Source: Pedobacter cryophilus
GTDB taxonomy: Bacteria; Bacteroidota; Bacteroidia; Sphingobacteriales; Sphingobacteriaceae
Direction of reading: 5' to 3'
DNA: 64,000 nt
NCBI RefSeq assembly: GCF_005116455.1
Contig: NZ_SWBP01000001.1
Location: 1,116,001-1,180,000 of the forward strand
Every line of letters begins with the position of its first letter. The first letter of the stretch is position 1. The translations under genes were made by a program, and so were the position numbers. The notes beneath the pieces were generated by a model that saw only the letters and a list, made by a program, of their open reading frames with translations, ran no database searches and had not been told where the DNA came from. Shown in pieces: positions 1-64,000 of this stretch.

Positions 1-246
1 GATAACGACAAAGCCCGAAAAATTTGCGCAATGGGTGTACGTTGCAGTCGTTGGGTAACCATGCATGGTTTTGCTTTTAATGTAAATGCCGATTTAAATT
101 ATTTTAAAAACATTGTTCCTTGCGGAATAGATGATAAAGATGTTACCTCTATGCAAAGAGAGTTAGGCGCACCAGTAAACTTATCAGAGGTAAAAGAAAT
201 CCTTAAAGGGCATATATCCGTATTATTTGGTATGGATTTGGTTTAA
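1..246 (+). CDS. lipB: Octanoyltransferase LipB, 3' part (5' end outside window)
   Basis: The first in-frame codons are open from the window edge, so this is the C-terminal third of a longer gene. LipB moves the octanoyl group from octanoyl-ACP to lipoyl domains in the cytoplasm, the first step of lipoate synthesis. Seen: the KICAMGVR stretch, whose Lys corresponds to the family catalytic Lys, then the HGFAFNVN strand and IVPCGI with the catalytic Cys, followed by the usual TSM..ELG segment. The remaining length fits a family of about 210-240 residues. The next gene, a lipoprotein, starts 9 bases after the stop, so the two may be co-transcribed. The family call is firm; the N-terminal half cannot be seen. 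Confidence 0.93.
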   Translation, partial: DNDKARKICAMGVRCSRWVTMHGFAFNVNADLNYFKNIVPCGIDDKDVTSMQRELGAPVNLSEVKEILKGHISVLFGMDLV

Positions 247-255
247 AAAGGAAAT

Positions 256-978
256 ATGAAAAGTTTGTTGATTGTTCTCCTATCTGCAACTATTGGCAGT
301 GGATGTGCAAAGAAAGATAATGAGGCTCAAAACCCCAATAATGCAACCTTTAAACCTATTTCATCAGTGAAAACTTATACTTATTTAGCCCTTGGAGATT
401 CTTACACTATTGGCGAAGCAGTTATGCAAAACGAATCCTTTCCTTATCAGTTGGCACAAGTTTTAAAAACAGATAGCAGTGCTGTAGAAGAGCCGAAAAT
501 TATAGCTAAAACCGGCTGGACAACTGATGAACTTATTCAAAACATTAAAGCTACGCCTTTAAATCCCAAATATGATTTTGTAACGCTACTTATTGGGGTA
601 AACAACCAGTACAGAAATTACGATATAGAAATTTACAGAAAAGAATTTGCAGCGCTTTTGCAAACTGCTATTAATTATGCCGGAGGTAAACCAGAAAGAG
701 TTTTTGTGATTTCTATACCTGATTGGGGCGTGACTACTTTTGCTAAAAACAGCGGAAGATCAATTACTCAAATTGCCAAAGAAATTGATGCTTATAACGC
801 CATTAACAAAGAGGAAACAGGAAAAATGCAAGCTAATTACCTGGATATTACCCCTATTTCTAGAGAAGCAGCAACCAATATTAGCCTTATAGCCTCTGAT
901 GGGCTTCATCCTTCGGCACAAATGTATATGCGTTGGGTAGAAAAACTGAAGCCTTTGGTAGCGTTAAAATTAAATTGA
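256..978 (+). CDS. SGNH/GDSL-family hydrolase, lipoprotein
   Basis: The predicted lipoprotein has a short hydrophobic leader ending in a lipobox-like SGC (Cys about residue 17), so it should sit on an envelope membrane. SGNH blocks are present: LGDSYT with the nucleophile Ser about residue 48, a Gly in block II (KTGW), GVNN in block III, and DGLHPS with the Asp-His pair of block V near the C-terminus. The family cleaves esters or thioesters (lipase, acyl esterase, acetyl-xylan esterase); the substrate cannot be told from the sequence. At 240 residues it is a single-domain SGNH enzyme. It follows lipB by 9 bases but has no obvious functional link to it. Confidence 0.85.
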   Translation: MKSLLIVLLSATIGSGCAKKDNEAQNPNNATFKPISSVKTYTYLALGDSYTIGEAVMQNESFPYQLAQVLKTDSSAVEEPKIIAKTGWTTDELIQNIKATPLNPKYDFVTLLIGVNNQYRNYDIEIYRKEFAALLQTAINYAGGKPERVFVISIPDWGVTTFAKNSGRSITQIAKEIDAYNAINKEETGKMQANYLDITPISREAATNISLIASDGLHPSAQMYMRWVEKLKPLVALKLN

Positions 979-1029
979 TTTTTAGGGTTTAACCCGATGC
1001 AAAACTGATTTAATTGATTTCCATTCCCT

Positions 1030-1075
1030 CAAACAAAAATTGCGTAATAACAAGTCTAAACTTATCATTACGCAA
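1030..1075 (-). terminator. Rho-independent terminator of the amidase gene
   Basis: A 9-bp inverted repeat (TTGCGTAAT at 1040-1048 with ATTACGCAA at 1067-1075) has a further 4-bp inner stem (AAGT/ACTT). On the minus strand a T-rich run follows. It lies just past the amidase stop codon. Confidence 0.7.
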
Positions 1076-1093
1076 GCACATAAAATTGATTAT

Positions 1094-2731
1094 TTAAACA
1101 GCTTTTGGAATAGCTGAAGTTAAAAATTTGGGTGCTTCTCTTTTTTTGGTGGCTTGTTCAAAAGCATACGCTATTTTAATAATTTCGGCTTCCTGATAAG
1201 CTCCTGCAACAAAAGAAATCCCAACAGGCAAACCATGTATCATGCCCATTGGCAAAGTAATATGAGGGTAACCTGCTGTAGCCGCCGGACCAGAAAATGA
1301 AAACCCAGTGCCGTAATCTCCATTTATATTATCAATACAACTTGATGGACCATTACTTACACCGCAAAGTGCATCTAATTGATTTTCTTTCATCAAATCG
1401 TTAATAATAGATCTAGATTTTATAAGTTTTTCTACCGCATCTTTATAAGCTTTGCTATTTAAACCTTCTCTTGCGTCACTAGCTATTAGTGTTTCTTGCT
1501 TAAAATAAGGCATCGCGGTTTCCTTATTGGCATTGTTAAATGCAATTACATCGGCCAAAGTTTTCACTTTTGCGTTAGCTGTAGCTAAATATTTATTTAC
1601 ACCATCTTTAAACTCAAATTGCAGCACTTCGGTTTCTGCATTACCTAAAGCAGCATTTACTTTGCTATTCAAATCTATTTCTACAATGGTAGCGCCTTGG
1701 GCTTTTAAAAGCTCAATGTTTTCTCTAAAAAGAGCAATTACATCTTCATTTCTACGGGTAAATGTAGAGCGCTCCACACCAATTTTTTTTCCTTTTAATG
1801 CATTAGGATCTAAGCCCAGAGTATAATCTGTTTTTGCTTTTCCTTTACTTTCTTGTGTGATAGGATCTTTAGCATCTATTCCGGCTAAAATGCCTAAAAA
1901 TATAGCGGCATCTTTTACTGTTCGTCCCATTGGGCCAGCGGTATCTTGTGTTGCAGAAATTGGGATAATTCCACTGCGACTTATTAATCCAACTGTGGGT
2001 TTAATGCCTACTAATCCATTAATAGAAGCTGGAGAGGTAATAGAACCGTCTGTTTCTGTACCAATTCCTATCACACATAAATTTGCCGCAACTGCAGCTC
2101 CTGTTCCTGCGCTAGAGCCAGATGGATTTCTATCTAAAATATAAGGCATTCGGGTTTGCCCACCACGACTGCTCCAACCACTGGTTGAGCGGGTAGAACG
2201 AAAATTTGCCCATTCGCTTAAATTAGTTTTTCCCAACAAAACCGCACCAGCTGCTCTTAATTTTTTTACCACAAAAGCATCTTCACTCGCTATATTTCCT
2301 ATTAAAGCAGTTGCGCCAGCAGTGGTCATCATTTTATCTGCGGTATCAATATTATCTTTAATTAATACCGGGATGCCATGCATTGGACCACGAAGTTTAC
2401 CTGCTTTACGTTCTTTATCCATCTCCTCCGCAATTTTTATAGCATCGGGATTTATTTCTATCACCGAGTTAATGGCTGGGCCTTTTTTATCAATGGCATT
2501 AATTCTTTTTAAATAAAGTTGAGTAATAGATTTAGAAGTTAATTTCCCCTCTTTCATCATTTGCTGCAATTGGTCTATAGTGACTTCATTGAGCTCAAAA
2601 TTATCTTTAAATAAATTATTGTCGGTTTGCCCTGATGATTCAATCTCACTTGCTTTAAAAGAAGTAGAAGCAATTGAGGTGGCAGCCAAGCCAGCTACGG
2701 AGGTGTTGATAAGGAATTTTCTTCTATCCAT
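1094..2731 (-). CDS. Amidase-signature family amidase, exported (Tat-type signal)
   Basis: 545 residues. The N-terminus MDRRKFL followed by a hydrophobic Ala/Ser-rich stretch looks like a twin-arginine export signal. The amidase signature is intact: Lys in IKDNID (about residue 125), cis-Ser and nucleophile Ser in PSGSSAGTGAA and the ETDGSI loop. The family hydrolyses amide bonds through a Ser-cisSer-Lys triad. The exported form resembles 'amidase' entries common in Bacteroidota, whose substrates are mostly unknown. It is distinct from the cytoplasmic gatA of this window: it has the export signal, and no gatB/gatC genes lie beside it. It is monocistronic with its own terminator. Function beyond 'amidase' is inference. 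Confidence 0.88.
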   Translation of the reverse strand: MDRRKFLINTSVAGLAATSIASTSFKASEIESSGQTDNNLFKDNFELNEVTIDQLQQMMKEGKLTSKSITQLYLKRINAIDKKGPAINSVIEINPDAIKIAEEMDKERKAGKLRGPMHGIPVLIKDNIDTADKMMTTAGATALIGNIASEDAFVVKKLRAAGAVLLGKTNLSEWANFRSTRSTSGWSSRGGQTRMPYILDRNPSGSSAGTGAAVAANLCVIGIGTETDGSITSPASINGLVGIKPTVGLISRSGIIPISATQDTAGPMGRTVKDAAIFLGILAGIDAKDPITQESKGKAKTDYTLGLDPNALKGKKIGVERSTFTRRNEDVIALFRENIELLKAQGATIVEIDLNSKVNAALGNAETEVLQFEFKDGVNKYLATANAKVKTLADVIAFNNANKETAMPYFKQETLIASDAREGLNSKAYKDAVEKLIKSRSIINDLMKENQLDALCGVSNGPSSCIDNINGDYGTGFSFSGPAATAGYPHITLPMGMIHGLPVGISFVAGAYQEAEIIKIAYAFEQATKKREAPKFLTSAIPKAV

Positions 2732-2813
2732 TGGGATTAATTTTTGTTTAAGTTAACAAACAATCATTCACAATTTAGAAAGATATTATCAAAAATTATA
2801 TAACCTTTTTGAT

Positions 2814-2844
2814 ACAAAAAATCCCGGCTGATAAGGCCGGGATT
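2814..2844 (-). terminator. Rho-independent terminator of the prc gene
   Basis: Perfect 9-bp stem AATCCCGGC/GCCGGGATT with a 7-nt loop, followed on the minus strand by TTTTTTG. It begins 4 bases after the protease stop codon. Confidence 0.9.
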
Positions 2845-2847
2845 GAA

Positions 2848-4938
2848 TTAAAGTTTTATGTTTTTTGCCACTTTAGGGTCTGATATGAAATCAGTAACTA
2901 TTTGTAAAGTTTCATCCCTCACAAAGTCGTAATTTTCTTCTTTAGCAGGCTTAGATTCGCCTTTCTTTAAGGCAGCTAAACCTCTAGAAACTCTTCTTTG
3001 ATTTTCACGCTCAAAGTTTTTTAATTCCAATTCATCGCGTTGTTTTCTTAACGCTTGCTCATTTAGCGGAAGAGAATCTTCTGTATCTCTCTTTTTAAAT
3101 TCTGTAATGTCTTGCAATAAGTAATTAAACTCTTTACTGCTCTTCATTCTGGCATCATGAGTAGACTTTAATAAAGCAATTGGGTTGCTTAAATCAGTAT
3201 ATTTTGTGTAAGTACTGCTTTTGATTTCGTCCCAGGGAAGTGCAGCTTTTTCAGAACTCTCGCCATATTTATCTGCTGGAAAAATAGTAGGAAATTCAAT
3301 ATCTGGTACTACTCCTTTATGTTGGGTTGAGCTTCCGCTGATGCGATAAAACTTACCTGTTGTTAAATTTATTTGTCCGCCTCTATCGCCTAAATCGGGG
3401 TTAACCCTTTTCATATCAATAGCAGATTGTACCGTTCCTTTTCCATAAGTGGTGTTACCGATAACAATTCCACGACCATAATCTTGTATTGCACCAGCAA
3501 AAATTTCTGATGCCGAAGCGCTAAAACGATCTGTCATTACTGCCATGGGGCCTGTCCAACTTACTGATGGATTTTCATCTTTATCTACCTCTACTCGGTT
3601 GCGTAAATCACGTACTTGCACTACCGGGCCAGTTTTAATAAATAAGCCGGTAAGCTCTATAGCCTCTAACAAAGAACCACCACCATTGCTACGTACGTCT
3701 ATAATAATGCCATCAATGTTTTGACTTTTTAGAGAATCTAAAATCAATTTCACATCTCTGGTTGTTGATTTATAATTAGCCTCGCCAGCTTGCATGGCTT
3801 TCCAATCTGCATAAAAAGCAGGAATTTCTATAATGCCATAAGTGAAAGTTTTACCGTCTCTTTGTATAGATTTAATGGTTTTCTTTACCGATTGATCTTC
3901 AAGAATAATTTTCTCACGCACCATTTGTACAATTTTTGGTGTGGCAGAAAGATCTTGGTCTTTAGATAAAATTTTAAGTCGTACGGTAGTCCCTTTTTTA
4001 CCTCTAATCAAAGAAATGGCATTATCTAAACGCCAGCCTACCACATCTACAAAGTCTTCATTACCTTGGGCAACTCCAATAATTTTATCATCAATTTTTA
4101 TTTGCTTGCTTTTATCAGCCGGACCACCAGTTACTACACTTTTAATGGTTACAAATTCGTTTTCAGACGATAATGTTGCGCCGATTCCTTCTAAAGACCT
4201 AGCCATATCAATATTAAAATTAGCGGCATTGGCTGGATTAAAATAACTAGTATGCGGGTCTATAGATTCTGTAAAAGCCGTCATAATCACTTGAAAAGCA
4301 TCTTGATTATTGATCTTATTTGATTGGCTGATTAGGTTTTCATACCTTTTCTTTAATGCATCTTTAATTTCTGTATCAGTCTTTTTAGCCAATTTTAAGT
4401 TCACAAAATCATACTTCACTTTCTTAGTCCATGATTGATTGCTTTCTGCATCGTTTTTAAACCAAGGCAGTTTTTCTCTATCATAAACATAAGACTCGTT
4501 TTTAGTAAAATCGAAGTTTTGCGCTAAGGCTTTCACAGAAAAACTCAACTTTTCATTGTATCTCTTTTGATAAACATTAAACATGTAAAATGCAGGAGTT
4601 AAATCTCCAGCTTTTAAATCATCATCAAATGTTTTTCTGTATTGCTCAAAATCAGTCACATCAGCAGCTAAAAAGTAGCTCTTGTTAGGATCCATTCCTT
4701 TAATGTAATTATCAAAAATTACAGAACCCATAGAATCATTCAATTCAACTTTTTTATAATTGAAAGAGGTAACCAATGTGGCTATTTCTTTGGTAATTAA
4801 TGCTTGCTGAGGATCGGGTTTTAAATTATTAGAACCCGGCACTTCTTTATTTACCCTTGGACTGTTATTTATCCATGGAGCGGCATTACAAGCTAAAGTA
4901 GCTGTAATAAATATTCCTAAAAAAACCTTCTTTAACAT
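2848..4938 (-). CDS. prc: Carboxy-terminal processing protease (Prc/Tsp type, S41)
   Basis: Periplasmic serine protease that trims or degrades envelope proteins from their C-termini. Order: signal peptide, helical N-terminal Prc domain, PDZ domain (about residues 240-330), S41 catalytic core with SNGGGS, nucleophile Ser in FSASASE and the Lys in TYGKGTVQS, then a long charged C-terminal Tsp domain. About 700 residues is normal for the Tsp subtype rather than the shorter CtpA type. I chose the ATG at 4938 because MLKKVFLGIF then begins a proper signal peptide ending in a Cys-containing segment (lipoprotein possible). An upstream ATG at 4977 would add 13 residues in front of the signal. Single gene with its own terminator. 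Confidence 0.93.
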   Translation of the reverse strand: MLKKVFLGIFITATLACNAAPWINNSPRVNKEVPGSNNLKPDPQQALITKEIATLVTSFNYKKVELNDSMGSVIFDNYIKGMDPNKSYFLAADVTDFEQYRKTFDDDLKAGDLTPAFYMFNVYQKRYNEKLSFSVKALAQNFDFTKNESYVYDREKLPWFKNDAESNQSWTKKVKYDFVNLKLAKKTDTEIKDALKKRYENLISQSNKINNQDAFQVIMTAFTESIDPHTSYFNPANAANFNIDMARSLEGIGATLSSENEFVTIKSVVTGGPADKSKQIKIDDKIIGVAQGNEDFVDVVGWRLDNAISLIRGKKGTTVRLKILSKDQDLSATPKIVQMVREKIILEDQSVKKTIKSIQRDGKTFTYGIIEIPAFYADWKAMQAGEANYKSTTRDVKLILDSLKSQNIDGIIIDVRSNGGGSLLEAIELTGLFIKTGPVVQVRDLRNRVEVDKDENPSVSWTGPMAVMTDRFSASASEIFAGAIQDYGRGIVIGNTTYGKGTVQSAIDMKRVNPDLGDRGGQINLTTGKFYRISGSSTQHKGVVPDIEFPTIFPADKYGESSEKAALPWDEIKSSTYTKYTDLSNPIALLKSTHDARMKSSKEFNYLLQDITEFKKRDTEDSLPLNEQALRKQRDELELKNFERENQRRVSRGLAALKKGESKPAKEENYDFVRDETLQIVTDFISDPKVAKNIKL

Positions 4939-5015
4939 ATCCTTAAATTTTTCGAACCCTGTTGTCACAGCTATCATTAACGTCTTATTTCAATAAATAA
5001 TGCTTTAAAACTAAA

Positions 5016-5043
5016 TAAAAAAAAGACAGAAATGTTCTGTCTT
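5016..5043 (-). terminator. Rho-independent terminator of the GHL10 gene
   Basis: 9-bp stem AAGACAGAA/TTCTGTCTT with a 3-nt loop, followed on the minus strand by a run of T. It lies 46 bases past the hydrolase stop and upstream of the protease start. Confidence 0.85.
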
Positions 5044-5088
5044 CTGGTAACAAGTTTAATTATAAAATATTTGGCTTCAATAAATATT

Positions 5089-6651
5089 TTATGGTTTGGG
5101 ATTAGTTTTGCCTGTTTTAACCGATATAATGAATGGTGTAGAGGGTTCACTCTCATTTTTTACCCTATCTAATGTAGTCACTACGTAGGTATAAGTCTTT
5201 CCTTTTTCTACGCCTCTATCTTCCCAAGAAGTAATATCGCCGTAATATATTGCTTTCATATTACTTGCATTGTCTAAATTCATCTCCTCACCCTCATTAA
5301 ATCTGTAAACTACAAAGCCATAAGTCTTATCTTTTCCAATAGTTTTAGAAACTAGGGGTAATTTCCAACTTAAAAGAATTCCTTTATCATCTTCTACGGC
5401 TAGTAAATTTTGTGGTTTGTTAGGCGCTACAGAATCTAACCAAAGCATTAAAGGAGGTAAAGAAAGGCTCCTGTAATATTTGTTAGCCAATGTATCTGCA
5501 ATACCTAAAGGGTTGTTGGTTAAAGATTTTGAACTAAAAAACACACTTCCTTGTACCCTTGAGTTTAACCTGTTATAAGAAATTTGGCGTGTAAATTGAG
5601 TTGGGCTTTTCCAGCTTAAATCTTTTGTGGCGTTAATTCTGTAAGCGCCTTGCCCAATGTATAAATGTCTTCCAAAACTGTTTTCGCTCCACCAATCAAC
5701 TAATTTGTTATATGGAGCCGCTTTAGTTTCAAAAGACCAGTAAATTTGCGGGTTGATATAATCTACCCAACCTTTTTGTACCCATTTTTTAGAATCGGCA
5801 TATAAGCCATAATAAGAATCGCCTCCAAAAGTTTCAGAACCTTGTGGATCTTGTGATTTGTTTTTCCAAATCCCAAATGGGCTAATTCCAAATTTCATAT
5901 AAGCTTTGTGAGCATGAATGCTATCACTTAATTGATGAATTAATTCATCAACATTATATCGTCGCCAATCCTTAATATCTTTAATACCATTATTGTGTAG
6001 AATGAAAGCCTCAGTATCATCAATTACCTGCCCTTTTATGGCGTAAGGGTAAAAATAATCATCAAAGTGTACTCCGTCTATATCATAATTATCTACTACG
6101 TTTAAAATAATTTTATTGATGTAGGCTCTTACTTCGGGCAAACCCGGATTGAATAATTTTTTGCCATCGTATTTAAAAAACCACTCGGGCTTATTTTTGG
6201 TAATGTGGTTAGCGCTGATGGTTTCTTCTTTTCCGTCAAATGAAGCTCTGTATGGATTAAACCAAGCATGTAATTCCATGCCTCTTTTATGGCATTCTTC
6301 TATTGCAAACTGTAAAGGATCATAAAATGGATTTGGAGCTTGCCCTTGCTTACCTGTTAAATATTGCGACCAAGGTTCCTCACTTTTTGCGTAAAAAGCA
6401 TCGGTTGCAGGCCTAATTTGAAACATAATAGCATTTATGCCTTGTCGCTGATGCTCATTTAATAATTTTATGAATTCGTCTTTTTGCTGCTTTGTTGTTA
6501 ATCCTGGCTTTGTTGGCCAATCTATGTTTACCACTGTAGCCACCCAAACGCCTCTAAATTCTCTTTTAGGAATAATGGATTGCTGAGCCTGAGCATTATT
6601 TAAAAATAGGGTTAATAATAGTGCAGAGGATAAATAATTGAAGAACTTCAT
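5089..6651 (-). CDS. Family 10-like glycosyl hydrolase (GHL10/YngK type), secreted
   Basis: 520 residues with a clear signal peptide ending ANAQAQ (about residue 23). The body starts with REFRGVWVATV and runs as a TIM-barrel-like domain to about residue 345: HAWFNPYR, DGVHFDDYFYPY with adjacent acidic residues, and WVDYINPQIYW. These are hallmarks of the GHL10 family (formerly DUF187). A C-terminal fibronectin-III-like domain follows (about 415-515, LSWKLP..., TYTYVVTTLD). The family is thought to act on cell-wall or extracellular polysaccharides, but the true substrate is not established. A -7 element stands about 30 bases upstream of the start. Single gene with its own terminator. Confidence 0.88.
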   Translation of the reverse strand: MKFFNYLSSALLLTLFLNNAQAQQSIIPKREFRGVWVATVVNIDWPTKPGLTTKQQKDEFIKLLNEHQRQGINAIMFQIRPATDAFYAKSEEPWSQYLTGKQGQAPNPFYDPLQFAIEECHKRGMELHAWFNPYRASFDGKEETISANHITKNKPEWFFKYDGKKLFNPGLPEVRAYINKIILNVVDNYDIDGVHFDDYFYPYAIKGQVIDDTEAFILHNNGIKDIKDWRRYNVDELIHQLSDSIHAHKAYMKFGISPFGIWKNKSQDPQGSETFGGDSYYGLYADSKKWVQKGWVDYINPQIYWSFETKAAPYNKLVDWWSENSFGRHLYIGQGAYRINATKDLSWKSPTQFTRQISYNRLNSRVQGSVFFSSKSLTNNPLGIADTLANKYYRSLSLPPLMLWLDSVAPNKPQNLLAVEDDKGILLSWKLPLVSKTIGKDKTYGFVVYRFNEGEEMNLDNASNMKAIYYGDITSWEDRGVEKGKTYTYVVTTLDRVKNESEPSTPFIISVKTGKTNPKP

Positions 6652-6951
6652 TTATGAATTTTTGATTTTGACTTTAACGTTCAAAGATAGATAATCTGAT
6701 GTAAAGCTTTCAATATATTGAATTTCTAAAATTTGAGTACGGTATTTTAAAAAAATAAGAAAGGAAATGAGTAGCAAAAAAAAATATTTATTTAATACGT
6801 TTAAAAAATTAACTTCGAGGCCAAAATATTGTTAACGATTTTAATTTCGTTTAAACATATTGATAACAAATTTTCAAAAAGGAATCCTGATCATTTTTAA
6901 GGCTTTTTGGAACAATAATTGTGACTTTTATAAACAATAAACTAGAACAAA
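6652..6951. other. Divergent intergenic region
   Basis: 300 bases of very AT-rich DNA between the divergent GHL10 and coiled-coil genes. Apart from the minus-strand promoter near its left end I see no convincing ORF, hairpin or plus-strand promoter. Confidence 0.6.
6682..6713 (-). promoter_or_regulatory. Bacteroidota-type promoter for the GHL10 gene
   Basis: On the minus strand TATCTTTG (6682-6689) is a full match to the TAnnTTTG -7 element. A TTG lies 21 bases further upstream (6711-6713) as a possible -33 element. It is about 30 bases before the GHL10 start codon. Confidence 0.6.
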
Positions 6952-7854
6952 ATGGAAAATCAAGGGCAAAAGAAGAAGGATACAAACAAAATCTACTTTC
7001 TTATTGCGGTAATTGTAGCGCTTTTAGGAACCAATGTTTATCTTTTCTTCCAAAAAAACAAAAGTGATCAAAGAGTGGTCACGGTTAATGATGATAAAAC
7101 AGCTCTACAAACAGAACTAGAAAAATTAGAAACCGAGTTAGAGCAAGCAAATAGCTCTACAGGGCAATTATCTGAGGAGTTAAAAGTAAAGGATGAGGAG
7201 TTAAAAGCTAAAATTGCACAGCTAAGGGTTGCTTTAGGAAAAGGGCAATTAACAGCCGGAGAGCTGGCAAAAGCCAAAGAAGATGTGAAACAATTGCGGT
7301 ATTTTGTAAATAAATATACTGGCGATATAGATCAGCTGCAAAAGCAAAACGCTATGCTAACAGGGGAGAGAGATAGCTTAAAAACTACCGTAACCAGCGT
7401 AAAGCAATTAGCAGATAATTTGAGTAAAAAGAACGATTCGTTATTTGTTAAAGTAAAAGCGGGTGCAGCAATTAAAACATCTTCCTTACAAATTGGAGCA
7501 TTTAGAAGTAGAACCAGTGGCAAAGAAATAGGGGTAACAAAAGCAAGCACTGCTCAAAAAATTAAAGTTAATTTTACTATTAATACCAACCCAATTGCAG
7601 AAAAAGGCACTCATGATATTTATATGAGGATTTTAGACCCTGCCGGAAATTTAATTACTGGCGAGGGTGGCACATTTGTAGCTAACGACCAAGAGCTACA
7701 GTACACTTATAAAACTGCTCTTGAATTTAACGGAGAAGCTAAAAATTTCACAATAGATTGGAATAATAGAAGTCCTTTTCAGGTAGGTAACTACACTGTA
7801 ATTCTTTATGCAGATGGTTATACCATGGGCAGAGGAACTTTTGCTTTAAAATAG
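6952..7854 (+). CDS. Membrane-anchored coiled-coil protein, unknown function
   Basis: 300 residues, not recognised as a named family. Seen: a basic cytoplasmic N-terminus, one membrane segment (about residues 14-33), then a heptad-like, Glu/Lys/Leu-rich coiled coil (about 48-165). A compact, beta-rich C-terminal domain ends in GRGTFALK (about 175-300, containing YMRILDPAGN). The layout suggests an inner-membrane protein with a periplasmic coiled-coil stalk and globular head. Similar architectures occur as conserved hypotheticals in Bacteroidota. It is a single gene bounded by a shared bidirectional terminator, so context gives no hint of role. Confidence 0.75.
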   Translation: MENQGQKKKDTNKIYFLIAVIVALLGTNVYLFFQKNKSDQRVVTVNDDKTALQTELEKLETELEQANSSTGQLSEELKVKDEELKAKIAQLRVALGKGQLTAGELAKAKEDVKQLRYFVNKYTGDIDQLQKQNAMLTGERDSLKTTVTSVKQLADNLSKKNDSLFVKVKAGAAIKTSSLQIGAFRSRTSGKEIGVTKASTAQKIKVNFTINTNPIAEKGTHDIYMRILDPAGNLITGEGGTFVANDQELQYTYKTALEFNGEAKNFTIDWNNRSPFQVGNYTVILYADGYTMGRGTFALK

Positions 7855-7873
7855 ATTTAAAAAACATATTCAT

Positions 7874-7910
7874 AAAAAGCTCGGGTTTATTTAAAACTCG
7901 AGCTTTTTTT
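7874..7910. terminator. Bidirectional terminator between convergent genes
   Basis: 10-bp stem AAAAAGCTCG/CGAGCTTTTT, extended by further A/T and G/T pairs to about 15 bp with a 5-nt loop. The stem's own A and T runs supply U-tracts in both directions. It serves the coiled-coil gene and the large outer-membrane protein gene. Confidence 0.88.
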
Positions 7911-7912
7911 AT

Positions 7913-10900
7913 TTAAAAATAAGCTCTTACTTGTAAGCCTCCGGTATGAATAGTTTTTACTTCGTTAGACTTTCTGCCTTCATAAGTAAAATTTAATTGA
8001 ATGCCATTAGAAATGGTTCTTTGAAAACCTGCCGACCAAGTTGTATTGCTGCCTGGCTGTAAACCATCTAATAATTCATAGGCTATTGCCGAGTTATTTT
8101 TTCCTTCAAATTTATTATTGATGAGGTTTAACTGCGCAGAAACTGTTCCCTTTTTTATTAGATTATACCTTAATTCTGTACCTAATTTGGTATTAAAAGT
8201 TTTCTCGCCACCCAAAGACGCTTCATTTTTTTGATTCATTAAATTAAGCGTTAAAGTGGTTTTAAAATCAGTGCTAAACTGATAACCAAACTCGGGTTGC
8301 AATGACAAATAATTTATTCGGTAGTTTCTTTCGGTAAATAATTCGGAACTAAAATTTTTATTCCCCTGATTTATTTGAACAATAAAATTGCTTTTTCTGA
8401 TAAAATTCCATCTTAACCTTAAGCCCTGTTCTTGTCGGTCTCGGCTATCAAAGCCATTGGTTAACAATAATTTACTGCCCGTTTTTTGAATATTAACATC
8501 TAAACCAAAAACAGGATTAGCTCTGTTAAAAAACAAGGTATTTCTTACAAATGAATTTAGCGCAATTAAATCATTGCCATCAATTTGGGTTTGATAAGGA
8601 TTAAAAAGAATTCCATCGCCGGCTAATACTTTTTTATCAATTCTTAAAGAAGTGATGTTAGAAAGTTTAGCTATAAACGAGGAGAATTTAGCTTGTATGT
8701 TTTTAAAAACTGAAGCAGGATTAATGGTTAATGTTTGGTTAATATTGGTAAAGTTAGATCTGATAAATTCGTTATTGGGCCTAAAAACCTTAATGTATCT
8801 GGCTTGATCAGGATATCTTGAAATCTCAAACTCATTTAATTCTTTAATGCCATTCCCATTATAATCATTCCAAGAATAAACACCTTGTGCGGCCGCAACT
8901 TCTAAATAAATAAATTCTCTTTTAGGCTCTTGTCCCGTACCTAATTCATAAAAAGAGTTTAAATTGAACAAGCCTTTTACTGCCGAAAAATTATAATCCA
9001 CTCGGCCTAAAAGTGTTTCTTCATTTTTGTTTACAGCGCTGTTGTTAATATAAGTTAAGGATCTGTAAGTGGCATTTACAGCCAAAGTAGATTTCACATT
9101 TTTACTTAAAATAAGTTTGCCAGTAAAAGTATTTGCTTTGCTGTAAGCTTGTAAATTAGTTCCAATTGGTAGATCATCAAAACGCTGGTTGTATTGCAAT
9201 AAAAACTCTCTTTTAGCTTTATCAGCCGATTTAAAAAAGAATTCGTACTGTCTAAATGCAAAAGATTGAAAAGTTAATGTATCTGTAAGTTGATTCTTTG
9301 TTTTATTATTTTCTTGCTCAAAAATAAAACCACCTTCTATGGTTTTATAAAGTTTAGCAAAGCCAAATTTTTGTTTTAAGAAATTGCCTTTATCATTTGC
9401 AATTGATGCGTTTAGTAGGCTTCCATTATAGCTAAATTTATAGCCCTTATTTTGGTAATTGATGCCTAAACCTTGTTGCAAGCCATCATAACTTTGCCCT
9501 CTAATAAAACTTGATACATTGTAGGTAAGCTGTTTTACATCTGATTTAAAAAGTTGCAAACTTAAAGTGCTCCAATATTCATTGGCGCTTTGTAAGGCGG
9601 TTCCTCTAAAATTAAAATCTCTATCAAACTCTACCGGTCTGTATCTTTCTAAGGGTTTAAACTGTTGGTTTACATATTCATAGCTCAGTCTACTATTCAG
9701 CTTTAAGCCGGTAGAATCTGTTCCTTTTAACAGGCGCTTATCTTGAAGTATTAATTTGTAAGCCATGCCTTTATTCTGCTCATTTTGTAAATCAGAGTAA
9801 AGGTTTAAGTCGTTATTACTTAAGGCAACTTCAGAAAATATACTGGTTTTAGCGCTTAACTTATAATCAGCGTTAAGCGTAATTAATTGTTGTTTTTTTG
9901 GGGTAATTAATAAGGTAACAGGTGCATAATCTCCTTGCAAAAAACCATTTATGGGTGGCGTAAACACATAAACCCTGCCGTTTGCTACAGAATTTGTGTT
10001 AATCTTATAATTCCCTTTATTGCTTCCCACAAATGTAAAACCCACTCTGTACTTTGCCTGGCTGGGTTGGGTGGCATAAACGTAAACATCGTTAAAGCCT
10101 AAAGTATCTATCTTTTTGTATAAAATTTCATTTTCATTAAAAGCAATGCTATCTACATTTGGAAAAACTGCATTATTTGTTTGGTTGCCTATTTCTTGTA
10201 AAAATTGTTTTTGACTGTTGTTTAAACTTTGTAGAAATGGTCTATCCGGATTATCTTGTTCTGAATAATAATTAAAGCCCAATTTTAATTTTTTGCTCTT
10301 ATAACTTTGGTTGAGCTGAAATAAACTGCGGGCAAAAACCTTATCAGAATATTCAAATTCTACAATAATTCTTGAATTTCTGGTGATGAGCCTTTTGGTG
10401 GTGAAAGAAAGTTCGGCAGTATTATAATCCATTATATAATCATTGTCTTGGCCTCTCAACAATAAATTCCCATCTAAAAAAACTCTTTCTGTACCAGATA
10501 TTACAATAACAAATTGTTCGCCATTGTTCCCGGTTAAACGATAAGGTCCTTGATTACCTTCTATACCATCAAATAAGTTTCTGGCAGACCTGCCTTTGGC
10601 AACTGCCCCGGCAAAACCAGTTTCATACTCGTTCCCTTTTTTATCTTTAAAATTATTAGAAGCAAATGCGCCTTGTGTTCTTTTAAAATAGTTGGTAAAA
10701 TAACTATCAGGTTTACGCAATTCATAATCTCCGGCTATAAGGGTAGTTCCTTGTCGCTTAAGCTGAATAAAAACCTTATCAAAATCATTAATTTGTTGTG
10801 TATTTCCCTCAGGTTGGATGGGAATATTATCATCAGAAATAGCGGCTAAAATTTCAATTTCATTATTTAGTTTACCTGATAGCTGAAGCACCAAATTTGA

Positions 10901-11362
10901 GTTTACGGCTAAATCCTGATTGTTTCCAAAGCCAATTCCACGAGAGATGCTTCCGCTTTTGTTAAAGCCTTCAAAATTAAAAACCGCATTCTCTTCTTTA
11001 GCAGCAGTATAAATGTAAGGCTTGTTATTTATGACTTCTTCTTCTATTAATGAAGGGTTTTTATTGAATCTTTTTTGAGAAAGCAATAAGGGTAAAGTAA
11101 AGTATTTAACCGTAACCGAATCTGTTTGCGGTTTAATTTTATAGGTTAATAAAGTGCTGGCATAATTTATTTGGTAAGTAATAGGGCTAATTTCTATAGC
11201 GCCGTTAAATAGCTTAAAACTATTGGGAACAATGCTTAATGAATCTAAGAAAACCGAATCTTTTACAGCGATTTTTTTTAAGGTAGAAAAACTTGGAGTT
11301 TGTGCATAGCAATAAGTAGCTGAAAGTATTAAAAGGAAGCCGATTAAATACTTTCTGATCAT
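7913..11362 (-). CDS. Very large exported beta-rich protein, probable outer-membrane barrel
   Basis: 1149 residues with a signal peptide ending in CYAQ. The body is dominated by alternating polar/hydrophobic, Asn/Tyr/Phe-rich strands typical of outer-membrane beta-barrels. The last residue is Phe (VRAYF), as in barrel proteins recognised by the Bam machinery. A conserved-looking N-terminal block (GSISRGIGFGNNQDL, AAISDDNIPIQPEGN) matches Bacteroidota hypotheticals of this kind. Around residue 831 DYNGNGIKELNE has the spacing of an EF-hand calcium loop. No TonB box or plug motif is recognised, so this is not an ordinary TonB-dependent receptor. Its ATG shares a base with the stop of the upstream histidine kinase (TAATG), so translation is probably coupled. 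Function unknown. Confidence 0.8.
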   Translation of the reverse strand: MIRKYLIGFLLILSATYCYAQTPSFSTLKKIAVKDSVFLDSLSIVPNSFKLFNGAIEISPITYQINYASTLLTYKIKPQTDSVTVKYFTLPLLLSQKRFNKNPSLIEEEVINNKPYIYTAAKEENAVFNFEGFNKSGSISRGIGFGNNQDLAVNSNLVLQLSGKLNNEIEILAAISDDNIPIQPEGNTQQINDFDKVFIQLKRQGTTLIAGDYELRKPDSYFTNYFKRTQGAFASNNFKDKKGNEYETGFAGAVAKGRSARNLFDGIEGNQGPYRLTGNNGEQFVIVISGTERVFLDGNLLLRGQDNDYIMDYNTAELSFTTKRLITRNSRIIVEFEYSDKVFARSLFQLNQSYKSKKLKLGFNYYSEQDNPDRPFLQSLNNSQKQFLQEIGNQTNNAVFPNVDSIAFNENEILYKKIDTLGFNDVYVYATQPSQAKYRVGFTFVGSNKGNYKINTNSVANGRVYVFTPPINGFLQGDYAPVTLLITPKKQQLITLNADYKLSAKTSIFSEVALSNNDLNLYSDLQNEQNKGMAYKLILQDKRLLKGTDSTGLKLNSRLSYEYVNQQFKPLERYRPVEFDRDFNFRGTALQSANEYWSTLSLQLFKSDVKQLTYNVSSFIRGQSYDGLQQGLGINYQNKGYKFSYNGSLLNASIANDKGNFLKQKFGFAKLYKTIEGGFIFEQENNKTKNQLTDTLTFQSFAFRQYEFFFKSADKAKREFLLQYNQRFDDLPIGTNLQAYSKANTFTGKLILSKNVKSTLAVNATYRSLTYINNSAVNKNEETLLGRVDYNFSAVKGLFNLNSFYELGTGQEPKREFIYLEVAAAQGVYSWNDYNGNGIKELNEFEISRYPDQARYIKVFRPNNEFIRSNFTNINQTLTINPASVFKNIQAKFSSFIAKLSNITSLRIDKKVLAGDGILFNPYQTQIDGNDLIALNSFVRNTLFFNRANPVFGLDVNIQKTGSKLLLTNGFDSRDRQEQGLRLRWNFIRKSNFIVQINQGNKNFSSELFTERNYRINYLSLQPEFGYQFSTDFKTTLTLNLMNQKNEASLGGEKTFNTKLGTELRYNLIKKGTVSAQLNLINNKFEGKNNSAIAYELLDGLQPGSNTTWSAGFQRTISNGIQLNFTYEGRKSNEVKTIHTGGLQVRAYF

Positions 11363-14300
11363 TAATTTACTAAAGGTAGAATGATGTGAAAGGTGGTTCC
11401 AACATTAATTTCGGTAGTAAAATAAATGATTCCGCCCATATTTTCTATAGCCTGCTTAACAAATGCAAGTCCTAAGCCGGTACCAGAGCTTTTTGTAGTA
11501 AAATTTGGAACAAATATGCGGTCTCTCAAACTTTCGGGAATACCACTGCCATTATCCTTAATGGTTACCTCTATTTTATTGTTAGTTACTATGCCATTAA
11601 TGGTGATAATGCCTTCTTTATCATCTGTTGAAGCTTCAATGGCGTTTTTAAGTAAGTTATTGAATGATCTAAGCAGTTGATCCTTATCAGCAAGAATTAA
11701 ATGATTTTGTAGTTCATTTTCATTTGTGATAATTTTTATGCCTTCCATTTGCCCGTAAACCTGAGTTGCCCTATTGAGTACGTCTAATAAGTTTACCTCC
11801 TCTAATTTTAGCTCGGGCATTTTAGCAAAGTTTGAAAATTCTGATGCAATTCTACTTAAGCTATCTATTTGCTCTAAAAAAGATTTACTAAATTTTTGAA
11901 ACTTATCATCAAAATTAACGTCTTTATCTCGCCAAGATCTATCCAACATTTGGATACCTAACTTTAATGGAGTAAGTGGGTTTTTAATTTCATGAGCCAC
12001 CTGTTTTGCCATCTCTCGCCAGGCAATTTCTCTTTCAGATTGGGCTAGTTTATTGGCGTTTTCTTCTAAGGTTTCAATCATAGAATTATACTCTTTAATT
12101 AAGCTGCCAATTTCATCGTTTCTTTTCCACTCTATAGGTTTGTTCTTTTTACCAATCATGGTTTTAGAAATACTTTCTTGTATTAAACTAAGTGGGCTGG
12201 TAATTTGATTGGCAACCACAAAAGCAAAAAAACCAATAGCAACAAAAACAAGAACGTAAATATTGATTAATAGGTTTAGAAAGGTTCCTATTTTTTGATT
12301 GTAATCATCTAAATTAGAAAAGTAGGGTAACTGTAAATATGCAATAACATCGTTATTTGCATTTTTTATAGGTCTGTAAGCGGATGTAAATTGTAGCTTA
12401 TCGATATTTTCTTCCTGAATAAATTCTGATTTTTGCTGTAAATTTAAGTTGATAAAAGCAATAGGGTTCATTCTATCGGCTATTAAGCCAATCACAAAAA
12501 TCTTATTTTGAGTAGAAAAAAGTAGTTTCCCATTGGTGTCAAATAAGTTAAGATCGGTGTTGTACATTTTTGAAAACTCCTCAAAAGAGAGGTTATTATT
12601 CTGATTATTATCTGCAGGAGAGTCGTTTGATATGTTACTTTCAAAAGCTTCGGCAATTACTTTGATTTTGTTTTTAATTAAATCTTGTTGCTGCTCTTTG
12701 TATTGGATAGAGATGTAAGAAAAAGTAATAATCCCAATAATTAATAAAGAACTTACTACCGCTAAAACCAGTGCAATTTGAATTCTTGTTCTGTAAAGGA
12801 TTTTATTATTCCCAATAAAAAGTGTAAACTTTAATCTTTTGAAACCAAATTCATAAGATTTAAATAATTTCCAAATCCATTTATAAGAGACGATGATGAG
12901 CGAAAAAATAAGAAACAAAATAAAGAAGAAAGATAAGGAAGCCAGCTCTCTCCAAAATGTGTTTGACGGGTGTGTGATAATGATAATATTGTTGATGCTA
13001 GGCTGATAGATGATGTGATCAAACCCATTCTTTTTTAAAATTACAAAGTCTTTAAGTTTGCCGGTAAAGTCTTTGTTTTTAAGGTCATAAACATAATTTC
13101 CGTACTGGTTAACTAATTTTTTATTATCATAAAAGGCGTAAGAATAATCTACAAAATCAACTCGTTGGTCTAACTTTCCGTTTTGTAAAAGCTGAGGAAA
13201 AGCACCATATCTTTCAAAATCTTTAGATTGTAATTCAAGGATGATGGTACCTAGTTTAACATTATTCTCTATTAAAGGGATAATAGCAAAATAATTTTGT
13301 GAACCCAAGGTGTTATTTCGCCTATAAAAATATTCACTCACTTTTAAGGCACCGTTTTCTACCAGTTGCCGGTAATTATGAAGACTTATTGTTTTTTTAG
13401 AATTAATAATAGAGTCGGTGTTGTTAAACAGGTAAATACGGTAATCAAACTTGTTTAAGTCGCCGCCTAAATAAAGTTTATTAAAACGGTTATTGAGCTG
13501 TTTGCTGGTAAATGATTTGCCTGCCAGCATTTGCTTTAATTCTTCGTCATTTGGAATCTCTTTTTCTATTTCAACAAAAGAAATAATAGAGTAAGGGTCA
13601 TCAGCCGATTGCAGTTTTAATAACAAGCGTTTTCTAATTTCTAATTCCTTTACATTCTCAAACCTATTTAATTTAATAGAAACTAAAGTGGCAAAAAGTA
13701 AAGAAATGAGTAGTAAAGCCGGAAAAATAATTTTACCATTATAATAGTAAATTAATCTGCCAACAATTAAAACCAAACAAAAGATGAGAATAAAAAATAC
13801 GCTATAGTTGCTAAAAAACAACTCATAAACATTAAACAGCACAAAAATTATAGCCAATAAAATTAGTTTTTGCTTAATGCTAATTTTAATAAAAGACGAA
13901 AACGTGATGAGAATATCTATGATTAAATAGTAGGCAAATAAAGCAAGCATCAATATTAAAACACCAACAAGACTTATCCAGTTTAGGTTAATTAAATTAG
14001 AAACTTTAAAGTTGATGTTAGAATTAAATACAAAGCCAAAAAAGATGTCGGAGTATAAATAGGAAACTACTATTGCTACTATTATCCCATAAATTAGTAT
14101 AGGATAACCCATCCAAGGGTTATTAATAGGTTTAAAAATTTTAAGCTTATAGCTGTGAATAAAAATCACAATCCATAATAAAGTCATCACATTTAAGCCT
14201 AAATCTGCAAAAGATGGAAAGTAAAAGTTGGAGGCGTAAATATTGGGGTTAAATAATTCGAGGCTGTACAAAGCTTCCGGAAAATGATATTTCAATCCCA

Positions 14301-15063
14301 AATACCTTAGTAAGCAAAAAGTGATGGTTAAAAAAAATGCAGCTAAACCCGGCGAGCCATTATCGGCATAGAATTTACAAATGCTATTAATTAATAAACC
14401 TAAAATAATGAATCCTAATGCCCACATAGTAATTTCTATTTTACTGTAAGGCACATTATTGTTGATAATGCTTTTCTTGATAGAGAATAAATATCTACCC
14501 GCAATATTCTTAATATCAGCAACGGGAAAATCAGATAATTTGGCTATATCAACTGTTTTATCGATAATTAAATCTTGCTTAAAGCCACTATTTAAATATT
14601 TGTTTTGATAAGGATAATTTGATTTTACCGGGATTAAGAAAACTACAAAGAAGTTGTTTTCTGTTTTTTTAATCACTTCATACCAGCCGTTTGGATATTC
14701 TACAAAGCTTGTTCCTTCTTTTAATCCCTGAACGTTGTTGGTGTTAATAATGGCATCAGACCAAAAATGAAGCTTATTGTTTTTATAGGTTTGAAAAAAG
14801 ATGTTCTTACTGGTAAAATATTGGATGGTTTCAATAGCTAAGTCGGCATCTTTATCTAAGCTTTTTAACTGGTTGTAGCCTTCAGTGCTGGTTAAATAAT
14901 CATAAACCAAGGTTTCTTTGGCTCCTAATTCGGCTGTAATCTTATCGGCAACATCTATAAAGTTAACTAATTTGGTTGCTGCCCATCTGGCGGTTAAAGA
15001 CGTGGCAAATAACCCAAGAGTTACTAAAAATAAAAGCCAACGAATTTTAGTTGCAGTTTTCAA
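11362..15063 (-). CDS. Large multi-membrane-spanning sensor histidine kinase, NtrY-like
   Basis: 1233 residues, far longer than a usual sensor kinase. Order: an N-terminal membrane segment and extracytoplasmic region, then about eight membrane segments (roughly residues 200-450), a second extracytoplasmic region and further membrane segments near 710 and 780. Next come a third sensor-like region, a membrane segment with HAMP linker (about 930-990), and the kinase core. The core carries the phospho-acceptor His in QVAHEIKNP (about residue 1023), the N box NLLKNAIEAS, DNGSGIP and GTGLGLA. HEIKNPLTP is typical of NtrY-type kinases. No response regulator is adjacent. The following gene is coupled by a one-base overlap, implying that the kinase and the outer-membrane protein work together; that link is inference. 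Confidence 0.9.
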   Translation of the reverse strand: MKTATKIRWLLFLVTLGLFATSLTARWAATKLVNFIDVADKITAELGAKETLVYDYLTSTEGYNQLKSLDKDADLAIETIQYFTSKNIFFQTYKNNKLHFWSDAIINTNNVQGLKEGTSFVEYPNGWYEVIKKTENNFFVVFLIPVKSNYPYQNKYLNSGFKQDLIIDKTVDIAKLSDFPVADIKNIAGRYLFSIKKSIINNNVPYSKIEITMWALGFIILGLLINSICKFYADNGSPGLAAFFLTITFCLLRYLGLKYHFPEALYSLELFNPNIYASNFYFPSFADLGLNVMTLLWIVIFIHSYKLKIFKPINNPWMGYPILIYGIIVAIVVSYLYSDIFFGFVFNSNINFKVSNLINLNWISLVGVLILMLALFAYYLIIDILITFSSFIKISIKQKLILLAIIFVLFNVYELFFSNYSVFFILIFCLVLIVGRLIYYYNGKIIFPALLLISLLFATLVSIKLNRFENVKELEIRKRLLLKLQSADDPYSIISFVEIEKEIPNDEELKQMLAGKSFTSKQLNNRFNKLYLGGDLNKFDYRIYLFNNTDSIINSKKTISLHNYRQLVENGALKVSEYFYRRNNTLGSQNYFAIIPLIENNVKLGTIILELQSKDFERYGAFPQLLQNGKLDQRVDFVDYSYAFYDNKKLVNQYGNYVYDLKNKDFTGKLKDFVILKKNGFDHIIYQPSINNIIIITHPSNTFWRELASLSFFFILFLIFSLIIVSYKWIWKLFKSYEFGFKRLKFTLFIGNNKILYRTRIQIALVLAVVSSLLIIGIITFSYISIQYKEQQQDLIKNKIKVIAEAFESNISNDSPADNNQNNNLSFEEFSKMYNTDLNLFDTNGKLLFSTQNKIFVIGLIADRMNPIAFINLNLQQKSEFIQEENIDKLQFTSAYRPIKNANNDVIAYLQLPYFSNLDDYNQKIGTFLNLLINIYVLVFVAIGFFAFVVANQITSPLSLIQESISKTMIGKKNKPIEWKRNDEIGSLIKEYNSMIETLEENANKLAQSEREIAWREMAKQVAHEIKNPLTPLKLGIQMLDRSWRDKDVNFDDKFQKFSKSFLEQIDSLSRIASEFSNFAKMPELKLEEVNLLDVLNRATQVYGQMEGIKIITNENELQNHLILADKDQLLRSFNNLLKNAIEASTDDKEGIITINGIVTNNKIEVTIKDNGSGIPESLRDRIFVPNFTTKSSGTGLGLAFVKQAIENMGGIIYFTTEINVGTTFHIILPLVN

Positions 15064-15135
15064 TCAAATTAATGCTAGTTGGTAAATTTAATATAAAATA
15101 GAGGATAGTAAGCAAATAGGTCTCCTAAAATCAAG

Positions 15136-15165
15136 CCAAAAAAAAACAGGACTAAAAATCCTGTT
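15136..15165 (-). terminator. Terminator of the fabD transcript
   Basis: 7-bp stem AACAGGA/TCCTGTT with a 7-nt loop, followed on the minus strand by about nine T. It lies 23 bases after the fabD stop. Confidence 0.8.
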
Positions 15166-15187
15166 CTTTTAAATTTTTATTTTTTAT

Positions 15188-16069
15188 TTAAATGGTGGCG
15201 CTTGAAGTAGGCATAGCTCTATCTACTTTTTTAACTAAACCTTGTAAAACATTACCTGGCCCTACTTCAATAAATTCGCTTGCGCCATCAGCTAACATTC
15301 TCTGTATGGTTTGTGTCCATTTTACTGGTCCGGTTAATTGAGCAATTAAATTATGCTTAATACTGGCAACATCTAAATAAGGTTTTGCATCTATATTCTG
15401 ATAAATTGGGCAAACAGGTTGTTTAATTTCTGTGGCTACAATGGCAGCTTCTAATTCTATTTTAGCGGCTTCCATTAAAGGAGAGTGAAACGCACCGCCA
15501 ACATTTAATTTTAAAGCTCTTTTTGCACCTGCTGCTAATAATAATTCACAAGCTCTGTCTATTCCGGCTATGCTGCCAGATATTACCAATTGCCCCGGGC
15601 AATTATAATTTGCTGGCACAACTACGTCACTTACTCTTTGGCAAATATCCTCTACAGTAAAATCATCTAAACCCAAAATTGCAGCCATAGTAGAGGGCTG
15701 TATTTCGCAAGCTTTTTGCATGGCATTTGCTCTTTTAGCAACCAATTTTAATCCGTCTTCAAAAGATAAAGCCTGGGCTGATACCAATGCAGAAAACTCT
15801 CCTAAAGAATGTCCGGCTACCATGGCAGGTTTAAAATCATCACCTAAAACCTTTGCTAATATTACCGAGTGTAAAAAAATGGCGGGTTGCGTAACTTTTG
15901 TTTGCTTTAGATCTTCATCTGTACCATTAAACATGATCTCTGTAATAGAAAATCCTAAAATCTCATTGGCTTTTTCAAATAATTCTTTAGCTAAGGCCGA
16001 GCTTTCATAAAGTTCTTTACCCATGCCCACAAACTGAGCACCTTGCCCCGGAAATACGTATGCTTTCAT
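15188..16069 (-). CDS. fabD: Malonyl-CoA:ACP transacylase FabD
   Basis: Loads malonyl groups from CoA onto acyl carrier protein for fatty-acid elongation (cytoplasm). At 293 residues it has the normal length. Seen: the PGQGAQFVGMG start, nucleophile Ser in GHSLGEFSAL (about residue 90), the Arg-containing ANAMQKA region, GGAFHSPLM with the catalytic His (about 198), and the closing EVGPGNVLQGLVKK. It stands 40 bases after folE on the same strand with no terminator between, so it is probably read from the pterin-gene promoter as well. It is not grouped with other fab genes here. Confidence 0.96.
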   Translation of the reverse strand: MKAYVFPGQGAQFVGMGKELYESSALAKELFEKANEILGFSITEIMFNGTDEDLKQTKVTQPAIFLHSVILAKVLGDDFKPAMVAGHSLGEFSALVSAQALSFEDGLKLVAKRANAMQKACEIQPSTMAAILGLDDFTVEDICQRVSDVVVPANYNCPGQLVISGSIAGIDRACELLLAAGAKRALKLNVGGAFHSPLMEAAKIELEAAIVATEIKQPVCPIYQNIDAKPYLDVASIKHNLIAQLTGPVKWTQTIQRMLADGASEFIEVGPGNVLQGLVKKVDRAMPTSSATI

Positions 16070-16109
16070 GTATTAAAATTTAGTTTTTATCACAATCTTA
16101 TTTTTTTAA

Positions 16110-16724
16110 TTAAGCCAAATGAGCTGTAATTAATCTTAAAAATTCAGATCTGGTTTTATCATTTTCAAACTCACCTGTAAATGCTGATGTTGTAGTTGAT
16201 GAATTTTGTTTTTGTATGCCTCTCATACTCATGCACATGTGTTTACATTCAATTACAACAGCAACGCCAGCCGGTTTTAAAGTGTCTTGTATGCAATCTC
16301 TAATTTCGTTGGTTAACCTTTCTTGCACTTGTAATCTTCTGGCAAAAGCATCTACCACTCGTGGAATTTTACTTAGCCCCACAATATGCCCATTAGGGAT
16401 GTAGGCAATATGTGCTTTACCAAAAAAAGGCAACATGTGATGTTCGCACATAGAATAAACTTCAATGTCCTTAACAATCACCATTTGGCTATAATCTTCT
16501 TTAAACATCGCTGATCTTAGAATCTCGCTGGCATCTAAATCATAACCATGAGTAAGAAATTGGAGGGCTTTGGCAGCTCTCTCAGGTGTTTTTAAAAGGC
16601 CTTCACGATGAGGGTTTTCTCCAATAGCAGTTAAAATCTTTTGATAAGATTCAGAAATAGCTTTAATGCTGTCTTCATTATAGCTATCTGTTTTGTGGTA
16701 TCCTATTTCTGGGTTTTTGCTCAT
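16110..16724 (-). CDS. folE: GTP cyclohydrolase I FolE
   Basis: Converts GTP to 7,8-dihydroneopterin triphosphate, the entry step of tetrahydrofolate and tetrahydrobiopterin synthesis. At 204 residues it is the standard size. Zinc ligands are visible in CEHHMLPF and in KHMCMSMRG, and the substrate site in [20 protein letters not shown]. The closing TSAFTGEFE...R.EFL is typical of the type I enzyme. The gene begins 9 bases after a 6-pyruvoyl-tetrahydropterin-synthase-type gene, the enzyme that can take its product, so the pair forms a pterin unit. Confidence 0.96.
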
Positions 16725-16733
16725 CTTTTTTAT

Positions 16734-17147
16734 TTAATCGCCAAAGTACTCTACAAAGTTATTGGCAGTTTCATACAATTTTATGCAATGTAAGGCCGCA
16801 CCTCTATCGCTAATATGACTGGCTAATTGTTTCCAAATTTCTATAGCCAACACTTCCGTAGATGCCATTTTCCCTTTCATAAAATCTACATCTAAATTCA
16901 GATTTTTATGATCAAGCTTATCTACCACCTCATTAATAATGATATCTTTTAATTCTTTTAGATCAATAACAAAACCAGTTTCGGGATTAATTTCTCCTTT
17001 TATAGTAACAAAAAGATCATAATTGTGACCATGCCAGTTGGCATTTGCACATCTTCCAAAAACTTCTTCGTTTTTCTCTTTACTCCAATCTTCACGATAC
17101 AGCTTATGGGCTGCATTAAAATGTTCTTTTCTTGTGATATAAATCAT
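16734..17147 (-). CDS. 6-pyruvoyl-tetrahydropterin synthase family protein (PTPS/QueD superfamily)
   Basis: 137 residues from the chosen ATG. Zinc-binding His residues are in HFNAAH (near residue 12) and HGHNY. The cysteine motif is C-x5-HGH (CANANWHGH). In the known sub-classes this spacing belongs to biopterin-type PTPS-II, whereas QueD (queuosine) has C-x3-HGH, so tetrahydropterin synthesis is favoured over queuosine. The Glu of KLYETANN and the DLKELK helix are also present. I chose this ATG because MIYITRKEHFNAAH is the family N-terminus and a -7 element lies just upstream; the ATG at 17207 would add 20 unsupported residues lying upstream of that promoter. It precedes folE by 9 bases. 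Confidence 0.9.
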   Translation of the reverse strand: MIYITRKEHFNAAHKLYREDWSKEKNEEVFGRCANANWHGHNYDLFVTIKGEINPETGFVIDLKELKDIIINEVVDKLDHKNLNLDVDFMKGKMASTEVLAIEIWKQLASHISDRGAALHCIKLYETANNFVEYFGD

Positions 17148-17164
17148 TTTAACCAAATAAAGTG

Positions 17165-17172
17165 CAAATATA
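17165..17172 (-). promoter_or_regulatory. -7 element for the PTPS-folE-fabD unit
   Basis: TATATTTG on the minus strand fits TAnnTTTG and lies 18 bases before the ATG at 17147. No clear -33 element is seen. Its position excludes the longer PTPS start. Confidence 0.5.
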
Positions 17173-17217
17173 AACAAAGGATTTACATGGATAAGGAACT
17201 CTTTCATTCATTGTGCT

Positions 17218-17225
17218 TAAATTTG
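17218..17225 (+). promoter_or_regulatory. -7 element directly before mqnB
   Basis: TAAATTTG matches TAnnTTTG. Its G is 4 bases before the A of the mqnB ATG, which would put the transcription start at or next to the start codon. No convincing -33 element. Confidence 0.45.
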
Positions 17226-17228
17226 TCT

Positions 17229-17873
17229 ATGAAAATTCTTTTAGTAGCAGCTACCTATCAAGAAATTGAGGCTTTTATAAAACACCATACCACTAATTTT
17301 AATGCTGATGAATGGTTAAAAATTGACACCCATGAGGTTAAAATTTTAATTACCGGAGTAGGAATGGTGGCCACAGCCTTTGCTTTAGGTACTGAATTTG
17401 CAAAAAATAATTACGATTTAGCTTTAAATGTTGGTGTTGCTGGCAGCTTTTATAGAAATATTAAGATAGGCCAATTGGTAGAAGTAAGAGAAGATATATT
17501 ATCTGAATTGGGCGCCGAAGATGACGAAGAATTTATAAGTTTAGACCAATTAGAGATGGGCGAAGTAGAATTTAGAGCTTCAGAGAAACATCATATTAAA
17601 GAAGATTTAAGAAAAGTAACGGCCATTACCGTAAACAAGGTGCATGGTAATGAAGAAAGTATTGAAGAAGTTAGAGAAAGAATAAACCCAACCATAGAAA
17701 CCATGGAAGGCGCAGCTTTCTTTTATGCCTGTGAAGAGGCTAATGTGGCCGCACTTCAGGTAAGGGCTATATCAAATTACGTAGAAAAGAGAAATAAAGG
17801 AAACTGGAACATGCCTTTAGCTGTTAAAAACCTGAACAACTGGTTAACAGAAGGTTTAAAAAATTTAAAATAG
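17229..17873 (+). CDS. mqnB: Futalosine hydrolase MqnB
   Basis: Removes hypoxanthine from futalosine in the chorismate-to-menaquinone (futalosine) route; it belongs to the nucleoside phosphorylase/MTAN fold. At 214 residues it is normal. Seen: the N-terminal KILLVAATYQEIEAF strand, LNVGVAGSF, the ligand-binding TMEGAAFFYAC (catalytic-type Glu near residue 160) and VRAISNYVEKR. The MKILL start fits the family. The frame stays open further upstream, but that part overlaps the PTPS gene and lacks homology. mqnD follows after 6 bases, which confirms the pathway. Confidence 0.94.
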   Translation: MKILLVAATYQEIEAFIKHHTTNFNADEWLKIDTHEVKILITGVGMVATAFALGTEFAKNNYDLALNVGVAGSFYRNIKIGQLVEVREDILSELGAEDDEEFISLDQLEMGEVEFRASEKHHIKEDLRKVTAITVNKVHGNEESIEEVRERINPTIETMEGAAFFYACEEANVAALQVRAISNYVEKRNKGNWNMPLAVKNLNNWLTEGLKNLK

Positions 17874-17879
17874 TATAGC

Positions 17880-18710
17880 ATGAAACTCACGCTTGGTTTT
17901 TCTCCCTGCCCTAATGATACTTTTATTTTTGATGCCCTTATTCATCATAAAATAGATACCGAAGGATTAGAGTTTGATGTGATTTTTGATGATGTAGAAA
18001 CGCTGAATCAGAAAGCGTTTGCTGCAGAATTAGACATTACAAAATTAAGCTATCATGCTTACGGTTATGCCTTAAAAGATTATGTTTTATTAAATGCAGG
18101 CAGCGCTTTGGGCTTTGGTGTGGGGCCTTTACTCATTTGTAAAAAAGAACAAGACTTAAGCAATCCAAACCTTAAAATTGGCATACCAGGGAAATTTACC
18201 ACGGCTAATTTTTTACTGAGCTTAGCTTACCCTCATTTAAAAAATAAGGAAGAAATTGTTTTTTCGGCCATAGAGCAAAAGCTTTTAAATGATGAAATAG
18301 ACCTAGGCCTTATCATACATGAAAACAGGTTTACCTATCAGGATAAAGGATTAATAAAGGTTAAAGATTTAGGCGCTTATTGGGAAGAAAAAACGCAATG
18401 CGCTATCCCCTTAGGTGGTATTGTAATCAAAAGAGATTTGCCTCAAGAGATTAAACAAAAAGTGAATAAATTGATTAGAAAATCAGTAGAATTTGCTTTT
18501 GCAAACCCAGCATCGGCTTTGCCATTTATTAAAACCCATGCACAAGAAATGGAAGAAAGCGTGGTATATCAACACATAAACCTTTATGTGAACAAGTATT
18601 CTTTAGATTTAGGTAATGAAGGTAAAAAAGCTATTGAAATGTTGTTTAACCAAGCTTTTGATCAAAATATTATCCCAAAAACAAATCAAAGTTTATTTTT
18701 GGAACAATAA
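17880..18710 (+). CDS. mqnD: 1,4-dihydroxy-6-naphthoate synthase MqnD
   Basis: Converts cyclic de-hypoxanthine futalosine to 1,4-dihydroxy-6-naphthoate, the ring precursor of menaquinone. At 276 residues it has the family length, with a periplasmic-binding-protein fold. Hallmarks: LGFSPCPNDTFIFDAL at the N-terminus, DVETLNQKAF, TKLSYHAYGY, the GFGVGPLL strand, IPGKFTTAN and the LIIHENRFTY segment. It lies 6 bases behind mqnB with no promoter between. The other pathway genes (mqnA, C, E) are not in the window. Confidence 0.96.
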   Translation: MKLTLGFSPCPNDTFIFDALIHHKIDTEGLEFDVIFDDVETLNQKAFAAELDITKLSYHAYGYALKDYVLLNAGSALGFGVGPLLICKKEQDLSNPNLKIGIPGKFTTANFLLSLAYPHLKNKEEIVFSAIEQKLLNDEIDLGLIIHENRFTYQDKGLIKVKDLGAYWEEKTQCAIPLGGIVIKRDLPQEIKQKVNKLIRKSVEFAFANPASALPFIKTHAQEMEESVVYQHINLYVNKYSLDLGNEGKKAIEMLFNQAFDQNIIPKTNQSLFLEQ

Positions 18711-18784
18711 ATGATAACCTATAACGCTGTTTATTAGTAAATTGACATTCATTAATTTTCTTACGGATACCCAAAACAAACAAA

Positions 18785-19525
18785 ATGAAAAGTAATAGCA
18801 GAAGAAAATTTATTCAAAACACCTTAACCGCAACGGCAGCTTTTACAGTTGGCGCTCCCTTATTAAATGCGCAACAGCTTTTTGGTGCCGAGCGTAAAAA
18901 CGCAACTCAATTTGGTGGTGGGCAATTAGAATTTTCGCAGGTGAAGCTGCCTTATAGTTACGCAGCTTTAGAACCACATATTGATGCTTTAACGATGGAA
19001 ATTCACTACACAAAGCATCATACAGCATACATTAAAAATGTAAATGATGCCATTAAAGCCGAAGGAATTGAATCGGCTACTGAAATGGATTTCTTTAAAA
19101 ATGTTTCCAAATTATCTGCAAAAGCAAGAAACAATGGCGGTGGCGCATACAACCATAATTTCTTTTGGGAAAGTATGAGCCCTAATTCCAATAAAATGCC
19201 AACTGGTAAATTGGCAGATGCAATTAATAGTTCTTTTGGTTCTTTTGATAAATTTAAAGAGGGATTTACGCTGGCAGCCAGTACTATTTTTGGATCGGGC
19301 TGGGCTTGGTTAATTGTAGTTGACGGGAAATTAAAAGTGATTACCACGCCAAACCAAGATAACCCATTAATGGATGTGGCTAAAGATAAAGGCAAACCTT
19401 TATTGGCCTTAGATATTTGGGAACACGCTTATTACCTTAAATACCAAAACAAAAGAGCCGATTATATTAAAAACTTTTGGGAAATTATTAATTGGGATAA
19501 GGTGGCAGAGCGTTTAGGGAAGTAG
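18785..19525 (+). CDS. Superoxide dismutase (Mn-type features), exported by a Tat-like signal
   Basis: 246 residues: an unusual N-terminal extension with SRRKFIQ followed by an Ala/Thr-rich hydrophobic stretch (Tat-type signal, about residues 1-30), then a complete Fe/Mn-SOD. Metal ligands: His in EIHYTKHH, His in YNHNFFW, and Asp and His in DIWEHAYYLKY. The Gly in GGGAYNH and the Gln in TPNQD are features more typical of Mn than Fe enzymes, though cambialism cannot be excluded. It dismutates superoxide; the signal implies periplasmic or surface location with folded export. Single gene followed by its own terminator. Confidence 0.92.
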   Translation: MKSNSRRKFIQNTLTATAAFTVGAPLLNAQQLFGAERKNATQFGGGQLEFSQVKLPYSYAALEPHIDALTMEIHYTKHHTAYIKNVNDAIKAEGIESATEMDFFKNVSKLSAKARNNGGGAYNHNFFWESMSPNSNKMPTGKLADAINSSFGSFDKFKEGFTLAASTIFGSGWAWLIVVDGKLKVITTPNQDNPLMDVAKDKGKPLLALDIWEHAYYLKYQNKRADYIKNFWEIINWDKVAERLGK

Positions 19526-19591
19526 TTCTTTTAAACTAAAAATAATACATCATTAATTTACCTCGCTAAAGCGAAACAGAAAAATTTATAT

Positions 19592-19625
19592 AAAGGAGTT
19601 CTGAGAAATTGGGACTCCTTTTTTG
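19592..19625 (+). terminator. Rho-independent terminator of the superoxide dismutase gene
   Basis: 8-bp stem AAAGGAGT/ACTCCTTT, extended by T-G and C-G pairs, followed by a six-T run and TTG. It is about 65 bases after the stop. Confidence 0.82.
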
Positions 19626-19635
19626 TTGGGTCAGA

Positions 19636-21063
19636 CTAATTGATAACCGTATTCTTATAAATTTTTAAGAACATACCAACACTCAGCAGGCTACTTTTCA
19701 AATTATTAAGTTCTTTAATACTGCCAATAGTTGCGTTTTCAAACTTTTTGGCTATTTCAGAAAGCGTATCTCCAGTTTTAACTTTATAGGTAATATAAGT
19801 AGGTTCAATATTTTTCTTTGGGATTTCTTTTAGTGCTGTTTTATTCACAATTAAGATTTGCCCGGGTACAATTTGATAAGATTTTAATTGATTCCAAACC
19901 TTTAAATCTTGGGCTTCCACATCGTAACTATTGGCTATGCTTATTAAATTTTCCCCTTTTTTAACCAAATGTTTTTGCGCCTTTTGCTGATTAATAATGG
20001 GCCTATCTATTACGCTAACTACTTTAATGGCAGTGTTTTCATCGGTATTTAATGCTTCAAAAAAATCAGCATAATATTTAGAAGTTACCTTAGGGATAAT
20101 TAATCTTTTTGGCGAGGATACAGATCCGTTAATCAAATTCTTTTTATAAGATGGATTTAGATTTTGCAATTCTATGGCATCCATATTTAAAGCCTGAGCA
20201 ATTTTATTAAAGGAAACATATTTGTTTACATAAACAGAATCGGTATGTAAAACCACGTCTTTATCCACTTTAATATCTTGGTAACGATGATAATAATTCA
20301 TCATATAATTTGCCGCAATAAAAGCCGGAACATAGTTTCGGGTTTCATTTGGTAAAAAAGGATGGATATCCCAAAAATTAGAAGAGCCTCCTGCTTTTAA
20401 CATCGCCCTGCTTACGTTTCCGGCGCCACAATTGTAAGCAGCTAATGCTAATAACCAATCTCCAAATTGATTGTATGCATCTCTTAAATAAGCAGCAGCG
20501 GCGTAGCTAGCAGCAATAGGATCTCTACGCTCATCCACATAATTGTCTATTGTTAAACCATAAACTTTACCTGTGGTGTACATAAATTGCCATAAACCTG
20601 TAGCTCCAACTCTAGAAACTGCCATCGGATTCATAGACGATTCTATAATGGGAAGATATTTAAACTCCTGGGGGATTTTATAGGCGGCTAAAGCTTGTTC
20701 AAAAATAGGAAAGTAATATTGCCCCAGATTAATCATCTTGCCCATTTCATCTTTTCGCTTGGTTAAAAAGATATCAATATAAGTTTGAACGTAAGGGTTG
20801 TAATCTAATGAAACGGCAGATTTAATAGAATCTAAACGGTATTTGTAAATTAGGTTGGGATTAAACTTTAAAATCTCTGTTTGCAGGTTAATTTCTCCGG
20901 CAATAAAAGCAGTATCAGCACTTACCAGGTTTTTAATAATTCTAGATTCTCTGGGAGTTAACGTAACTGTTTTTAAAGTGTCGTTTTTTATCTTGGTTTG
21001 AGAAATAACATCAGCGGTAGCAAAACAACAAAGAATAATAAACCAAAAAATAAATTTCCTCAT
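19636..21063 (-). CDS. mltD: MltD-like lytic transglycosylase with two LysM domains
   Basis: 475 residues with a signal peptide (to about residue 20). The SLT domain (about 130-270) carries the catalytic Glu in PIIESSMNP, followed by GATGLWQFM, the ASYAAAAYL helix and LAAYNCGAGNV. Two LysM modules at the C-terminus (about 363-408 and 428-472, each with G(E/D)(N/T)L(S/I) signatures) should bind peptidoglycan. The enzyme cleaves glycan strands non-hydrolytically in the periplasm. The last seven residues (KNTVIN) are close to the LysM edge, so there is no extra domain. It follows gatA by 44 bases, possibly in the same transcript. Confidence 0.93.
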   Translation of the reverse strand: MRKFIFWFIILCCFATADVISQTKIKNDTLKTVTLTPRESRIIKNLVSADTAFIAGEINLQTEILKFNPNLIYKYRLDSIKSAVSLDYNPYVQTYIDIFLTKRKDEMGKMINLGQYYFPIFEQALAAYKIPQEFKYLPIIESSMNPMAVSRVGATGLWQFMYTTGKVYGLTIDNYVDERRDPIAASYAAAAYLRDAYNQFGDWLLALAAYNCGAGNVSRAMLKAGGSSNFWDIHPFLPNETRNYVPAFIAANYMMNYYHRYQDIKVDKDVVLHTDSVYVNKYVSFNKIAQALNMDAIELQNLNPSYKKNLINGSVSSPKRLIIPKVTSKYYADFFEALNTDENTAIKVVSVIDRPIINQQKAQKHLVKKGENLISIANSYDVEAQDLKVWNQLKSYQIVPGQILIVNKTALKEIPKKNIEPTYITYKVKTGDTLSEIAKKFENATIGSIKELNNLKSSLLSVGMFLKIYKNTVIN

Positions 21064-21107
21064 TCTTTTAATTTTTACAGTATAAACACTGGATAGTATT
21101 AAAATGG

Positions 21108-22547
21108 TTAAGCCCGATGACTAAAATAAGTAGAAAATTCTAATAACTCGGCCTCTTTAAAGCTTTTTCCAATAACTTGTAACCCTAACGGTAAACCTTC
21201 TTTATTCTTGCCCGATGGTAAAGAAATTGCTGGCAATCCGGCTAATGATGCTCCAACAGTAAAAATATCGGCTAAATACATCACCACCGGATCTGTAATT
21301 TCTTCTCCAATATTAAAAGCAGGTGTTGGTGTGGTAGGGGTAATGATAAAATCGTACTCCTCTAAAATGGCTTCAATTTTTTCTTTAATTAACCTTCTGG
21401 CTTTTTGTGCTTTTGAGTAATAAGCATCATAATAACCGGCGCTAAGCACAAAAGTGCCTAACATAATTCGGCGTTTTACTTCTTCTCCAAAACCTTCAGA
21501 TCTAGATTTTTTATAAGTGCTCATTAAATCTTTAGACTCCGGGCTTCTATAACCAAAATGAACGCCGTCATATCTGGCTAAATTAGAAGAGGCTTCTGCT
21601 GTGGTAAGAATATAATAAGTTGCCACTACGTAATCTAAATATTCAAAAGATACGGGCTCTACGGTATGTCCATCTGCTTTTAATTGTTCTATTTGTTGCA
21701 GCACATTTTGCTTAATCTCTGGGTCTAACCCTTCCGAATGTAGTGTTTCTTCTATGTAAGCTATTTTTCTTTTGATGTGTGGAGCAAGTAATTTAGAATA
21801 TTGCGGAACTGGTTCTGAAGAAGAGGTGCCATCATAAAAATCCTGACCGGCAATTACTTCCAATATTAAAGCAGCGTCTTCTACTGATTTAGCAATTGGG
21901 CCAACTTGGTCAAAAGACGAAGCGTAGGCAACAACGCCATAACGAGAAACCCTTGCATAAGTTGGTTTTAAGCCTACTACTCCGCAAAAAGCTGCCGGTT
22001 GTCTGATAGAGCCTCCTGTATCTGACGCTAATGATGCAAAACAAAGGTTGGCTTGTACTGCCACTGCCGAACCACCTGATGAACCGCCAGAAACTTTTCT
22101 CTCATCAGCAAAATTCTTTACTGGTCCAAAATAGGAAGTTTCATTAGAAGCGCCCATGGCAAACTCGTCACAATTTAACCTTCCAATAATAATGGCGTCT
22201 TCGGCTAAAATACGCTCTACTACGGTGGCGGAGTAAACAGCAGTATAACCTTGCAAAATTTTGGATGAGGCCGTCATTTGATGGTTTTTATAGGAGATAT
22301 TATCTTTTAATCCTATAATCATACCGGCTAACTTACCCGCTGTTCCGTTATTTATTTTTTCTTGAATATGGATAGCTCTTTCTAAAGCTTCTTTTTCAAA
22401 AACTTCTAAAAAAGCATTTAAATGGGCGTATTCTTTAATACGGGCACTGTAATAGTGAATTAAATCTTTTAAACTAATCGAACCTTTTTTGAGGTCTTCT
22501 TGTAAGTCTATTAATTTAGAATACGATTTAATTTTTTCTTTAATCAT
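21108..22547 (-). CDS. gatA: Aspartyl/glutamyl-tRNA amidotransferase subunit A
   Basis: Releases ammonia from glutamine for transamidation of Glu-tRNA(Gln)/Asp-tRNA(Asn). Amidase-signature catalytic residues: Lys in GLKDNISY (about residue 75), cis-Ser in VSGGSSGGSA and nucleophile Ser in DTGGSIRQPAAF. The family-specific GLKPTYARVSRYG follows. 479 residues is normal. I chose the ATG at 22547 over a TTG four codons earlier, which abuts a hairpin. GatB and GatC are not adjacent, which is common in Bacteroidota. A long hairpin occupies the leader, and tatA lies upstream on the same strand. Confidence 0.94.
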   Translation of the reverse strand: MIKEKIKSYSKLIDLQEDLKKGSISLKDLIHYYSARIKEYAHLNAFLEVFEKEALERAIHIQEKINNGTAGKLAGMIIGLKDNISYKNHQMTASSKILQGYTAVYSATVVERILAEDAIIIGRLNCDEFAMGASNETSYFGPVKNFADERKVSGGSSGGSAVAVQANLCFASLASDTGGSIRQPAAFCGVVGLKPTYARVSRYGVVAYASSFDQVGPIAKSVEDAALILEVIAGQDFYDGTSSSEPVPQYSKLLAPHIKRKIAYIEETLHSEGLDPEIKQNVLQQIEQLKADGHTVEPVSFEYLDYVVATYYILTTAEASSNLARYDGVHFGYRSPESKDLMSTYKKSRSEGFGEEVKRRIMLGTFVLSAGYYDAYYSKAQKARRLIKEKIEAILEEYDFIITPTTPTPAFNIGEEITDPVVMYLADIFTVGASLAGLPAISLPSGKNKEGLPLGLQVIGKSFKEAELLEFSTYFSHRA

Positions 22548-22559
22548 TTTACAAAACAA

Positions 22560-22602
22560 AACCTTGAATTCCCGAAATTAAGAATTTCGACCATTCAAGG
22601 TT
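22560..22602 (-). terminator. Hairpin between tatA and gatA (terminator or leader structure)
   Basis: Outer 10-bp stem AACCTTGAAT/ATTCAAGGTT, a 3x3 internal loop, then an inner 7-bp stem CGAAATT/AATTTCG with a 3-nt loop. On the minus strand a TTTGTTTTG tail follows. It sits 37 bases after the tatA stop and ends 12 bases before the gatA ATG, so it could terminate the tat transcript or attenuate gatA. Confidence 0.65.
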
Positions 22603-22638
22603 AATAGAATCCTAAATAATTAGGACATAAAAATTTTA

Positions 22639-22803
22639 TTATTTCTCTTCTGGCTTTTCAGACTTATCAACTCCGTTTTGAGCGTCTTTAAATTCCTTCA
22701 CTCCTTTACCCATACCTCTCATTAATTCTGGAATCTTTTTTCCACCAAATAAAAGCAATAATGCCAATACGATTAAAATAATTTCTGGAGCACCTAAACC
22801 CAT
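22639..22803 (-). CDS. tatA: Twin-arginine translocase subunit TatA (short paralogue)
   Basis: 54 residues. [20 protein letters not shown] is the single TatA membrane segment, followed by [15 protein letters not shown] (hinge and amphipathic helix with the FGG/PEL signature) and a short charged tail (KDAQNG...EEK). TatA oligomers form the pore of the Tat translocase, which exports folded proteins with an RR signal. It stands 21 bases after a longer TatA paralogue; the two differ mainly in tail length. At 54 residues it is on the short side for TatA but complete. No TatC gene is in the window. Confidence 0.92.
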
Positions 22804-22824
22804 TTTCTTACTGATTTAAATTGT

Positions 22825-23109
22825 TTAAACTTCTGTATTTTCTTTTGGAGCATCTAATTTAGTTTGCTCCTTCACTCGCTCTATCTCTTCTTCTCTTTTC
22901 AATTCCTCTGTAGCGGTGAGCTGGTTAATATTTCTATGTATTTCTCTTTTAACCCCGTCAGAGGCATCTTTAAATTCTCTTATCCCTTTGCCTAAACCTC
23001 TTGCTAATTCAGGTAATTTTTCTCCTCCAAATAAAAGCAAAACAGCAAACACAATTAAAATTACTTCTTGTGTTCCTAAATTTAAAAATAATAAAACTCC
23101 GTTAAACAT
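22825..23109 (-). CDS. tatA: Twin-arginine translocase subunit TatA/TatB family (longer paralogue)
   Basis: 94 residues: membrane segment (about 8-24), then FGGEKLPELARGLGKGIREFKDASDG and a long acidic/basic tail (EELKREEEIERVKEQ) predicted helical. The FGG and PELARGLG motifs are TatA-like; the longer charged tail is reminiscent of TatB, and the sequence alone does not decide which role it plays. It is followed by the shorter TatA. A -7 element about 25 bases upstream suggests the pair has its own promoter after envC. Two RR-signal proteins (amidase, superoxide dismutase) in this window are plausible substrates. Confidence 0.9.
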   Translation of the reverse strand: MFNGVLLFLNLGTQEVILIVFAVLLLFGGEKLPELARGLGKGIREFKDASDGVKREIHRNINQLTATEELKREEEIERVKEQTKLDAPKENTEV

Positions 23110-23132
23110 GTTTTTTGGTTTTAAAGAGAACG

Positions 23133-23140
23133 CAAATATA
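23133..23140 (-). promoter_or_regulatory. -7 element for the tatA pair
   Basis: TATATTTG on the minus strand matches TAnnTTTG, about 24 bases before the start of the longer tatA. No clear -33 element. Confidence 0.45.
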
Positions 23141-23191
23141 AGGATTTTTATTTTCTATTGATTTCTTAACAGCGCTGCAATTATAAATTTG

Positions 23192-24436
23192 CTAATTAGG
23201 AGCCAACCAATATTTTGGATCTTGCTCTTGACTAGATTTGTAAATATGAAATTCTATTTCTGCTTGTCCATCTGCAGTGCCTATGGTTTGCTTTGTACTT
23301 AGCTTTTGCCCTTTAGAAACACTTACCGAACCTAAATTTTTATAAGCTGTAAAGTATTCTCCATGCTTAATAATTACAACCGTAGAACCTACAATATCTA
23401 TTACTGTTGTTACAGTTCCTTCAAAAATTGTTCTTACGGCAGAGCCTGCATTTGTTTTTATGGTCCAGCCGGTTACTTCACGGGTAACATTTCCTATTTT
23501 TTGGATACCAGCATATTCTGTTACTACGCCATTTGCAACCGGCCAAGGCAATCGGCCTCTGTTACTCACAAAATCTGCCGATAATTTTGCGGCTTCTGGT
23601 GTAGAGTTTAAAATAGAGGTATTTGTAGTTCTGGCAACTGGCGCTTCTTTTCCTTCGGCTTTTGCTTTTGCCGCGGCAGCTCTATCTGCATCTTCGGCCT
23701 TTTTTCTGGCAATTTCAATTTCTCTTTGTATAGCTTGTCTAATGGCTCTATCTAGTTTTTGTGCGTCTCTTTGTTTTTGAGCCAAATCTTGCTTTAACCT
23801 TTTTTCTTGAGAGCTTAAACTACTCACCACTTTTATTTGCTTGTTTTGCGCAACTCCTAAAGTGCTTTTTTCCTTTTGCTGATCATTTAGTAAATGATCT
23901 TTATCTAATTTATTTTTATTTAGTTGGGTAATTTTATTCTTTAAAGTATTTTGAGTATTCTCTATATAACGAGCTTGCTTTTGACGGTATTCTCCAAATT
24001 GTTGAAGGTATTTCATTCGCTTATAAGCCTGATTGAAATCTTTTGCTGCAAAAATGTACATCAATTTACTGTAAGAGCCTTGATTTTTTTGGGCAAAGCG
24101 CACCATAGCAGCGTAATCTGACTTTAACTGACCTAATTGTGATTGTAATGATCTGACTTGATTGGTGTTCTCGTTAATTTGGCCATCTAATAACCGGATT
24201 TCAGAATTAATGGTGTTAATTTTTTCTACCCTTAATCTTATTTGTGTTCTTAAAGCATTTAACTGCTTTAAAGTAACGCGTTTATCTAAAGATGTTTTTT
24301 GTAAGGTATTGTTAATCATCTCAATATCCTTATTCAATTGCGCCTTTCTTTTCTCTAACTCTGATCTGGTTTGCGCAAATAATTGAACTCCAGAAAACAA
24401 AAGAAATATAATAAATAAGGATTTGAAGTATTTCAT
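23192..24436 (-). CDS. envC: EnvC-like murein hydrolase activator (degenerate LytM/M23)
   Basis: 414 residues: signal peptide ending LFAQ, a long coiled coil (about 25-250, rich in Glu/Lys/Gln), a low-complexity KAEDADRAAAAKAKAEG linker and a C-terminal LytM fold (about 295-414). Active M23 enzymes carry zinc ligands HxxxD and HxH. Here these positions read TEYAG and EIEFHIY, and the usual Y.HL is YKNL, so the metal site is broken. This matches EnvC-type activators, which switch on cell-wall amidases at division rather than cut themselves. It follows the DUF4292 lipoprotein by 18 bases in the same operon. Confidence 0.9.
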   Translation of the reverse strand: MKYFKSLFIIFLLFSGVQLFAQTRSELEKRKAQLNKDIEMINNTLQKTSLDKRVTLKQLNALRTQIRLRVEKINTINSEIRLLDGQINENTNQVRSLQSQLGQLKSDYAAMVRFAQKNQGSYSKLMYIFAAKDFNQAYKRMKYLQQFGEYRQKQARYIENTQNTLKNKITQLNKNKLDKDHLLNDQQKEKSTLGVAQNKQIKVVSSLSSQEKRLKQDLAQKQRDAQKLDRAIRQAIQREIEIARKKAEDADRAAAAKAKAEGKEAPVARTTNTSILNSTPEAAKLSADFVSNRGRLPWPVANGVVTEYAGIQKIGNVTREVTGWTIKTNAGSAVRTIFEGTVTTVIDIVGSTVVIIKHGEYFTAYKNLGSVSVSKGQKLSTKQTIGTADGQAEIEFHIYKSSQEQDPKYWLAPN

Positions 24437-24454
24437 TGTGGTAAAGGTATTAAT

Positions 24455-25234
24455 TTAGTCTATCACTGAAAATCTTTTAGGGACATTAAAAGGAAAATCA
24501 ACTGGCAAATTTAATTGTGTTTTGCTGTATTCCATAGCCACCTTAATTTGTTTCTTTGCTGTTTTAGAATCTAAAGAAACTTTTATAGGGATTAATTGAT
24601 TGGCAATTTCCTCAAAAAGTGGTGTATTTACGGTTAATGTTTGTTGCGCAAACTCATCTGATAAAAAAGTATAGGTAGCCTTAAACTGCTCATTAAACTG
24701 AAGGTTATAGTTTAAACTTTGGCTGTTTCCTTTGATGTTTAATAGTGCATTATCTAATATAATATTGCTGTTTCCATTCAGCGTAAAAGGAACACAATTT
24801 CCAACCAAGAGGGATTCTAAGGTTAAATAATCTATTTGTTTATTGGTAAATTCATGAATAAAAGAGAATGGCTTTTTGATATAGTCATCATTAATTCTAT
24901 CCATAATTTTAACACTATCTGGCGTAATGATGGTTCTGGCTATTTCAAACCCAGCAAAAGCGGTTATAGAAACCCAAATGCCCTCGCCTTTTTTTATTCT
25001 GATATTAAGCGTAGCGTCATATTCCTTCCCATTTAAATTTAAATTGGTGATGGCTTTGGTAGAAAAAGTAGAGAAAACAGATTCTTTAGACCTAATAGAA
25101 AGTAACTCTGTTTTTTTGTTTTCTATGGGTTGAGATCCCCCTGTTTCTTTAATGATCGCTTTTTTAGCCTTACATGAAAAAAATACTGCGCAAAAGGTTA
25201 ACAATAATAACTTGTTCAAAATATTTCTTTTCAT
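24455..25234 (-). CDS. DUF4292-type lipoprotein
   Basis: 259 residues from the ATG chosen (a TTG three codons upstream is less likely). The signal KRNILNKLLLLTFCAVFFSCK has a lipobox Cys at about residue 21. The mature part is beta-rich with alternating strands (LNLNGKEYDATLNIRIKKG, GIWVSITAFAGFEIAR), resembling the LolA/LolB-like half-barrel fold proposed for DUF4292 proteins of Bacteroidota. Function is not established; a lipoprotein-handling or envelope role is inference. It sits between the TPR protein (gap 25) and envC (gap 18). Confidence 0.8.
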   Translation of the reverse strand: MKRNILNKLLLLTFCAVFFSCKAKKAIIKETGGSQPIENKKTELLSIRSKESVFSTFSTKAITNLNLNGKEYDATLNIRIKKGEGIWVSITAFAGFEIARTIITPDSVKIMDRINDDYIKKPFSFIHEFTNKQIDYLTLESLLVGNCVPFTLNGNSNIILDNALLNIKGNSQSLNYNLQFNEQFKATYTFLSDEFAQQTLTVNTPLFEEIANQLIPIKVSLDSKTAKKQIKVAMEYSKTQLNLPVDFPFNVPKRFSVID

Positions 25235-25259
25235 CAATTGCAATTACAAGGTAAAAAGG

Positions 25260-26999
25260 CTATTCGCCCAATTTTTTTTGATTTATTTTTTTCTCTAATA
25301 ATGCATTTGCCGGATCTAAAGCTAAAGCCTTTTTCCAATTTTGGAGTGCATTTTCTATTTCTCCAAGTTTAAAAAGGATATCACCAAGGTGTTCAAACTG
25401 TACTGCATTGTTTGGATTATTTAAAATTGCTTTCTGCATCCATACTTTTGCCTCTGCATATTTCTTTTCTTTAAACAATATCCAAGCATAAGTATCTTGA
25501 AAAGAGGCGTTATCATTCTCTAATTGATTAGTTTTTAGAGACATTTCTTCGGCCTTAGCCAAATTCTCATCTCTTAACGATAAATAGTAAGCATAATTAT
25601 TTAAGGTATAAGTATTATTAGGTTCTATAAGCAAAGCATTTTCATAAGCCGCCACAGATTCTTTGTATTTTTTTTGCTGTTGATATGCATCACCTAAGCT
25701 GCTATAAATTTGTGCTTTTAGGCTTACGTTCTCTATATCAAAACCCAAAGCATTATTAAGGTAATTAATGGCTTTATCATATTCTTTGTTTTGGATATAA
25801 CCTAAAGCCGTAAAAAAGTACAATGGATATTGGTTAGGAAATAAGGTTAAAGCTTCTTCGCCATTTTTAATAGTTCCTTTAGCATCATTTAAAGAAAGTT
25901 GTATTCTTATGAGTTGTTCCCAAATGGCATATACATTTTTGTTTAAGTCTAAGGCTTTTTGATAGGCTATTTTTGCGCTTTCGAGTTCGTTTTTCTGAAA
26001 AAGCACATCGCCATAAAGGGAAAAAGATTTTGGATCATCGGGATGTGCTTCTGTTAAAATTTTAGATAGCTCTAAAGCATATTGCAAAGCCTGCGGATCT
26101 GGAAAAGCATCAAAATACCTGATAATCACTTTAACCTTTTGGTCGATATTTAAATCAGGTTGTTTAAAAGCCATTTTTAATTCTTCAAATGCTTCTTTTG
26201 GCTTTTTTTGACCATCGTAAATTTGTGCAATGGCTAATCTAGTAAATGGATTAGTGCTATCTAAAGTTAAGGCTTTTTGATAAACGGTTAAAGCTTCATT
26301 AACCTTATCATTTGCGTAATACAGGTCTCCCAAAAAAAGATAATACCTCACATCTGAAGGGTTGTTTTTGATGAGTTGCTCTAAATCGGCAGCAGCCTTA
26401 TTGATGTCATTTTTTTTAAGATAAATTTTTTGTCGCCCTTGTAAAACCTGATCTGTTAAGCCTACTTTTTTTTCTAAATCGTTATATAAATTAAGCGCTT
26501 CATCGGCTTTGCCCATCATAAATAGGGCGTTGGCTTTATCAAAACGGTAATCTAATTTTTCGGGGGCAATTTTTATCAGCTCATTTAAAGCGTAATCTAT
26601 TAAAGCGTAATCTTGCTGCTCTTGATAAATGTTTGCCAAAAGCAACCAATACCATTCGTTATCTGTTTTAATTGCGGTAGCTTTCTGAGCAAATTCTCTG
26701 GCATTACCTAAATCGCCTTTGTTAAAATAAATTTGAGCCAGCTCATAATAAGCGTTATAATTTGTAGGATCTATTTTTAAAATTTGATTAAAATAATCTA
26801 TAGCTAAAGTTGGGTTTTGAACCACTTTTTCCCTCAAGCCCGAATAATATAATTGCACTACTTGAATGCTATCTTCTGGGCTTAACACTTTTCCGCCAAC
26901 AATTACCAGCTCTTGCTTGGGTTGTTTAGTTTTTTGCGCATAAGACGAAATGCCTATCGCGATAAGCATCATCAATAAAATATTTCGTCTGTTTCTCAT
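25260..26999 (-). CDS. Exported tetratricopeptide-repeat protein
   Basis: 579 residues with a signal peptide ending SSYAQ. The remainder is almost entirely TPR units (about 13, from residue 50 to the end), recognisable by repeated A.. .Y..AL.LDP.N patterns such as YNAYYELAQIYFNKGD and EHLGDILFKLGE. TPR solenoids mediate protein-protein binding, so this is likely a periplasmic or outer-membrane scaffold. It begins immediately at the dut stop codon and precedes the DUF4292 lipoprotein and envC, suggesting an envelope-assembly operon. No partner can be named. Confidence 0.85.
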   Translation of the reverse strand: MRNRRNILLMMLIAIGISSYAQKTKQPKQELVIVGGKVLSPEDSIQVVQLYYSGLREKVVQNPTLAIDYFNQILKIDPTNYNAYYELAQIYFNKGDLGNAREFAQKATAIKTDNEWYWLLLANIYQEQQDYALIDYALNELIKIAPEKLDYRFDKANALFMMGKADEALNLYNDLEKKVGLTDQVLQGRQKIYLKKNDINKAAADLEQLIKNNPSDVRYYLFLGDLYYANDKVNEALTVYQKALTLDSTNPFTRLAIAQIYDGQKKPKEAFEELKMAFKQPDLNIDQKVKVIIRYFDAFPDPQALQYALELSKILTEAHPDDPKSFSLYGDVLFQKNELESAKIAYQKALDLNKNVYAIWEQLIRIQLSLNDAKGTIKNGEEALTLFPNQYPLYFFTALGYIQNKEYDKAINYLNNALGFDIENVSLKAQIYSSLGDAYQQQKKYKESVAAYENALLIEPNNTYTLNNYAYYLSLRDENLAKAEEMSLKTNQLENDNASFQDTYAWILFKEKKYAEAKVWMQKAILNNPNNAVQFEHLGDILFKLGEIENALQNWKKALALDPANALLEKKINQKKLGE

Positions 27000-27434
27000 T
27001 TATTTTACTCCTGTATGTCCGTAACCACCGGCGCCTCTTTCTGTTTCAGAAAGTTCATTGGTTTGTACCCATTGCGCTTTTTCATGATTAGCAATAATCA
27101 TTTGAGCAATTCTATCGCCATCTCCAATCATAAAATCTTCTTGAGAAAGATTAATTAATAACACTTTAATTTCGCCACGGTAATCTGCATCTATGGTGCC
27201 CGGCGAGTTTAACACCGTAACACCAAATTTAAACGCTAAACCACTTCTTGGTCTTATTTGCGCTTCAAAACCTATAGGTAATTCTATAAACAAACCAGTT
27301 GCAATAAGTTTTCTTTCGAAAGGTTTTATCGTAACAGCTTCTTCCAAATTGGCTCTTAAATCCATACCAGCAGAAGCTAAAGTTTCATAAGCCGGAAGCG
27401 GATGTTTAGATTGATTGATGATATTTATATTCAT
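27000..27434 (-). CDS. dut: dUTP diphosphatase (dUTPase)
   Basis: Hydrolyses dUTP to dUMP, keeping uracil out of DNA and feeding thymidylate synthesis. At 144 residues it is a homotrimeric-type enzyme with all five motifs: [30 protein letters not shown] (catalytic Asp), GDRIAQMII and the C-terminal [11 protein letters not shown], in which the usual FGSTG is YGHTG. Its start overlaps the flippase stop by 4 bases (ATGA) and its stop abuts the TPR gene, so it lies mid-operon. Confidence 0.96.
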
Positions 27435-28915
27435 AAACTGGATAATATTTTTTTTAATGGCTTGCGCTCGATATATAAAATTAATAAGCCGAAAGTTACA
27501 AAAAGTAGGTTTCCTACAATTAAGTTTCTTTTAAAAACTACAAAAGATAAGATTACTATGATGATTGATAAAGCTAAGTAGCCCATATTTCTTTTTAAAT
27601 CATAAGGAATTGGGTAGTTTTTTTGACCAAGAATGTAGGATAAAATCATCATACTGGTGTAAGCCAATAAAGAAACCCACGCCGAAGCCATAAAACCATA
27701 TTTTGGAATAAAAATAATGTTTAACACGATGGTAATTATAGCGCCTAAGCCAGAAATATAAAGCCCAAACCTAGTTTGGTCTGATAGTTTATACCAAATA
27801 GACAAATTCATGTAAATGCCTAAACTTACATAGCCAAACAACAAAATTGGAATTACATTTAAACCTACCCAAAACTCTTCGGCAATAAAATATTTTAGAA
27901 TTTCTATGTTAGCAACTATACCCACACATATCAAACAGATTGCTAAAACAAAGTAATTCATAATTTGAGCATAAGTTTTTGTGGCGTTTTCTTGCTTAGC
28001 ATGACTGAAGAAAAAAGGTTCGGCACCCAGTCGGTACGCCATAATAAAAATGCTTAAAAACACCGCTATTTTAGCGCAACCAGCATAAATACCTGTTTGG
28101 CTTTCACTAATTGTCGTTGGTAATAAATGACTGAGAAAGATTTTGTCAATATTCTCATTAATAATAAAAGATAAGTTAGCCACAAAAATAGGCCAACTAT
28201 AGCTTAACATTTCTAGCAATAATTTTTTATCGAGTTTAAATTTAAGTTGAAAAATCTCTGGTAATAAAAGTAAGAAAGTAAGTATACTGGCAATTAAATT
28301 TGATAAAAACACATAACCAATCCATTTTGGGCGATACCATACTGATAAAGTATCAGCTAAAAATAATTGATGTTTAATAATGATTGGAATCACAAAAATG
28401 AAAAATAAATTGAGACCAATAAATGTTAAAACATTTACTAATTTAATGATAGAATATCTGCCTGGCTTACCTTCTGATCTCACTTTTGCAAAAGGAACCA
28501 CGCTTAATGCATCTATTATCAAAATGAAAATGAAGTATTTGATGTAGGTAGTAAAATCTATTAAAGATGTGCTTCTTCCATCTTGTAGTAAAACGGCAAT
28601 GGGCTTTAAAAAAAGTAAGCTGCTTATTAAAAATAGCAAACTTATAAAAGCTACCACAATAAAAGTGTTGCTGTAGATGATATCTTTTTTACCTTCTTTT
28701 TTATTGATATAACGAAAAAAAGCGGTTTCCATTCCAAAAGATAGTAAGGCATTTAAAAGCGATGCATAGCTATACATTTCACTAAAAATACCATAGAGCT
28801 TTTTGCCGTAAACGTTAGTGTATATTGGCGTAAGGAAGAAATTTAAGATGCGGGAGGCTACCGTACTGATACCATAAATAGCGGTTTGCCCTGCAAATTT
28901 TTTAATTGTCGACAA
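27431..28915 (-). CDS. Polysaccharide/oligosaccharide flippase (Wzx/MOP superfamily)
   Basis: 494 residues with about 12-14 hydrophobic helices along the whole length. The N-terminus [20 protein letters not shown] and the early [12 protein letters not shown] region match polysaccharide biosynthesis/lipid-linked oligosaccharide exporters of the MOP group. It probably flips a lipid-linked sugar across the inner membrane; the cargo is unknown, and no glycosyltransferase genes lie nearby. The start is a TTG one base after the acylphosphatase stop; there is no ATG near the conserved N-terminus. The stop overlaps dut by 4 bases. Confidence 0.87.
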
Positions 28916-28916
28916 G

Positions 28917-29189
28917 TTATTTCTTTAAAATATTAAAATTCTGATAGTTTTTTGCTTCCATTTCTTCCATCACTATATCGTCAACTCGGGCGTTATCTGG
29001 CCCGTATTTGCACCAATCAATAAACTCATCCATCATCTCTTCATCTCCTTCGGCTTCTATATAAACAGAGCCATCTTTTTGGTTTTTTATGATGCCTTTA
29101 ATCCCCATTTGATCTGCTACAGCTTTAGTAGAAACCCGGTAAGCAACTCTTTGTACCCTGCCCGAAACCACAATTTTTAATGCTTTCAT
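28917..29189 (-). CDS. acyP: Acylphosphatase
   Basis: Small cytoplasmic enzyme hydrolysing acyl phosphates. 90 residues, the family size. The signature is partly altered: instead of the usual G-R-V-Q-G-V-G-F-R it reads GRVQRVAYR, keeping the phosphate-binding Arg, while the catalytic Asn is present in IKNQKDGSV. The Gly-to-Arg and Gly-to-Ala changes are in the phosphate loop, so activity may be reduced; this is inference. One base separates it from the flippase gene downstream. Confidence 0.92.
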   Translation of the reverse strand: MKALKIVVSGRVQRVAYRVSTKAVADQMGIKGIIKNQKDGSVYIEAEGDEEMMDEFIDWCKYGPDNARVDDIVMEEMEAKNYQNFNILKK

Positions 29190-29236
29190 TATAAGATTTA
29201 CAATTAATGATATTTTTTTAAGCTGTTAAAAATGAT

Positions 29237-30181
29237 TTAAAACTTTAAAGCCTGTAATTTTTCTTTCTCAACTAAAAACTCATTCCATATTTGTTCTAAA
29301 ATGGTTTTGGCCGGTAATATATCTTTAAAATTTGCAGCTACTTGTCCAATTTCTAATTCCCCATTTTGGATATCTCCTTCAAACATTCCTTTTTTAGCTT
29401 TGCCTTTTCCAAGCAAATGAATCAATCCTTCTTTATCAAGGCCATTTAAATCAGCTTCAAATATTTCTCGAGCAAAGTCATTCTCCAATAACCTAACTGG
29501 AGTAAGTTTTTTCATGCTCAATTTTGTAGATCCTTCTTTTGCCTGAATAATAGCATCTTTAAAATTTTGATGAGCTGATGATTCAACTGAAGCTGCAAAT
29601 CTACTTCCAATTTGAACGGCTTCGGCACCTAAAGCAAAAGCAGCTAACATACTTTTTCCTGATGAAATTCCACCGGCGGCTATTACCGGAATATTTACTT
29701 CATCAACTATTTTAGGAATTAAACAAAGTGTGGTGGTTTCTTCTTTTCCGTTATGGCCACCGGCTTCAAAACCTTCGGCTACTAAAGCATCCACACCTGC
29801 ATCTACCGCTTTATGGGCAAATTTAGAATTTGCAATTACATGAACAACTTTTATGCCTTCGGCTTTTAATATGGCAGTCCAAATATTAGGATTGCCAGCA
29901 GAGGTGAACACAACCGGCACTTTTTCTTTGATAATGGTTTCTACATGCTCTTCAATAGATGGATATAACAGCGGTAAATTAACTGCAAAATTGTTAGAAG
30001 TATGTTGTTTGGTTTTTTGAATATGATTTTTTAAAACATCAGGATACATAGAGCCGGCACCAATAATACCTAAGCCACCAGCATTAGAAACCGCCGAAGC
30101 CAATTCCCAGCCGCTACACCAAACCATGCCTGCTTGTATAATGGGAAATTTAATTTGAAGTAACTGGCAAACTCTATTCAT
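29237..30181 (-). CDS. Nitronate monooxygenase / FabK-like flavoprotein
   Basis: 314 residues, TIM-barrel FMN protein. Seen: PIIQAGMVWCSGWELASAVSNAGGLGIIGAG at the N-terminus (written in parts: PIIQAGM, SNAGGLG), VHVIANSKFA, the EGFEAGGHNG loop and the FMN-phosphate site AAGGISSGKSM...GAEAVQIGSRF. The family includes nitronate monooxygenases and FabK enoyl-ACP reductases; the sequence does not decide between them. FabK usually has a neighbouring fab gene, which is absent here, so an oxidoreductase of the nitronate group is the default. It lies 46 bases after the amidohydrolase and 47 before acyP. Confidence 0.85.
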   Translation of the reverse strand: MNRVCQLLQIKFPIIQAGMVWCSGWELASAVSNAGGLGIIGAGSMYPDVLKNHIQKTKQHTSNNFAVNLPLLYPSIEEHVETIIKEKVPVVFTSAGNPNIWTAILKAEGIKVVHVIANSKFAHKAVDAGVDALVAEGFEAGGHNGKEETTTLCLIPKIVDEVNIPVIAAGGISSGKSMLAAFALGAEAVQIGSRFAASVESSAHQNFKDAIIQAKEGSTKLSMKKLTPVRLLENDFAREIFEADLNGLDKEGLIHLLGKGKAKKGMFEGDIQNGELEIGQVAANFKDILPAKTILEQIWNEFLVEKEKLQALKF

Positions 30182-30227
30182 TCTTTGTAAAAATGAAGCT
30201 TTATTGGCAATTCACAAAATAGAAAAC

Positions 30228-31391
30228 TTAAATTAACTTTTTCACCGTAGATTTATCACTCAATTTGCCGTTTTTTAAATGACTAATTAAGTTTAATCCG
30301 GGTGTTTTACCTGTTGCAATAGTTCCTAAATCGTTATCAAAACCCAAAAATTTTGCGCCATTAATGGTTGCCCATTGTAAAAGTTGAGTAAAAGAAAGAT
30401 AATCTATATTTTTTTGCAGCACTTTCATTTCACTCAAAAGGCATAATTGATCATTAGAAGCTAAGCTATCAGTACCAATGGTAATAGGATAATTATTATG
30501 CTTAAAAAAATCAAAAGTAGGCAGTTTGTTTTCTATGTAAAGATTGGCATTGGGGCAAAAACACCAGTTAATTTTAAGATTAAATCTTTTGGTGAAATAA
30601 ATGTCTTTTAGGCTAGTGTAAGTATTGTGAACCAATAAAATTGGTTGATTATCGGGTAAAAAAGGAATAAGAGTTTGTAAAGAATTTTTTGATTGAGCTT
30701 TAAAGCCGTCAACATTGATGTTCATTTCTTTAAAAAACTCCATAAATGGACCATCTTTATATCTGTAAAGAAAATTTTCTTCTTCATTTTCTTGATTATG
30801 GATAGAGATGGGATTGTTTACTTTTTTGCAAAATTTAGTCAGATTTTTTAATAATTCTTTTGACAAGGAATAAGGAGCATGCGGAGTAATAGAAGAAGAA
30901 TTTTGAAAGTGTGTTTGTAGTTTTAAAGCTTGTGCGATTGTTGCCTCTGCTTTTGCAGGATCAAAACCTAACATTTCTATAAAAGTGTGGTACTTTATGT
31001 TGCTTTTTTCTTTTACTGATGCTGAAATAGATTGATTGGCAATATCACCAACGGCTACAATGCCATTTTGAAACATTTGCTCATCAGCTTTTTTCATGGC
31101 ATTTATCACTTTTTCCTCTTCTTCTTGCCTTTTACCGATTACATTTTTTATAAAAGGAATTAGCCCAGTTCCTTTTTCTATTTTTTGATGAAGATGCGAA
31201 AGCTCTAAATGACAGTGTGCATTTACAAATCCAGGGACAATTACTCCATTAAAGCGTTCTATGTTAGGGTCTGATAAAGCTTTTTCATTAGTTACTGCTA
31301 AAATTTTGCCGAGATCATCTGTTACTACAATACCGTTTTGTATAGGCTCTCCCTCTAAAGTAAAAATATAATCGGCACTAAATCTTCTCAT
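30228..31391 (-). CDS. Amidohydrolase, candidate aminofutalosine deaminase
   Basis: 387 residues of the metal-dependent amidohydrolase superfamily (deaminase group with TrzA/AtzA and MTA/SAH deaminases). Metal and catalytic motifs: NAHCHLELSH (about residue 57), TPHAPYSLS, SIHNQENEEE, LLVHNTY and TIGTDSLASN with the closing metal-binding Asp. Because mqnB (futalosine hydrolase) and mqnD are present in this window, an enzyme deaminating aminofutalosine is required; members of this amidohydrolase group (MqnX) perform that step elsewhere. Assignment to MqnX is inference from family and pathway need, not from a diagnostic motif. It precedes the nitronate-monooxygenase-like gene. Confidence 0.72.
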   Translation of the reverse strand: MRRFSADYIFTLEGEPIQNGIVVTDDLGKILAVTNEKALSDPNIERFNGVIVPGFVNAHCHLELSHLHQKIEKGTGLIPFIKNVIGKRQEEEEKVINAMKKADEQMFQNGIVAVGDIANQSISASVKEKSNIKYHTFIEMLGFDPAKAEATIAQALKLQTHFQNSSSITPHAPYSLSKELLKNLTKFCKKVNNPISIHNQENEEENFLYRYKDGPFMEFFKEMNINVDGFKAQSKNSLQTLIPFLPDNQPILLVHNTYTSLKDIYFTKRFNLKINWCFCPNANLYIENKLPTFDFFKHNNYPITIGTDSLASNDQLCLLSEMKVLQKNIDYLSFTQLLQWATINGAKFLGFDNDLGTIATGKTPGLNLISHLKNGKLSDKSTVKKLI

Positions 31392-31795
31392 AAGTAGTTA
31401 AAAAAAAAGAAAAATTTTATTGTTAAAATTTGAACAATAATTTTACTCAAAAGGTTTCTATTTTAGTAATAATATCTTTAAATAATTAATTTTTATAATT
31501 ATAAAAATGAAACAAGCATTATAAATTAATTATGATTTTAAAATAGCAATAAATAGCCAAAAAATTGTACTTCTAATAAATAGGAACTGGAGTTGGGATG
31601 CAATATTTGAGTAAAATAAGCTGAATGGTAATGTTAACCTCTTTTTTTTGGACTTTTTGAGAGGAAAGGGGCTATAATGTACCGCCAGATTATCGTAGCG
31701 AAAGAGCTTGCAATTGCCCCAAAAAATTTTTTTTATAAAAACGCCGATAAGATTTTTTAGGTTTTATCGGCGAAGTGTGTTTTATATCTTTTTAA
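31392..31795. other. 404-bp intergenic region
   Basis: Mostly A+T. It holds an AT-only inverted repeat near the left end (TTATTGTT at 31417-31424 with AACAATAA at 31433-31440) beside a T-run on the minus strand, just upstream of the amidohydrolase. There is also a GC-richer, potentially folded island around 31636-31722, and the pgl terminator at the right. No convincing ORF. Confidence 0.6.
31737..31772 (-). terminator. Rho-independent terminator of zwf-pgl
   Basis: Perfect 9-bp stem CGCCGATAA/TTATCGGCG with a 13-nt loop. On the minus strand it is followed directly by TTTTT. It lies 23 bases after the pgl stop codon. Confidence 0.88.
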
Positions 31796-32527
31796 TTAAG
31801 ATTTACTGAGTTTTGCAATTGCGGCCTCATCAACAAACCATTGCAATTCACCATTTTTTGGCGCTATTAATTGAGCAGGATATTTGGAAATGTCTTTTTC
31901 GGCTTCAAAAATTGCTTTTATTGCATCGGCCTTATTAGCGCCAAAAGCTAAAAAAGCTACATTTTTAGCTTGGTTAATTAAAGGGGCTGTCATACTAATG
32001 CGGTAAACTTGCTTGTCTTTTAGATACACTTCTTTAACCAGTTCTTCATCTATCCAAACTATTTCTGTACCAGGAAACAATGACGCTGTGTGGGCATCAT
32101 CTCCTAATCCTAAAATAATGAGATCAAAATAAGGTTCTTTATCTTTTGTAAAGAATTGACAAATGCAACGTTCATAATCTAAGGCAGCTGATTCTGGATC
32201 TAAAGAAGTATCTACCTTAAAAACCTGATTTTCTTTGATGTTTAAGGCGTCTAAGAAAGCGTTTTTTGCCATTAAATAATTACTATCAGGATGGCTGTGT
32301 TCTACATAGCGCTCATCGCCAAAAAAGAAAAATACTTTAGTCCAGTCTATCTGGTTTTTGTATTCATCAGAGGCTAACAATTGGTATAATTTTTTTGGCG
32401 AACTTCCTCCAGATAGCGCAACAGAGAATTTATTATTTGCAGCGATGGCTTGTTGAGCACATTTTACAAAATAATTAGCAAAAGCTTTGTATAGCTCATC
32501 TGTATTGGCAAAAACGTTTAGTTTCAT
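31796..32527 (-). CDS. pgl: 6-phosphogluconolactonase
   Basis: Hydrolyses 6-phosphogluconolactone, the second step of the oxidative pentose phosphate pathway. 243 residues, DevB/SOL type. Motifs: ALSGGSSPKKLYQLLAS, FFFGDERYVEHSHPDSN, ILGLGDDAHTASLFPG and the ITMTAPLINQA-like strand (SMTAPLINQAK). The ATG overlaps the zwf stop by 4 bases, giving a tight zwf-pgl unit that channels glucose-6-phosphate to 6-phosphogluconate. A strong terminator follows. No gnd gene is adjacent downstream. Confidence 0.96.
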   Translation of the reverse strand: MKLNVFANTDELYKAFANYFVKCAQQAIAANNKFSVALSGGSSPKKLYQLLASDEYKNQIDWTKVFFFFGDERYVEHSHPDSNYLMAKNAFLDALNIKENQVFKVDTSLDPESAALDYERCICQFFTKDKEPYFDLIILGLGDDAHTASLFPGTEIVWIDEELVKEVYLKDKQVYRISMTAPLINQAKNVAFLAFGANKADAIKAIFEAEKDISKYPAQLIAPKNGELQWFVDEAAIAKLSKS

Positions 32528-34050
32528 TTTTTTTCTTTTTCAGATTTCTTAATAGGTAGCGTAAACCAATGAAAACCGTCTTTTGCTATTAAAGCTTCTG
32601 CAGTTTCTGGTCCCCAGCTATCGGCAGAATAATTTGGAAAGCTGATACTTTTTTTGGATTCCCAGCTTTCTAAAACAGGCATTAATAATTCCCAAGCAGT
32701 TTCTACTTGATCTCCACGCATAAATAAGGTTTGATCACCTTTCATAGCGTCTAATAATAACGTTTCGTAAGCTTCTGGAGTATCTGTTGAATAAGTTCCG
32801 TCGTAATTAAAAACCATGTCAACAGGGTTTAATATCATGTCTAAACCTGGTCTTTTGGCTTGAACTTGTAAACGGATGCTCATTTCTGGCTGTATACTAA
32901 TAATAAGCCTATTTTGCTGCCAACTTTCTGTTGATTTGGAAGGAAAAATTAAATGCGGAACGTCTTTAAATTGGATACTAATAATAGAAGATTTTTGATG
33001 AATTCTTTTTCCTGTTCTTACATAAAAAGGAACATTTTGCCATCTCCAGTTGTCAATAAAAAACTTTAACGCAGCAAAAGTTTCGGTATTAGAATCTGGA
33101 TCTACATCTTTTTCTTCGCGGTAGCCTACTACTTTTTCGCCCTCAACCCAACCTTCGCTGTATTGCCCTCTAACTGTATTGTGTCTAATTTCTTCTGACC
33201 CAAATTTGCGCATGGCTCTTAAAACATCAACTTTTCTATTGCGAATTTCCTCGGCATCAAAATTTACCGGAGGTTCCATGGCCACTAAACACAAAACTTG
33301 TAAAATATGATTTTGTACCATATCTCTTAAAGCGCCCGAGGTGTTGTAATAACCGCCACGATCTTCTACACCAATATCTTCGGTTACAGAAATTTGAACA
33401 TGTTCTATATAATTACGATTCCAAATGGGTTCAAAAAGTGCATTTGCAAACCGAAAAGCCAACATGTTTTGTACCGTTTCTTTTCCTAAATAATGATCTA
33501 TCCTGTAGATTTGAGATTCGTGAAATATATTTTTTAATAAATGATTGAGTTCTTTAGCTGATTCTAAATCATGACCAAAAGGCTTCTCCACAACAATTCT
33601 GGTTCTGTTTATATCATTAGCCAGCTTCATTTTTGCTAAATTTTTAGCAATAATTGGGAAGAATTGAGGCGTTACTGCCAGGTAATGAATAATTACAGAA
33701 GGTTCAGACCAAGAAGCATCACATGTTTCAATAATCTTTTCCATCTTTTCATAATCTTTTTCATTATGAACATCGGCTTTTAAATAAGAAATATGCTCTG
33801 CAAATTCAGCCCATTTATCTTTTTCGGCTTTGCCGCTTCTAGAGTGTTTGTTTACACCTTCTAGCAACACCTCTCTAAAGCTGTCATCTTGATACGCTGT
33901 GCGTCCTAAACCAACTATTTTAAATTCTTTAGGCATGTATTCTGCTAAAAAAAGATTGTACAAGGCTGGTATCAATTTTCTTTCGGCAAGGTCTCCTGTG
34001 CCGCCAAAAATCATGAATACGGTTGGTTTGGGTTTAATGTGGGCTTTCAT
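32524..34050 (-). CDS. zwf: Glucose-6-phosphate 1-dehydrogenase
   Basis: First enzyme of the oxidative pentose phosphate pathway, producing NADPH. 508 residues. Motifs: IFGGTGDLAERKLIPAL (dinucleotide fold near residue 15), VVEKPFGHDL, RIDHYLGKETVQN with the catalytic His and substrate-binding residues (about 190-202), and VRTGKRI in the C-terminal domain. It precedes pgl with a 4-base overlap. 217 AT-rich bases separate it from a sugar kinase upstream on the same strand, so a separate promoter is likely, but I see no clear consensus. Confidence 0.97.
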   Translation of the reverse strand: MKAHIKPKPTVFMIFGGTGDLAERKLIPALYNLFLAEYMPKEFKIVGLGRTAYQDDSFREVLLEGVNKHSRSGKAEKDKWAEFAEHISYLKADVHNEKDYEKMEKIIETCDASWSEPSVIIHYLAVTPQFFPIIAKNLAKMKLANDINRTRIVVEKPFGHDLESAKELNHLLKNIFHESQIYRIDHYLGKETVQNMLAFRFANALFEPIWNRNYIEHVQISVTEDIGVEDRGGYYNTSGALRDMVQNHILQVLCLVAMEPPVNFDAEEIRNRKVDVLRAMRKFGSEEIRHNTVRGQYSEGWVEGEKVVGYREEKDVDPDSNTETFAALKFFIDNWRWQNVPFYVRTGKRIHQKSSIISIQFKDVPHLIFPSKSTESWQQNRLIISIQPEMSIRLQVQAKRPGLDMILNPVDMVFNYDGTYSTDTPEAYETLLLDAMKGDQTLFMRGDQVETAWELLMPVLESWESKKSISFPNYSADSWGPETAEALIAKDGFHWFTLPIKKSEKEKK

Positions 34051-34267
34051 TTTACGTTATACTTCCATTTTTTAAAAAGTCTTCTTAATCGGTTTTTTTA
34101 GGTTGATTGTTGAAGATTTTTTTCGTCACCATCATATCTTTAAAGTTTAAAAGCAATTTTTATTTATGCCAATTTCTTTTAAAAATTTAGGAATGTGTTA
34201 ACAGATATTTGAATTTATTATTTAATTAATAGTTTACAGGGGCTAAAAATAGAAAAATAATTTAAAG

Positions 34268-35014
34268 CTATGGCGTAGGTTGAAAGGTTTTAACACAATA
34301 ATCATCTTCGGTTGCCCATAAGAAAGCGCCACCTTTTATTCCGTCTCTGTTACTTACAATTTTAATGTTATCATCAAGCTTAAAGCTGATTTTCTTGGCA
34401 TTACCGCCACTTAAATAAAGAAAATCATAGTTTATTACGGTTTTAAAGGTGTGTAACACTTCTTTCATTTTGACGTTCCATTTTTCGAGACCATCTTTTT
34501 CTAATGCTTTATCTCCTATAAAAGAATCGTAATCTTTACTTTTTCTAACCGGAAGATGGGCCAATTCTAAATGAGGTAAAAGTTTTCCATCTATAAATAA
34601 TGCAGTTCCAAAACCTGTTCCTAACGTAATTACCATTTCTAAACCTTTCCTACTAATCACTGCTAAACCCTGAAAATCAGCATCGTTAACTAATCTTACA
34701 GGTTTTTTTAATTCGGATGCTATTACTTCACTCAAATTATAGTTTTCCCAAGCTTGCTTATCTAAATTGGGCGCAGTAATTACTATTCCATCCTTTATAT
34801 AACCCGGAAAACCTATAGATATTTTATCAAAAGGAGGATAGGTTTTAATTAATTCTTTGATAGCCTGAATAACGTTTTCTGGGTTTGCCAGTGTTGGCGT
34901 TGGTATTTTATTGTATGGAAACAGCATTTCCCCATCATTATTAAGTACTGTAGCTTTAATGTGAGAGCCACCAATATCTATGGCTAAAAAGTTTTCTTTT
35001 TTGTTTGATTCCAT
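34268..35014 (-). CDS. ROK-family sugar kinase, polyphosphate-glucokinase-like
   Basis: 248 residues from the chosen ATG; a TTG three codons upstream is less likely. The ATP/phosphate loop LAIDIGGSHIKATVL, the KISIGFPGYIKDG strand, RLVNDADFQGLA with the catalytic-type Asp, and TLGTGFGTALF are typical of ROK kinases. The shape LELAHLPVRKS resembles polyphosphate glucokinase (PpgK), which uses polyphosphate as well as ATP. I do not see the cysteine zinc motif of NagC/GlcK-type ROK proteins. Being next to zwf-pgl, it could supply glucose-6-phosphate; phosphate-donor choice is unresolved. Confidence 0.82.
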   Translation of the reverse strand: MESNKKENFLAIDIGGSHIKATVLNNDGEMLFPYNKIPTPTLANPENVIQAIKELIKTYPPFDKISIGFPGYIKDGIVITAPNLDKQAWENYNLSEVIASELKKPVRLVNDADFQGLAVISRKGLEMVITLGTGFGTALFIDGKLLPHLELAHLPVRKSKDYDSFIGDKALEKDGLEKWNVKMKEVLHTFKTVINYDFLYLSGGNAKKISFKLDDNIKIVSNRDGIKGGAFLWATEDDYCVKTFQPTP

Positions 35015-35231
35015 TTTTAACAATGTTTTTGTTGGTTTATTGGGTATTTATTTCTAAAATAAAATGTTAAAAATTTCTAACACATGGGCTAATTTAAGCA
35101 ATATTGATAAACTAATAGTACAAGATTAAACGTAATTAAATATGAGATTTAAATCTCCTTTTCTGAATTTTTTTATGAATTTTTTTGCCTTTTAATTTTA
35201 ACAACCTTTAAAAATGAAAAGTAATAGCAAC

Positions 35232-35265
35232 AAAAAAGGTTAGACATTTAAATATCTAACCTTTT
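35232..35265 (-). terminator. Rho-independent terminator of metK
   Basis: 11-bp stem AAAAGGTTAGA/TCTAACCTTTT with a partly paired loop, followed on the minus strand by a six-T run. It is 27 bases after the metK stop. Confidence 0.88.
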
Positions 35266-35292
35266 AAAATATTTAGCTAAAGCTGTATATGA

Positions 35293-36546
35293 TTATAAGC
35301 CAAACTCGGCTTTAACTTGATCTACAAAGTCTAATTTTTCCCAAGTAAATAATTCCACTTCTAATTCTTTCACTTCGCCGTTTGCACCGTAAAAAGTCTT
35401 TTTAACAACTTCGTTGGTACGTCCCATGTGGCCATAAGCAGCAGTTTCTGAATAAATTGGGTTTCTCAATTTTAAACGTTGCTCTATAAAATAAGGGCGC
35501 AAATCAAAAATCGCTTCTACTTTTCTAGCAATTTCGCCATCAGTTAAATTCACTTTAGCAGTTCCTTTAGTGTCAACAAAAACACCACAAGGTTTTGCCA
35601 CGCCAATAGCGTAAGAAACTTGTACTAAAACCTCATCAGCAACACCAGCAGCTACTAAATTTTTGGCTATATGACGAGTGGCATAAGCAGCAGATCTATC
35701 TACTTTTGATGGGTCTTTACCAGAGAATGCACCACCACCGTGAGCGCCTTTTCCTCCGTAAGTATCCACAATAATTTTTCTTCCGGTTAAACCAGTATCA
35801 CCATGTGGGCCACCTATTACAAACTTTCCGGTTGGGTTAATATGGTAAGTAATTTGATCATTAAATAAGGTTTGCAGTTCTGCTTTAAGAGATGCTTTTA
35901 CTCTTGGAATCAAAATAGAAATAATGTCTTTCTTGATTTTTGCCAACATGGTAGCTTCCTCATCAAAATCATCATGCTGTGTAGAAATTACAATGCTATC
36001 AATTCTAATAGGTTGATGATCATCATTATACTCAATAGTTACCTGAGATTTTGCATCAGGTCTTAAATAATCGATTTCTTTGTTTTCTCTGCGTAAAGCG
36101 GCAAGCTCTATTAATAATTTATGAGCAAGATCTAACGCCAAAGGCATGTAATTATCGGTTTCATTAGAAGCATAACCAAACATCATTCCTTGGTCGCCAG
36201 CACCTTGCTCTTCTGGATTAGAACGATCTACCCCTTGGTTAATGTCTTGAGATTGATCATGAATAGCAGAAAGAATTCCACAAGAATTAGCTTCAAACAT
36301 GTATTCAGATTTGGTATAACCAATTTTTCTGATCACATCTCTAGCTATTTTTTGAACATCTAAATAAGTTTTAGATTTTACCTCGCCAGCTAAAAACACT
36401 TGTCCGGTAGTTACTAATGTTTCACAAGCAACTTTAGAGTTTTTATCAAAAGCTAAAAAATTATCAATTAGTGCATCCGAAATTTGGTCTGCAACTTTGT
36501 CTGGGTGTCCCTCAGATACAGATTCTGATGTAAATAAATAAGGCAT
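35293..36546 (-). CDS. metK: S-adenosylmethionine synthetase
   Basis: Makes S-adenosylmethionine from methionine and ATP. At 417 residues it is slightly longer than the usual 380-400. Hallmarks: [21 protein letters not shown] at the N-terminus (catalytic His; quoted as SVSEGHPDK), [44 protein letters not shown] (in parts, YGGKGAHGG) and [12 protein letters not shown]. Its leader carries a probable SAM-II riboswitch, fitting feedback control by the product. Single gene with its own terminator, divergent from a lipid kinase. Confidence 0.97.
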
Positions 36547-36614
36547 ATTTAAATTTTTAAATTTATCTAATAAAAACTATGAAGGATTGCAAATTAAAGG
36601 TGCTGATGCAGTGA

Positions 36615-36666
36615 GGCTTTAGCAATTTTTTTACGTGGTTGCAATCGTTTCAAATCATTCCACTTT
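36615..36666 (-). promoter_or_regulatory. Probable SAM-II riboswitch in the metK leader
   Basis: Read on the minus strand: GTGG (36663-36660), then TGATTTG, a 9-base stretch, TTGCAACCACGT closing the GTGG/CCAC P1 stem, an A-rich L3 run, and GCTAAA (36623-36618). GTGG..TGATTTG..CCACGT..GCTAAA is the conserved skeleton of SAM-II aptamers, which bind S-adenosylmethionine, and L1 from GATTTG to TTGC has the expected 16 nt. The GC of TTGC can pair with the GC of GCTAAA (pseudoknot core). Caveat: the usual second pseudoknot pairs (ACC with GGU) are not evident, and two extra bases follow the 5' P1 strand. Confidence 0.75.
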
Positions 36667-36674
36667 AATGATTG

Positions 36675-36682
36675 CAAAGGTA
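36675..36682 (-). promoter_or_regulatory. -7 element for metK
   Basis: TACCTTTG, a full TAnnTTTG match on the minus strand, sits about 12 bases upstream of the riboswitch P1. Transcription would start just before the aptamer, about 125 bases upstream of the metK ATG. A clear -33 element is not seen. Confidence 0.6.
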
Positions 36683-36720
36683 TAACAATTTTTATTTTAT
36701 GGAAAAAATAGAATTACTTT

Positions 36721-37617
36721 GTGCATAATTTAAATTTTAAATTTTTGAAAAAGAGGATCCTTTTTATTGTTAACCCAATTTCTGGCGGATTAAACAAAAC
36801 TTTTTTCCCCTCTTTGTTAGATCAGTACTTAGACCATTATCTATTTAATGCGGAAATAGTTTTTTCTGAATACAATGGCCATGCTATGGCATTAGCAGCA
36901 AACGCTGTAAAAGCTAATTTTGATATTATAGTGGCTGTTGGTGGAGATGGAACTATCAATGAAGTAGCTTCTGAAGTGGAATCATCTGGTAAAATAATGG
37001 CAATAATTCCTTGCGGATCTGGCAATGGGCTAGCAAGAACATTAGGCATTCCTTTAAATAATATTAAAGCTATTCAAAGAATTAATTTGTTAAATACCAC
37101 TAAAATAGATGCTGGTATTTTTAACGGAAAGAAATTTTTTAACATGGCAGGTATGGGTTTTGATGCGCATATCAGTGCAATTTTTGCCGGAAATCATAAA
37201 AGAGGATTTAAAGGGTATATAAAAACTACTTTAAAAGAAATCTCAACTTATAAGCCCGAACGGTATATTATTGAAATTGATGGAGAGCAGTTTGAGCGGA
37301 CAGCTTTTATGTTAAGTATTGCCAATTCTTCTCAATATGGTAACAATGCGCATGTTTCTCCAACGGCGTCATTAAAAGATGGTTTACTGGATTATTGTAT
37401 AATAAAGCCTTTTTCAATGTATGCATTCCCAGCATTAGGTTTCAGAATGTTTGCTAAATCTGCTCAATACTCTAAATATGTAGAAATTATTAAAGGAAAA
37501 CAGGTGAGTATTATAAGAGACAAAAGTGGCCCAGTTCATTTAGACGGAGAGCCATCAATGATGGATAAAGATCTGTTGATAACTGTTAAGCATCTGGCCT
37601 TAGAATTGGTTATTTGA
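36721..37617 (+). CDS. Diacylglycerol/lipid kinase family protein (YegS-like)
   Basis: 298 residues. ILFIVNPISGGLNK is the family N-terminus, VGGDGTINEVASE carries the nucleotide-binding GGDGT signature, and PCGSGNGLARTLGIP and FNMAGMGFDAHISA complete the DAGK catalytic domain. SPTASLKDGLLDYCIIKP opens the C-terminal beta domain and HLDGEP closes it. It phosphorylates a lipid such as diacylglycerol at the inner membrane. The start is uncertain: the GTG used here directly follows a degenerate -7 sequence, and a TTG at 36745 (giving KKRILFIVNP at the N-terminus) is equally credible. Confidence 0.88.
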   Translation: MHNLNFKFLKKRILFIVNPISGGLNKTFFPSLLDQYLDHYLFNAEIVFSEYNGHAMALAANAVKANFDIIVAVGGDGTINEVASEVESSGKIMAIIPCGSGNGLARTLGIPLNNIKAIQRINLLNTTKIDAGIFNGKKFFNMAGMGFDAHISAIFAGNHKRGFKGYIKTTLKEISTYKPERYIIEIDGEQFERTAFMLSIANSSQYGNNAHVSPTASLKDGLLDYCIIKPFSMYAFPALGFRMFAKSAQYSKYVEIIKGKQVSIIRDKSGPVHLDGEPSMMDKDLLITVKHLALELVI

Positions 37618-37662
37618 AGTAATTTTTCTTAAATTCATATTCTTTACCTAAAATAACTCAAT

Positions 37663-39102
37663 ATGAAAAAGTGGTGTCTTCTTCTGGTAGTATCTTTTAT
37701 GATTACTGCCACTCAAGCTCAAATCAATATTAAATTAACAAACATTGAAGAGTGGGTTAAAACTAGCTTTGTGGGTCAGGGAGTAGTTATTGGGAATATA
37801 AAAACCAATTTATCTGGTAAAGAAGCGGCAGGTACTTTTTCTAATAATGGGATTTTACAATTGAAAAATGGCTTGGTAATGTCTACCGGAGACATTTCTA
37901 CAATAGCAACTTTAAACGATAAATTTAACGAGAGCACTGCTTTTAAAGCTTTTGGTAAGCCAGATGTGGATAAAGATCTCCAAAAAATCATAAAAGGCGT
38001 CTTTTATGATTTAAGCTTTATTGAGTTTGATTTTGTTCCAAATAATAATAGCATTCAGTTTAATTACCAATTTGGGTCTGAAGAATATCCTGAATTTGTG
38101 GGGTCTGAATTTAACGATGTATTTGCTTTTATTGTTTCTGATGGAGATAGCTCTAAAAACATTGCACTTATTCCTGATAAAAAAACACCGGTAAGTATTA
38201 ATACAGTCAACTTTAAAACCGACTCAACTTATTATATCAACAATAATGTTTTTTCTTTTGTGGTGTCAAACAGAGAAATACCTATAAATACTCAGGAAGA
38301 AGAGGTTTACAGAAGCAAGGTTGGAAAAGTATTATTTGGAATTAAAAAGTTTTTTATCCCTAAAGATTCGGAAGAAGAACTAGAGCGATTGGGTATGCAG
38401 CCTAACGATGCATTGATCAAAAAAGTGAATGATAAACTATATAGAAACCTGCAATTTGACGGTATTACCACCAAATTAGTTGCCCAAACATTTGTTACAC
38501 CCTATAAAAAATATCATCTCAAAATAATTATTGCCGATGTAACAGATAATGTTTACGATTCGGGTGTTTTTTTAGAACAAGGCAGCTTAATTACCAAAAA
38601 AGACATCACTCAACCGGGTTTTGTAGATTATTCAGATCTCGGTAAAGAAATTGATCTTAAAAGGATTCTAAATGGAGAAAAAATACAAGATATATTAATT
38701 CAGATAGAAAAGGATAGCAACAAAAGTAGCCAAGCTATAAATCCCTTATCGGCGGAAGCCAAATCTAATGGCGCCATTATTTATTTTGATTTTGATGATG
38801 CTAAGGTTTTAGAATCTGAAATGAGCAAAATCAAAGCCTTAGCCAAAACTTCTGAAATCTTAGGTAAAGCCTATAAAATAGAGGTAATTGGGCATACGGA
38901 TAGCAGGGGGAGCTTAAATTATAACTTAATGCTTTCTGAAAAAAGAAGTAAGGCTGTGGCCGAATGTTTACAATCTATTTCAACAGGGATTAAAAATATA
39001 GTAATTTCTAACAAAGCTTACCTTGTGCCAGCAAGTGATAATGAAACCGACCAAGGCAGAGCAATGAACAGAAGAGTAGAAATAAAATTTATAAAAAATT
39101 AG
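37663..39102 (+). CDS. OmpA-family protein with choice-of-anchor L domain
   Basis: 479 residues: signal peptide ending TQAQ, then a choice-of-anchor L domain (about 25-200) with the characteristic FGSEEYPEFVGSEFNDVFAF. A linker region follows, then a C-terminal OmpA/MotB domain (about 365-479) with IIYFDFD, IEVIGHTDSRGS and the NRRVEI peptidoglycan-binding end. OmpA domains tether envelope proteins non-covalently to peptidoglycan; choice-of-anchor L domains usually occur in large surface proteins. It stands 3 bases before a SUI1 gene. Role unknown; an envelope structural protein is likely. Confidence 0.86.
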   Translation: MKKWCLLLVVSFMITATQAQINIKLTNIEEWVKTSFVGQGVVIGNIKTNLSGKEAAGTFSNNGILQLKNGLVMSTGDISTIATLNDKFNESTAFKAFGKPDVDKDLQKIIKGVFYDLSFIEFDFVPNNNSIQFNYQFGSEEYPEFVGSEFNDVFAFIVSDGDSSKNIALIPDKKTPVSINTVNFKTDSTYYINNNVFSFVVSNREIPINTQEEEVYRSKVGKVLFGIKKFFIPKDSEEELERLGMQPNDALIKKVNDKLYRNLQFDGITTKLVAQTFVTPYKKYHLKIIIADVTDNVYDSGVFLEQGSLITKKDITQPGFVDYSDLGKEIDLKRILNGEKIQDILIQIEKDSNKSSQAINPLSAEAKSNGAIIYFDFDDAKVLESEMSKIKALAKTSEILGKAYKIEVIGHTDSRGSLNYNLMLSEKRSKAVAECLQSISTGIKNIVISNKAYLVPASDNETDQGRAMNRRVEIKFIKN

Positions 39103-39105
39103 TAA

Positions 39106-39465
39106 ATGAGTAACGATAAGCGCTCTAAAAAATTTAGCAGTTTTGATGGTATTGTTTTTTCTACCAATCCTGATCAGGAATTTTCATCTTTTGAAGAAAA
39201 AATAGAGGAAACTTTAAAGCCGTCTAAACAAGATTTAAGAGTCCAATTAGATAAAAAACAACGAGGCGGTAAAGCCGTAACCTTAATTAGTGGCTTTATT
39301 GGGAGTGATGATGATTTGAAAGTTTTAGGTAAACTTTTGAAGTCTAAATGTGGGGTTGGAGGCTCGGTAAAAGATGGTGAAATTTTGATTCAAGGAGATT
39401 TTAGACAAAAAGTAATGGATTTGCTTTTAAATGAGGGTTTTAAAGTAAAAAAAATTGGAGGGTAA
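39106..39465 (+). CDS. SUI1/YciH-family translation-initiation-factor homologue
   Basis: 119 residues. The C-terminal two-thirds is the SUI1 (eIF1-like) fold: KQRGGKAVTLISGFIG, LKVLGKLLKSKCGVGGSVK, EILIQGDFRQKVMDLL and a closing GFKVKKIGG. The N-terminus is a charged extension. Bacterial YciH proteins are proposed to influence start-codon fidelity on 30S ribosomes; the exact bacterial role is weakly established. It is 3 bases after the choice-of-anchor L gene, an unexpected neighbour, so they probably share a transcript without functional linkage. Confidence 0.9.
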   Translation: MSNDKRSKKFSSFDGIVFSTNPDQEFSSFEEKIEETLKPSKQDLRVQLDKKQRGGKAVTLISGFIGSDDDLKVLGKLLKSKCGVGGSVKDGEILIQGDFRQKVMDLLLNEGFKVKKIGG

Positions 39466-39525
39466 AATACACTAAGTATAATGGTTTTTCTAGCTGATTA
39501 ATAGCAACTTAACACTTAGTGTATT
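39466..39525. repeat. 12-bp inverted repeat between the SUI1 gene and pckA
   Basis: AATACACTAAGT (39466-39477) and ACTTAGTGTATT (39514-39525) are exact reverse complements separated by 36 bases. The spacer contains a small imperfect palindrome. The 9-mer TAGCTGATT occurs at about 39491 and again just outside, at about 39535. No T-run follows, so it is not a canonical terminator; an operator upstream of pckA is possible. Confidence 0.55.
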
Positions 39526-39582
39526 GAGTACAATTAGCTGATTTTTAGGTATTTAAATTCTATTTTTTTGTTTTATTCTAGT

Positions 39583-39590
39583 TATTTTTG
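39583..39590 (+). promoter_or_regulatory. -7 element for pckA
   Basis: TATTTTTG fits TAnnTTTG and ends 18 bases before the pckA ATG, predicting a leader of about 14 nt. No well-spaced -33 element is found. Confidence 0.5.
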
Positions 39591-39608
39591 TGCAACCAAT
39601 TATAACTT

Positions 39609-41189
39609 ATGAATAGGACAGAAATAGGCAAAACAGACCTAAGTCAATTTAATTTTTCAGAAAATTTAGTCATCAATTACCAGCTTGATGTCCCTCAATT
39701 AATGGAGAAAGCCATATTAAGAGGAGAAGGAAAATTAGCTGAAAATGGAGCTTTAGCTATTGATACAGGTACATTTACTGGTCGGTCGCCAAAAGACAGG
39801 TTTATTGTAGAAGATGAACATACCGCAGAAAATGTTTGGTGGGGAGATATCAACATTAAGTTTGATGCACAAAAATTTGATAAGCTCTATCAAAAAGTAA
39901 TCAACTATTTAAATACCAAAGAAGAGATTTTTGTAAGAAATTCTATGGCTTGCGCCGATGAAAATTATCAAATTCCTATTTTGGTAGTTACCGAAACAGC
40001 ATTTCAAAACCTTTTTGCCCATCACTTATTTTTAAGACCCGAGGAAACAAAGGTTATTCCAGCATTAGAGCAATGGACAGTTATTGCTGCCCCAGGTTTT
40101 AAAGCCGATCCTGAGATTGATGGAACTCGTCAATTCAATTTTTCTATCATTAATTTTTCCAGAAAGATCATTTTAATTGGAGGTACTGCATATACAGGTG
40201 AAATTAAAAAGGGAATTTTTTCAGTTTTGAATTTTATTTTACCTCATCAGCACCAGGTATTATCTATGCATTGCTCTGCAAATGTGGGTAAAAAAGGCGA
40301 TACGGCTATTTTCTTCGGATTATCAGGAACAGGGAAAACAACCTTATCTGCTGATCCGGATAGAGCTTTAATTGGAGATGATGAACATGGTTGGAGTGAT
40401 GAAGGTGTGTTTAATTTTGAGGGCGGTTGTTACGCTAAATGCATAGATTTAAGCGAGGATAAAGAACCTGAAATTTTTAATGCCATAAAATTTGGAGCTT
40501 TACTAGAGAACATAAATTTTTATGAAGGTACACGTACCGTGGATTATTCTGATATTCAAAAAACAGAAAATACAAGAGTAGCTTATCCTTTAAATTACAT
40601 TAAAAATGCGGTAATTCCGTCTAAAGCAGCCATCCCAAAAAATATATTCTTTTTAACCGCCGATGCTTTTGGCGTTTTACCTCCAATTTCTAAGCTCACC
40701 TCACAGCAAGCAATGTATCATTTTATTTCTGGTTACACTGCAAAAGTAGCCGGAACGGAAGCAGGCATTACTGAGCCACAAACTACTTTTTCTGCTTGTT
40801 TTGGAAAAGCCTTTATGCCATTACATCCGGGTGCTTATGCCGAATTGTTAGGCGATAAAATCGAAAAACATGGAGTAAACGTTTGGTTAATAAACACAGG
40901 TTGGTCTGGCGGTCCTTACGGCGTTGGTAAAAGAATCAAGTTGGCTTACACTAGAGCCATGATTCATGCTGTATTAGAAGACACTTTGATAGATGCAGAT
41001 TATCAAACACATCCTGTTTTTGATTTAGAAATGCCAGTTTCTTGTTTTGGAGTTCCGTCAGAAATCCTTAATCCTAGAAATACATGGGTAAATAAAGCCG
41101 CTTATGATTTAAAAGCCGAGGAATTATCTGAATCTTTTAAAAGTAATTTTCAGCAGTTTGAAGATAAATTAACTTATGAGATAAAATGA
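39609..41189 (+). CDS. pckA: Phosphoenolpyruvate carboxykinase (ATP)
   Basis: First step of gluconeogenesis: oxaloacetate plus ATP to phosphoenolpyruvate. 526 residues, as usual. Signatures: TGRSPKDRFIVED, the metal-binding HCSANVGKKGDTAIFFGLSG region (in parts, MHCSANVGKKGD), kinase-1a P-loop GLSGTGKTTLS, LIGDDEHGWSDEGVFNFEGG (in parts, GDDEHGW, FEGGCYAK) and the adenine-site region TRVAYPLNYI. The GTGKT loop marks the ATP-dependent class. Single gene with a -7 element before and a strong terminator after it. Confidence 0.97.
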   Translation: MNRTEIGKTDLSQFNFSENLVINYQLDVPQLMEKAILRGEGKLAENGALAIDTGTFTGRSPKDRFIVEDEHTAENVWWGDINIKFDAQKFDKLYQKVINYLNTKEEIFVRNSMACADENYQIPILVVTETAFQNLFAHHLFLRPEETKVIPALEQWTVIAAPGFKADPEIDGTRQFNFSIINFSRKIILIGGTAYTGEIKKGIFSVLNFILPHQHQVLSMHCSANVGKKGDTAIFFGLSGTGKTTLSADPDRALIGDDEHGWSDEGVFNFEGGCYAKCIDLSEDKEPEIFNAIKFGALLENINFYEGTRTVDYSDIQKTENTRVAYPLNYIKNAVIPSKAAIPKNIFFLTADAFGVLPPISKLTSQQAMYHFISGYTAKVAGTEAGITEPQTTFSACFGKAFMPLHPGAYAELLGDKIEKHGVNVWLINTGWSGGPYGVGKRIKLAYTRAMIHAVLEDTLIDADYQTHPVFDLEMPVSCFGVPSEILNPRNTWVNKAAYDLKAEELSESFKSNFQQFEDKLTYEIK

Positions 41190-41271
41190 CAACAGTTTTT
41201 ACGGTAATAAATTAATAACTAAAAATTAAAGAGATAAATTTGGTTTTTAGTATTAAAATGGTTTTTATTGT

Positions 41272-41305
41272 AAAAGAATTGTCCTGATGGGGCAATTTTT
41301 TTTTA
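41272..41305 (+). terminator. Rho-independent terminator of pckA
   Basis: 8-bp stem AATTGTCC/GGGCAATT (one T-G pair) with a 5-nt loop, extended by A-T pairs and running into nine consecutive T. It is about 85 bases after the pckA stop. Confidence 0.82.
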
Positions 41306-41394
41306 TTACGGCGTTTATTGAAAGCCTATATTAGAGGGAATCAAGAAAACTTTGTAATAATTTTAGTGGATCGCATAAAAATTTTGATTTTAAA

Positions 41395-41423
41395 TTGATT
41401 TTAAAGTTTAAATCATAAATTTG
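41395..41423 (+). promoter_or_regulatory. Promoter of the exbB-exbD-tonB operon
   Basis: TTG (41395-41397), 18-base spacer, TAAATTTG (41416-41423): a full match to the Bacteroidota -33/-7 pattern. It predicts a leader of about 90 nt before exbB. Confidence 0.65.
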
Positions 41424-41517
41424 TTATTCACTTTTTTAAAATTGTCATCATAACAATCATTATCAAATAATCAAACACACACATTAATTTATTCAAAAAC
41501 TTAAAAACTAAAAAACA

Positions 41518-42345
41518 ATGGCAAACGCACCAAAACCTACTATGGCTAAGAAAGAGAACTCAAAGGGTTCAGGGATTTTCGCAGGACTAGCTATCGTCAT
41601 CTGCATCGTTATCGGATGGGCTTTATTTTTAATTGTAATGGGCAACGGATCAAATTTTCAAGGCGGTGTGAACACCGGTCAGCCACTACCAGGTAATTAC
41701 TTCGGAATGGTTTACAAAGGAGGATACATTGTACCTTTCTTAATGTCAATGTTTTTAATGGTAATTGTATTTTCTATTGAGCGTTTCTTTGTAATCAGTA
41801 AAGCTGCTGGTACAGGTAATGTAGACGTTTTTGTGAAAAAAGTACAATCTATGCTTTCTTCAAACAACGTAGATGGCGCAATTAGCGAATGTGACAAACA
41901 AAAAGGTTCTGTTGCTGCGGTAATAAAATCAGGTTTGTTAAAATACAAAGAAGTTGAATCTGATACAATTATGGATACAGAACAAAAATGTTTAGCTATC
42001 CAGAAAGATATTGAAGAAGCAACAGCATTAGAAATGCCAATGTTAGAGCAAAATTTAACCATTATTGCAACATTAGTATCAGTTGGAACTTTAGCCGGAT
42101 TATTGGGTACGGTAACAGGTATGATCAAGGCCTTTGCAGGTTTAGCTGCTGCTGGAGCTGCCGATTCTGCTGAATTAGCAAACGGTATTTCTGAAGCCTT
42201 AATTAACACTGCAACAGGAATTGCAACTTCATTATTCGCTGTAATTTCTTACAACTTCTTTACTTCTAAAATAGATAGTTTAACGTATTCAATAGATGAA
42301 GCTGGTTTCTCTATTGTTCAAACTTACGCTGCAACTCATAAATAA
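41518..42345 (+). CDS. exbB: ExbB/TolQ/MotA-family proton channel protein
   Basis: 275 residues. Inner-membrane subunit that, with ExbD, turns the proton gradient into TonB motion. Seen: an extra N-terminal membrane segment (about residues 19-42), a second segment before SIERFFVIS (about 70-90), a cytoplasmic region, and the paired helices LTIIATLVSVGTLAGLLGTV and NGISEALINTATGIATSLFA (about 178-255), the ExbB core. First gene of the energy-transduction operon. A terminator-like hairpin follows before exbD, so this gene may be expressed more than the rest. Confidence 0.94.
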   Translation: MANAPKPTMAKKENSKGSGIFAGLAIVICIVIGWALFLIVMGNGSNFQGGVNTGQPLPGNYFGMVYKGGYIVPFLMSMFLMVIVFSIERFFVISKAAGTGNVDVFVKKVQSMLSSNNVDGAISECDKQKGSVAAVIKSGLLKYKEVESDTIMDTEQKCLAIQKDIEEATALEMPMLEQNLTIIATLVSVGTLAGLLGTVTGMIKAFAGLAAAGAADSAELANGISEALINTATGIATSLFAVISYNFFTSKIDSLTYSIDEAGFSIVQTYAATHK

Positions 42346-42357
42346 ATAAGTTAGTAA

Positions 42358-42392
42358 AAAAGGCTTTTATGCATAATAAGAGCCTTTTAATT
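42358..42392 (+). terminator. Terminator-like hairpin between exbB and the first exbD
   Basis: 8-bp stem AAAAGGCT/AGCCTTTT, extended by TTTAT/ATAAG-type pairs to about 13 bp with a 5-nt loop, ending in TTTTAATTAA. It starts 12 bases after the exbB stop and lies inside the operon, so it should cause partial termination. Confidence 0.75.
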
Positions 42393-42422
42393 AATTTTTA
42401 ACTAACTCATAAACTTAATAAG

Positions 42423-43034
42423 ATGCCAAAAGTTAAAATTAAAAGAAAAAGTACAGTTACAGATATGACTGCGATGTGCGATGTTGCTTTTTTGTTACTA
42501 ACCTACTTTATCTTATCAGCAACAGCTCGTCAGCCAGAAGTTTTACCTGTAGATATTCCATCTTCAACGGTAACTGTTAAAGTACCAGATAAGGATGTAG
42601 CTACACTTACTATAGGTGAAGGTAAAGTGTTTTTTGGAGTAGTTGGGCAGGATGTAAGAATCAATATGTTAGACCGTATGGCCGAGCAATACAGCGTTAC
42701 GTTTACACCAGCAGAGAAAAAGCGTTTTTCAGTTATTGAATCATTTGGAGTACCAATGACCAGTCTGAAAGAATACATTAATATGGAAGCTAACGAAAGA
42801 ATGAAAGTAAAGCAACCTGGTATTCCCGCAGATTCTGGCGCAAACAATGAGCTAAAGCAATGGATTTTACAATCTAGATATGCAACAAAAGAGCTACATG
42901 GTAAAGATCTAAGATTTTCTATAAAAGGTGATTCTGATGAGCAATATCCAACTATCAGAAAAATAATTGATATTCTTCAAGATCAAAACATCAATAAATT
43001 TAGTTTAATCACCTCCTTAGAAGCGGAAAAATAA
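42423..43034 (+). CDS. exbD: ExbD-family biopolymer transport protein (first copy)
   Basis: 203 residues: short basic cytoplasmic N-terminus, one membrane helix (about 17-37) with the proton-path Asp in AMCDVAFLLLTYFILS, then a periplasmic domain with ARQPEVLPVDIPSS after the helix and a globular C-terminal part (DLRFSIKGDSDEQYPTIRKI). It is longer than the second copy, with an inserted periplasmic segment. It works with ExbB and TonB to energise outer-membrane receptors. Two different ExbD genes in one operon is a Bacteroidota habit. Confidence 0.93.
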   Translation: MPKVKIKRKSTVTDMTAMCDVAFLLLTYFILSATARQPEVLPVDIPSSTVTVKVPDKDVATLTIGEGKVFFGVVGQDVRINMLDRMAEQYSVTFTPAEKKRFSVIESFGVPMTSLKEYINMEANERMKVKQPGIPADSGANNELKQWILQSRYATKELHGKDLRFSIKGDSDEQYPTIRKIIDILQDQNINKFSLITSLEAEK

Positions 43035-43051
43035 TTTAAAAAGACACCATT

Positions 43052-43606
43052 ATGGCAGAATTAGATACCTCCGGCGGGGGTGGTAAAAAAGGTGGGAAAA
43101 TAAGAACCAAGAAAATGTCGACCAGAGTAGATTTAACTGCTATGGTTGATTTAGCCTTTCTTTTAATTACTTTCTTTATCCTTACTACTACTCTTTCCAA
43201 ACCTCAGGCCATGGATATGTTCATGCCTGATAAAAACGATGATAACCCAGAGGAACAATTGGATGTGAAGGCTTCTAGAACTATGACTGTTCTATTAGGC
43301 TCAGACAACAAAATTGTTTGGTACATGGGCGTATTGGGTGATAACCCTCCAACTGTTGATAATTTTGGTAAAAACGGAATCAGATCTTCTTTTGTAGATG
43401 CAAATAAGAAGGTTGTTGCTGGCACAGGAGATCCCAAAAAAGGTTTAATGGTTATTATTAAGTCATCTGATAAATCTAACTACAAAAATTTTGTTGATAT
43501 TTTAGATGAAATAAAAATTTCTTCAGTTCCTTCTTATGGTATTAGTAATAAGATTGAAACGGCTGAGATTAATTTAATGAAATCTCAGGGTGCTTACAAG
43601 GAATAA
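43052..43606 (+). CDS. exbD: ExbD-family biopolymer transport protein (second copy)
   Basis: 184 residues, with a Gly-rich N-terminus (SGGGGKKGGK), a membrane helix (about 29-49) carrying the key Asp in TAMVDLAFLLITFFILT, SKPQAMDMFMPDK after the helix and a periplasmic domain (LMVIIKSSDKSNYKNFVDIL). It differs clearly from the first exbD outside the helix, so the two probably form hetero-dimers or have separate partners; that is inference. 17 bases separate it from the first copy. Confidence 0.93.
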   Translation: MAELDTSGGGGKKGGKIRTKKMSTRVDLTAMVDLAFLLITFFILTTTLSKPQAMDMFMPDKNDDNPEEQLDVKASRTMTVLLGSDNKIVWYMGVLGDNPPTVDNFGKNGIRSSFVDANKKVVAGTGDPKKGLMVIIKSSDKSNYKNFVDILDEIKISSVPSYGISNKIETAEINLMKSQGAYKE

Positions 43607-43649
43607 TATTCTAAATATCAACACGTTATTAATTTAAATTTAAGACAAG

Positions 43650-44468
43650 ATGTCCAAACTAGATATATTAAATCAGAGCTGGATTGACATAGTTTTTGAA
43701 GGTAGAAATAAAGAATACGGAGCTTATCAACTTCGTAAACAGAATAATAGAAATACCAATAAAGCAATGATTATAGGCGGGTTATTTTTTATAATCGCCG
43801 TATCCACTCCAGTAATTTTAAAATACATTGAAGGATTAAATTCTGATAATGTAGAAAAAGTTAAGGAGACAGAAGTAATTTTATCTACTCCACCTCCTGT
43901 GGATGAGAAAAAAGTACCACCTCCACCTCCTGTAGAGCCACCTCCACCAAAAGTGGATCAGGTTAAATTTCCTCCTCCGGTTGTAAAACCAGATGAAGAA
44001 GTGGTAGAGGAAGAACCACCTACAATCCAAGAATTAGAAAAGGCAGATCCTGGTCAAAAAACCATTAAAGGTGATCCAAATGCTGATATTGTGATTAATA
44101 CACCAGTTGGAGAAGGTCCTATCAACCAAGAAAAAACAGAGGATACCAATGAAATCTTTACTAACGTAGAGGTTTTACCAACTTTCCCTGGTGGTTTAGA
44201 ACAGTTTGGTAAATTCTTAGGTAAAAACTTAAGATACCCACCAATTGCTCGTGAAAACGGTATTCAAGGAAGAGTGTTTTGTACTTTCGTAGTAGAAAAA
44301 GATGGTTCTTTAACTGATATTAAAGTAGCCAGAGGTATTGGCGGCGGTTGTGATGAGGAAGCTATTAGAGTACTGAAAAGTTCTCCAAAGTGGAATCCAG
44401 GAGTTCAAAACGGTAGAAATGTACGTGTATCTTACACAGTGCCAATCTTCTTCCAACTTCAACAATAG
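43650..44468 (+). CDS. tonB: TonB energy-transducer protein
   Basis: 272 residues: cytoplasmic head with FEGRNKEYGAYQLRKQNNRN (in parts, NKEYGAYQLRK), one membrane segment (about 33-55), a Pro-rich/acidic periplasmic spacer (about 78-125, PPPPPVEPPPPK), then a TonB C-terminal domain (about 172-272) with FPGGLEQFGKFL, RYPPIARENGIQGRV and WNPGVQNGRNVRVSY. It carries energy from ExbB-ExbD to outer-membrane receptors. The NKEYGAYQLR head is the Bacteroidota variety. Confidence 0.95.
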   Translation: MSKLDILNQSWIDIVFEGRNKEYGAYQLRKQNNRNTNKAMIIGGLFFIIAVSTPVILKYIEGLNSDNVEKVKETEVILSTPPPVDEKKVPPPPPVEPPPPKVDQVKFPPPVVKPDEEVVEEEPPTIQELEKADPGQKTIKGDPNADIVINTPVGEGPINQEKTEDTNEIFTNVEVLPTFPGGLEQFGKFLGKNLRYPPIARENGIQGRVFCTFVVEKDGSLTDIKVARGIGGGCDEEAIRVLKSSPKWNPGVQNGRNVRVSYTVPIFFQLQQ

Positions 44469-44474
44469 TATTTA

Positions 44475-44717
44475 ATGGCATATCAAAAATTTAGAGATAG
44501 ACAGAAATCGCCCGCAAAGCGATTTCTGCTCATTTTAGGGCTAGTGATGTTTGCAATTTATTTTGTGTTAGGCATCTTAATTATTTTTTGGGATGAGTTT
44601 CCGTTACTTTACGGAGTAGAAAAAATTTGGAAAATTGCATTTGCATCCTTATTAATTATCTATTCTTTTTTTAGATTCTATAGGTTAATTAAACAGCAAC
44701 AACATGAAGAAGAATAA
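44475..44717 (+). CDS. Small two-helix membrane protein of the tonB operon
   Basis: 80 residues, not a named family. A basic N-terminus (RDRQKSPAKRF) is followed by two membrane segments (about 18-41 and 51-67) and a Lys/Gln/Glu-rich tail. It begins 6 bases after tonB and overlaps the next gene by 14 bases, so it is clearly part of the operon. It could be an inner-membrane accessory of the ExbB-ExbD-TonB complex; that is only inference from position. Confidence 0.8.
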   Translation: MAYQKFRDRQKSPAKRFLLILGLVMFAIYFVLGILIIFWDEFPLLYGVEKIWKIAFASLLIIYSFFRFYRLIKQQQHEEE

Positions 44718-45603
44718 TGTTTTTTCGCTTCTTGGTTTTATTGCAGGAAGTTTAGCTCTCGTTTTTGCTTCCTGTAATCAAAATGCAAAAGTTGAAGAGC
44801 AAGGCATCACTAATGGAAAAGCTACCATATTAGCAGATGAATCATTATTTCCTATTGTGGATGATGAATATCAAATATTTTCCAATACTTATACCAGAGC
44901 AGATATAAGCATGGTTTATAAGCCACAGCAAGAAGTCATTAATTTATTTTTGAGTGATAGTATAGATTTGGCAATTATGGCCAGAGAGCTCACCAAAGAA
45001 GAAGCTAAATATTACGATAATAAGAAAATCATTTTAAAAGTTACCAAGTTTGCAATTGATGGGATTGCCTTAATTACAAGTCAGCAAAATCAAGATTCTG
45101 TAATTTCTGTAGAGGAGATAAAAAGCGAATTGTCAGGTAAGTCTAAAAATAATAGAGTTTTTGTATTTGATAATCCTAAATCAAGTACTGTTGAATACTT
45201 AATGAATTTGTCGGGCGTTAAAACATTTCCAAAAAACTTTTACGCTTTAAAGGCTAATAAAGATGTGATTAAGTATGTTATAGAGCATCCTAACGCTATT
45301 GGAATAGTAAGTGTGGCTTGGATAAAGAGACCAACACCAGATGTTATTTCTGATGTAAAATCTATTAGAGTAATGGGAATAAGTAAAGATAAAGGAGCGT
45401 ATTTAAAACCGTCTCAAAGTAATTTAAAATTAAAAACCTACCCATTAATTAGGTATTTGTATCTAATTAACGGACAGGGTAGGGCAGGTTTAGGCACAGG
45501 TTTTGCATCTTTCCTTGCCGGAGATATAGGACAAAGAATCATTTTAAAGTCAGGTTTGGCACCAGATTCTTTATCAAGTAGACAAATTAACATTAGAAAC
45601 TAA
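44704..45603 (+). CDS. PstS-like substrate-binding lipoprotein
   Basis: 299 residues: lipoprotein signal with Cys about residue 24 (VFASCNQ), then a periplasmic-binding-protein fold. Phosphate-binding-type elements: LADESLFPIVDDEYQIF, LAIMARELTKEEAKYY and FDNPKSSTVEYLMNL. It resembles PstS, but no pstABC transporter genes are nearby. Instead it lies in the tonB operon and overlaps the small membrane protein by 14 bases. Such PstS-like proteins recur in Bacteroidota TonB operons; whether they bind phosphate is unknown. Confidence 0.85.
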   Translation: MKKNNVFSLLGFIAGSLALVFASCNQNAKVEEQGITNGKATILADESLFPIVDDEYQIFSNTYTRADISMVYKPQQEVINLFLSDSIDLAIMARELTKEEAKYYDNKKIILKVTKFAIDGIALITSQQNQDSVISVEEIKSELSGKSKNNRVFVFDNPKSSTVEYLMNLSGVKTFPKNFYALKANKDVIKYVIEHPNAIGIVSVAWIKRPTPDVISDVKSIRVMGISKDKGAYLKPSQSNLKLKTYPLIRYLYLINGQGRAGLGTGFASFLAGDIGQRIILKSGLAPDSLSSRQINIRN

Positions 45604-45624
45604 ATTTTTTTTTATAATTGAATT

Positions 45625-47292
45625 ATGAATGTAATTAAGAAAGTAGTGATAACTACCTTAGGTTTTGTAGTTATAGGATTAGTAACTCAAGCTCAAAGTT
45701 TGGAGGATGCTAAAAAAGCAGTAAGAGCAGAGCAGTTTCAAAAAGCTAAATCTATGTTCAGTAATTTGGTTAAAACACAACCAACTGCCGAGAACTATTT
45801 CAATTTTGGAGATTTATATCTTTTATTGAATAAGCCAGATTCTGCTAAAATAGTTTTCCAAAGCGGTTTAACTGCCGATCCAAAGTATACTTTAAATTAC
45901 GTAGGATTAGGAGCGGTTGATTTATTTGCTAAAAATGCAGCAGCAGCACAAGCTAACTTTGCTAAGGCTACTGAAGGAATGAAGAAAAAAGACTTTCAAG
46001 AATATATTTATATTGGAAAGGCTTATACTTATGAAGCTTCAAGAGATTTAACTAAAGCATTTGAATGGTTTGAAAAAGCCAAAGAGTTTGGTGAGAAAGA
46101 ACCTGAATTGCATATTGCAATGGGTAACGCTTACAAAGCTCAAAAGAAAAATAGTGAGGCAGTTGCTGAGTACCAAAGAGCCATGAATTTGAAAGAGAAT
46201 TTATTGGGTGTTGAGGTAAATATTGGTGAAATATGGACCCAAGCTTTCAACTTTGAATTAGCTGAAACTAATATTAAGGCCGTTATTGCTAAAGATCCTA
46301 ATTTTGGACCAGCTTACAGAGCATTAGCCGAAAATTATTACCGTTGGGCATCTGGTTTTCCTAACAGAAGAGCAGAATTGCTTCCAAAAGCAAAGGAAAA
46401 TTATTCTAAATATTTAGATTTAACTGATAGATCTACAGAATCTCAATACAGGTATTTAATATTCTTATTAAATGCAGGTGATTATGTAACCTTAGAAAAA
46501 TCTTCGACAGATTTTATCAATCAATCAGTTTTAACAGAGGAATATATTTTGGCTAAAAGGTTTAAAGGTTATGCTGCAATAGAAAATAGCAACAATGTTG
46601 CAGGTGTAGAAGCTTTAAACTCATTTATTTCTAGCGTAAAAAAAGATAGATTAATTGCTGATGATTACCTGTATTTGGGTAAGGCTTATCAAAATGATAA
46701 GAAAGATTCTTTAGCTATTGTAAATTATGTTAAAGGCTATGAATTAGATACTACTAACACAACGGTGTTAGGGTCAATAGCTAAAACTTATTTTTCTGCT
46801 AAGAATTATGATATGGCAGCAAAGTATTATGAAAAGCTAACAAAACTACCAAAGTCATCTTATACAGACTGGTTTTATTTAGGTTATGCTAACTATTTCA
46901 AATATGCTAATCTTGCTAAAGCTAATTCATTAGATGAAAAGGAAATTAAAAAGACATTACTCACCGCAGATAGCGCCTTTACTTATGTTGCTGTAAAAGC
47001 TAATAATGCTGATGCTTACCTATACGTGGCAAGGGTTGAATACTATTTAAATCCAATTAATGAGAATGAGAAAGCTAAAGGAGCTTATGAGAAGTTTATA
47101 GAGATCACCAATGCGAAACCTACAATTGCAGATAGGGATAAAACAAATTTGGTTGATGCTTACTCTTATGTAGGTGCTTTTTATATCAAATCAGATAAAG
47201 TGAAATCTAAAGATTATTTTGAAAAAGCGTTGGCTTTAGCGCCAGATAATCAACAAATAAAAGATGCTTTAGCAGCTTTAAAAGCTTCTTGA
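45625..47292 (+). CDS. Exported TPR protein of the tonB operon
   Basis: 555 residues: hydrophobic leader ending TQAQS (about residue 25), then TPR repeats from residue 30 to the end. Examples: ENYFNFGDLYLLLNKPD, EPELHIAMGNAYKAQKKN, LGSIAKTYFSAKNYDMAAKY, and the last one closing with LAPDNQQIKDAL. As a periplasmic scaffold it may organise TonB-system or outer-membrane partners (inference). It is the last gene before a strong terminator, 21 bases after the PstS-like gene. Confidence 0.87.
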   Translation: MNVIKKVVITTLGFVVIGLVTQAQSLEDAKKAVRAEQFQKAKSMFSNLVKTQPTAENYFNFGDLYLLLNKPDSAKIVFQSGLTADPKYTLNYVGLGAVDLFAKNAAAAQANFAKATEGMKKKDFQEYIYIGKAYTYEASRDLTKAFEWFEKAKEFGEKEPELHIAMGNAYKAQKKNSEAVAEYQRAMNLKENLLGVEVNIGEIWTQAFNFELAETNIKAVIAKDPNFGPAYRALAENYYRWASGFPNRRAELLPKAKENYSKYLDLTDRSTESQYRYLIFLLNAGDYVTLEKSSTDFINQSVLTEEYILAKRFKGYAAIENSNNVAGVEALNSFISSVKKDRLIADDYLYLGKAYQNDKKDSLAIVNYVKGYELDTTNTTVLGSIAKTYFSAKNYDMAAKYYEKLTKLPKSSYTDWFYLGYANYFKYANLAKANSLDEKEIKKTLLTADSAFTYVAVKANNADAYLYVARVEYYLNPINENEKAKGAYEKFIEITNAKPTIADRDKTNLVDAYSYVGAFYIKSDKVKSKDYFEKALALAPDNQQIKDALAALKAS

Positions 47293-47311
47293 TCGTATTT
47301 ATTATCATACT

Positions 47312-47349
47312 AAAGGGGTAATCATTTTAATGATTACCCCTTTCTTTTT
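47312..47349 (+). terminator. Rho-independent terminator of the exbB-TPR operon
   Basis: Very strong 13-15 bp stem AAAGGGGTAATCATT/AATGATTACCCCTTT with a minimal loop, followed by CTTTTTG. It lies 20 bases after the TPR stop. Confidence 0.92.
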
Positions 47350-47508
47350 GTAGTTAAAATGTAAACGGTATTTATGATTAGATAGGATATAAACCTAAAC
47401 ACAACTGGTAGTAATTTGGGAAGCCAGTTTAGTTAATTTTAAACTAAAACTAACTCAGCCTTACGTTTTTTGCCATTAGAGAAATGATTTAAAAGTGATG
47501 AAAGAATA

Positions 47509-47991
47509 TTACTTTTTCATTTCTTGTTGAATGGCATTGTATAATTCTAAAGCTCTTTGAGTGCCAATTACATACACTAAACCATCTCTATCGGTTAGTT
47601 TAACCGCATCTTTACCGCCAGCATAAAACCTAATGGTGCCATTACGGTGTAAATTATAAACCGGATTATTTAATAAATAGTTGCTGTACTTGGTGTTTTC
47701 TACTTTTACAATACTATTTAAGTCTATTTTTACTAAACGAGTAGTCCATAATCCATTTAAAATAACGGATTTATTGTTTACAATAGTTCTAAAATGGAGT
47801 ACAAATAGCATCATCACGCTAATAAAAAGTATGGCACAACCTACTAGAAGCAACAAATCTCCATTTCGTTCTCGGTTCTCTGTCCAGTAATAAGCGGCAA
47901 AGCAAAAAATAGCCATTACCATTCTTATGCTAATAAAGTTGTAATCTCTACCTAAGTATTGTTTTTCATGAAATGGGTAATTATCGGTCAT
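47509..47991 (-). CDS. Small membrane protein, unknown function
   Basis: 160 residues, unrecognised family. Two membrane segments (about 22-37 and 44-66) follow a polar N-terminus. The C-terminal half (about 75-160) is a beta-rich domain with VILNGLWTTRLVKIDLNSIVKV and RFYAGGKDAVKLTDRD, resembling a PH-like fold. It is 2 bases after the tilS stop on the same strand, so the two are read together. A functional link with tilS is not evident. Confidence 0.75.
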   Translation of the reverse strand: MTDNYPFHEKQYLGRDYNFISIRMVMAIFCFAAYYWTENRERNGDLLLLVGCAILFISVMMLFVLHFRTIVNNKSVILNGLWTTRLVKIDLNSIVKVENTKYSNYLLNNPVYNLHRNGTIRFYAGGKDAVKLTDRDGLVYVIGTQRALELYNAIQQEMKK

Positions 47992-47993
47992 AA

Positions 47994-49334
47994 TTAGTTT
48001 TTATGTACTTCTAAGATAAATATTTTTTTGGTGTTTGATTTTACTTTAAATCTATCGTCACTTCTATAGCCACAAATCCATATAATTTTTCCGTCGCCAT
48101 TTACTAAAATTGGGATTGATTTTTTATCATCTAATGGGATTTTCTGACTAATTAAAAAGTCGCTCACTTTCTTCTCTCCATGCATTCCAAAAGGTTTAAA
48201 ACTGTCTCCTTCTCGCCATGCTCTTAGTTTTAAGGGATAAATTAACTCTTCAGCATCAACATAAATAGAATGTGCTTCTGCAATTAAACTTAAGGGTTTA
48301 CTAGCTAATTCATCAATACTTAAATGATAATTACCAATAACAGCCTCGTGTTGGTCGGCCTTTATAAATTGCTCTCTTAATATGAATTGAGCTTTAGTTT
48401 TAAGAGTTAATGTCTCTCTATCAACGGTAATACAATGTGTATCAGAAAAAAACTTCCTTCCTGATTCGCCATTTAAGCAATTGATTAAATTTTGAATGGT
48501 AGTGATGTTAAAGCCAAAAGGTCTGAATAATTCAAATAAAATTAATTTTTGAGGATGTACTTTTTTAAGGTCATTTATGGCTATTTCTATGTGCTGATCC
48601 TTAAATTTAAATAAATGGGCTTGATGATTTTTTACAGTTTCAATCAATAATTCTTCTAACTCGCTAAAATAATCTAGGTTCTTTTGAAACGTATCTTCTA
48701 ATGAAGGGTTTAACTGTTTCATTTCGGGAATCACATTTAACCTAATTTTGTTTCTCGCATATTTAGTTGATGCATTAGAGCTGTCTTCTACAAAGCTGAT
48801 ATTATTTTCTTCAACCATTTCTTCAATATCAGCACTGTTGAAACAAAGTAATGGTCTAATAATATCATGATGCTGCACTTTTATTCCATGTAAACCTGCA
48901 ATTCCGGTGCCTCTAATAAGGTTGAGTAATACGGTTTCCATAGCATCATTTTGATGTTGTGCAATAGCTATTTTTTGATAGCCGAAGCTTTCTTTTAGAC
49001 TGTAGAAAAACTCGTACCTTAAATCTCTGGCTGCCATTTGTATGCTTAGCTTATATTCTTTAGCGTAAGCTTCTGTTTCAAAAGCTTGCAAATGAAAAGA
49101 AACACCTAATTGATCAGCTAAATTTTTCACAAAATTTTGGTCGCGGATTGATTCTTCTCCACGTAAATTAAAATTGCAATGAGCAATTCCAAACTTAAAA
49201 CCTGCTGACGCAAATAGATGAGCCATGGTTACAGAATCTTTTCCGCCACTTACTGCCAACAAAATTTTATCTTGTGGCATAAACAGTGTATAAGAGTTTA
49301 CAAAATCTTTGAATTGTTGAACCGGTAATAACAT
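47994..49334 (-). CDS. tilS: tRNA(Ile)-lysidine synthase
   Basis: Converts C34 of the AUA-reading tRNA(Ile) to lysidine, essential for decoding. 446 residues. PP-loop LLAVSGGKDSVTMAHLF (about residue 27), GIAHCNFNLRGEES, IAQHQNDAMETVLLNLIRGTG (in parts, HQNDAMETVLL) and the TilS C-terminal domain (about 365-446) with RAWREGDSFKPFGMHGEKKV. It starts at an ATG 5 bases after the -7 element, possibly leaderless, and diverges from the OstA-like gene within a 50-bp spacer. Confidence 0.95.
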   Translation of the reverse strand: MLLPVQQFKDFVNSYTLFMPQDKILLAVSGGKDSVTMAHLFASAGFKFGIAHCNFNLRGEESIRDQNFVKNLADQLGVSFHLQAFETEAYAKEYKLSIQMAARDLRYEFFYSLKESFGYQKIAIAQHQNDAMETVLLNLIRGTGIAGLHGIKVQHHDIIRPLLCFNSADIEEMVEENNISFVEDSSNASTKYARNKIRLNVIPEMKQLNPSLEDTFQKNLDYFSELEELLIETVKNHQAHLFKFKDQHIEIAINDLKKVHPQKLILFELFRPFGFNITTIQNLINCLNGESGRKFFSDTHCITVDRETLTLKTKAQFILREQFIKADQHEAVIGNYHLSIDELASKPLSLIAEAHSIYVDAEELIYPLKLRAWREGDSFKPFGMHGEKKVSDFLISQKIPLDDKKSIPILVNGDGKIIWICGYRSDDRFKVKSNTKKIFILEVHKN

Positions 49335-49338
49335 GAAT

Positions 49339-49368
49339 CAAAATTAACCGTTTAAAATCGTTACCAAA
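49339..49368 (-). promoter_or_regulatory. Promoter of tilS
   Basis: On the minus strand TTTG (49368-49365), 18-base spacer, TAATTTTG (49346-49339). A full -33/-7 match whose -7 G is only 5 bases from the A of the tilS ATG, so the transcript is predicted to be leaderless. Confidence 0.65.
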
Positions 49369-49380
49369 AAACTAATTTTG
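49351..49380 (+). promoter_or_regulatory. Promoter of the OstA-like gene
   Basis: TTTA (49351-49354, one mismatch to TTTG), 18-base spacer, TAATTTTG (49373-49380). The -7 G is 5 bases before the GTG start; it overlaps the divergent tilS promoter. Confidence 0.55.
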
Positions 49381-49384
49381 CTGT

Positions 49385-51406
49385 GTGAGAAAATATTTAA
49401 TATTTCTTTTCTTAATTGTTGTTTCTTTTACTGCCTGGGCACAAAAGGTAACAAGGGTAGAATTGATTCAATCTGATTCCTTTATAGGTTTAAAAAGAAA
49501 TGGTGAAAACACCAATAAGGTAATAAGACCTATTTTTAAACAAGACAACGCTACCTTAACCTGTGATAGCGCCTATTTTTATTTAGAGAAAAATAGTTTT
49601 GAAGCTTTTGGGCATGTTCATATCAATCAGGCTGATACCATTAATATTTACTCGGATTTGTTAAATTATGATGGGAATACCAAACTGGCCATTCTAAGCA
49701 ATAATGTTAAACTGACAGATAACGACGCAATTTTAACCACCAATAACTTTGATTATAACTTAGGGACAAAAATTGGAAGATATTACAATGGTGGTAAAAT
49801 TGTAAATGATAAAAATGTGCTCACCAGCGAAAACGGTTATTATTTTACCCAATCTAAAGATGCTTATTTTAGGTATAAAGTAAGGGTAAAATCGCCAGAG
49901 GTATTAATTATATCTGATACACTAAAATATAACACCAATACCAAAATAGCTTACTTTTTTGGTCCTACTAATATTTACGGTAAAACAGATACTTTGTACA
50001 CCGAAAACGGGAATTACAATACTGTAAATGATCAAGCTTCTTTTGGTAAGAAAAATTTATACACTCAAAACTCTAAAAGTTTAAAAGGTGATAGTTTGTT
50101 TTACGATGGTAAAGCCGGATATGGCCGAGCGGTGAAAAACATTGTCTTTATTGATACTGCCCAAAAAGTTGAATTAAGAGGTGATTTAGGCGTTTATAAA
50201 AAGAAAGATGAAAGTATAACCGTGACTAAAAATGCCTATGTAATTTTTACTACAGAAAAAGATTCTGTTTCTAGAGATAGCATTTGGATGACTGCTGATA
50301 CCTTAAGGAGTAGTGTGATGATGAAGATGGAGTTATTTGCAATGAGGCAAAAAATTGAAGAATTGAATAAAAGCGATTCATTAAAAACCGATGTTTTAGA
50401 AGATTCTCCTCTAATAACAGATTCTTTGAACAATAAGACGTTACAAACAGATAGCGCAAATCTATTGATAAAAGATACACTTCAAGCTAAAGTGGTTAAA
50501 AAGGAGCCAGTAAAGAAACCAGAAGTAACCAAACCAAAAAAAGTTAAGCCCGATGCGCTCTCATTTAAATTAATTACTCGGGCGCCATCAACTGTTGTGC
50601 TTTGGCCTGCAGTGAGAGTTAAAAAAGTAAATCAATTGGGGTTAGAATTTGTGCCATTTATAAAAACTAGCATTCTCACTAACTTGGCAGCTTCTTTATC
50701 TTTAGAAGCATCAGACACCACAAAAATTAGAATTATTAGTGCGCATAAAAAGGTTAAAATATTTAAATCTGATTTACAAGCTAAAGCAGATTCTGCCTTT
50801 TTTAGTTACGGAGATTCGGTTTTAAGGATTTATCAACAGCCTATTGTTTGGGCAAAAGGAACACAACTTTCGGCAGATACTATGTATATCCAAATGAAAA
50901 ATAAAAAAATGGATAATATGGATTTGATTAGAAATGCCATCGTGGTAAACACTGAGAAAGATTCTACTCAATTTAACCAGATTGCAGGAAAAACCATGAA
51001 AGGTTATTTTAGGAAAGAAAAGTTAGATGTGATTTTTGTAAATGGGAATGCCGAGAGTATTTATTTTCCTAATGATAGCTCAGAAAATAAAGGAATGATG
51101 CGATCTATTGCTTCAAGAATGCGCATAAATTTTGATAATGATAGTTTAATGCAGGTTTCGTTTATTCGCCAGCCAGAGCATAATTATTACCCTATAGAGC
51201 AAGTTACTGAGGAGTTGAGGACATTGCCTAATTTTAATTGGAAACCAAAGGAGAGACCAAAATCAAAGGAAGAAATTATACCGACTTTAAGGCCGAAAGT
51301 AGCCTCTCCAACTAAAAAGAAAGAGCCTGTTAAGCAGGTAATTAAGCCAAAATTAGTTGTTATAAAGGCTAAACCTAAATCTACAGCAATTCCTAAAAAA
51401 GATTAG
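49385..51406 (+). CDS. OstA/LptA-like organic-solvent-tolerance domain protein, exported
   Basis: 673 residues, GTG start, signal peptide ending AWAQ (about residue 20). The first 300 residues are repetitive beta strands of the OstA/LptA type: NATLTCDSAYFYLEKNSFEAFG, INIYSDLLNYDG, TSENGYYFTQSKDAYF and NTNTKIAYFFGPTNIYG. A Lys/Pro-rich linker (about 365-395) and a second OstA-like stretch follow, then a long basic, Pro/Lys-rich C-terminal tail. LptA-type proteins bridge the periplasm for lipopolysaccharide transport. This one is larger, with an unusual tail, so transport function is plausible but not shown. Its stop overlaps the convergent rdgB stop. Confidence 0.85.
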   Translation: MRKYLIFLFLIVVSFTAWAQKVTRVELIQSDSFIGLKRNGENTNKVIRPIFKQDNATLTCDSAYFYLEKNSFEAFGHVHINQADTINIYSDLLNYDGNTKLAILSNNVKLTDNDAILTTNNFDYNLGTKIGRYYNGGKIVNDKNVLTSENGYYFTQSKDAYFRYKVRVKSPEVLIISDTLKYNTNTKIAYFFGPTNIYGKTDTLYTENGNYNTVNDQASFGKKNLYTQNSKSLKGDSLFYDGKAGYGRAVKNIVFIDTAQKVELRGDLGVYKKKDESITVTKNAYVIFTTEKDSVSRDSIWMTADTLRSSVMMKMELFAMRQKIEELNKSDSLKTDVLEDSPLITDSLNNKTLQTDSANLLIKDTLQAKVVKKEPVKKPEVTKPKKVKPDALSFKLITRAPSTVVLWPAVRVKKVNQLGLEFVPFIKTSILTNLAASLSLEASDTTKIRIISAHKKVKIFKSDLQAKADSAFFSYGDSVLRIYQQPIVWAKGTQLSADTMYIQMKNKKMDNMDLIRNAIVVNTEKDSTQFNQIAGKTMKGYFRKEKLDVIFVNGNAESIYFPNDSSENKGMMRSIASRMRINFDNDSLMQVSFIRQPEHNYYPIEQVTEELRTLPNFNWKPKERPKSKEEIIPTLRPKVASPTKKKEPVKQVIKPKLVVIKAKPKSTAIPKKD

Positions 51407-51990
51407 TGTTTGGTTTGAGTTTTCAAAAAATCAATCAACTTTTGAATAGCTCTGCCACGGTGGCTAATTTTATTTTTCTCGGCTAAATCCATTTCTGCAA
51501 AAGTAATGGTGTAACCTTCGGGTTCAAAAATTGGATCATAACCAAAGCCCATATTTCCACTAATTTCAGTCCTAATTTTGCCATTTACAATGCCTTCAAA
51601 TAAATATTCCTGATGATTTAGAATTAATGAAATTACGGTTCTAAATCTGGCTTTTCTATTGGTGATGCCTTGCATTTTCTCTAAAACTAGATCCATGTTT
51701 TTAGCAAAATCTCTATCTCCAGAATATCTGGCAGAAAAAACACCGGGTTCGTTATTTAAAGCTTCTATTTCTAAACCAGTATCATCAGCAAAACAATCTG
51801 TTTGATATTGATCATAAATATATTTGCTTTTGATGGATGCGTTTTCATCTAAAGTTAATCCGGTTTCGGCAATATCTTCTTGGCAACCTATATCGGCTAA
51901 ACTAATAATTTTAAAAAAATCGGCAACTTGAGATTGTACTTCTTCTAATTTATGAAGGTTGTTGGTGGCAAAAACTAATTGGTGTTTCAT
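51403..51990 (-). CDS. rdgB: RdgB/HAM1 non-canonical purine NTP pyrophosphatase
   Basis: Cleans the nucleotide pool by hydrolysing dITP, XTP and related nucleotides. 195 residues. Signatures: FATNNLHKLEEVQ, CFADDTGLEIEALNNEPGVFSARYSG (in parts, DDTGLEIEAL, PGVFSARYSG), GFGYDPIFEPEGY and SHRGRAIQKL. Its ATG overlaps the stop of the upstream unknown gene by one base (TAATG). Its stop overlaps the convergent OstA-like stop by 4 bases, with no obvious terminator between them. Confidence 0.96.
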   Translation of the reverse strand: MKHQLVFATNNLHKLEEVQSQVADFFKIISLADIGCQEDIAETGLTLDENASIKSKYIYDQYQTDCFADDTGLEIEALNNEPGVFSARYSGDRDFAKNMDLVLEKMQGITNRKARFRTVISLILNHQEYLFEGIVNGKIRTEISGNMGFGYDPIFEPEGYTITFAEMDLAEKNKISHRGRAIQKLIDFLKTQTKH

Positions 51991-52613
51991 TAAAATGTTT
52001 TAAACTCGTTCCAAAAAATGGTCTTTTTGTTTACGTCTTGTTGCAATCTGGTTAAATCCCAAGTACCCAAAATAGAGATGTTTTTAAAAACCGATTTTTT
52101 GTTGGCTACAGCCCCGGTTATTTGCAGTGATTTAGGATCAATGCCAAAAGTGATGATTTTATTGCAGGCAAAAAAGTCTTTCAAATCATCAAAATTAAGC
52201 GCATCATTTTTTTCTGTATTGATGATAGCCACATCATTTAGCTCTAGTTTTTTTGCACCTAAAATTTTTAATAAAAAGGTTAAATCATCTCGTTTTAAAA
52301 AATCAACTGCAGGTTCTTTCACAATAATTAGTATGTATTTATTGTTTTCTCCGAGGTATTTGAAATCTTTTTTAGCGTTTGGTAAAGTGATTTCAACGAC
52401 AGCAGGGTTGGCTTCCTTATTTGGAATTTCGTTGGTAAGAATTTCTTCTTTAGCTTTTGGTAAAGGGTCTAATACTACGGCACTCACCTCTTTTTCTGGT
52501 GCAGAAATCTCTTTTTTAGGATGATTAATTTCCTCCTGATTTTTTACCACATAAATCTCTTCGTCAATCAAAAAACTTAAAGCCATTAAATTATCAGTTT
52601 GTAAAGGATTCAT
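51990..52613 (-). CDS. Conserved-looking cytoplasmic protein coupled to rdgB, unknown
   Basis: 207 residues, no membrane segment or signal. A variable, Lys/Glu/Pro-rich middle (about 28-80, PKKEISAPEKEVSAVV) separates a short N-terminus from a folded C-terminal domain (about 85-207). That domain contains KYILIIVKEPAVDFLKRDDL, KIITFGIDP and a closing TWDLTRLQQDVNKKTIFWNEFK. I do not recognise the family. A one-base overlap (TAATG) with rdgB implies coupled expression. A -7 element lies 6 bases before the ATG. Confidence 0.75.
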   Translation of the reverse strand: MNPLQTDNLMALSFLIDEEIYVVKNQEEINHPKKEISAPEKEVSAVVLDPLPKAKEEILTNEIPNKEANPAVVEITLPNAKKDFKYLGENNKYILIIVKEPAVDFLKRDDLTFLLKILGAKKLELNDVAIINTEKNDALNFDDLKDFFACNKIITFGIDPKSLQITGAVANKKSVFKNISILGTWDLTRLQQDVNKKTIFWNEFKTF

Positions 52614-52618
52614 GCTTA

Positions 52619-52626
52619 CAAAAGTA
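52619..52626 (-). promoter_or_regulatory. -7 element for the unknown gene-rdgB pair
   Basis: TACTTTTG on the minus strand matches TAnnTTTG; its G is 6 bases from the A of the ATG, predicting at most a 1-2 nt leader. No clear -33 element. Confidence 0.4.
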
Positions 52627-52695
52627 GCCCAAAATTTGTTAAAAAAAGTTAAAGCATGGTTTTTACGCTAAAAAGGACTTACTTTCGTTTGATTA

Positions 52696-53556
52696 ATGAT
52701 GCAACCTGTAAAATTTTCTTTACTGTTCTTTTTGCTTTCTTGCTTTGTAATTTCTTGTAAATGGTTAAGCAAAGACGAAGAAAAACCTATAGCAAAAGCT
52801 TACGATAAATATTTGTATTTAAAAGATTTGGAAGGCGTGGTGCCTAAAAATGTGCATGGAAATGATAGCGCATCAATGGTTTTAGCTTTTATAGATCAGT
52901 GGCAGCATGAGCAGGTGATGCAACATCAGGCAGAAACCAATGTAAACATAGATAATCAGGCCATACAAAACCAATTAGAAACCTATAAAAGGTCACTCAT
53001 TAGATTTCAGTATGAGCAAAAGCTAATTCTCCAGAAATTAGATACTGTAGTTAGCGATCAGGAAATTCAAAAATACTATCAAGAAAATAAAGACAATTTT
53101 CAATTGAAGAAACCTATTCTAAAGGCTTCTTACATTAAATTACCAGCAAATGCACCTAAAATTGCAATGGTTAAAAAGCTCTTTACGTCTAAAGATATTC
53201 GTGATGCAGATTTGTTAGAGAAGTATTGTTTTAAGTATTCTCCAAATTTTTCTTTGATGGATACCACCTGGCATTACACAGAAGAATTAGCGCAAATTTT
53301 TCCAATTGATAAGTTAGGGGAAAATAATTTCGATAATCTTAATCGTATATTTGAAATTTCTGAGAATAATACATTATATCTCATAATTTTGCGAGATTCG
53401 AAGTTTAGAGATAGTTTGTCTCCAATTGCTTTTGAAAAAGAGAATATTAAGAATCTGATATTAAATCAGAAAAAATTGGCACTCATTAATCAGATGGAAA
53501 AAGAAGTCTTTGATGAGGCACAAAAAAATAATGAATTAGAAATATACGATAAATGA
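52696..53556 (+). CDS. SurA-like chaperone lipoprotein without parvulin domain
   Basis: 286 residues: lipoprotein signal with Cys about residue 21 (CFVISCK), then a helical SurA N-terminal-like region (WQHEQVMQHQAETN, ENKDNFQLKKP) and a C-terminal part without the parvulin PPIase signature (no GGDLG..). It resembles the SurA chaperone core and may handle outer-membrane proteins in the periplasm; prolyl isomerase activity is unlikely. It directly precedes a second, complete SurA-type gene with a 4-base overlap, and the two form a clear pair. Confidence 0.8.
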   Translation: MMQPVKFSLLFFLLSCFVISCKWLSKDEEKPIAKAYDKYLYLKDLEGVVPKNVHGNDSASMVLAFIDQWQHEQVMQHQAETNVNIDNQAIQNQLETYKRSLIRFQYEQKLILQKLDTVVSDQEIQKYYQENKDNFQLKKPILKASYIKLPANAPKIAMVKKLFTSKDIRDADLLEKYCFKYSPNFSLMDTTWHYTEELAQIFPIDKLGENNFDNLNRIFEISENNTLYLIILRDSKFRDSLSPIAFEKENIKNLILNQKKLALINQMEKEVFDEAQKNNELEIYDK

Positions 53557-54920
53557 AGAAATTTTCAGTTTTAGTAAGCCTTATATTTTTGAGTTTGGCA
53601 AATATATACGCTCAAAATAAGGTTTTAGACAAAGTGGTAGCGGTAGTTGGTGATAATATTATTCTTAAATCAGAGATAGATCAACAATATGCACAATATT
53701 TAGTGCAAGGCAACAAGCCCGATGAAACCACAAAATGTTTCTTTTTACAAAACATGTTAAGTCAGAAATTACTTTCGCAACAAGCGGTTTTAGATTCTAT
53801 TTTGGTAGATGAAGAAGATATTGATAACGAGGTGGATAGAAGAATGCGTGTGATGACATCAAGAGCTGGAGGGCAAGAGAAGTTAGAAGAGTTTTTGGGA
53901 AGATCTCTTATTCAATACAAGGATGAAATAAGACCAGAAATTAAAGAACAGTTGGTTGCGCAAAAAATGCAAGCAAAAATCACCGAAAAGGTAGAAGTTA
54001 CCCCTTTAGAAGTGAAAAGATTTTATGAGGCAATACCTAAAGATTCATTACCAACATTTAACACCGAAGTAGAAGTTGGAGAATTAGTGGTTTACCCAGA
54101 GCTCACCAAAACAGAAAAAGAATTTTATAGAGATAAAGCAGAGTCTTTAAGGTTGAGAATTAAAGGTGGGGATAGTTTTGGAACTATGGCCAGGTTATAT
54201 TCTCAAGATCCAATGTCTGCTAGAGAAGGTGGCGATTTAGGCTTTTTTGACAGACAAACCATGGCAAAAGAATTTACTTCTTGGGCTTTTAAATTAAAAC
54301 AAGGAGAAATGTCTCCAGTTTTTGAAACAGAGTTTGGATTTCACTTTTTAGAGGTTGTAGAGCGTAGAGGAGAGCAAGTTAGAGCAAGGCATATTTTAAT
54401 TATTCCAGAAAACACTCCAGCCGCTTTAGAAAGGGCTGCTGCCGAGATAGATTCTACTTATCAGAAAGTAAAAGCAGGCAAATTAGATTTTTCTGCCGCA
54501 GCGTCTTTGTTTTCTGATAACAATGAGACAAAATATAATGGTGGGATGATGTTAGATGCCGAGAACGTATCCGCAAGATCTACTCATATTCCAACTGATA
54601 AATTAGATCCTAAAGTGTTTTTGGTAATTGATACCATGACGGTAGGAACTTATTCTAAACCAGAATTATTTGCAGATGCTAGAGGAAAAGCAGGCTATAG
54701 ATTTTTATATTTAAGATCTAAAGTTGCGCCACATGCTGCAAACTTAGAGCAAGATCTTCCAAAAATTAAAGATGCAGCTTACGAAGATAAAGTGAACAAA
54801 ACCGTAAGCCAGTGGTTTGAAAAAAGAAGAAAATCTACCTATATTAAGTTAGATACAGAATATTACAATTGCAGTGTGTTAAAAGATTGGATTACTACCC
54901 CCAAAACTACTGGAAATTAA
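53553..54920 (+). CDS. surA: Periplasmic chaperone/PPIase SurA
   Basis: 455 residues with a signal peptide (to about 21, NIYAQ). The SurA N-terminal chaperone region begins LDKVVAVVGDNIILKSEID (about 25-45). A first parvulin domain (about 170-280) has the signature REGGDLGFFDRQTMAKEF and a second (about 275-390) begins VRARHILIIPEN. It assists folding of outer-membrane beta-barrels and can isomerise prolyl bonds. Its ATG overlaps the preceding SurA-like lipoprotein, and a MoxR gene starts 3 bases after it. Confidence 0.92.
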   Translation: MKKFSVLVSLIFLSLANIYAQNKVLDKVVAVVGDNIILKSEIDQQYAQYLVQGNKPDETTKCFFLQNMLSQKLLSQQAVLDSILVDEEDIDNEVDRRMRVMTSRAGGQEKLEEFLGRSLIQYKDEIRPEIKEQLVAQKMQAKITEKVEVTPLEVKRFYEAIPKDSLPTFNTEVEVGELVVYPELTKTEKEFYRDKAESLRLRIKGGDSFGTMARLYSQDPMSAREGGDLGFFDRQTMAKEFTSWAFKLKQGEMSPVFETEFGFHFLEVVERRGEQVRARHILIIPENTPAALERAAAEIDSTYQKVKAGKLDFSAAASLFSDNNETKYNGGMMLDAENVSARSTHIPTDKLDPKVFLVIDTMTVGTYSKPELFADARGKAGYRFLYLRSKVAPHAANLEQDLPKIKDAAYEDKVNKTVSQWFEKRRKSTYIKLDTEYYNCSVLKDWITTPKTTGN

Positions 54921-54923
54921 CAG

Positions 54924-55886
54924 ATGAAATACAATTCAGACGTAGAAGCGGTTGACGCTTTAAGCATTGCTTACGAAGAAATAAGGAAAGAAATTGCCAA
55001 AGTAATTGTTGGGCAAGATGAAGTGGTAAAGTCTGTTTTGATTTCTATTTTTAGCAACGGCCATTGTTTATTGGTAGGTGTGCCAGGGTTGGCTAAAACA
55101 CTTTTGGTGCAAACTGTAGCAAGAGTGTTAGATCTTTCTTTTAATCGCATTCAATTTACGCCAGATTTAATGCCTTCTGATATTATTGGCAGTGAAATTT
55201 TAGGAGAAGACAGAAATTTTAAATTTATTAAAGGGCCGGTTTTTTCAAATATTATTTTAGCCGATGAGATTAACCGGACTCCGCCAAAAACTCAAGCAGC
55301 TTTACTAGAGGCTATGCAAGAAAAATCTGTTACTGCGGCTGGTGTTACCCATCATTTACCAAAGCCATTTTTTGTTTTGGCAACACAAAACCCTATTGAA
55401 CAAGAAGGAACTTATCCTTTACCAGAAGCTCAATTAGACCGTTTTATGTTTAATGTGTCTTTGTCTTATCCTTCTTTTGAAGAGGAATTAAATATTGTTA
55501 AAAGCACAACAAGCAATGTAGTTGCTGAGTTAAAAAGAATATTAAATGCCGATCAGATCTCTTACTTCCAACAATTGATAAGGCAAATACCAGTTGCAGA
55601 TCATGTGTTGGAATACGCCGTTAAATTAGTGGCTAAAACACGTCCGCAAACCCAATATGCTACTCCAGAAATCAATAAGTATATCAGCTGGGGTGCTGGT
55701 CCAAGAGCATCTCAATATTTAATTATTGGCGCAAAATGCCATGCAGCAATCAATAGAAAATATTCTCCTGATATTGAAGATGTACAAGCCGTTGCTCAAC
55801 CTATTTTAAAACATAGAATTGTAAGGAATTATAAAGCTGAAGCAGAAGGGATGAGTACAGAGCAAATTGTAGCTAATTTATTCTGA
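54924..55886 (+). CDS. moxR: MoxR-family AAA+ ATPase
   Basis: 320 residues. Walker A GVPGLAKTLL (about residue 53), Walker B region ILADEINRTPPKTQAALL (about 111-128), sensor 1 in LATQNPIEQEGTYPLPEAQL, and the lid with GAGPRASQYLI. MoxR ATPases act as chaperone-like assembly factors, usually beside DUF58 and vWA-domain (Bat) genes. None of those follows here: the next gene is convergent and overlaps by 9 bases. The gene is instead tied to two SurA-type genes, suggesting an envelope-protein role (inference). Confidence 0.93.
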   Translation: MKYNSDVEAVDALSIAYEEIRKEIAKVIVGQDEVVKSVLISIFSNGHCLLVGVPGLAKTLLVQTVARVLDLSFNRIQFTPDLMPSDIIGSEILGEDRNFKFIKGPVFSNIILADEINRTPPKTQAALLEAMQEKSVTAAGVTHHLPKPFFVLATQNPIEQEGTYPLPEAQLDRFMFNVSLSYPSFEEELNIVKSTTSNVVAELKRILNADQISYFQQLIRQIPVADHVLEYAVKLVAKTRPQTQYATPEINKYISWGAGPRASQYLIIGAKCHAAINRKYSPDIEDVQAVAQPILKHRIVRNYKAEAEGMSTEQIVANLF

Positions 55887-56195
55887 TATAATTTCTACTT
55901 CACTCATAAAAGCCGTTTTGTCTGTATCGGCATACATTCCGTAGGCATCAACTAATAAACCTTTTGATCCATCTTCGCAAAGTATTGCGTAAAGAATTGA
56001 ACTATCAGCCGGATTTGTAAGTCCTTCAAATCGGTGTATTTCTACCACTTTTAATTGATGAGCTTTAAACTCTTTTTCTGCATCTTTATGATAAAGATTC
56101 GCATTTTTTATATCAAATTCATAGGTAAAACCTTTCTCCTTTAGTGCATTCATAGCTTCAGAAAGTGTTTCGTAATTTTCTTTGTGTAGGTTCAT
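55878..56195 (-). CDS. Small conserved-type hypothetical protein
   Basis: 105 residues, no signal. MNLHKENYETLSEAMNALKEKG starts a helix, followed by an alpha/beta domain (TYEFDIKNANLYHKD, HQLKVVEIHRFEG, ILYAILCEDGSKGLLVDAYG). Bacteroidota carry many such proteins, often mislabelled as phosphoribosylpyrophosphate synthetase; I see no PRPP motif, so that name should not be used. It overlaps the convergent moxR end by 9 bases. Confidence 0.7.
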   Translation of the reverse strand: MNLHKENYETLSEAMNALKEKGFTYEFDIKNANLYHKDAEKEFKAHQLKVVEIHRFEGLTNPADSSILYAILCEDGSKGLLVDAYGMYADTDKTAFMSEVEIISE

Positions 56196-56264
56196 GAGAC
56201 TGATATTAGGTTAAAGTAATAACCTATCAAATTTTGTACCTAAGCCTTTGTAATTTAAAAATAC

Positions 56265-57107
56265 CTAAGGTAAATAGGCATCTAAAATAATGTTCCATTT
56301 CATTTCTTGGTCTATTTGCCAAATACGAATATAGTTGTAGTCTTTGCCTGAAATAATTGCCTTACCGTAAGTGTAAGCTAAATCTCCGCTTAAAGCTCTG
56401 TCTGCAAATGTTGGCGTAGAGTTAACCACCAATTTTTGTTCATTAATAAATTTTAAAGTTTCTTCTTTGCCAATTTTAGGTAAGTGGTTAGGAAAGTATA
56501 ATCGAACTTTTGGGTCATAAAATTCATCTAAACTTTTATTTCCAGATTTGTTTAATGATTTGCCTAATAAAATATCAGTATTAAAAACAATGTCTTCTCT
56601 CCATTGAATTTTTTGTGGACCTATTAGTTTTGGATATTTGTAATTAGTGGGGTCTAAATAAGCCAATTCTAAAACAGAAATAGGTTTTTCATGCTCAATT
56701 CCGCCATCTAATACTAGTTTCCATTGTTTTTTATTATTGGCTTTCCAAACAGAAATATAATGACCATAATCAACCTTATCATCATTATTAAAAACATAAG
56801 GACCTGTAGTAAAGCCAAAATCGCCAGATTTAGAGATCATGGCGTATTCTGGTTTCCAGCTCAAGTAAAATGAAGTTTGCTTTTGTTGGGTATAAAATGC
56901 TATTGCATTGATGGGGTTCGGTCTAAAAACAGTACAATTTGGGTCTGCAACTTTTAAAAAAGCTTGGTTTAATCCATCTTTTTTTACGTTAACATTAAAA
57001 CGTTCCTCGGCATTAATTAAAGATTTAACCATTCCATCGTTTGTTTGAGAGAAGGAATGAGATGCAACTATGAGGATTAAAAAACTAAGAGCAATAATAT
57101 TTTTCAT
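56265..57107 (-). CDS. Exported protein with two NTF2/SnoaL-like domains
   Basis: 280 residues with a signal peptide ending SFSQ. Two similar domains follow: about 25-150 (VFRPNPINAIAF, GDFGFTTGPYVF, HYISVWKANNKKQWKLVLDGG) and about 165-280 (VRLYFPNHLPKIG, GDLAYTYGKAII, YNYIRIWQIDQEMKWNIILDA). The repeated GD..(F/Y)T.G and W....KW...LD patterns are typical of DUF4440/SnoaL-like NTF2 folds. No catalytic assignment is possible. Single gene, divergent from the next secreted protein. Confidence 0.78.
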   Translation of the reverse strand: MKNIIALSFLILIVASHSFSQTNDGMVKSLINAEERFNVNVKKDGLNQAFLKVADPNCTVFRPNPINAIAFYTQQKQTSFYLSWKPEYAMISKSGDFGFTTGPYVFNNDDKVDYGHYISVWKANNKKQWKLVLDGGIEHEKPISVLELAYLDPTNYKYPKLIGPQKIQWREDIVFNTDILLGKSLNKSGNKSLDEFYDPKVRLYFPNHLPKIGKEETLKFINEQKLVVNSTPTFADRALSGDLAYTYGKAIISGKDYNYIRIWQIDQEMKWNIILDAYLP

Positions 57108-57173
57108 TTAATTTTTTTTGTTTTTTTAGATTCATCAAAATTTATACCTTCATTTATTAAAAATAGATCTTTT

Positions 57174-57830
57174 ATGAAAACTTCCAATATTACCATTTTA
57201 TTATTATTCTTTATAAGCGGTGTTGCAAATGCTCAATTTCAGCAAGATGTGCAAGGTAAACCTATAATGGCAATTGCTTATACAGATGTAGTTGGAACAC
57301 CATTTTTATTTGATAATTTGTTAAAAGGTACCGCCACGATGGAAGATGGGACTGTCTATAAGGATATATTTTTAAAATACGATTCTTTTAAGGATGAGTT
57401 GTTTTTTAAAAATCCTAAAGATGAAACCTTGCTAACTTTTGTTTTGCCAGTAAAATCATTTTTATTAGAAGCCGGTACTGAAACTCATTTGTATAGAAAT
57501 GGATTTCCTGAGATAGATAATTTTAGTAAAAAAGCTTATTATAGAGTGTTGTTTGATGGGGGAATAACGCTTCTGGTTAAAAATTATAAAACGATGGTGG
57601 AGAATAAACCTTATAATTCTGCAACTACCGAAAAGAGATTTATACACAATACCAATTATTATGTTTTAAAGGAAGGAACAATGAAAAAGTTTAAGCCATC
57701 TAAAAAAGATTTTTTAGAATTGTTTCCTGCAAAGGCAACTGAAATAGATGCTTTTATGAGAAAAGAAAAGATAGATTTTAAAGATAATGATGACCTGGTA
57801 AAGGTTTTTGAATATTATAGTTCTTTATAG
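57174..57830 (+). CDS. Secreted protein of unknown function
   Basis: 218 residues with a signal peptide ending ANAQ (about residue 20). Mature part is mixed: DVVGTPFLFDNLLKGTATM, FLLEAGTETHLYRNGFPEI, YYRVLFDGGITLLVK, then a Lys-rich C-terminal region (KKFKPSKKDFLELFPAKATEI) with a predicted helix. I do not recognise a family; proteins of this type occur as exported hypotheticals in Bacteroidota. Monocistronic, converging on cysS. Confidence 0.72.
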   Translation: MKTSNITILLLFFISGVANAQFQQDVQGKPIMAIAYTDVVGTPFLFDNLLKGTATMEDGTVYKDIFLKYDSFKDELFFKNPKDETLLTFVLPVKSFLLEAGTETHLYRNGFPEIDNFSKKAYYRVLFDGGITLLVKNYKTMVENKPYNSATTEKRFIHNTNYYVLKEGTMKKFKPSKKDFLELFPAKATEIDAFMRKEKIDFKDNDDLVKVFEYYSSL

Positions 57831-57846
57831 TGTTGAGAAAAATGTA

Positions 57847-57873
57847 AAGCTGGTCTAAATTTTAGACCAGCTT
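57847..57873 (-). terminator. Terminator overlapping the 3' end of cysS
   Basis: Up to 13-bp stem AAGCTGGTCTAAA/TTTAGACCAGCTT. The cysS stop codon and last codons lie within the stem; on the minus strand a TTTTT stretch follows after 7 bases. It may also serve the convergent gene. Confidence 0.7.
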
Positions 57874-59315
57874 GTGCCTTCTTTACCATCTTTTATTTGA
57901 TAGCCAATTTCATTTAGTCCAATTCTTATTCTGTCTGAAGTGGCGTAATCTTTATTTTCTTTAGCTGATGTTCTTATTTTAAGGATAAAATCCATCAAGG
58001 GATTCAGGTCATCATTGGCCTGAGAATCATCTGAAAGCCCTAGTACATCTTCTATAAATACCTTGATAAGGCTAGTTAACTTTATTAAATTTTCTTCATC
58101 AATGGTGGTTTTTCCATCATAAATAGAATTAATAATTTTTGAAGCATCAAAGAGTTCTGCTATTAATATGGGGGTATTAAAATCATCATTCATTGCTTCT
58201 GTAAACTTTTGCTCAAGCTCGGCAATATTTACAGTTGATGTTGAACTTGTTTTAAGTTTATCTAAAAGACTTACCGAAGCCATTAATCTTTTAAAGCCTT
58301 TTTCACTAGCATCTAATGCTTCGTTAGAAAAATCTAAAGTGCTGCGATAATGTGCTTGTAATATAAAAAACCTAACTGCCATTGGGCTGTAGCCTCTTTT
58401 AAGTAAAACATGGTCGCCAGTAAACAATTCGCGGGGTAAAAAACTATTGCCTAAAGATTTAGACATTTTTTGCCCGTTTACGGTAAGCATATTAGTGTGA
58501 ATCCAGTAATTGGCTGGATGTTTACCACATGAAGCTACGTTTTGAGCAATTTCATTGGTGTGATGAGTGGGAGCTAAATCCATTCCGCCTCCATGAATGT
58601 CAAATTGTTCTCCTAAATATTTATTGCTCATTGCCGAACATTCTAAATGCCAGCCCGGGAAACCCATCCCCCATGGAGAAGGCCATTGCATTAAATGCTC
58701 TGGTTTGGCTTTAATCCAAAGTGCAAAATCTAGCTTACCTTTTTTTTCATCCTGCCCACCTAAATCACGAGTGTTGTTCATCAGGTCTTCTAATTTCCTG
58801 TTGTTTAACACGCCATAATCTTGGTTTTGGTTATATTTTTCTACATCAAAATATACTGTTCCGTTGGTTTCATAAGCAAAGCCTTTGGCCAAAATGGTTT
58901 TTACCAATTCTATTTGTTCTATAATATGACCGGTTGCTGTAGGCTCTATACTTGGAGGCAAAACATTAAAGATATGCATTACCTGATGAAAATCATTAGC
59001 ATATTTTTGTACAATTTCCATCGGCTCTAAAGCTGATAATTTTGCTTTTTTAGATATTTTATCTTCACCAATATCTCCATCACCTTCTAAATGCCCAGCA
59101 TCGGTAATGTTTCTTACGTATCTAACTTTATAACCCAAGTAACTTAGGTATCTAAAAATAATATCAAAAGAGATGAAAGTTCTGCAATTACCTAAGTGAA
59201 CATCACTATAAACAGTGGGCCCACAAACATACATTCCAACATAAGGAGCGTTTAATGCTTTAAAGGTTTCTTTTTTTCTACTAAGTGTATTATAAATTAA
59301 AAGATTTGGATGCAT
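57855..59315 (-). CDS. cysS: Cysteinyl-tRNA synthetase
   Basis: Charges tRNA(Cys). 486 residues, standard. Zinc-binding Cys in MYVCGPTVYSD, the HIGH-type motif HLGN, HLECSAMSNKYLG, HGGGMDLAPTHHTNEIAQ (in parts, HGGGMDLA, HHTNE) and KMSKSLGN. A C-terminal DALR-type helical domain follows (NDDFNTPILIAELFDA, about residue 360 on). The end of the gene forms part of a terminator hairpin. It follows an EEP-family gene by 34 bases. Confidence 0.97.
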   Translation of the reverse strand: MHPNLLIYNTLSRKKETFKALNAPYVGMYVCGPTVYSDVHLGNCRTFISFDIIFRYLSYLGYKVRYVRNITDAGHLEGDGDIGEDKISKKAKLSALEPMEIVQKYANDFHQVMHIFNVLPPSIEPTATGHIIEQIELVKTILAKGFAYETNGTVYFDVEKYNQNQDYGVLNNRKLEDLMNNTRDLGGQDEKKGKLDFALWIKAKPEHLMQWPSPWGMGFPGWHLECSAMSNKYLGEQFDIHGGGMDLAPTHHTNEIAQNVASCGKHPANYWIHTNMLTVNGQKMSKSLGNSFLPRELFTGDHVLLKRGYSPMAVRFFILQAHYRSTLDFSNEALDASEKGFKRLMASVSLLDKLKTSSTSTVNIAELEQKFTEAMNDDFNTPILIAELFDASKIINSIYDGKTTIDEENLIKLTSLIKVFIEDVLGLSDDSQANDDLNPLMDFILKIRTSAKENKDYATSDRIRIGLNEIGYQIKDGKEGTSWSKI

Positions 59316-59349
59316 GTTGCAAAATACAAAATTTGATGTAATGAATAAA

Positions 59350-60465
59350 TTAATTGGCTAAGGTAACGTTACATCTTACCGGATAGTGATCTGAATAATC
59401 TTTTTTAATAATTTTATAACCCTTAAAATCAAACTCAGGGCTTGCTAAAATGTAATCTATCTGAAAGTTTGGAAAAGCACCATTATAAGTAATTCCTAAA
59501 CCGCTTCCTTTTTCATAAAAACCATTTTTTAAGCTCTCGGTCATCTCACTTAAAGTGTAAGAAACGGGAGTGTCGTTAAAATCTCCCATCACAATGTAAG
59601 GGGTTTTACAAGTAGCCATTTGTTCTTTTAATATTTTTACTTGTTGACTTCTTTTGATAAAAGCATTTTTTAATCTTCTTACAATTCTTTTTGAAGAAAC
59701 TACATCTTTTCCGTTGTTAATGTCAGTCTTTACTTCTTTTAAAAACACGTAATCTTCTGGCTGAAAAGAAATGGAGGCTAAATGGATCACAAAAACTCTA
59801 AATATTTTAGTCCCTTTTTTAACGTCTATCCAAATTGCTTTATTTCCGTTATCTATTTTATCAAAATTGATGTCTCCGTGTTTAATAATAGGATATTTAC
59901 TAAATACTGCAATTCCATTAGATTCATAATCATTATCTGTAGAGGTGCTGTAATAATAATTTTTTGTATTTAAGATGTTTAATATAGAATCCTTAATATC
60001 ATATTTTCCTTTTTTGCGGGTAAAAAATTCTTCAAAGCCTACAATGTCTGGTTGTTCTGCGTCAATTAGTTTAAAAACATTTGAGCGGGTGGTGGTATCT
60101 AGCTCAGAACCAAACTTTTTAACGTAATGCACATTCCAAGTCATTAATTTAATAGTGGTACTGTCAGTTTCAAAGTTACTGGCTGCCGCAGTTCTGAAGC
60201 CGATGGTGCGTTTAAGCAATTGGTAGCCGCCTAAAATAAACACCAAAGAAAACAAGAAATACCATTTTCTGTAAAGCAACCAAAAGATAATAAAGAGGGT
60301 GTTGGCTAATAAAATAAAAGGGTATGCCAAGCCAAATAATGCGATATACCAGTATTTTTCAGGATCTGTGGTGGTGGCTAAATAGCTCAATAAAAGACAT
60401 ATTATCGCCAGAAAATTTAAAAAGAGAAAGGTTTTTTGTAAGAAACCGATTTTACTTTTCTTCAT
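59350..60465 (-). CDS. Endonuclease/exonuclease/phosphatase-family protein with membrane helices
   Basis: 371 residues. About three membrane segments in the first 90 residues, then the EEP fold: MTWNVHYVKKFG, DIVGFEEFF with the metal-binding Glu, IAVFSKYPIIKHGDI, VMGDFNDTP (about residue 300) and SDHYPVRCNV at the end. The family cleaves phosphodiesters (nucleases, sphingomyelinases, phosphatases); the substrate is unclear, and the membrane anchor suggests an exposed catalytic domain. It overlaps the rhomboid gene by 14 bases. Confidence 0.88.
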   Translation of the reverse strand: MKKSKIGFLQKTFLFLNFLAIICLLLSYLATTTDPEKYWYIALFGLAYPFILLANTLFIIFWLLYRKWYFLFSLVFILGGYQLLKRTIGFRTAAASNFETDSTTIKLMTWNVHYVKKFGSELDTTTRSNVFKLIDAEQPDIVGFEEFFTRKKGKYDIKDSILNILNTKNYYYSTSTDNDYESNGIAVFSKYPIIKHGDINFDKIDNGNKAIWIDVKKGTKIFRVFVIHLASISFQPEDYVFLKEVKTDINNGKDVVSSKRIVRRLKNAFIKRSQQVKILKEQMATCKTPYIVMGDFNDTPVSYTLSEMTESLKNGFYEKGSGLGITYNGAFPNFQIDYILASPEFDFKGYKIIKKDYSDHYPVRCNVTLAN

Positions 60466-61330
60466 TGTTTTTACTAGCGTTAAATAGAATTTCTTTCTCT
60501 TTTTTTGATAGATTATTGTACCCGGTTTGTGATATTTTATCTAAAATTCTATCAACCGCTTCTTGATCTGGGATGGTATTTTTTTGGGTTTTTGATGGAG
60601 CATCGTAATTTTTAGAAACCACTTTGAGCTTAGATTTTGGTAAAAAGAAATTCTCAAAAGGCTTATTCCAGTCCATCCCGTTTTGTAAAGATTTAATATA
60701 AAAGAAGCCAAAAAGAGCACCACCTATATGTGTAAGATGACCACCAGCATTTGGACCAGCTATGCTAATTAAATCAATAACAATGTAAATAATGGCGATC
60801 CACTTTAGTTTTACCGGACCAAAAAACAATAAGGAAATGGTATAATCAGGCAAAAGCACTGCCGTTGCAACCACCACTGCTGTTACTGCTGCAGATGCAC
60901 CAACCGCAGCCGATATTAATTTAGTTTGTTCAAATGCTGGAAATAAGTTATAGCAAAGAATGTAGAAAAATGCTCCTGCTAAGCCCCCACCTAAATAAAC
61001 GAATGTTAATTTTTTGCTATTTAAGTATTCTTCAAATATTTTTCCAATCCAAAACAACCACAACATATTAAACAGAATATGAAAAAATCCTGCATGAAGA
61101 AACATGTAAGTGAAGGGAGTCCAAAATCTGTTGAGTAATTTGGGTAAATGAGTAGGGACAGCTAAATAATCAGTAATGATAGCACCGAAACCAGATTGCT
61201 TAGCAAATAAAAATTCAACAACACCTAAAAGGCTCAATACCACAAAAACAATGACATTGATGCCAATAAAAAGGTTCACTCTGCTACCAGATTGGAATGC
61301 TTTCATTTTCAATTCATTGTAGATACTCAT
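60452..61330 (-). CDS. Rhomboid-family intramembrane serine protease (GASA variant)
   Basis: 292 residues, about six membrane segments. The catalytic Ser lies in VGASAAVTAV (about 145), where the usual GxSG is GASA. The His of the dyad is in GGHLTHIGGALFGF. FHILFNMLWLFWIGKIFEEY precedes it, with the family Asn. The second Gly-to-Ala change probably keeps activity, as the Ser and His are present (inference). A charged C-terminal tail (KNTIPDQEAVDRILDKISQTG) follows. It overlaps the EEP gene and stands 38 bases from a second rhomboid gene. Confidence 0.9.
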   Translation of the reverse strand: MSIYNELKMKAFQSGSRVNLFIGINVIVFVVLSLLGVVEFLFAKQSGFGAIITDYLAVPTHLPKLLNRFWTPFTYMFLHAGFFHILFNMLWLFWIGKIFEEYLNSKKLTFVYLGGGLAGAFFYILCYNLFPAFEQTKLISAAVGASAAVTAVVVATAVLLPDYTISLLFFGPVKLKWIAIIYIVIDLISIAGPNAGGHLTHIGGALFGFFYIKSLQNGMDWNKPFENFFLPKSKLKVVSKNYDAPSKTQKNTIPDQEAVDRILDKISQTGYNNLSKKEKEILFNASKNNEEK

Positions 61331-61368
61331 AAGCCCTAATTTAAGGATGTTTTTTCTAAAGAAAAAGA

Positions 61369-62196
61369 TTAAAATAAGCTATCAGAACGTTTAATATTCC
61401 AAGCTTTTAAAAGGATAAAACCAATTAACATGCCACCCAAATGTGCAAAGTGAGCCACATTATCATCGGGGTTATTAGCTACGCCACTGTACAATTCAAA
61501 TGCTCCATATAAAATAACTAAGTATTTCGCTTTCATAGGGAAAAAGAAATAAATGTATATTAAAGCATTAGGAAACAGCATTCCAAAAGCCAATAAAATT
61601 CCAAAAACCGCACCTGATGCACCCAAAGTTGCCGTATTTATTTTAGCATTTAAATAAGCATTTGCTAACTCCACCGATGCTGTTTTAGCTTCTACACTAA
61701 CAGGGTTGGCGCTGTAAAACGTTAAAATTTCATTAAAATTAGGCTGAATTTGGTCGGGAACATTTTCTACAATAAACTTCTCAAAATTACTTGCGGATGG
61801 TTGTGCACTGTATATTTCTACTTGTTTTTGTAACGGAGATAACTCAAAATATTGGACACCCATAAAAAGTATTGAAGCGCCAATACCTGTGAGGATGTAA
61901 TAATTTAAAAACTTTTTAGAGCCTAAATAATTTTCTAGAATAGAACCAAACATCCATAAAGCAAACATATTAGAAAAAATATGCATCACACTTGCATGCA
62001 TAAAAAGGTGTGTGAACAATTGCCAAATTCTAAATTTTGAAGACGAATAATAAAACAAGGCTAAATGCTCTGTTAAATCAAATCCAAATGATTGAATAAA
62101 CACATAAGTGGCAAAAAAAAGAATCCCGTTAATAATTAATAAATTTTTAACTACCGGGGGAAAAAGGGTATTTCCTAATGGTCTAAATTCTCTCAT
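61369..62196 (-). CDS. Rhomboid-family intramembrane serine protease
   Basis: 275 residues with about six membrane segments. Catalytic Ser in the standard LGASGAVFG (about residue 195); His in VAHFAHLGGMLIGF (about 255). MHIFSNMFALWMFGSILENY is the L1-loop region. A 60-residue polar insertion (LQKQVEIYSAQPSASN.., about 115-170) between helices is unusual for a bacterial rhomboid and may be a substrate-gating loop; that is inference. Paired with the GASA-type rhomboid, and 15 bases after mutL. Confidence 0.92.
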   Translation of the reverse strand: MREFRPLGNTLFPPVVKNLLIINGILFFATYVFIQSFGFDLTEHLALFYYSSSKFRIWQLFTHLFMHASVMHIFSNMFALWMFGSILENYLGSKKFLNYYILTGIGASILFMGVQYFELSPLQKQVEIYSAQPSASNFEKFIVENVPDQIQPNFNEILTFYSANPVSVEAKTASVELANAYLNAKINTATLGASGAVFGILLAFGMLFPNALIYIYFFFPMKAKYLVILYGAFELYSGVANNPDDNVAHFAHLGGMLIGFILLKAWNIKRSDSLF

Positions 62197-62211
62197 ACTT
62201 TATCCTGCTGT

Positions 62212-64000
62212 TTAATGTTTATTAAACTTTTCTGCTAATTCTTCTAACGTTATTTTAACGATAATCTGTTTACCGTAAATAGATGCATTTGGAGATTGAC
62301 AAGCAAAAAGCTGATCAATCAAATTATTCATCTCTTCTGTTTCTAAGCTTGTACCTGCTTTAATTGCCGAGTTTTTAGCTAAAGTTCTGGCTAAATTATC
62401 TCTTTTATCTAATTTTAAAATGGTGTGATTGTTTTTAAAACCTTCAATTAACTGTTCTAACATAGCCGCTAAATCATTGTTTTCTGGCAAATCGGCGGGT
62501 ACACCTTCTACTACTAAAGTGTTTTTCCCAAAATCTCTGATCTGAAAACCTAAAGCATTTAAATCTGGTAACAGTTCATTAGCCAAAGCAAAATCAGTAG
62601 TGTTTAAAGTTACCGTTTGTGGAAATAAACTTTGCTGACTTAAGCCTTTATTTTGATCTAATTGAACTAAAAATCTTTCATAAAGAATACGTTCATGAGC
62701 CGCCTGTTGGTCTACCAGCATAAAACCCGATTTAATTTGGGTAATAATGTATCGCTGATGAAGTTGAAAAACCTGGCGGCCACTAATGGTTTCTATTTTT
62801 TCATCTCCGGTAGTAATTTTTTTATCTTCCTTTAAATCAAAACTAGATTGTTTTTGCTCATTGGCGTAAGCAATTTCATATAAAGTATTCCAATTAGTTG
62901 GGATGTTTTGCTTTTCGCCGATGGTTCTTAAAAAAGGAATTTCTTTAGTGCTTTTTTGTTGCTCCTGGAAAGGGTTAAAATCTGGATTAAACTTAATAGA
63001 TGGAGGCGTAATTTCACCTAAAGGTTTATCAGTAATCATCCCTTGAAAAGCCGTTTCCTGATTAAAATCAAGCGTAGGCGTAATATTATATCTTCCTAAA
63101 GATCGCTTTACAGCCGATCTGATGATGGCATAAATTGCTTTTTCATCCTGATATTTAATTTCTGTTTTGGTAGGATGAACATTGATATCAATTTTAGCGG
63201 GATCTATCTCTATAAATAAATAATAAAGCGGAAAATATTCATCAGGCAAAAGCTGCTCAAAAGCAATTTTAACCGCATGGTTTAGGTAAGCATCCTTAAT
63301 AAAACGGTTGTTTACAAAAAAGAACTGGTCGCCTCTGGTTCTTTTTGCGCTAGAAGGCTTTCCTACAAAACCTTTCACCTGTATAATGCTGGTTTCTTCA
63401 TCAACCGGAACCAATTTTTCATTGTAATGATTCCCTAATAAATGAATAATACGTTGTTTAAGCTGTGTTTGCGGTAAGTGATAAACCTCTTGCCCATCAT
63501 GGTGAAGGGTAAAATAAATCTCGGGATGTGCCAAAGCTACCCTTTGAAATTCATCTAAAATATGCCTTGTTTCTACCGGATTACTCTTTAAAAAATTTCT
63601 TCGGGCTGGGATATTATAAAATAAATTCTTCACACTTATGGCAGTGCCGGCAGCGGTAGCACAAGGCTCTTGATGAATTACGGTTGATCCTTCAATTTCT
63701 ATGGCACTACCTAACTCATCTTCATGTCTTCTGGTTTTTAATTCTACTTGTGCAATAGCGGCAATAGAAGCCATTGCTTCGCCTCTAAATCCCATGGTTC
63801 TTATGGCAAAAAGATCTTCGGCTTTATTAATTTTTGAAGTGGCATGTCGCTCAAAACACATTCTAGCATCTGTAGCGCTCATTCCGCAACCATTATCAAT
63901 CACTTGGATTAATGATTTTCCGGCATCTTTAATAATCAACTGAATTTTATCAGCACCAGAATCTATGGCGTTTTCCAGAAGTTCTTTAACAGCAGAAGCG
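62212..64000 (-). CDS. mutL: DNA mismatch repair protein MutL, 5' end outside window
   Basis: The reading frame runs through the right edge (ASAVKELLENAIDSGA at the very end of the window, with the ATP-site Glu and Asn), so only the first residues are missing. Seen in order: DNGCGM, TMGFRGEALASI-type GFRGEA, LFYNIPARRNFLKS, GDQFFFVNNRFIKD, INVHPTKTEIKY and a C-terminal dimerisation domain with LVDQQAAHERILYERFL and LACQSPNASIYG (QLFACQSPN). MutL couples mismatch recognition by MutS to repair. It precedes the rhomboid pair on the same strand by 15 bases. Confidence 0.97.
   Translation of the reverse strand, partial: ASAVKELLENAIDSGADKIQLIIKDAGKSLIQVIDNGCGMSATDARMCFERHATSKINKAEDLFAIRTMGFRGEAMASIAAIAQVELKTRRHEDELGSAIEIEGSTVIHQEPCATAAGTAISVKNLFYNIPARRNFLKSNPVETRHILDEFQRVALAHPEIYFTLHHDGQEVYHLPQTQLKQRIIHLLGNHYNEKLVPVDEETSIIQVKGFVGKPSSAKRTRGDQFFFVNNRFIKDAYLNHAVKIAFEQLLPDEYFPLYYLFIEIDPAKIDINVHPTKTEIKYQDEKAIYAIIRSAVKRSLGRYNITPTLDFNQETAFQGMITDKPLGEITPPSIKFNPDFNPFQEQQKSTKEIPFLRTIGEKQNIPTNWNTLYEIAYANEQKQSSFDLKEDKKITTGDEKIETISGRQVFQLHQRYIITQIKSGFMLVDQQAAHERILYERFLVQLDQNKGLSQQSLFPQTVTLNTTDFALANELLPDLNALGFQIRDFGKNTLVVEGVPADLPENNDLAAMLEQLIEGFKNNHTILKLDKRDNLARTLAKNSAIKAGTSLETEEMNNLIDQLFACQSPNASIYGKQIIVKITLEELAEKFNKH

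Follow-up and report, generated by a model that had tools for sequence, protein, structure and literature searches.

SAM-II riboswitches have been known from the Bacteroides group since 2005 (PMC1273637), and those with long loops have been listed as belonging to Bacteroidetes and marine sequences (Weinberg et al. 2010, PMC2864571). Reviews present as the standard SAM-II model a direct occlusion, whereby the ligand-bound pseudoknot covers the ribosome-binding site of the downstream gene. The textbook mechanism relies on hiding a Shine-Dalgarno sequence, and this phylum is reported to be naturally devoid of such sequences (PMC6847099). The aptamer family being known, the interest of the present locus would lie in its expression platform; a conserved, re-targeted anti-aptamer arm provides a concrete and cheap test of how the SAM-II copies of this phylum act. 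In a full-text literature search we found no description of a distal anti-aptamer platform for SAM-II in Bacteroidota; one may stand in the supplement of the 2010 paper.

The window analyzed here is a stretch of 64,000 nucleotides from Pedobacter cryophilus (contig NZ_SWBP01000001.1, positions 1,116,001 to 1,180,000), for which a SAM-II riboswitch ahead of metK had been predicted. The explanation that best accounts for the whole of our results is that a SAM-II aptamer and a competing arm in the linker probably act together, such that SAM would repress metK. As metK makes SAM, repression triggered by SAM is what is to be expected.

The SAM-II aptamer of the metK leader

The gene and the elements of the aptamer region are as follows.

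35293-36546, minus strand: metK, S-adenosylmethionine synthetase, 417 aa, taken from the list of open reading frames and presumably so named, as judged by its conserved N-terminal start; at most 85% identical to relatives among the best 80 kept
36609-36669, minus strand: SAM-II (long loop) aptamer, RF01726, matched at full length (model positions 1-60 of 60)
36675-36682, minus strand: promoter box TACCTTTG, which we take to be the -7 element of Bacteroidota type, 11 nt before P1
36660-36663, minus strand: 5' strand of P1, GUGG, from the RF01726 alignment
36635-36638, minus strand: 3' strand of P1, CCAC, from the RF01726 alignment
36651-36656, minus strand: L1, GAUUUG, conserved in the RF01726 alignment and presumably the groove-binding loop of SAM-II
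36641-36644, minus strand: 5' strand of the pseudoknot helix P2a, UUGC, whose GC/GC pairs are invariant wherever letters are present in 38 aptamers; we assume from the SAM-II structure that it faces GCUAA
36619-36623, minus strand: 3' strand of P2a, GCUAA, from the alignment of 38 aptamers
36646-36649, minus strand: 5' strand of P2b, AACG, weak, with 2 of 4 pairs to CCUC (36616-36613)

The metK leader matches RF01726 with 62.6 bits against a gathering score of 44 (Rfam 15; E = 1.1e-9 over the 64 kb window), and this full-length match, the only one that any Rfam family gives in the whole window at the gathering threshold, supports the SAM-II aptamer originally predicted. The covariance model named in that prediction was a different one, RF00521 (SAM_alpha), which scores 20.2 bits against a cut-off of 36, too low for it to be the family of this aptamer. 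Read 5' to 3' on the minus strand, the leader carries TACCTTTG (36682-36675), GUGG (36663-36660), GAUUUG (36656-36651), UUGCAACCAC (36644-36635), an A-run and GCUAAAG (36623-36617), so that every quoted element of the SAM-II skeleton is in place, with metK, a gene of the SAM pathway, directly downstream. The two bases inserted after P1, which had been regarded as odd, are odd with respect to RF00521 alone, as the consensus of RF01726 shares this spacing.

Compensatory changes in P1, on which the prediction had been made to depend, are present among relatives: of the 38 aptamers aligned, 23 have U-A as their second pair, 14 have A-U and one is gapped there, and 99.3% of all P1 cells are paired in this alignment, which comprises 38 of 53 distinct short-loop aptamers and includes one row (L137) that is misaligned in P1. 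The second pseudoknot helix, which had been described as not evident, is kept as P2a and retained in part as P2b, where the window has two of four possible pairs and 5 of 17 genus leaders have all four. Counted in one fixed register over 200 leaders, two P2b pairs are the commonest outcome (76 leaders), followed by three (66), fewer than two (30) and four (28); across 97 distinct strand pairs, strands taken from the same leader form on average 2.19 pairs as compared to 1.86 after shuffling, a value reached in 0 of 2000 shuffles. The copy in the window presumably binds SAM.

Of 200 leaders, 182 have a TAnnTTTG box no more than 40 nt upstream of P1, and in 180 of them this box ends 8-19 nt before P1, as against 227 of 9980 bins of 40 nt (2.3%) with the pattern on one strand of the own genome; the proximity of the box to P1 places the aptamer, by prediction, right at the 5' terminus of the RNA. 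Further upstream, CAAAGTAATTCTA (36711-36721 in the window) is kept in many genus leaders, and its reverse complement carries a TTACTTTG box on the plus strand (36714-36721), probably the promoter of a divergent gene whose open reading frame is listed from 36721.

The aptamer belongs to a catalogued family and is ordinary in its lineage, as follows from its broad occurrence in genus and family and from the earlier records of SAM-II in Bacteroides and Bacteroidetes. Of 18 genus genomes (own genome included), 17 gave RF01726 matches, and among the genomes sampled more widely, 379 of 399 did so in the family (283 above the cut-off) and 26 of 198 in the phylum. Twenty family genomes, including one from the genus of the window, gave no match (G013, G020, G024, G035, G048, G060 and others); seven of these, searched again at E <= 1, yielded weak matches only in six cases and none in the seventh. 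All 118 parsed leaders of 119 family loci read have metK downstream of the aptamer, at a distance from GCUAA to AUG of 61-217 nt (median 82), and the roughly 70 nt that had been noted as odd, 70 nt from GCUAAAG to AUG, are thus correct and normal for the lineage. A further 101 loci came in part from the phylum search (21) and in part from named metK relatives (80), and the motif precedes metK in 57 of them (19 and 38, respectively); a pattern search of these loci found no SAM-II motif in 41, a number that includes misses, given that the pattern overlooked at least two of the 21 covariance-model loci (L133, L149), and three had no start. In Flavobacterium leaders (L150-L152, L157, L159, L160, L162, L166 and others), CAACC is separated from GCUAA by an insert of some 45-50 nt, hairpin-like in places, because of which simple SAM-II pattern searches miss them.

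Complementarity between linker and aptamer

The stretch between aptamer and metK would constitute the expression platform, and three features are relevant to it.

36547-36616, minus strand: linker and proposed expression platform, 70 nt, with a C-rich, G-poor 5' part and no intrinsic terminator
36585-36592, minus strand: proposed anti-aptamer arm UUGCAAUC in the linker, from folding and leader comparison
36639-36646, minus strand: aptamer strand GAUUGCAA, target of the arm, from folding and leader comparison

When the window leader is folded without SAM, the aptamer strand GAUUGCAA is predicted to pair with UUGCAAUC of the linker at a probability of 0.68-0.81, an interaction that would take apart P2a. 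The window sequence by itself lends this arm no significance, and a claim based on it was rejected: the fold of the whole leader has a z of 0.12, the aptamer-linker duplex compares with shuffled ones at p 0.198, and 8 of 20 shuffled linkers fold equally well with the aptamer. The linker likely holds an anti-aptamer arm all the same, and comparison with relatives makes the stronger case for it.

Leaders were dereplicated at 80% linker similarity, which lessens the kinship between them and does not remove it. The aptamer reads GAUUGC in 81 of 86 dereplicated Sphingobacteriaceae leaders, and the exact complement occurs in 20 of these 81 linkers, the mean of 180 permuted hexamers being 1.0; with at most one G-U pair the count rises to 32 against a mean of 3.8, the true hexamer ranking first in both cases. 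Scanning hexamers along the aptamer in all 86 leaders likewise gives the highest ratio of seen to expected complements at GAUUGC (32 seen, 6.8 expected). In the 61 leaders that have no exact complement, one-base variants that keep pairing through a wobble are found 12 times (3.8 expected) and those that break it 16 times (13.2 expected); 13 of the latter (6.1 expected) lose the outermost pair only and three (7.1 expected) break the helix inside. A second set of 38 dereplicated leaders, 35 of them outside Sphingobacteriaceae by record title or search, reproduces the enrichment, with exact complements in 12 leaders (first of 180, the mean being 0.5) and complements with at most one G-U pair in 19 (mean 1.8, rank 1). 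A result against the arm is that the matching GCAAGC is absent from all eight dereplicated leaders with GCUUGC in the aptamer, five of which belong to the family set and three to the second set.

Other tests presuppose no particular hexamer. In 29 of 96 and 15 of 35 leaders, the best duplex between aptamer and linker is superior to those of shuffled linkers at p 0.05; in 63 of 96 and 27 of 35, the linker binds its own aptamer better than it does foreign aptamers on average; and aptamer plus linker fold better than all 20 versions with shuffled linkers in 44 of 131 leaders, with 6.2 expected. Less favorable to the arm is that the increase in leaders whose longest helix has at least 8 bp is only modest (64 of 131 against 41.0 expected). 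When aptamer segments were assessed separately in 118 leaders, with about six expected at p 0.05, the GAUUGCAACC segment gave 29 and the GCUAA segment 18, the latter mostly in genera g14 and g17, and the 5' segment of P1 and L1 gave nine and the A-run segment five. Arms of the type UUUUUAC directed to the A-run are striking by eye in several genera, yet GUAAAA and UAAAAA reach just 1.1-1.3 times expectation in the hexamer scan, and for this reason we do not claim A-run complementarity as general. Complementarity to GAUUUG is exact in 7 of 38 leaders (rank 1 of 60) and ranks third of 60 when one G-U pair is allowed. Also against the arm, RNAalifold returned the aptamer hairpin without it, both for 16 of 17 genus leaders (L017 left out) and for 15 leaders from elsewhere in the phylum, the latter chosen by hand from 54 outside Sphingobacteriaceae, 14 of them with short inserts. 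The enrichment of linker-aptamer complementarity across the lineage is a computed result; competition between arm and aptamer in vivo is inferred.

Several leaders that have no GCAAUC show an arm aimed at another strand of the aptamer.

Leaders L196 and L227: re-targeted arm GUCAAAUCU against AGAUUUGAC
Leader L223: re-targeted arm AAUCAAAUC against GAUUUGAUU
Leader L228: re-targeted arm AAAUCCUUCC against GGAAGGAUUU
Leader L172: re-targeted arm CUUUAGCAUU against AAUGCUAAAG
Leader L080: re-targeted arm UUUAGCACUUUU against AAAAGUGCUAAA

Pairing of GAUUUGAC with GUCAAAUC, or of GCUAAAG with CUUUAGC, is seen in other leaders. Genus g14 has two types of leader, sorted by eye according to their hairpin, and in each of them RNAalifold finds a downstream hairpin with no structure being given: in the first (18 of the 41 g14 loci read) it pairs GCUAA itself, and in the second (16 g14 loci plus L153) it pairs the A-run and AAGUG, leaving CUAA in the loop; L258, of the second type, was not parsed, and six of the 41 loci had no usable core or start. 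In the first type, 96.0% of hairpin cells are paired, a share that falls to 20.6-51.7% once the partner is slid; at the outermost position, 7 of 18 leaders have G-C and another 7 have U-A, with one U-G, two unpaired and one gap, which amounts to a double compensatory change. A small second hairpin (CCUG..CAGG and variants) was seen by eye to recur downstream of the anti-aptamer hairpin in L119, L236-L256 and L153, that is, in genus g14 and in one Pedobacter record.

A proposed path from SAM binding to repression of metK

The reading we favor would work as follows. The metK transcript would begin just upstream of the SAM-II aptamer; when SAM is scarce, UUGCAAUC of the linker would pair back on GAUUGCAA, dismantling P2a and with it the strand of the SAM pocket, and metK would be expressed, whereas with SAM bound the pseudoknot would hold, the arm would be freed and metK would be shut down, amounting to product feedback. 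For the OFF step, the freed C-rich, G-poor linker might be exposed, in the manner of a rut site, to Rho, with termination as the outcome.

The preconditions for such a step can be read from the leaders. Over its first 45 nt the linker has 27.5% C and 9.8% G in 86 leaders, and 25.1% C and 11.3% G in 54 others; by C minus G, the window linker ranks 4 of 131 among the leaders of its own genome (the metK leader being excluded from the background), and the 95th percentile of this background of window-genome leaders is surpassed by 61 of 118 family leaders. A comparison of C-richness between named metK leaders with and without SAM-II gave p 0.49 and is flawed, as the pattern by which they were sorted missed Flavobacterium leaders with an insert before GCUAA. 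The genome has a rho gene. To stand in for the SAM-bound state, the aptamer was taken out of the fold, and accessibility was computed in this manner for 124 of 131 leaders: the unpaired fraction of the linker goes from 0.42 to 0.59 when the aptamer is locked, in part because its pairing partner has been removed, and the predicted openness of the start region changes by a mean of -0.004, with 11 of the 124 leaders losing more than 0.1. As regards intrinsic terminators, no terminator-like site was found in the window leader (36450-36800) and one in 131 dereplicated linkers. About 30 nt downstream of metK (approximately 35230-35270, minus strand) there is an inverted repeat, GGTTAGA...TCTAACC, followed by a T-run, which came to light in the alignment of a weak L20_leader match and is probably the intrinsic terminator of metK; this genome thus appears to employ intrinsic terminators, of which there is none in the leader.

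Among the other ways in which the leader might act, the textbook one, in which the SAM-bound pseudoknot would cover the ribosome-binding site of metK, might draw some encouragement from Sinorhizobium meliloti metA, where a SAM-II riboswitch reportedly controls translation 74 nt downstream (PMC9373788), and from the minority of leaders whose start region closes on locking. It is an unlikely account here, given that the phylum has no Shine-Dalgarno sequences, that the AUG stands 70 nt off in the window (with the median of 82 nt already given for the family) and that mean openness is unchanged, which also led us to reject a general masking of the start codon; nor does a ribosome-binding site lie inside or next to P2, where direct occlusion requires it. 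A SAM-dependent intrinsic terminator in the linker, of the kind reported for many proteobacterial SAM-II leaders, is nearly refuted by the terminator counts and may be considered extremely improbable. SAM might, alternatively, expose the linker to cleavage by an RNase and thereby act through mRNA decay, a scheme for which the literature mentions riboswitches of dual action, exposing an RNase site, and with which the greater predicted openness of the linker, partly due to partner removal as it is, would agree; we consider it improbable, on a par with direct occlusion.

It could also be that the aptamer is real and the complementarity no platform at all, GCAAUC being kept as a binding site for a protein or small RNA or simply by descent, and the remainder being chance in AT-rich sequence. 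The lack of significance of the arm in the single leader and the absence of a matching arm in all eight GCUUGC leaders fit such a reading, which is nonetheless rather unlikely in view of the enrichment of wobble-compatible variants while internal pairing-breaking ones are not enriched, of the several unrelated arms that target different aptamer strands, and of the double change in the g14 hairpin. Returning to the competing arm, termination by Rho in the exposed linker is our first choice for the OFF step, with mRNA decay or an indirect influence on initiation ranking behind it, because folding does not predict a general masking of start codons, hardly any intrinsic terminators occur and the linker, once freed, offers much C and little G; it is put forward tentatively, as the least certain part of the scheme, on the basis of these sequence preconditions. 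The broader proposal that SAM-II has been rewired in this phylum from occlusion of the ribosome-binding site to a distal switch, with arms independently re-targeted to GAUUGC, GAUUUGAC and GCUAA and with SAM exposing the linker to Rho, is possible and, taken as a whole, on the doubtful side.

Comparison with known systems

Ligand control of Rho-dependent termination has reportedly been found in riboswitches by Hollands and co-workers in 2012, ligand binding there being said to expose a stretch of the leader to Rho. The logic proposed for metK, with a ligand exposing the leader to Rho, would be the same as in those riboswitches, which differ from it in aptamer class and phylum. With Sinorhizobium meliloti metA, the locus has in common a SAM-II aptamer far from the start codon (74 nt there), whereas control of metA is reported to need a Shine-Dalgarno sequence inside the riboswitch (PMC9373788), a kind of sequence that the phylum of the window naturally lacks (PMC6847099). 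RF00521 (Corbino et al. 2005, PMC1273637) shares the core GUGG..GAUUUG..UUGCA.CCAC..GCUAAAG and a promoter close upstream of P1; the platforms reported for it, occlusion of the ribosome-binding site or putative intrinsic terminators, are in contrast not predicted in the metK leader. The sequence of the window copy, its P1 and P2a, its phylum and its full-length match to the model all agree with RF01726 (PMC2864571), from which it departs in its compact loop and weak P2b; the 60-position model stops at the aptamer, and the linker, with its proposed arm, lies outside it.
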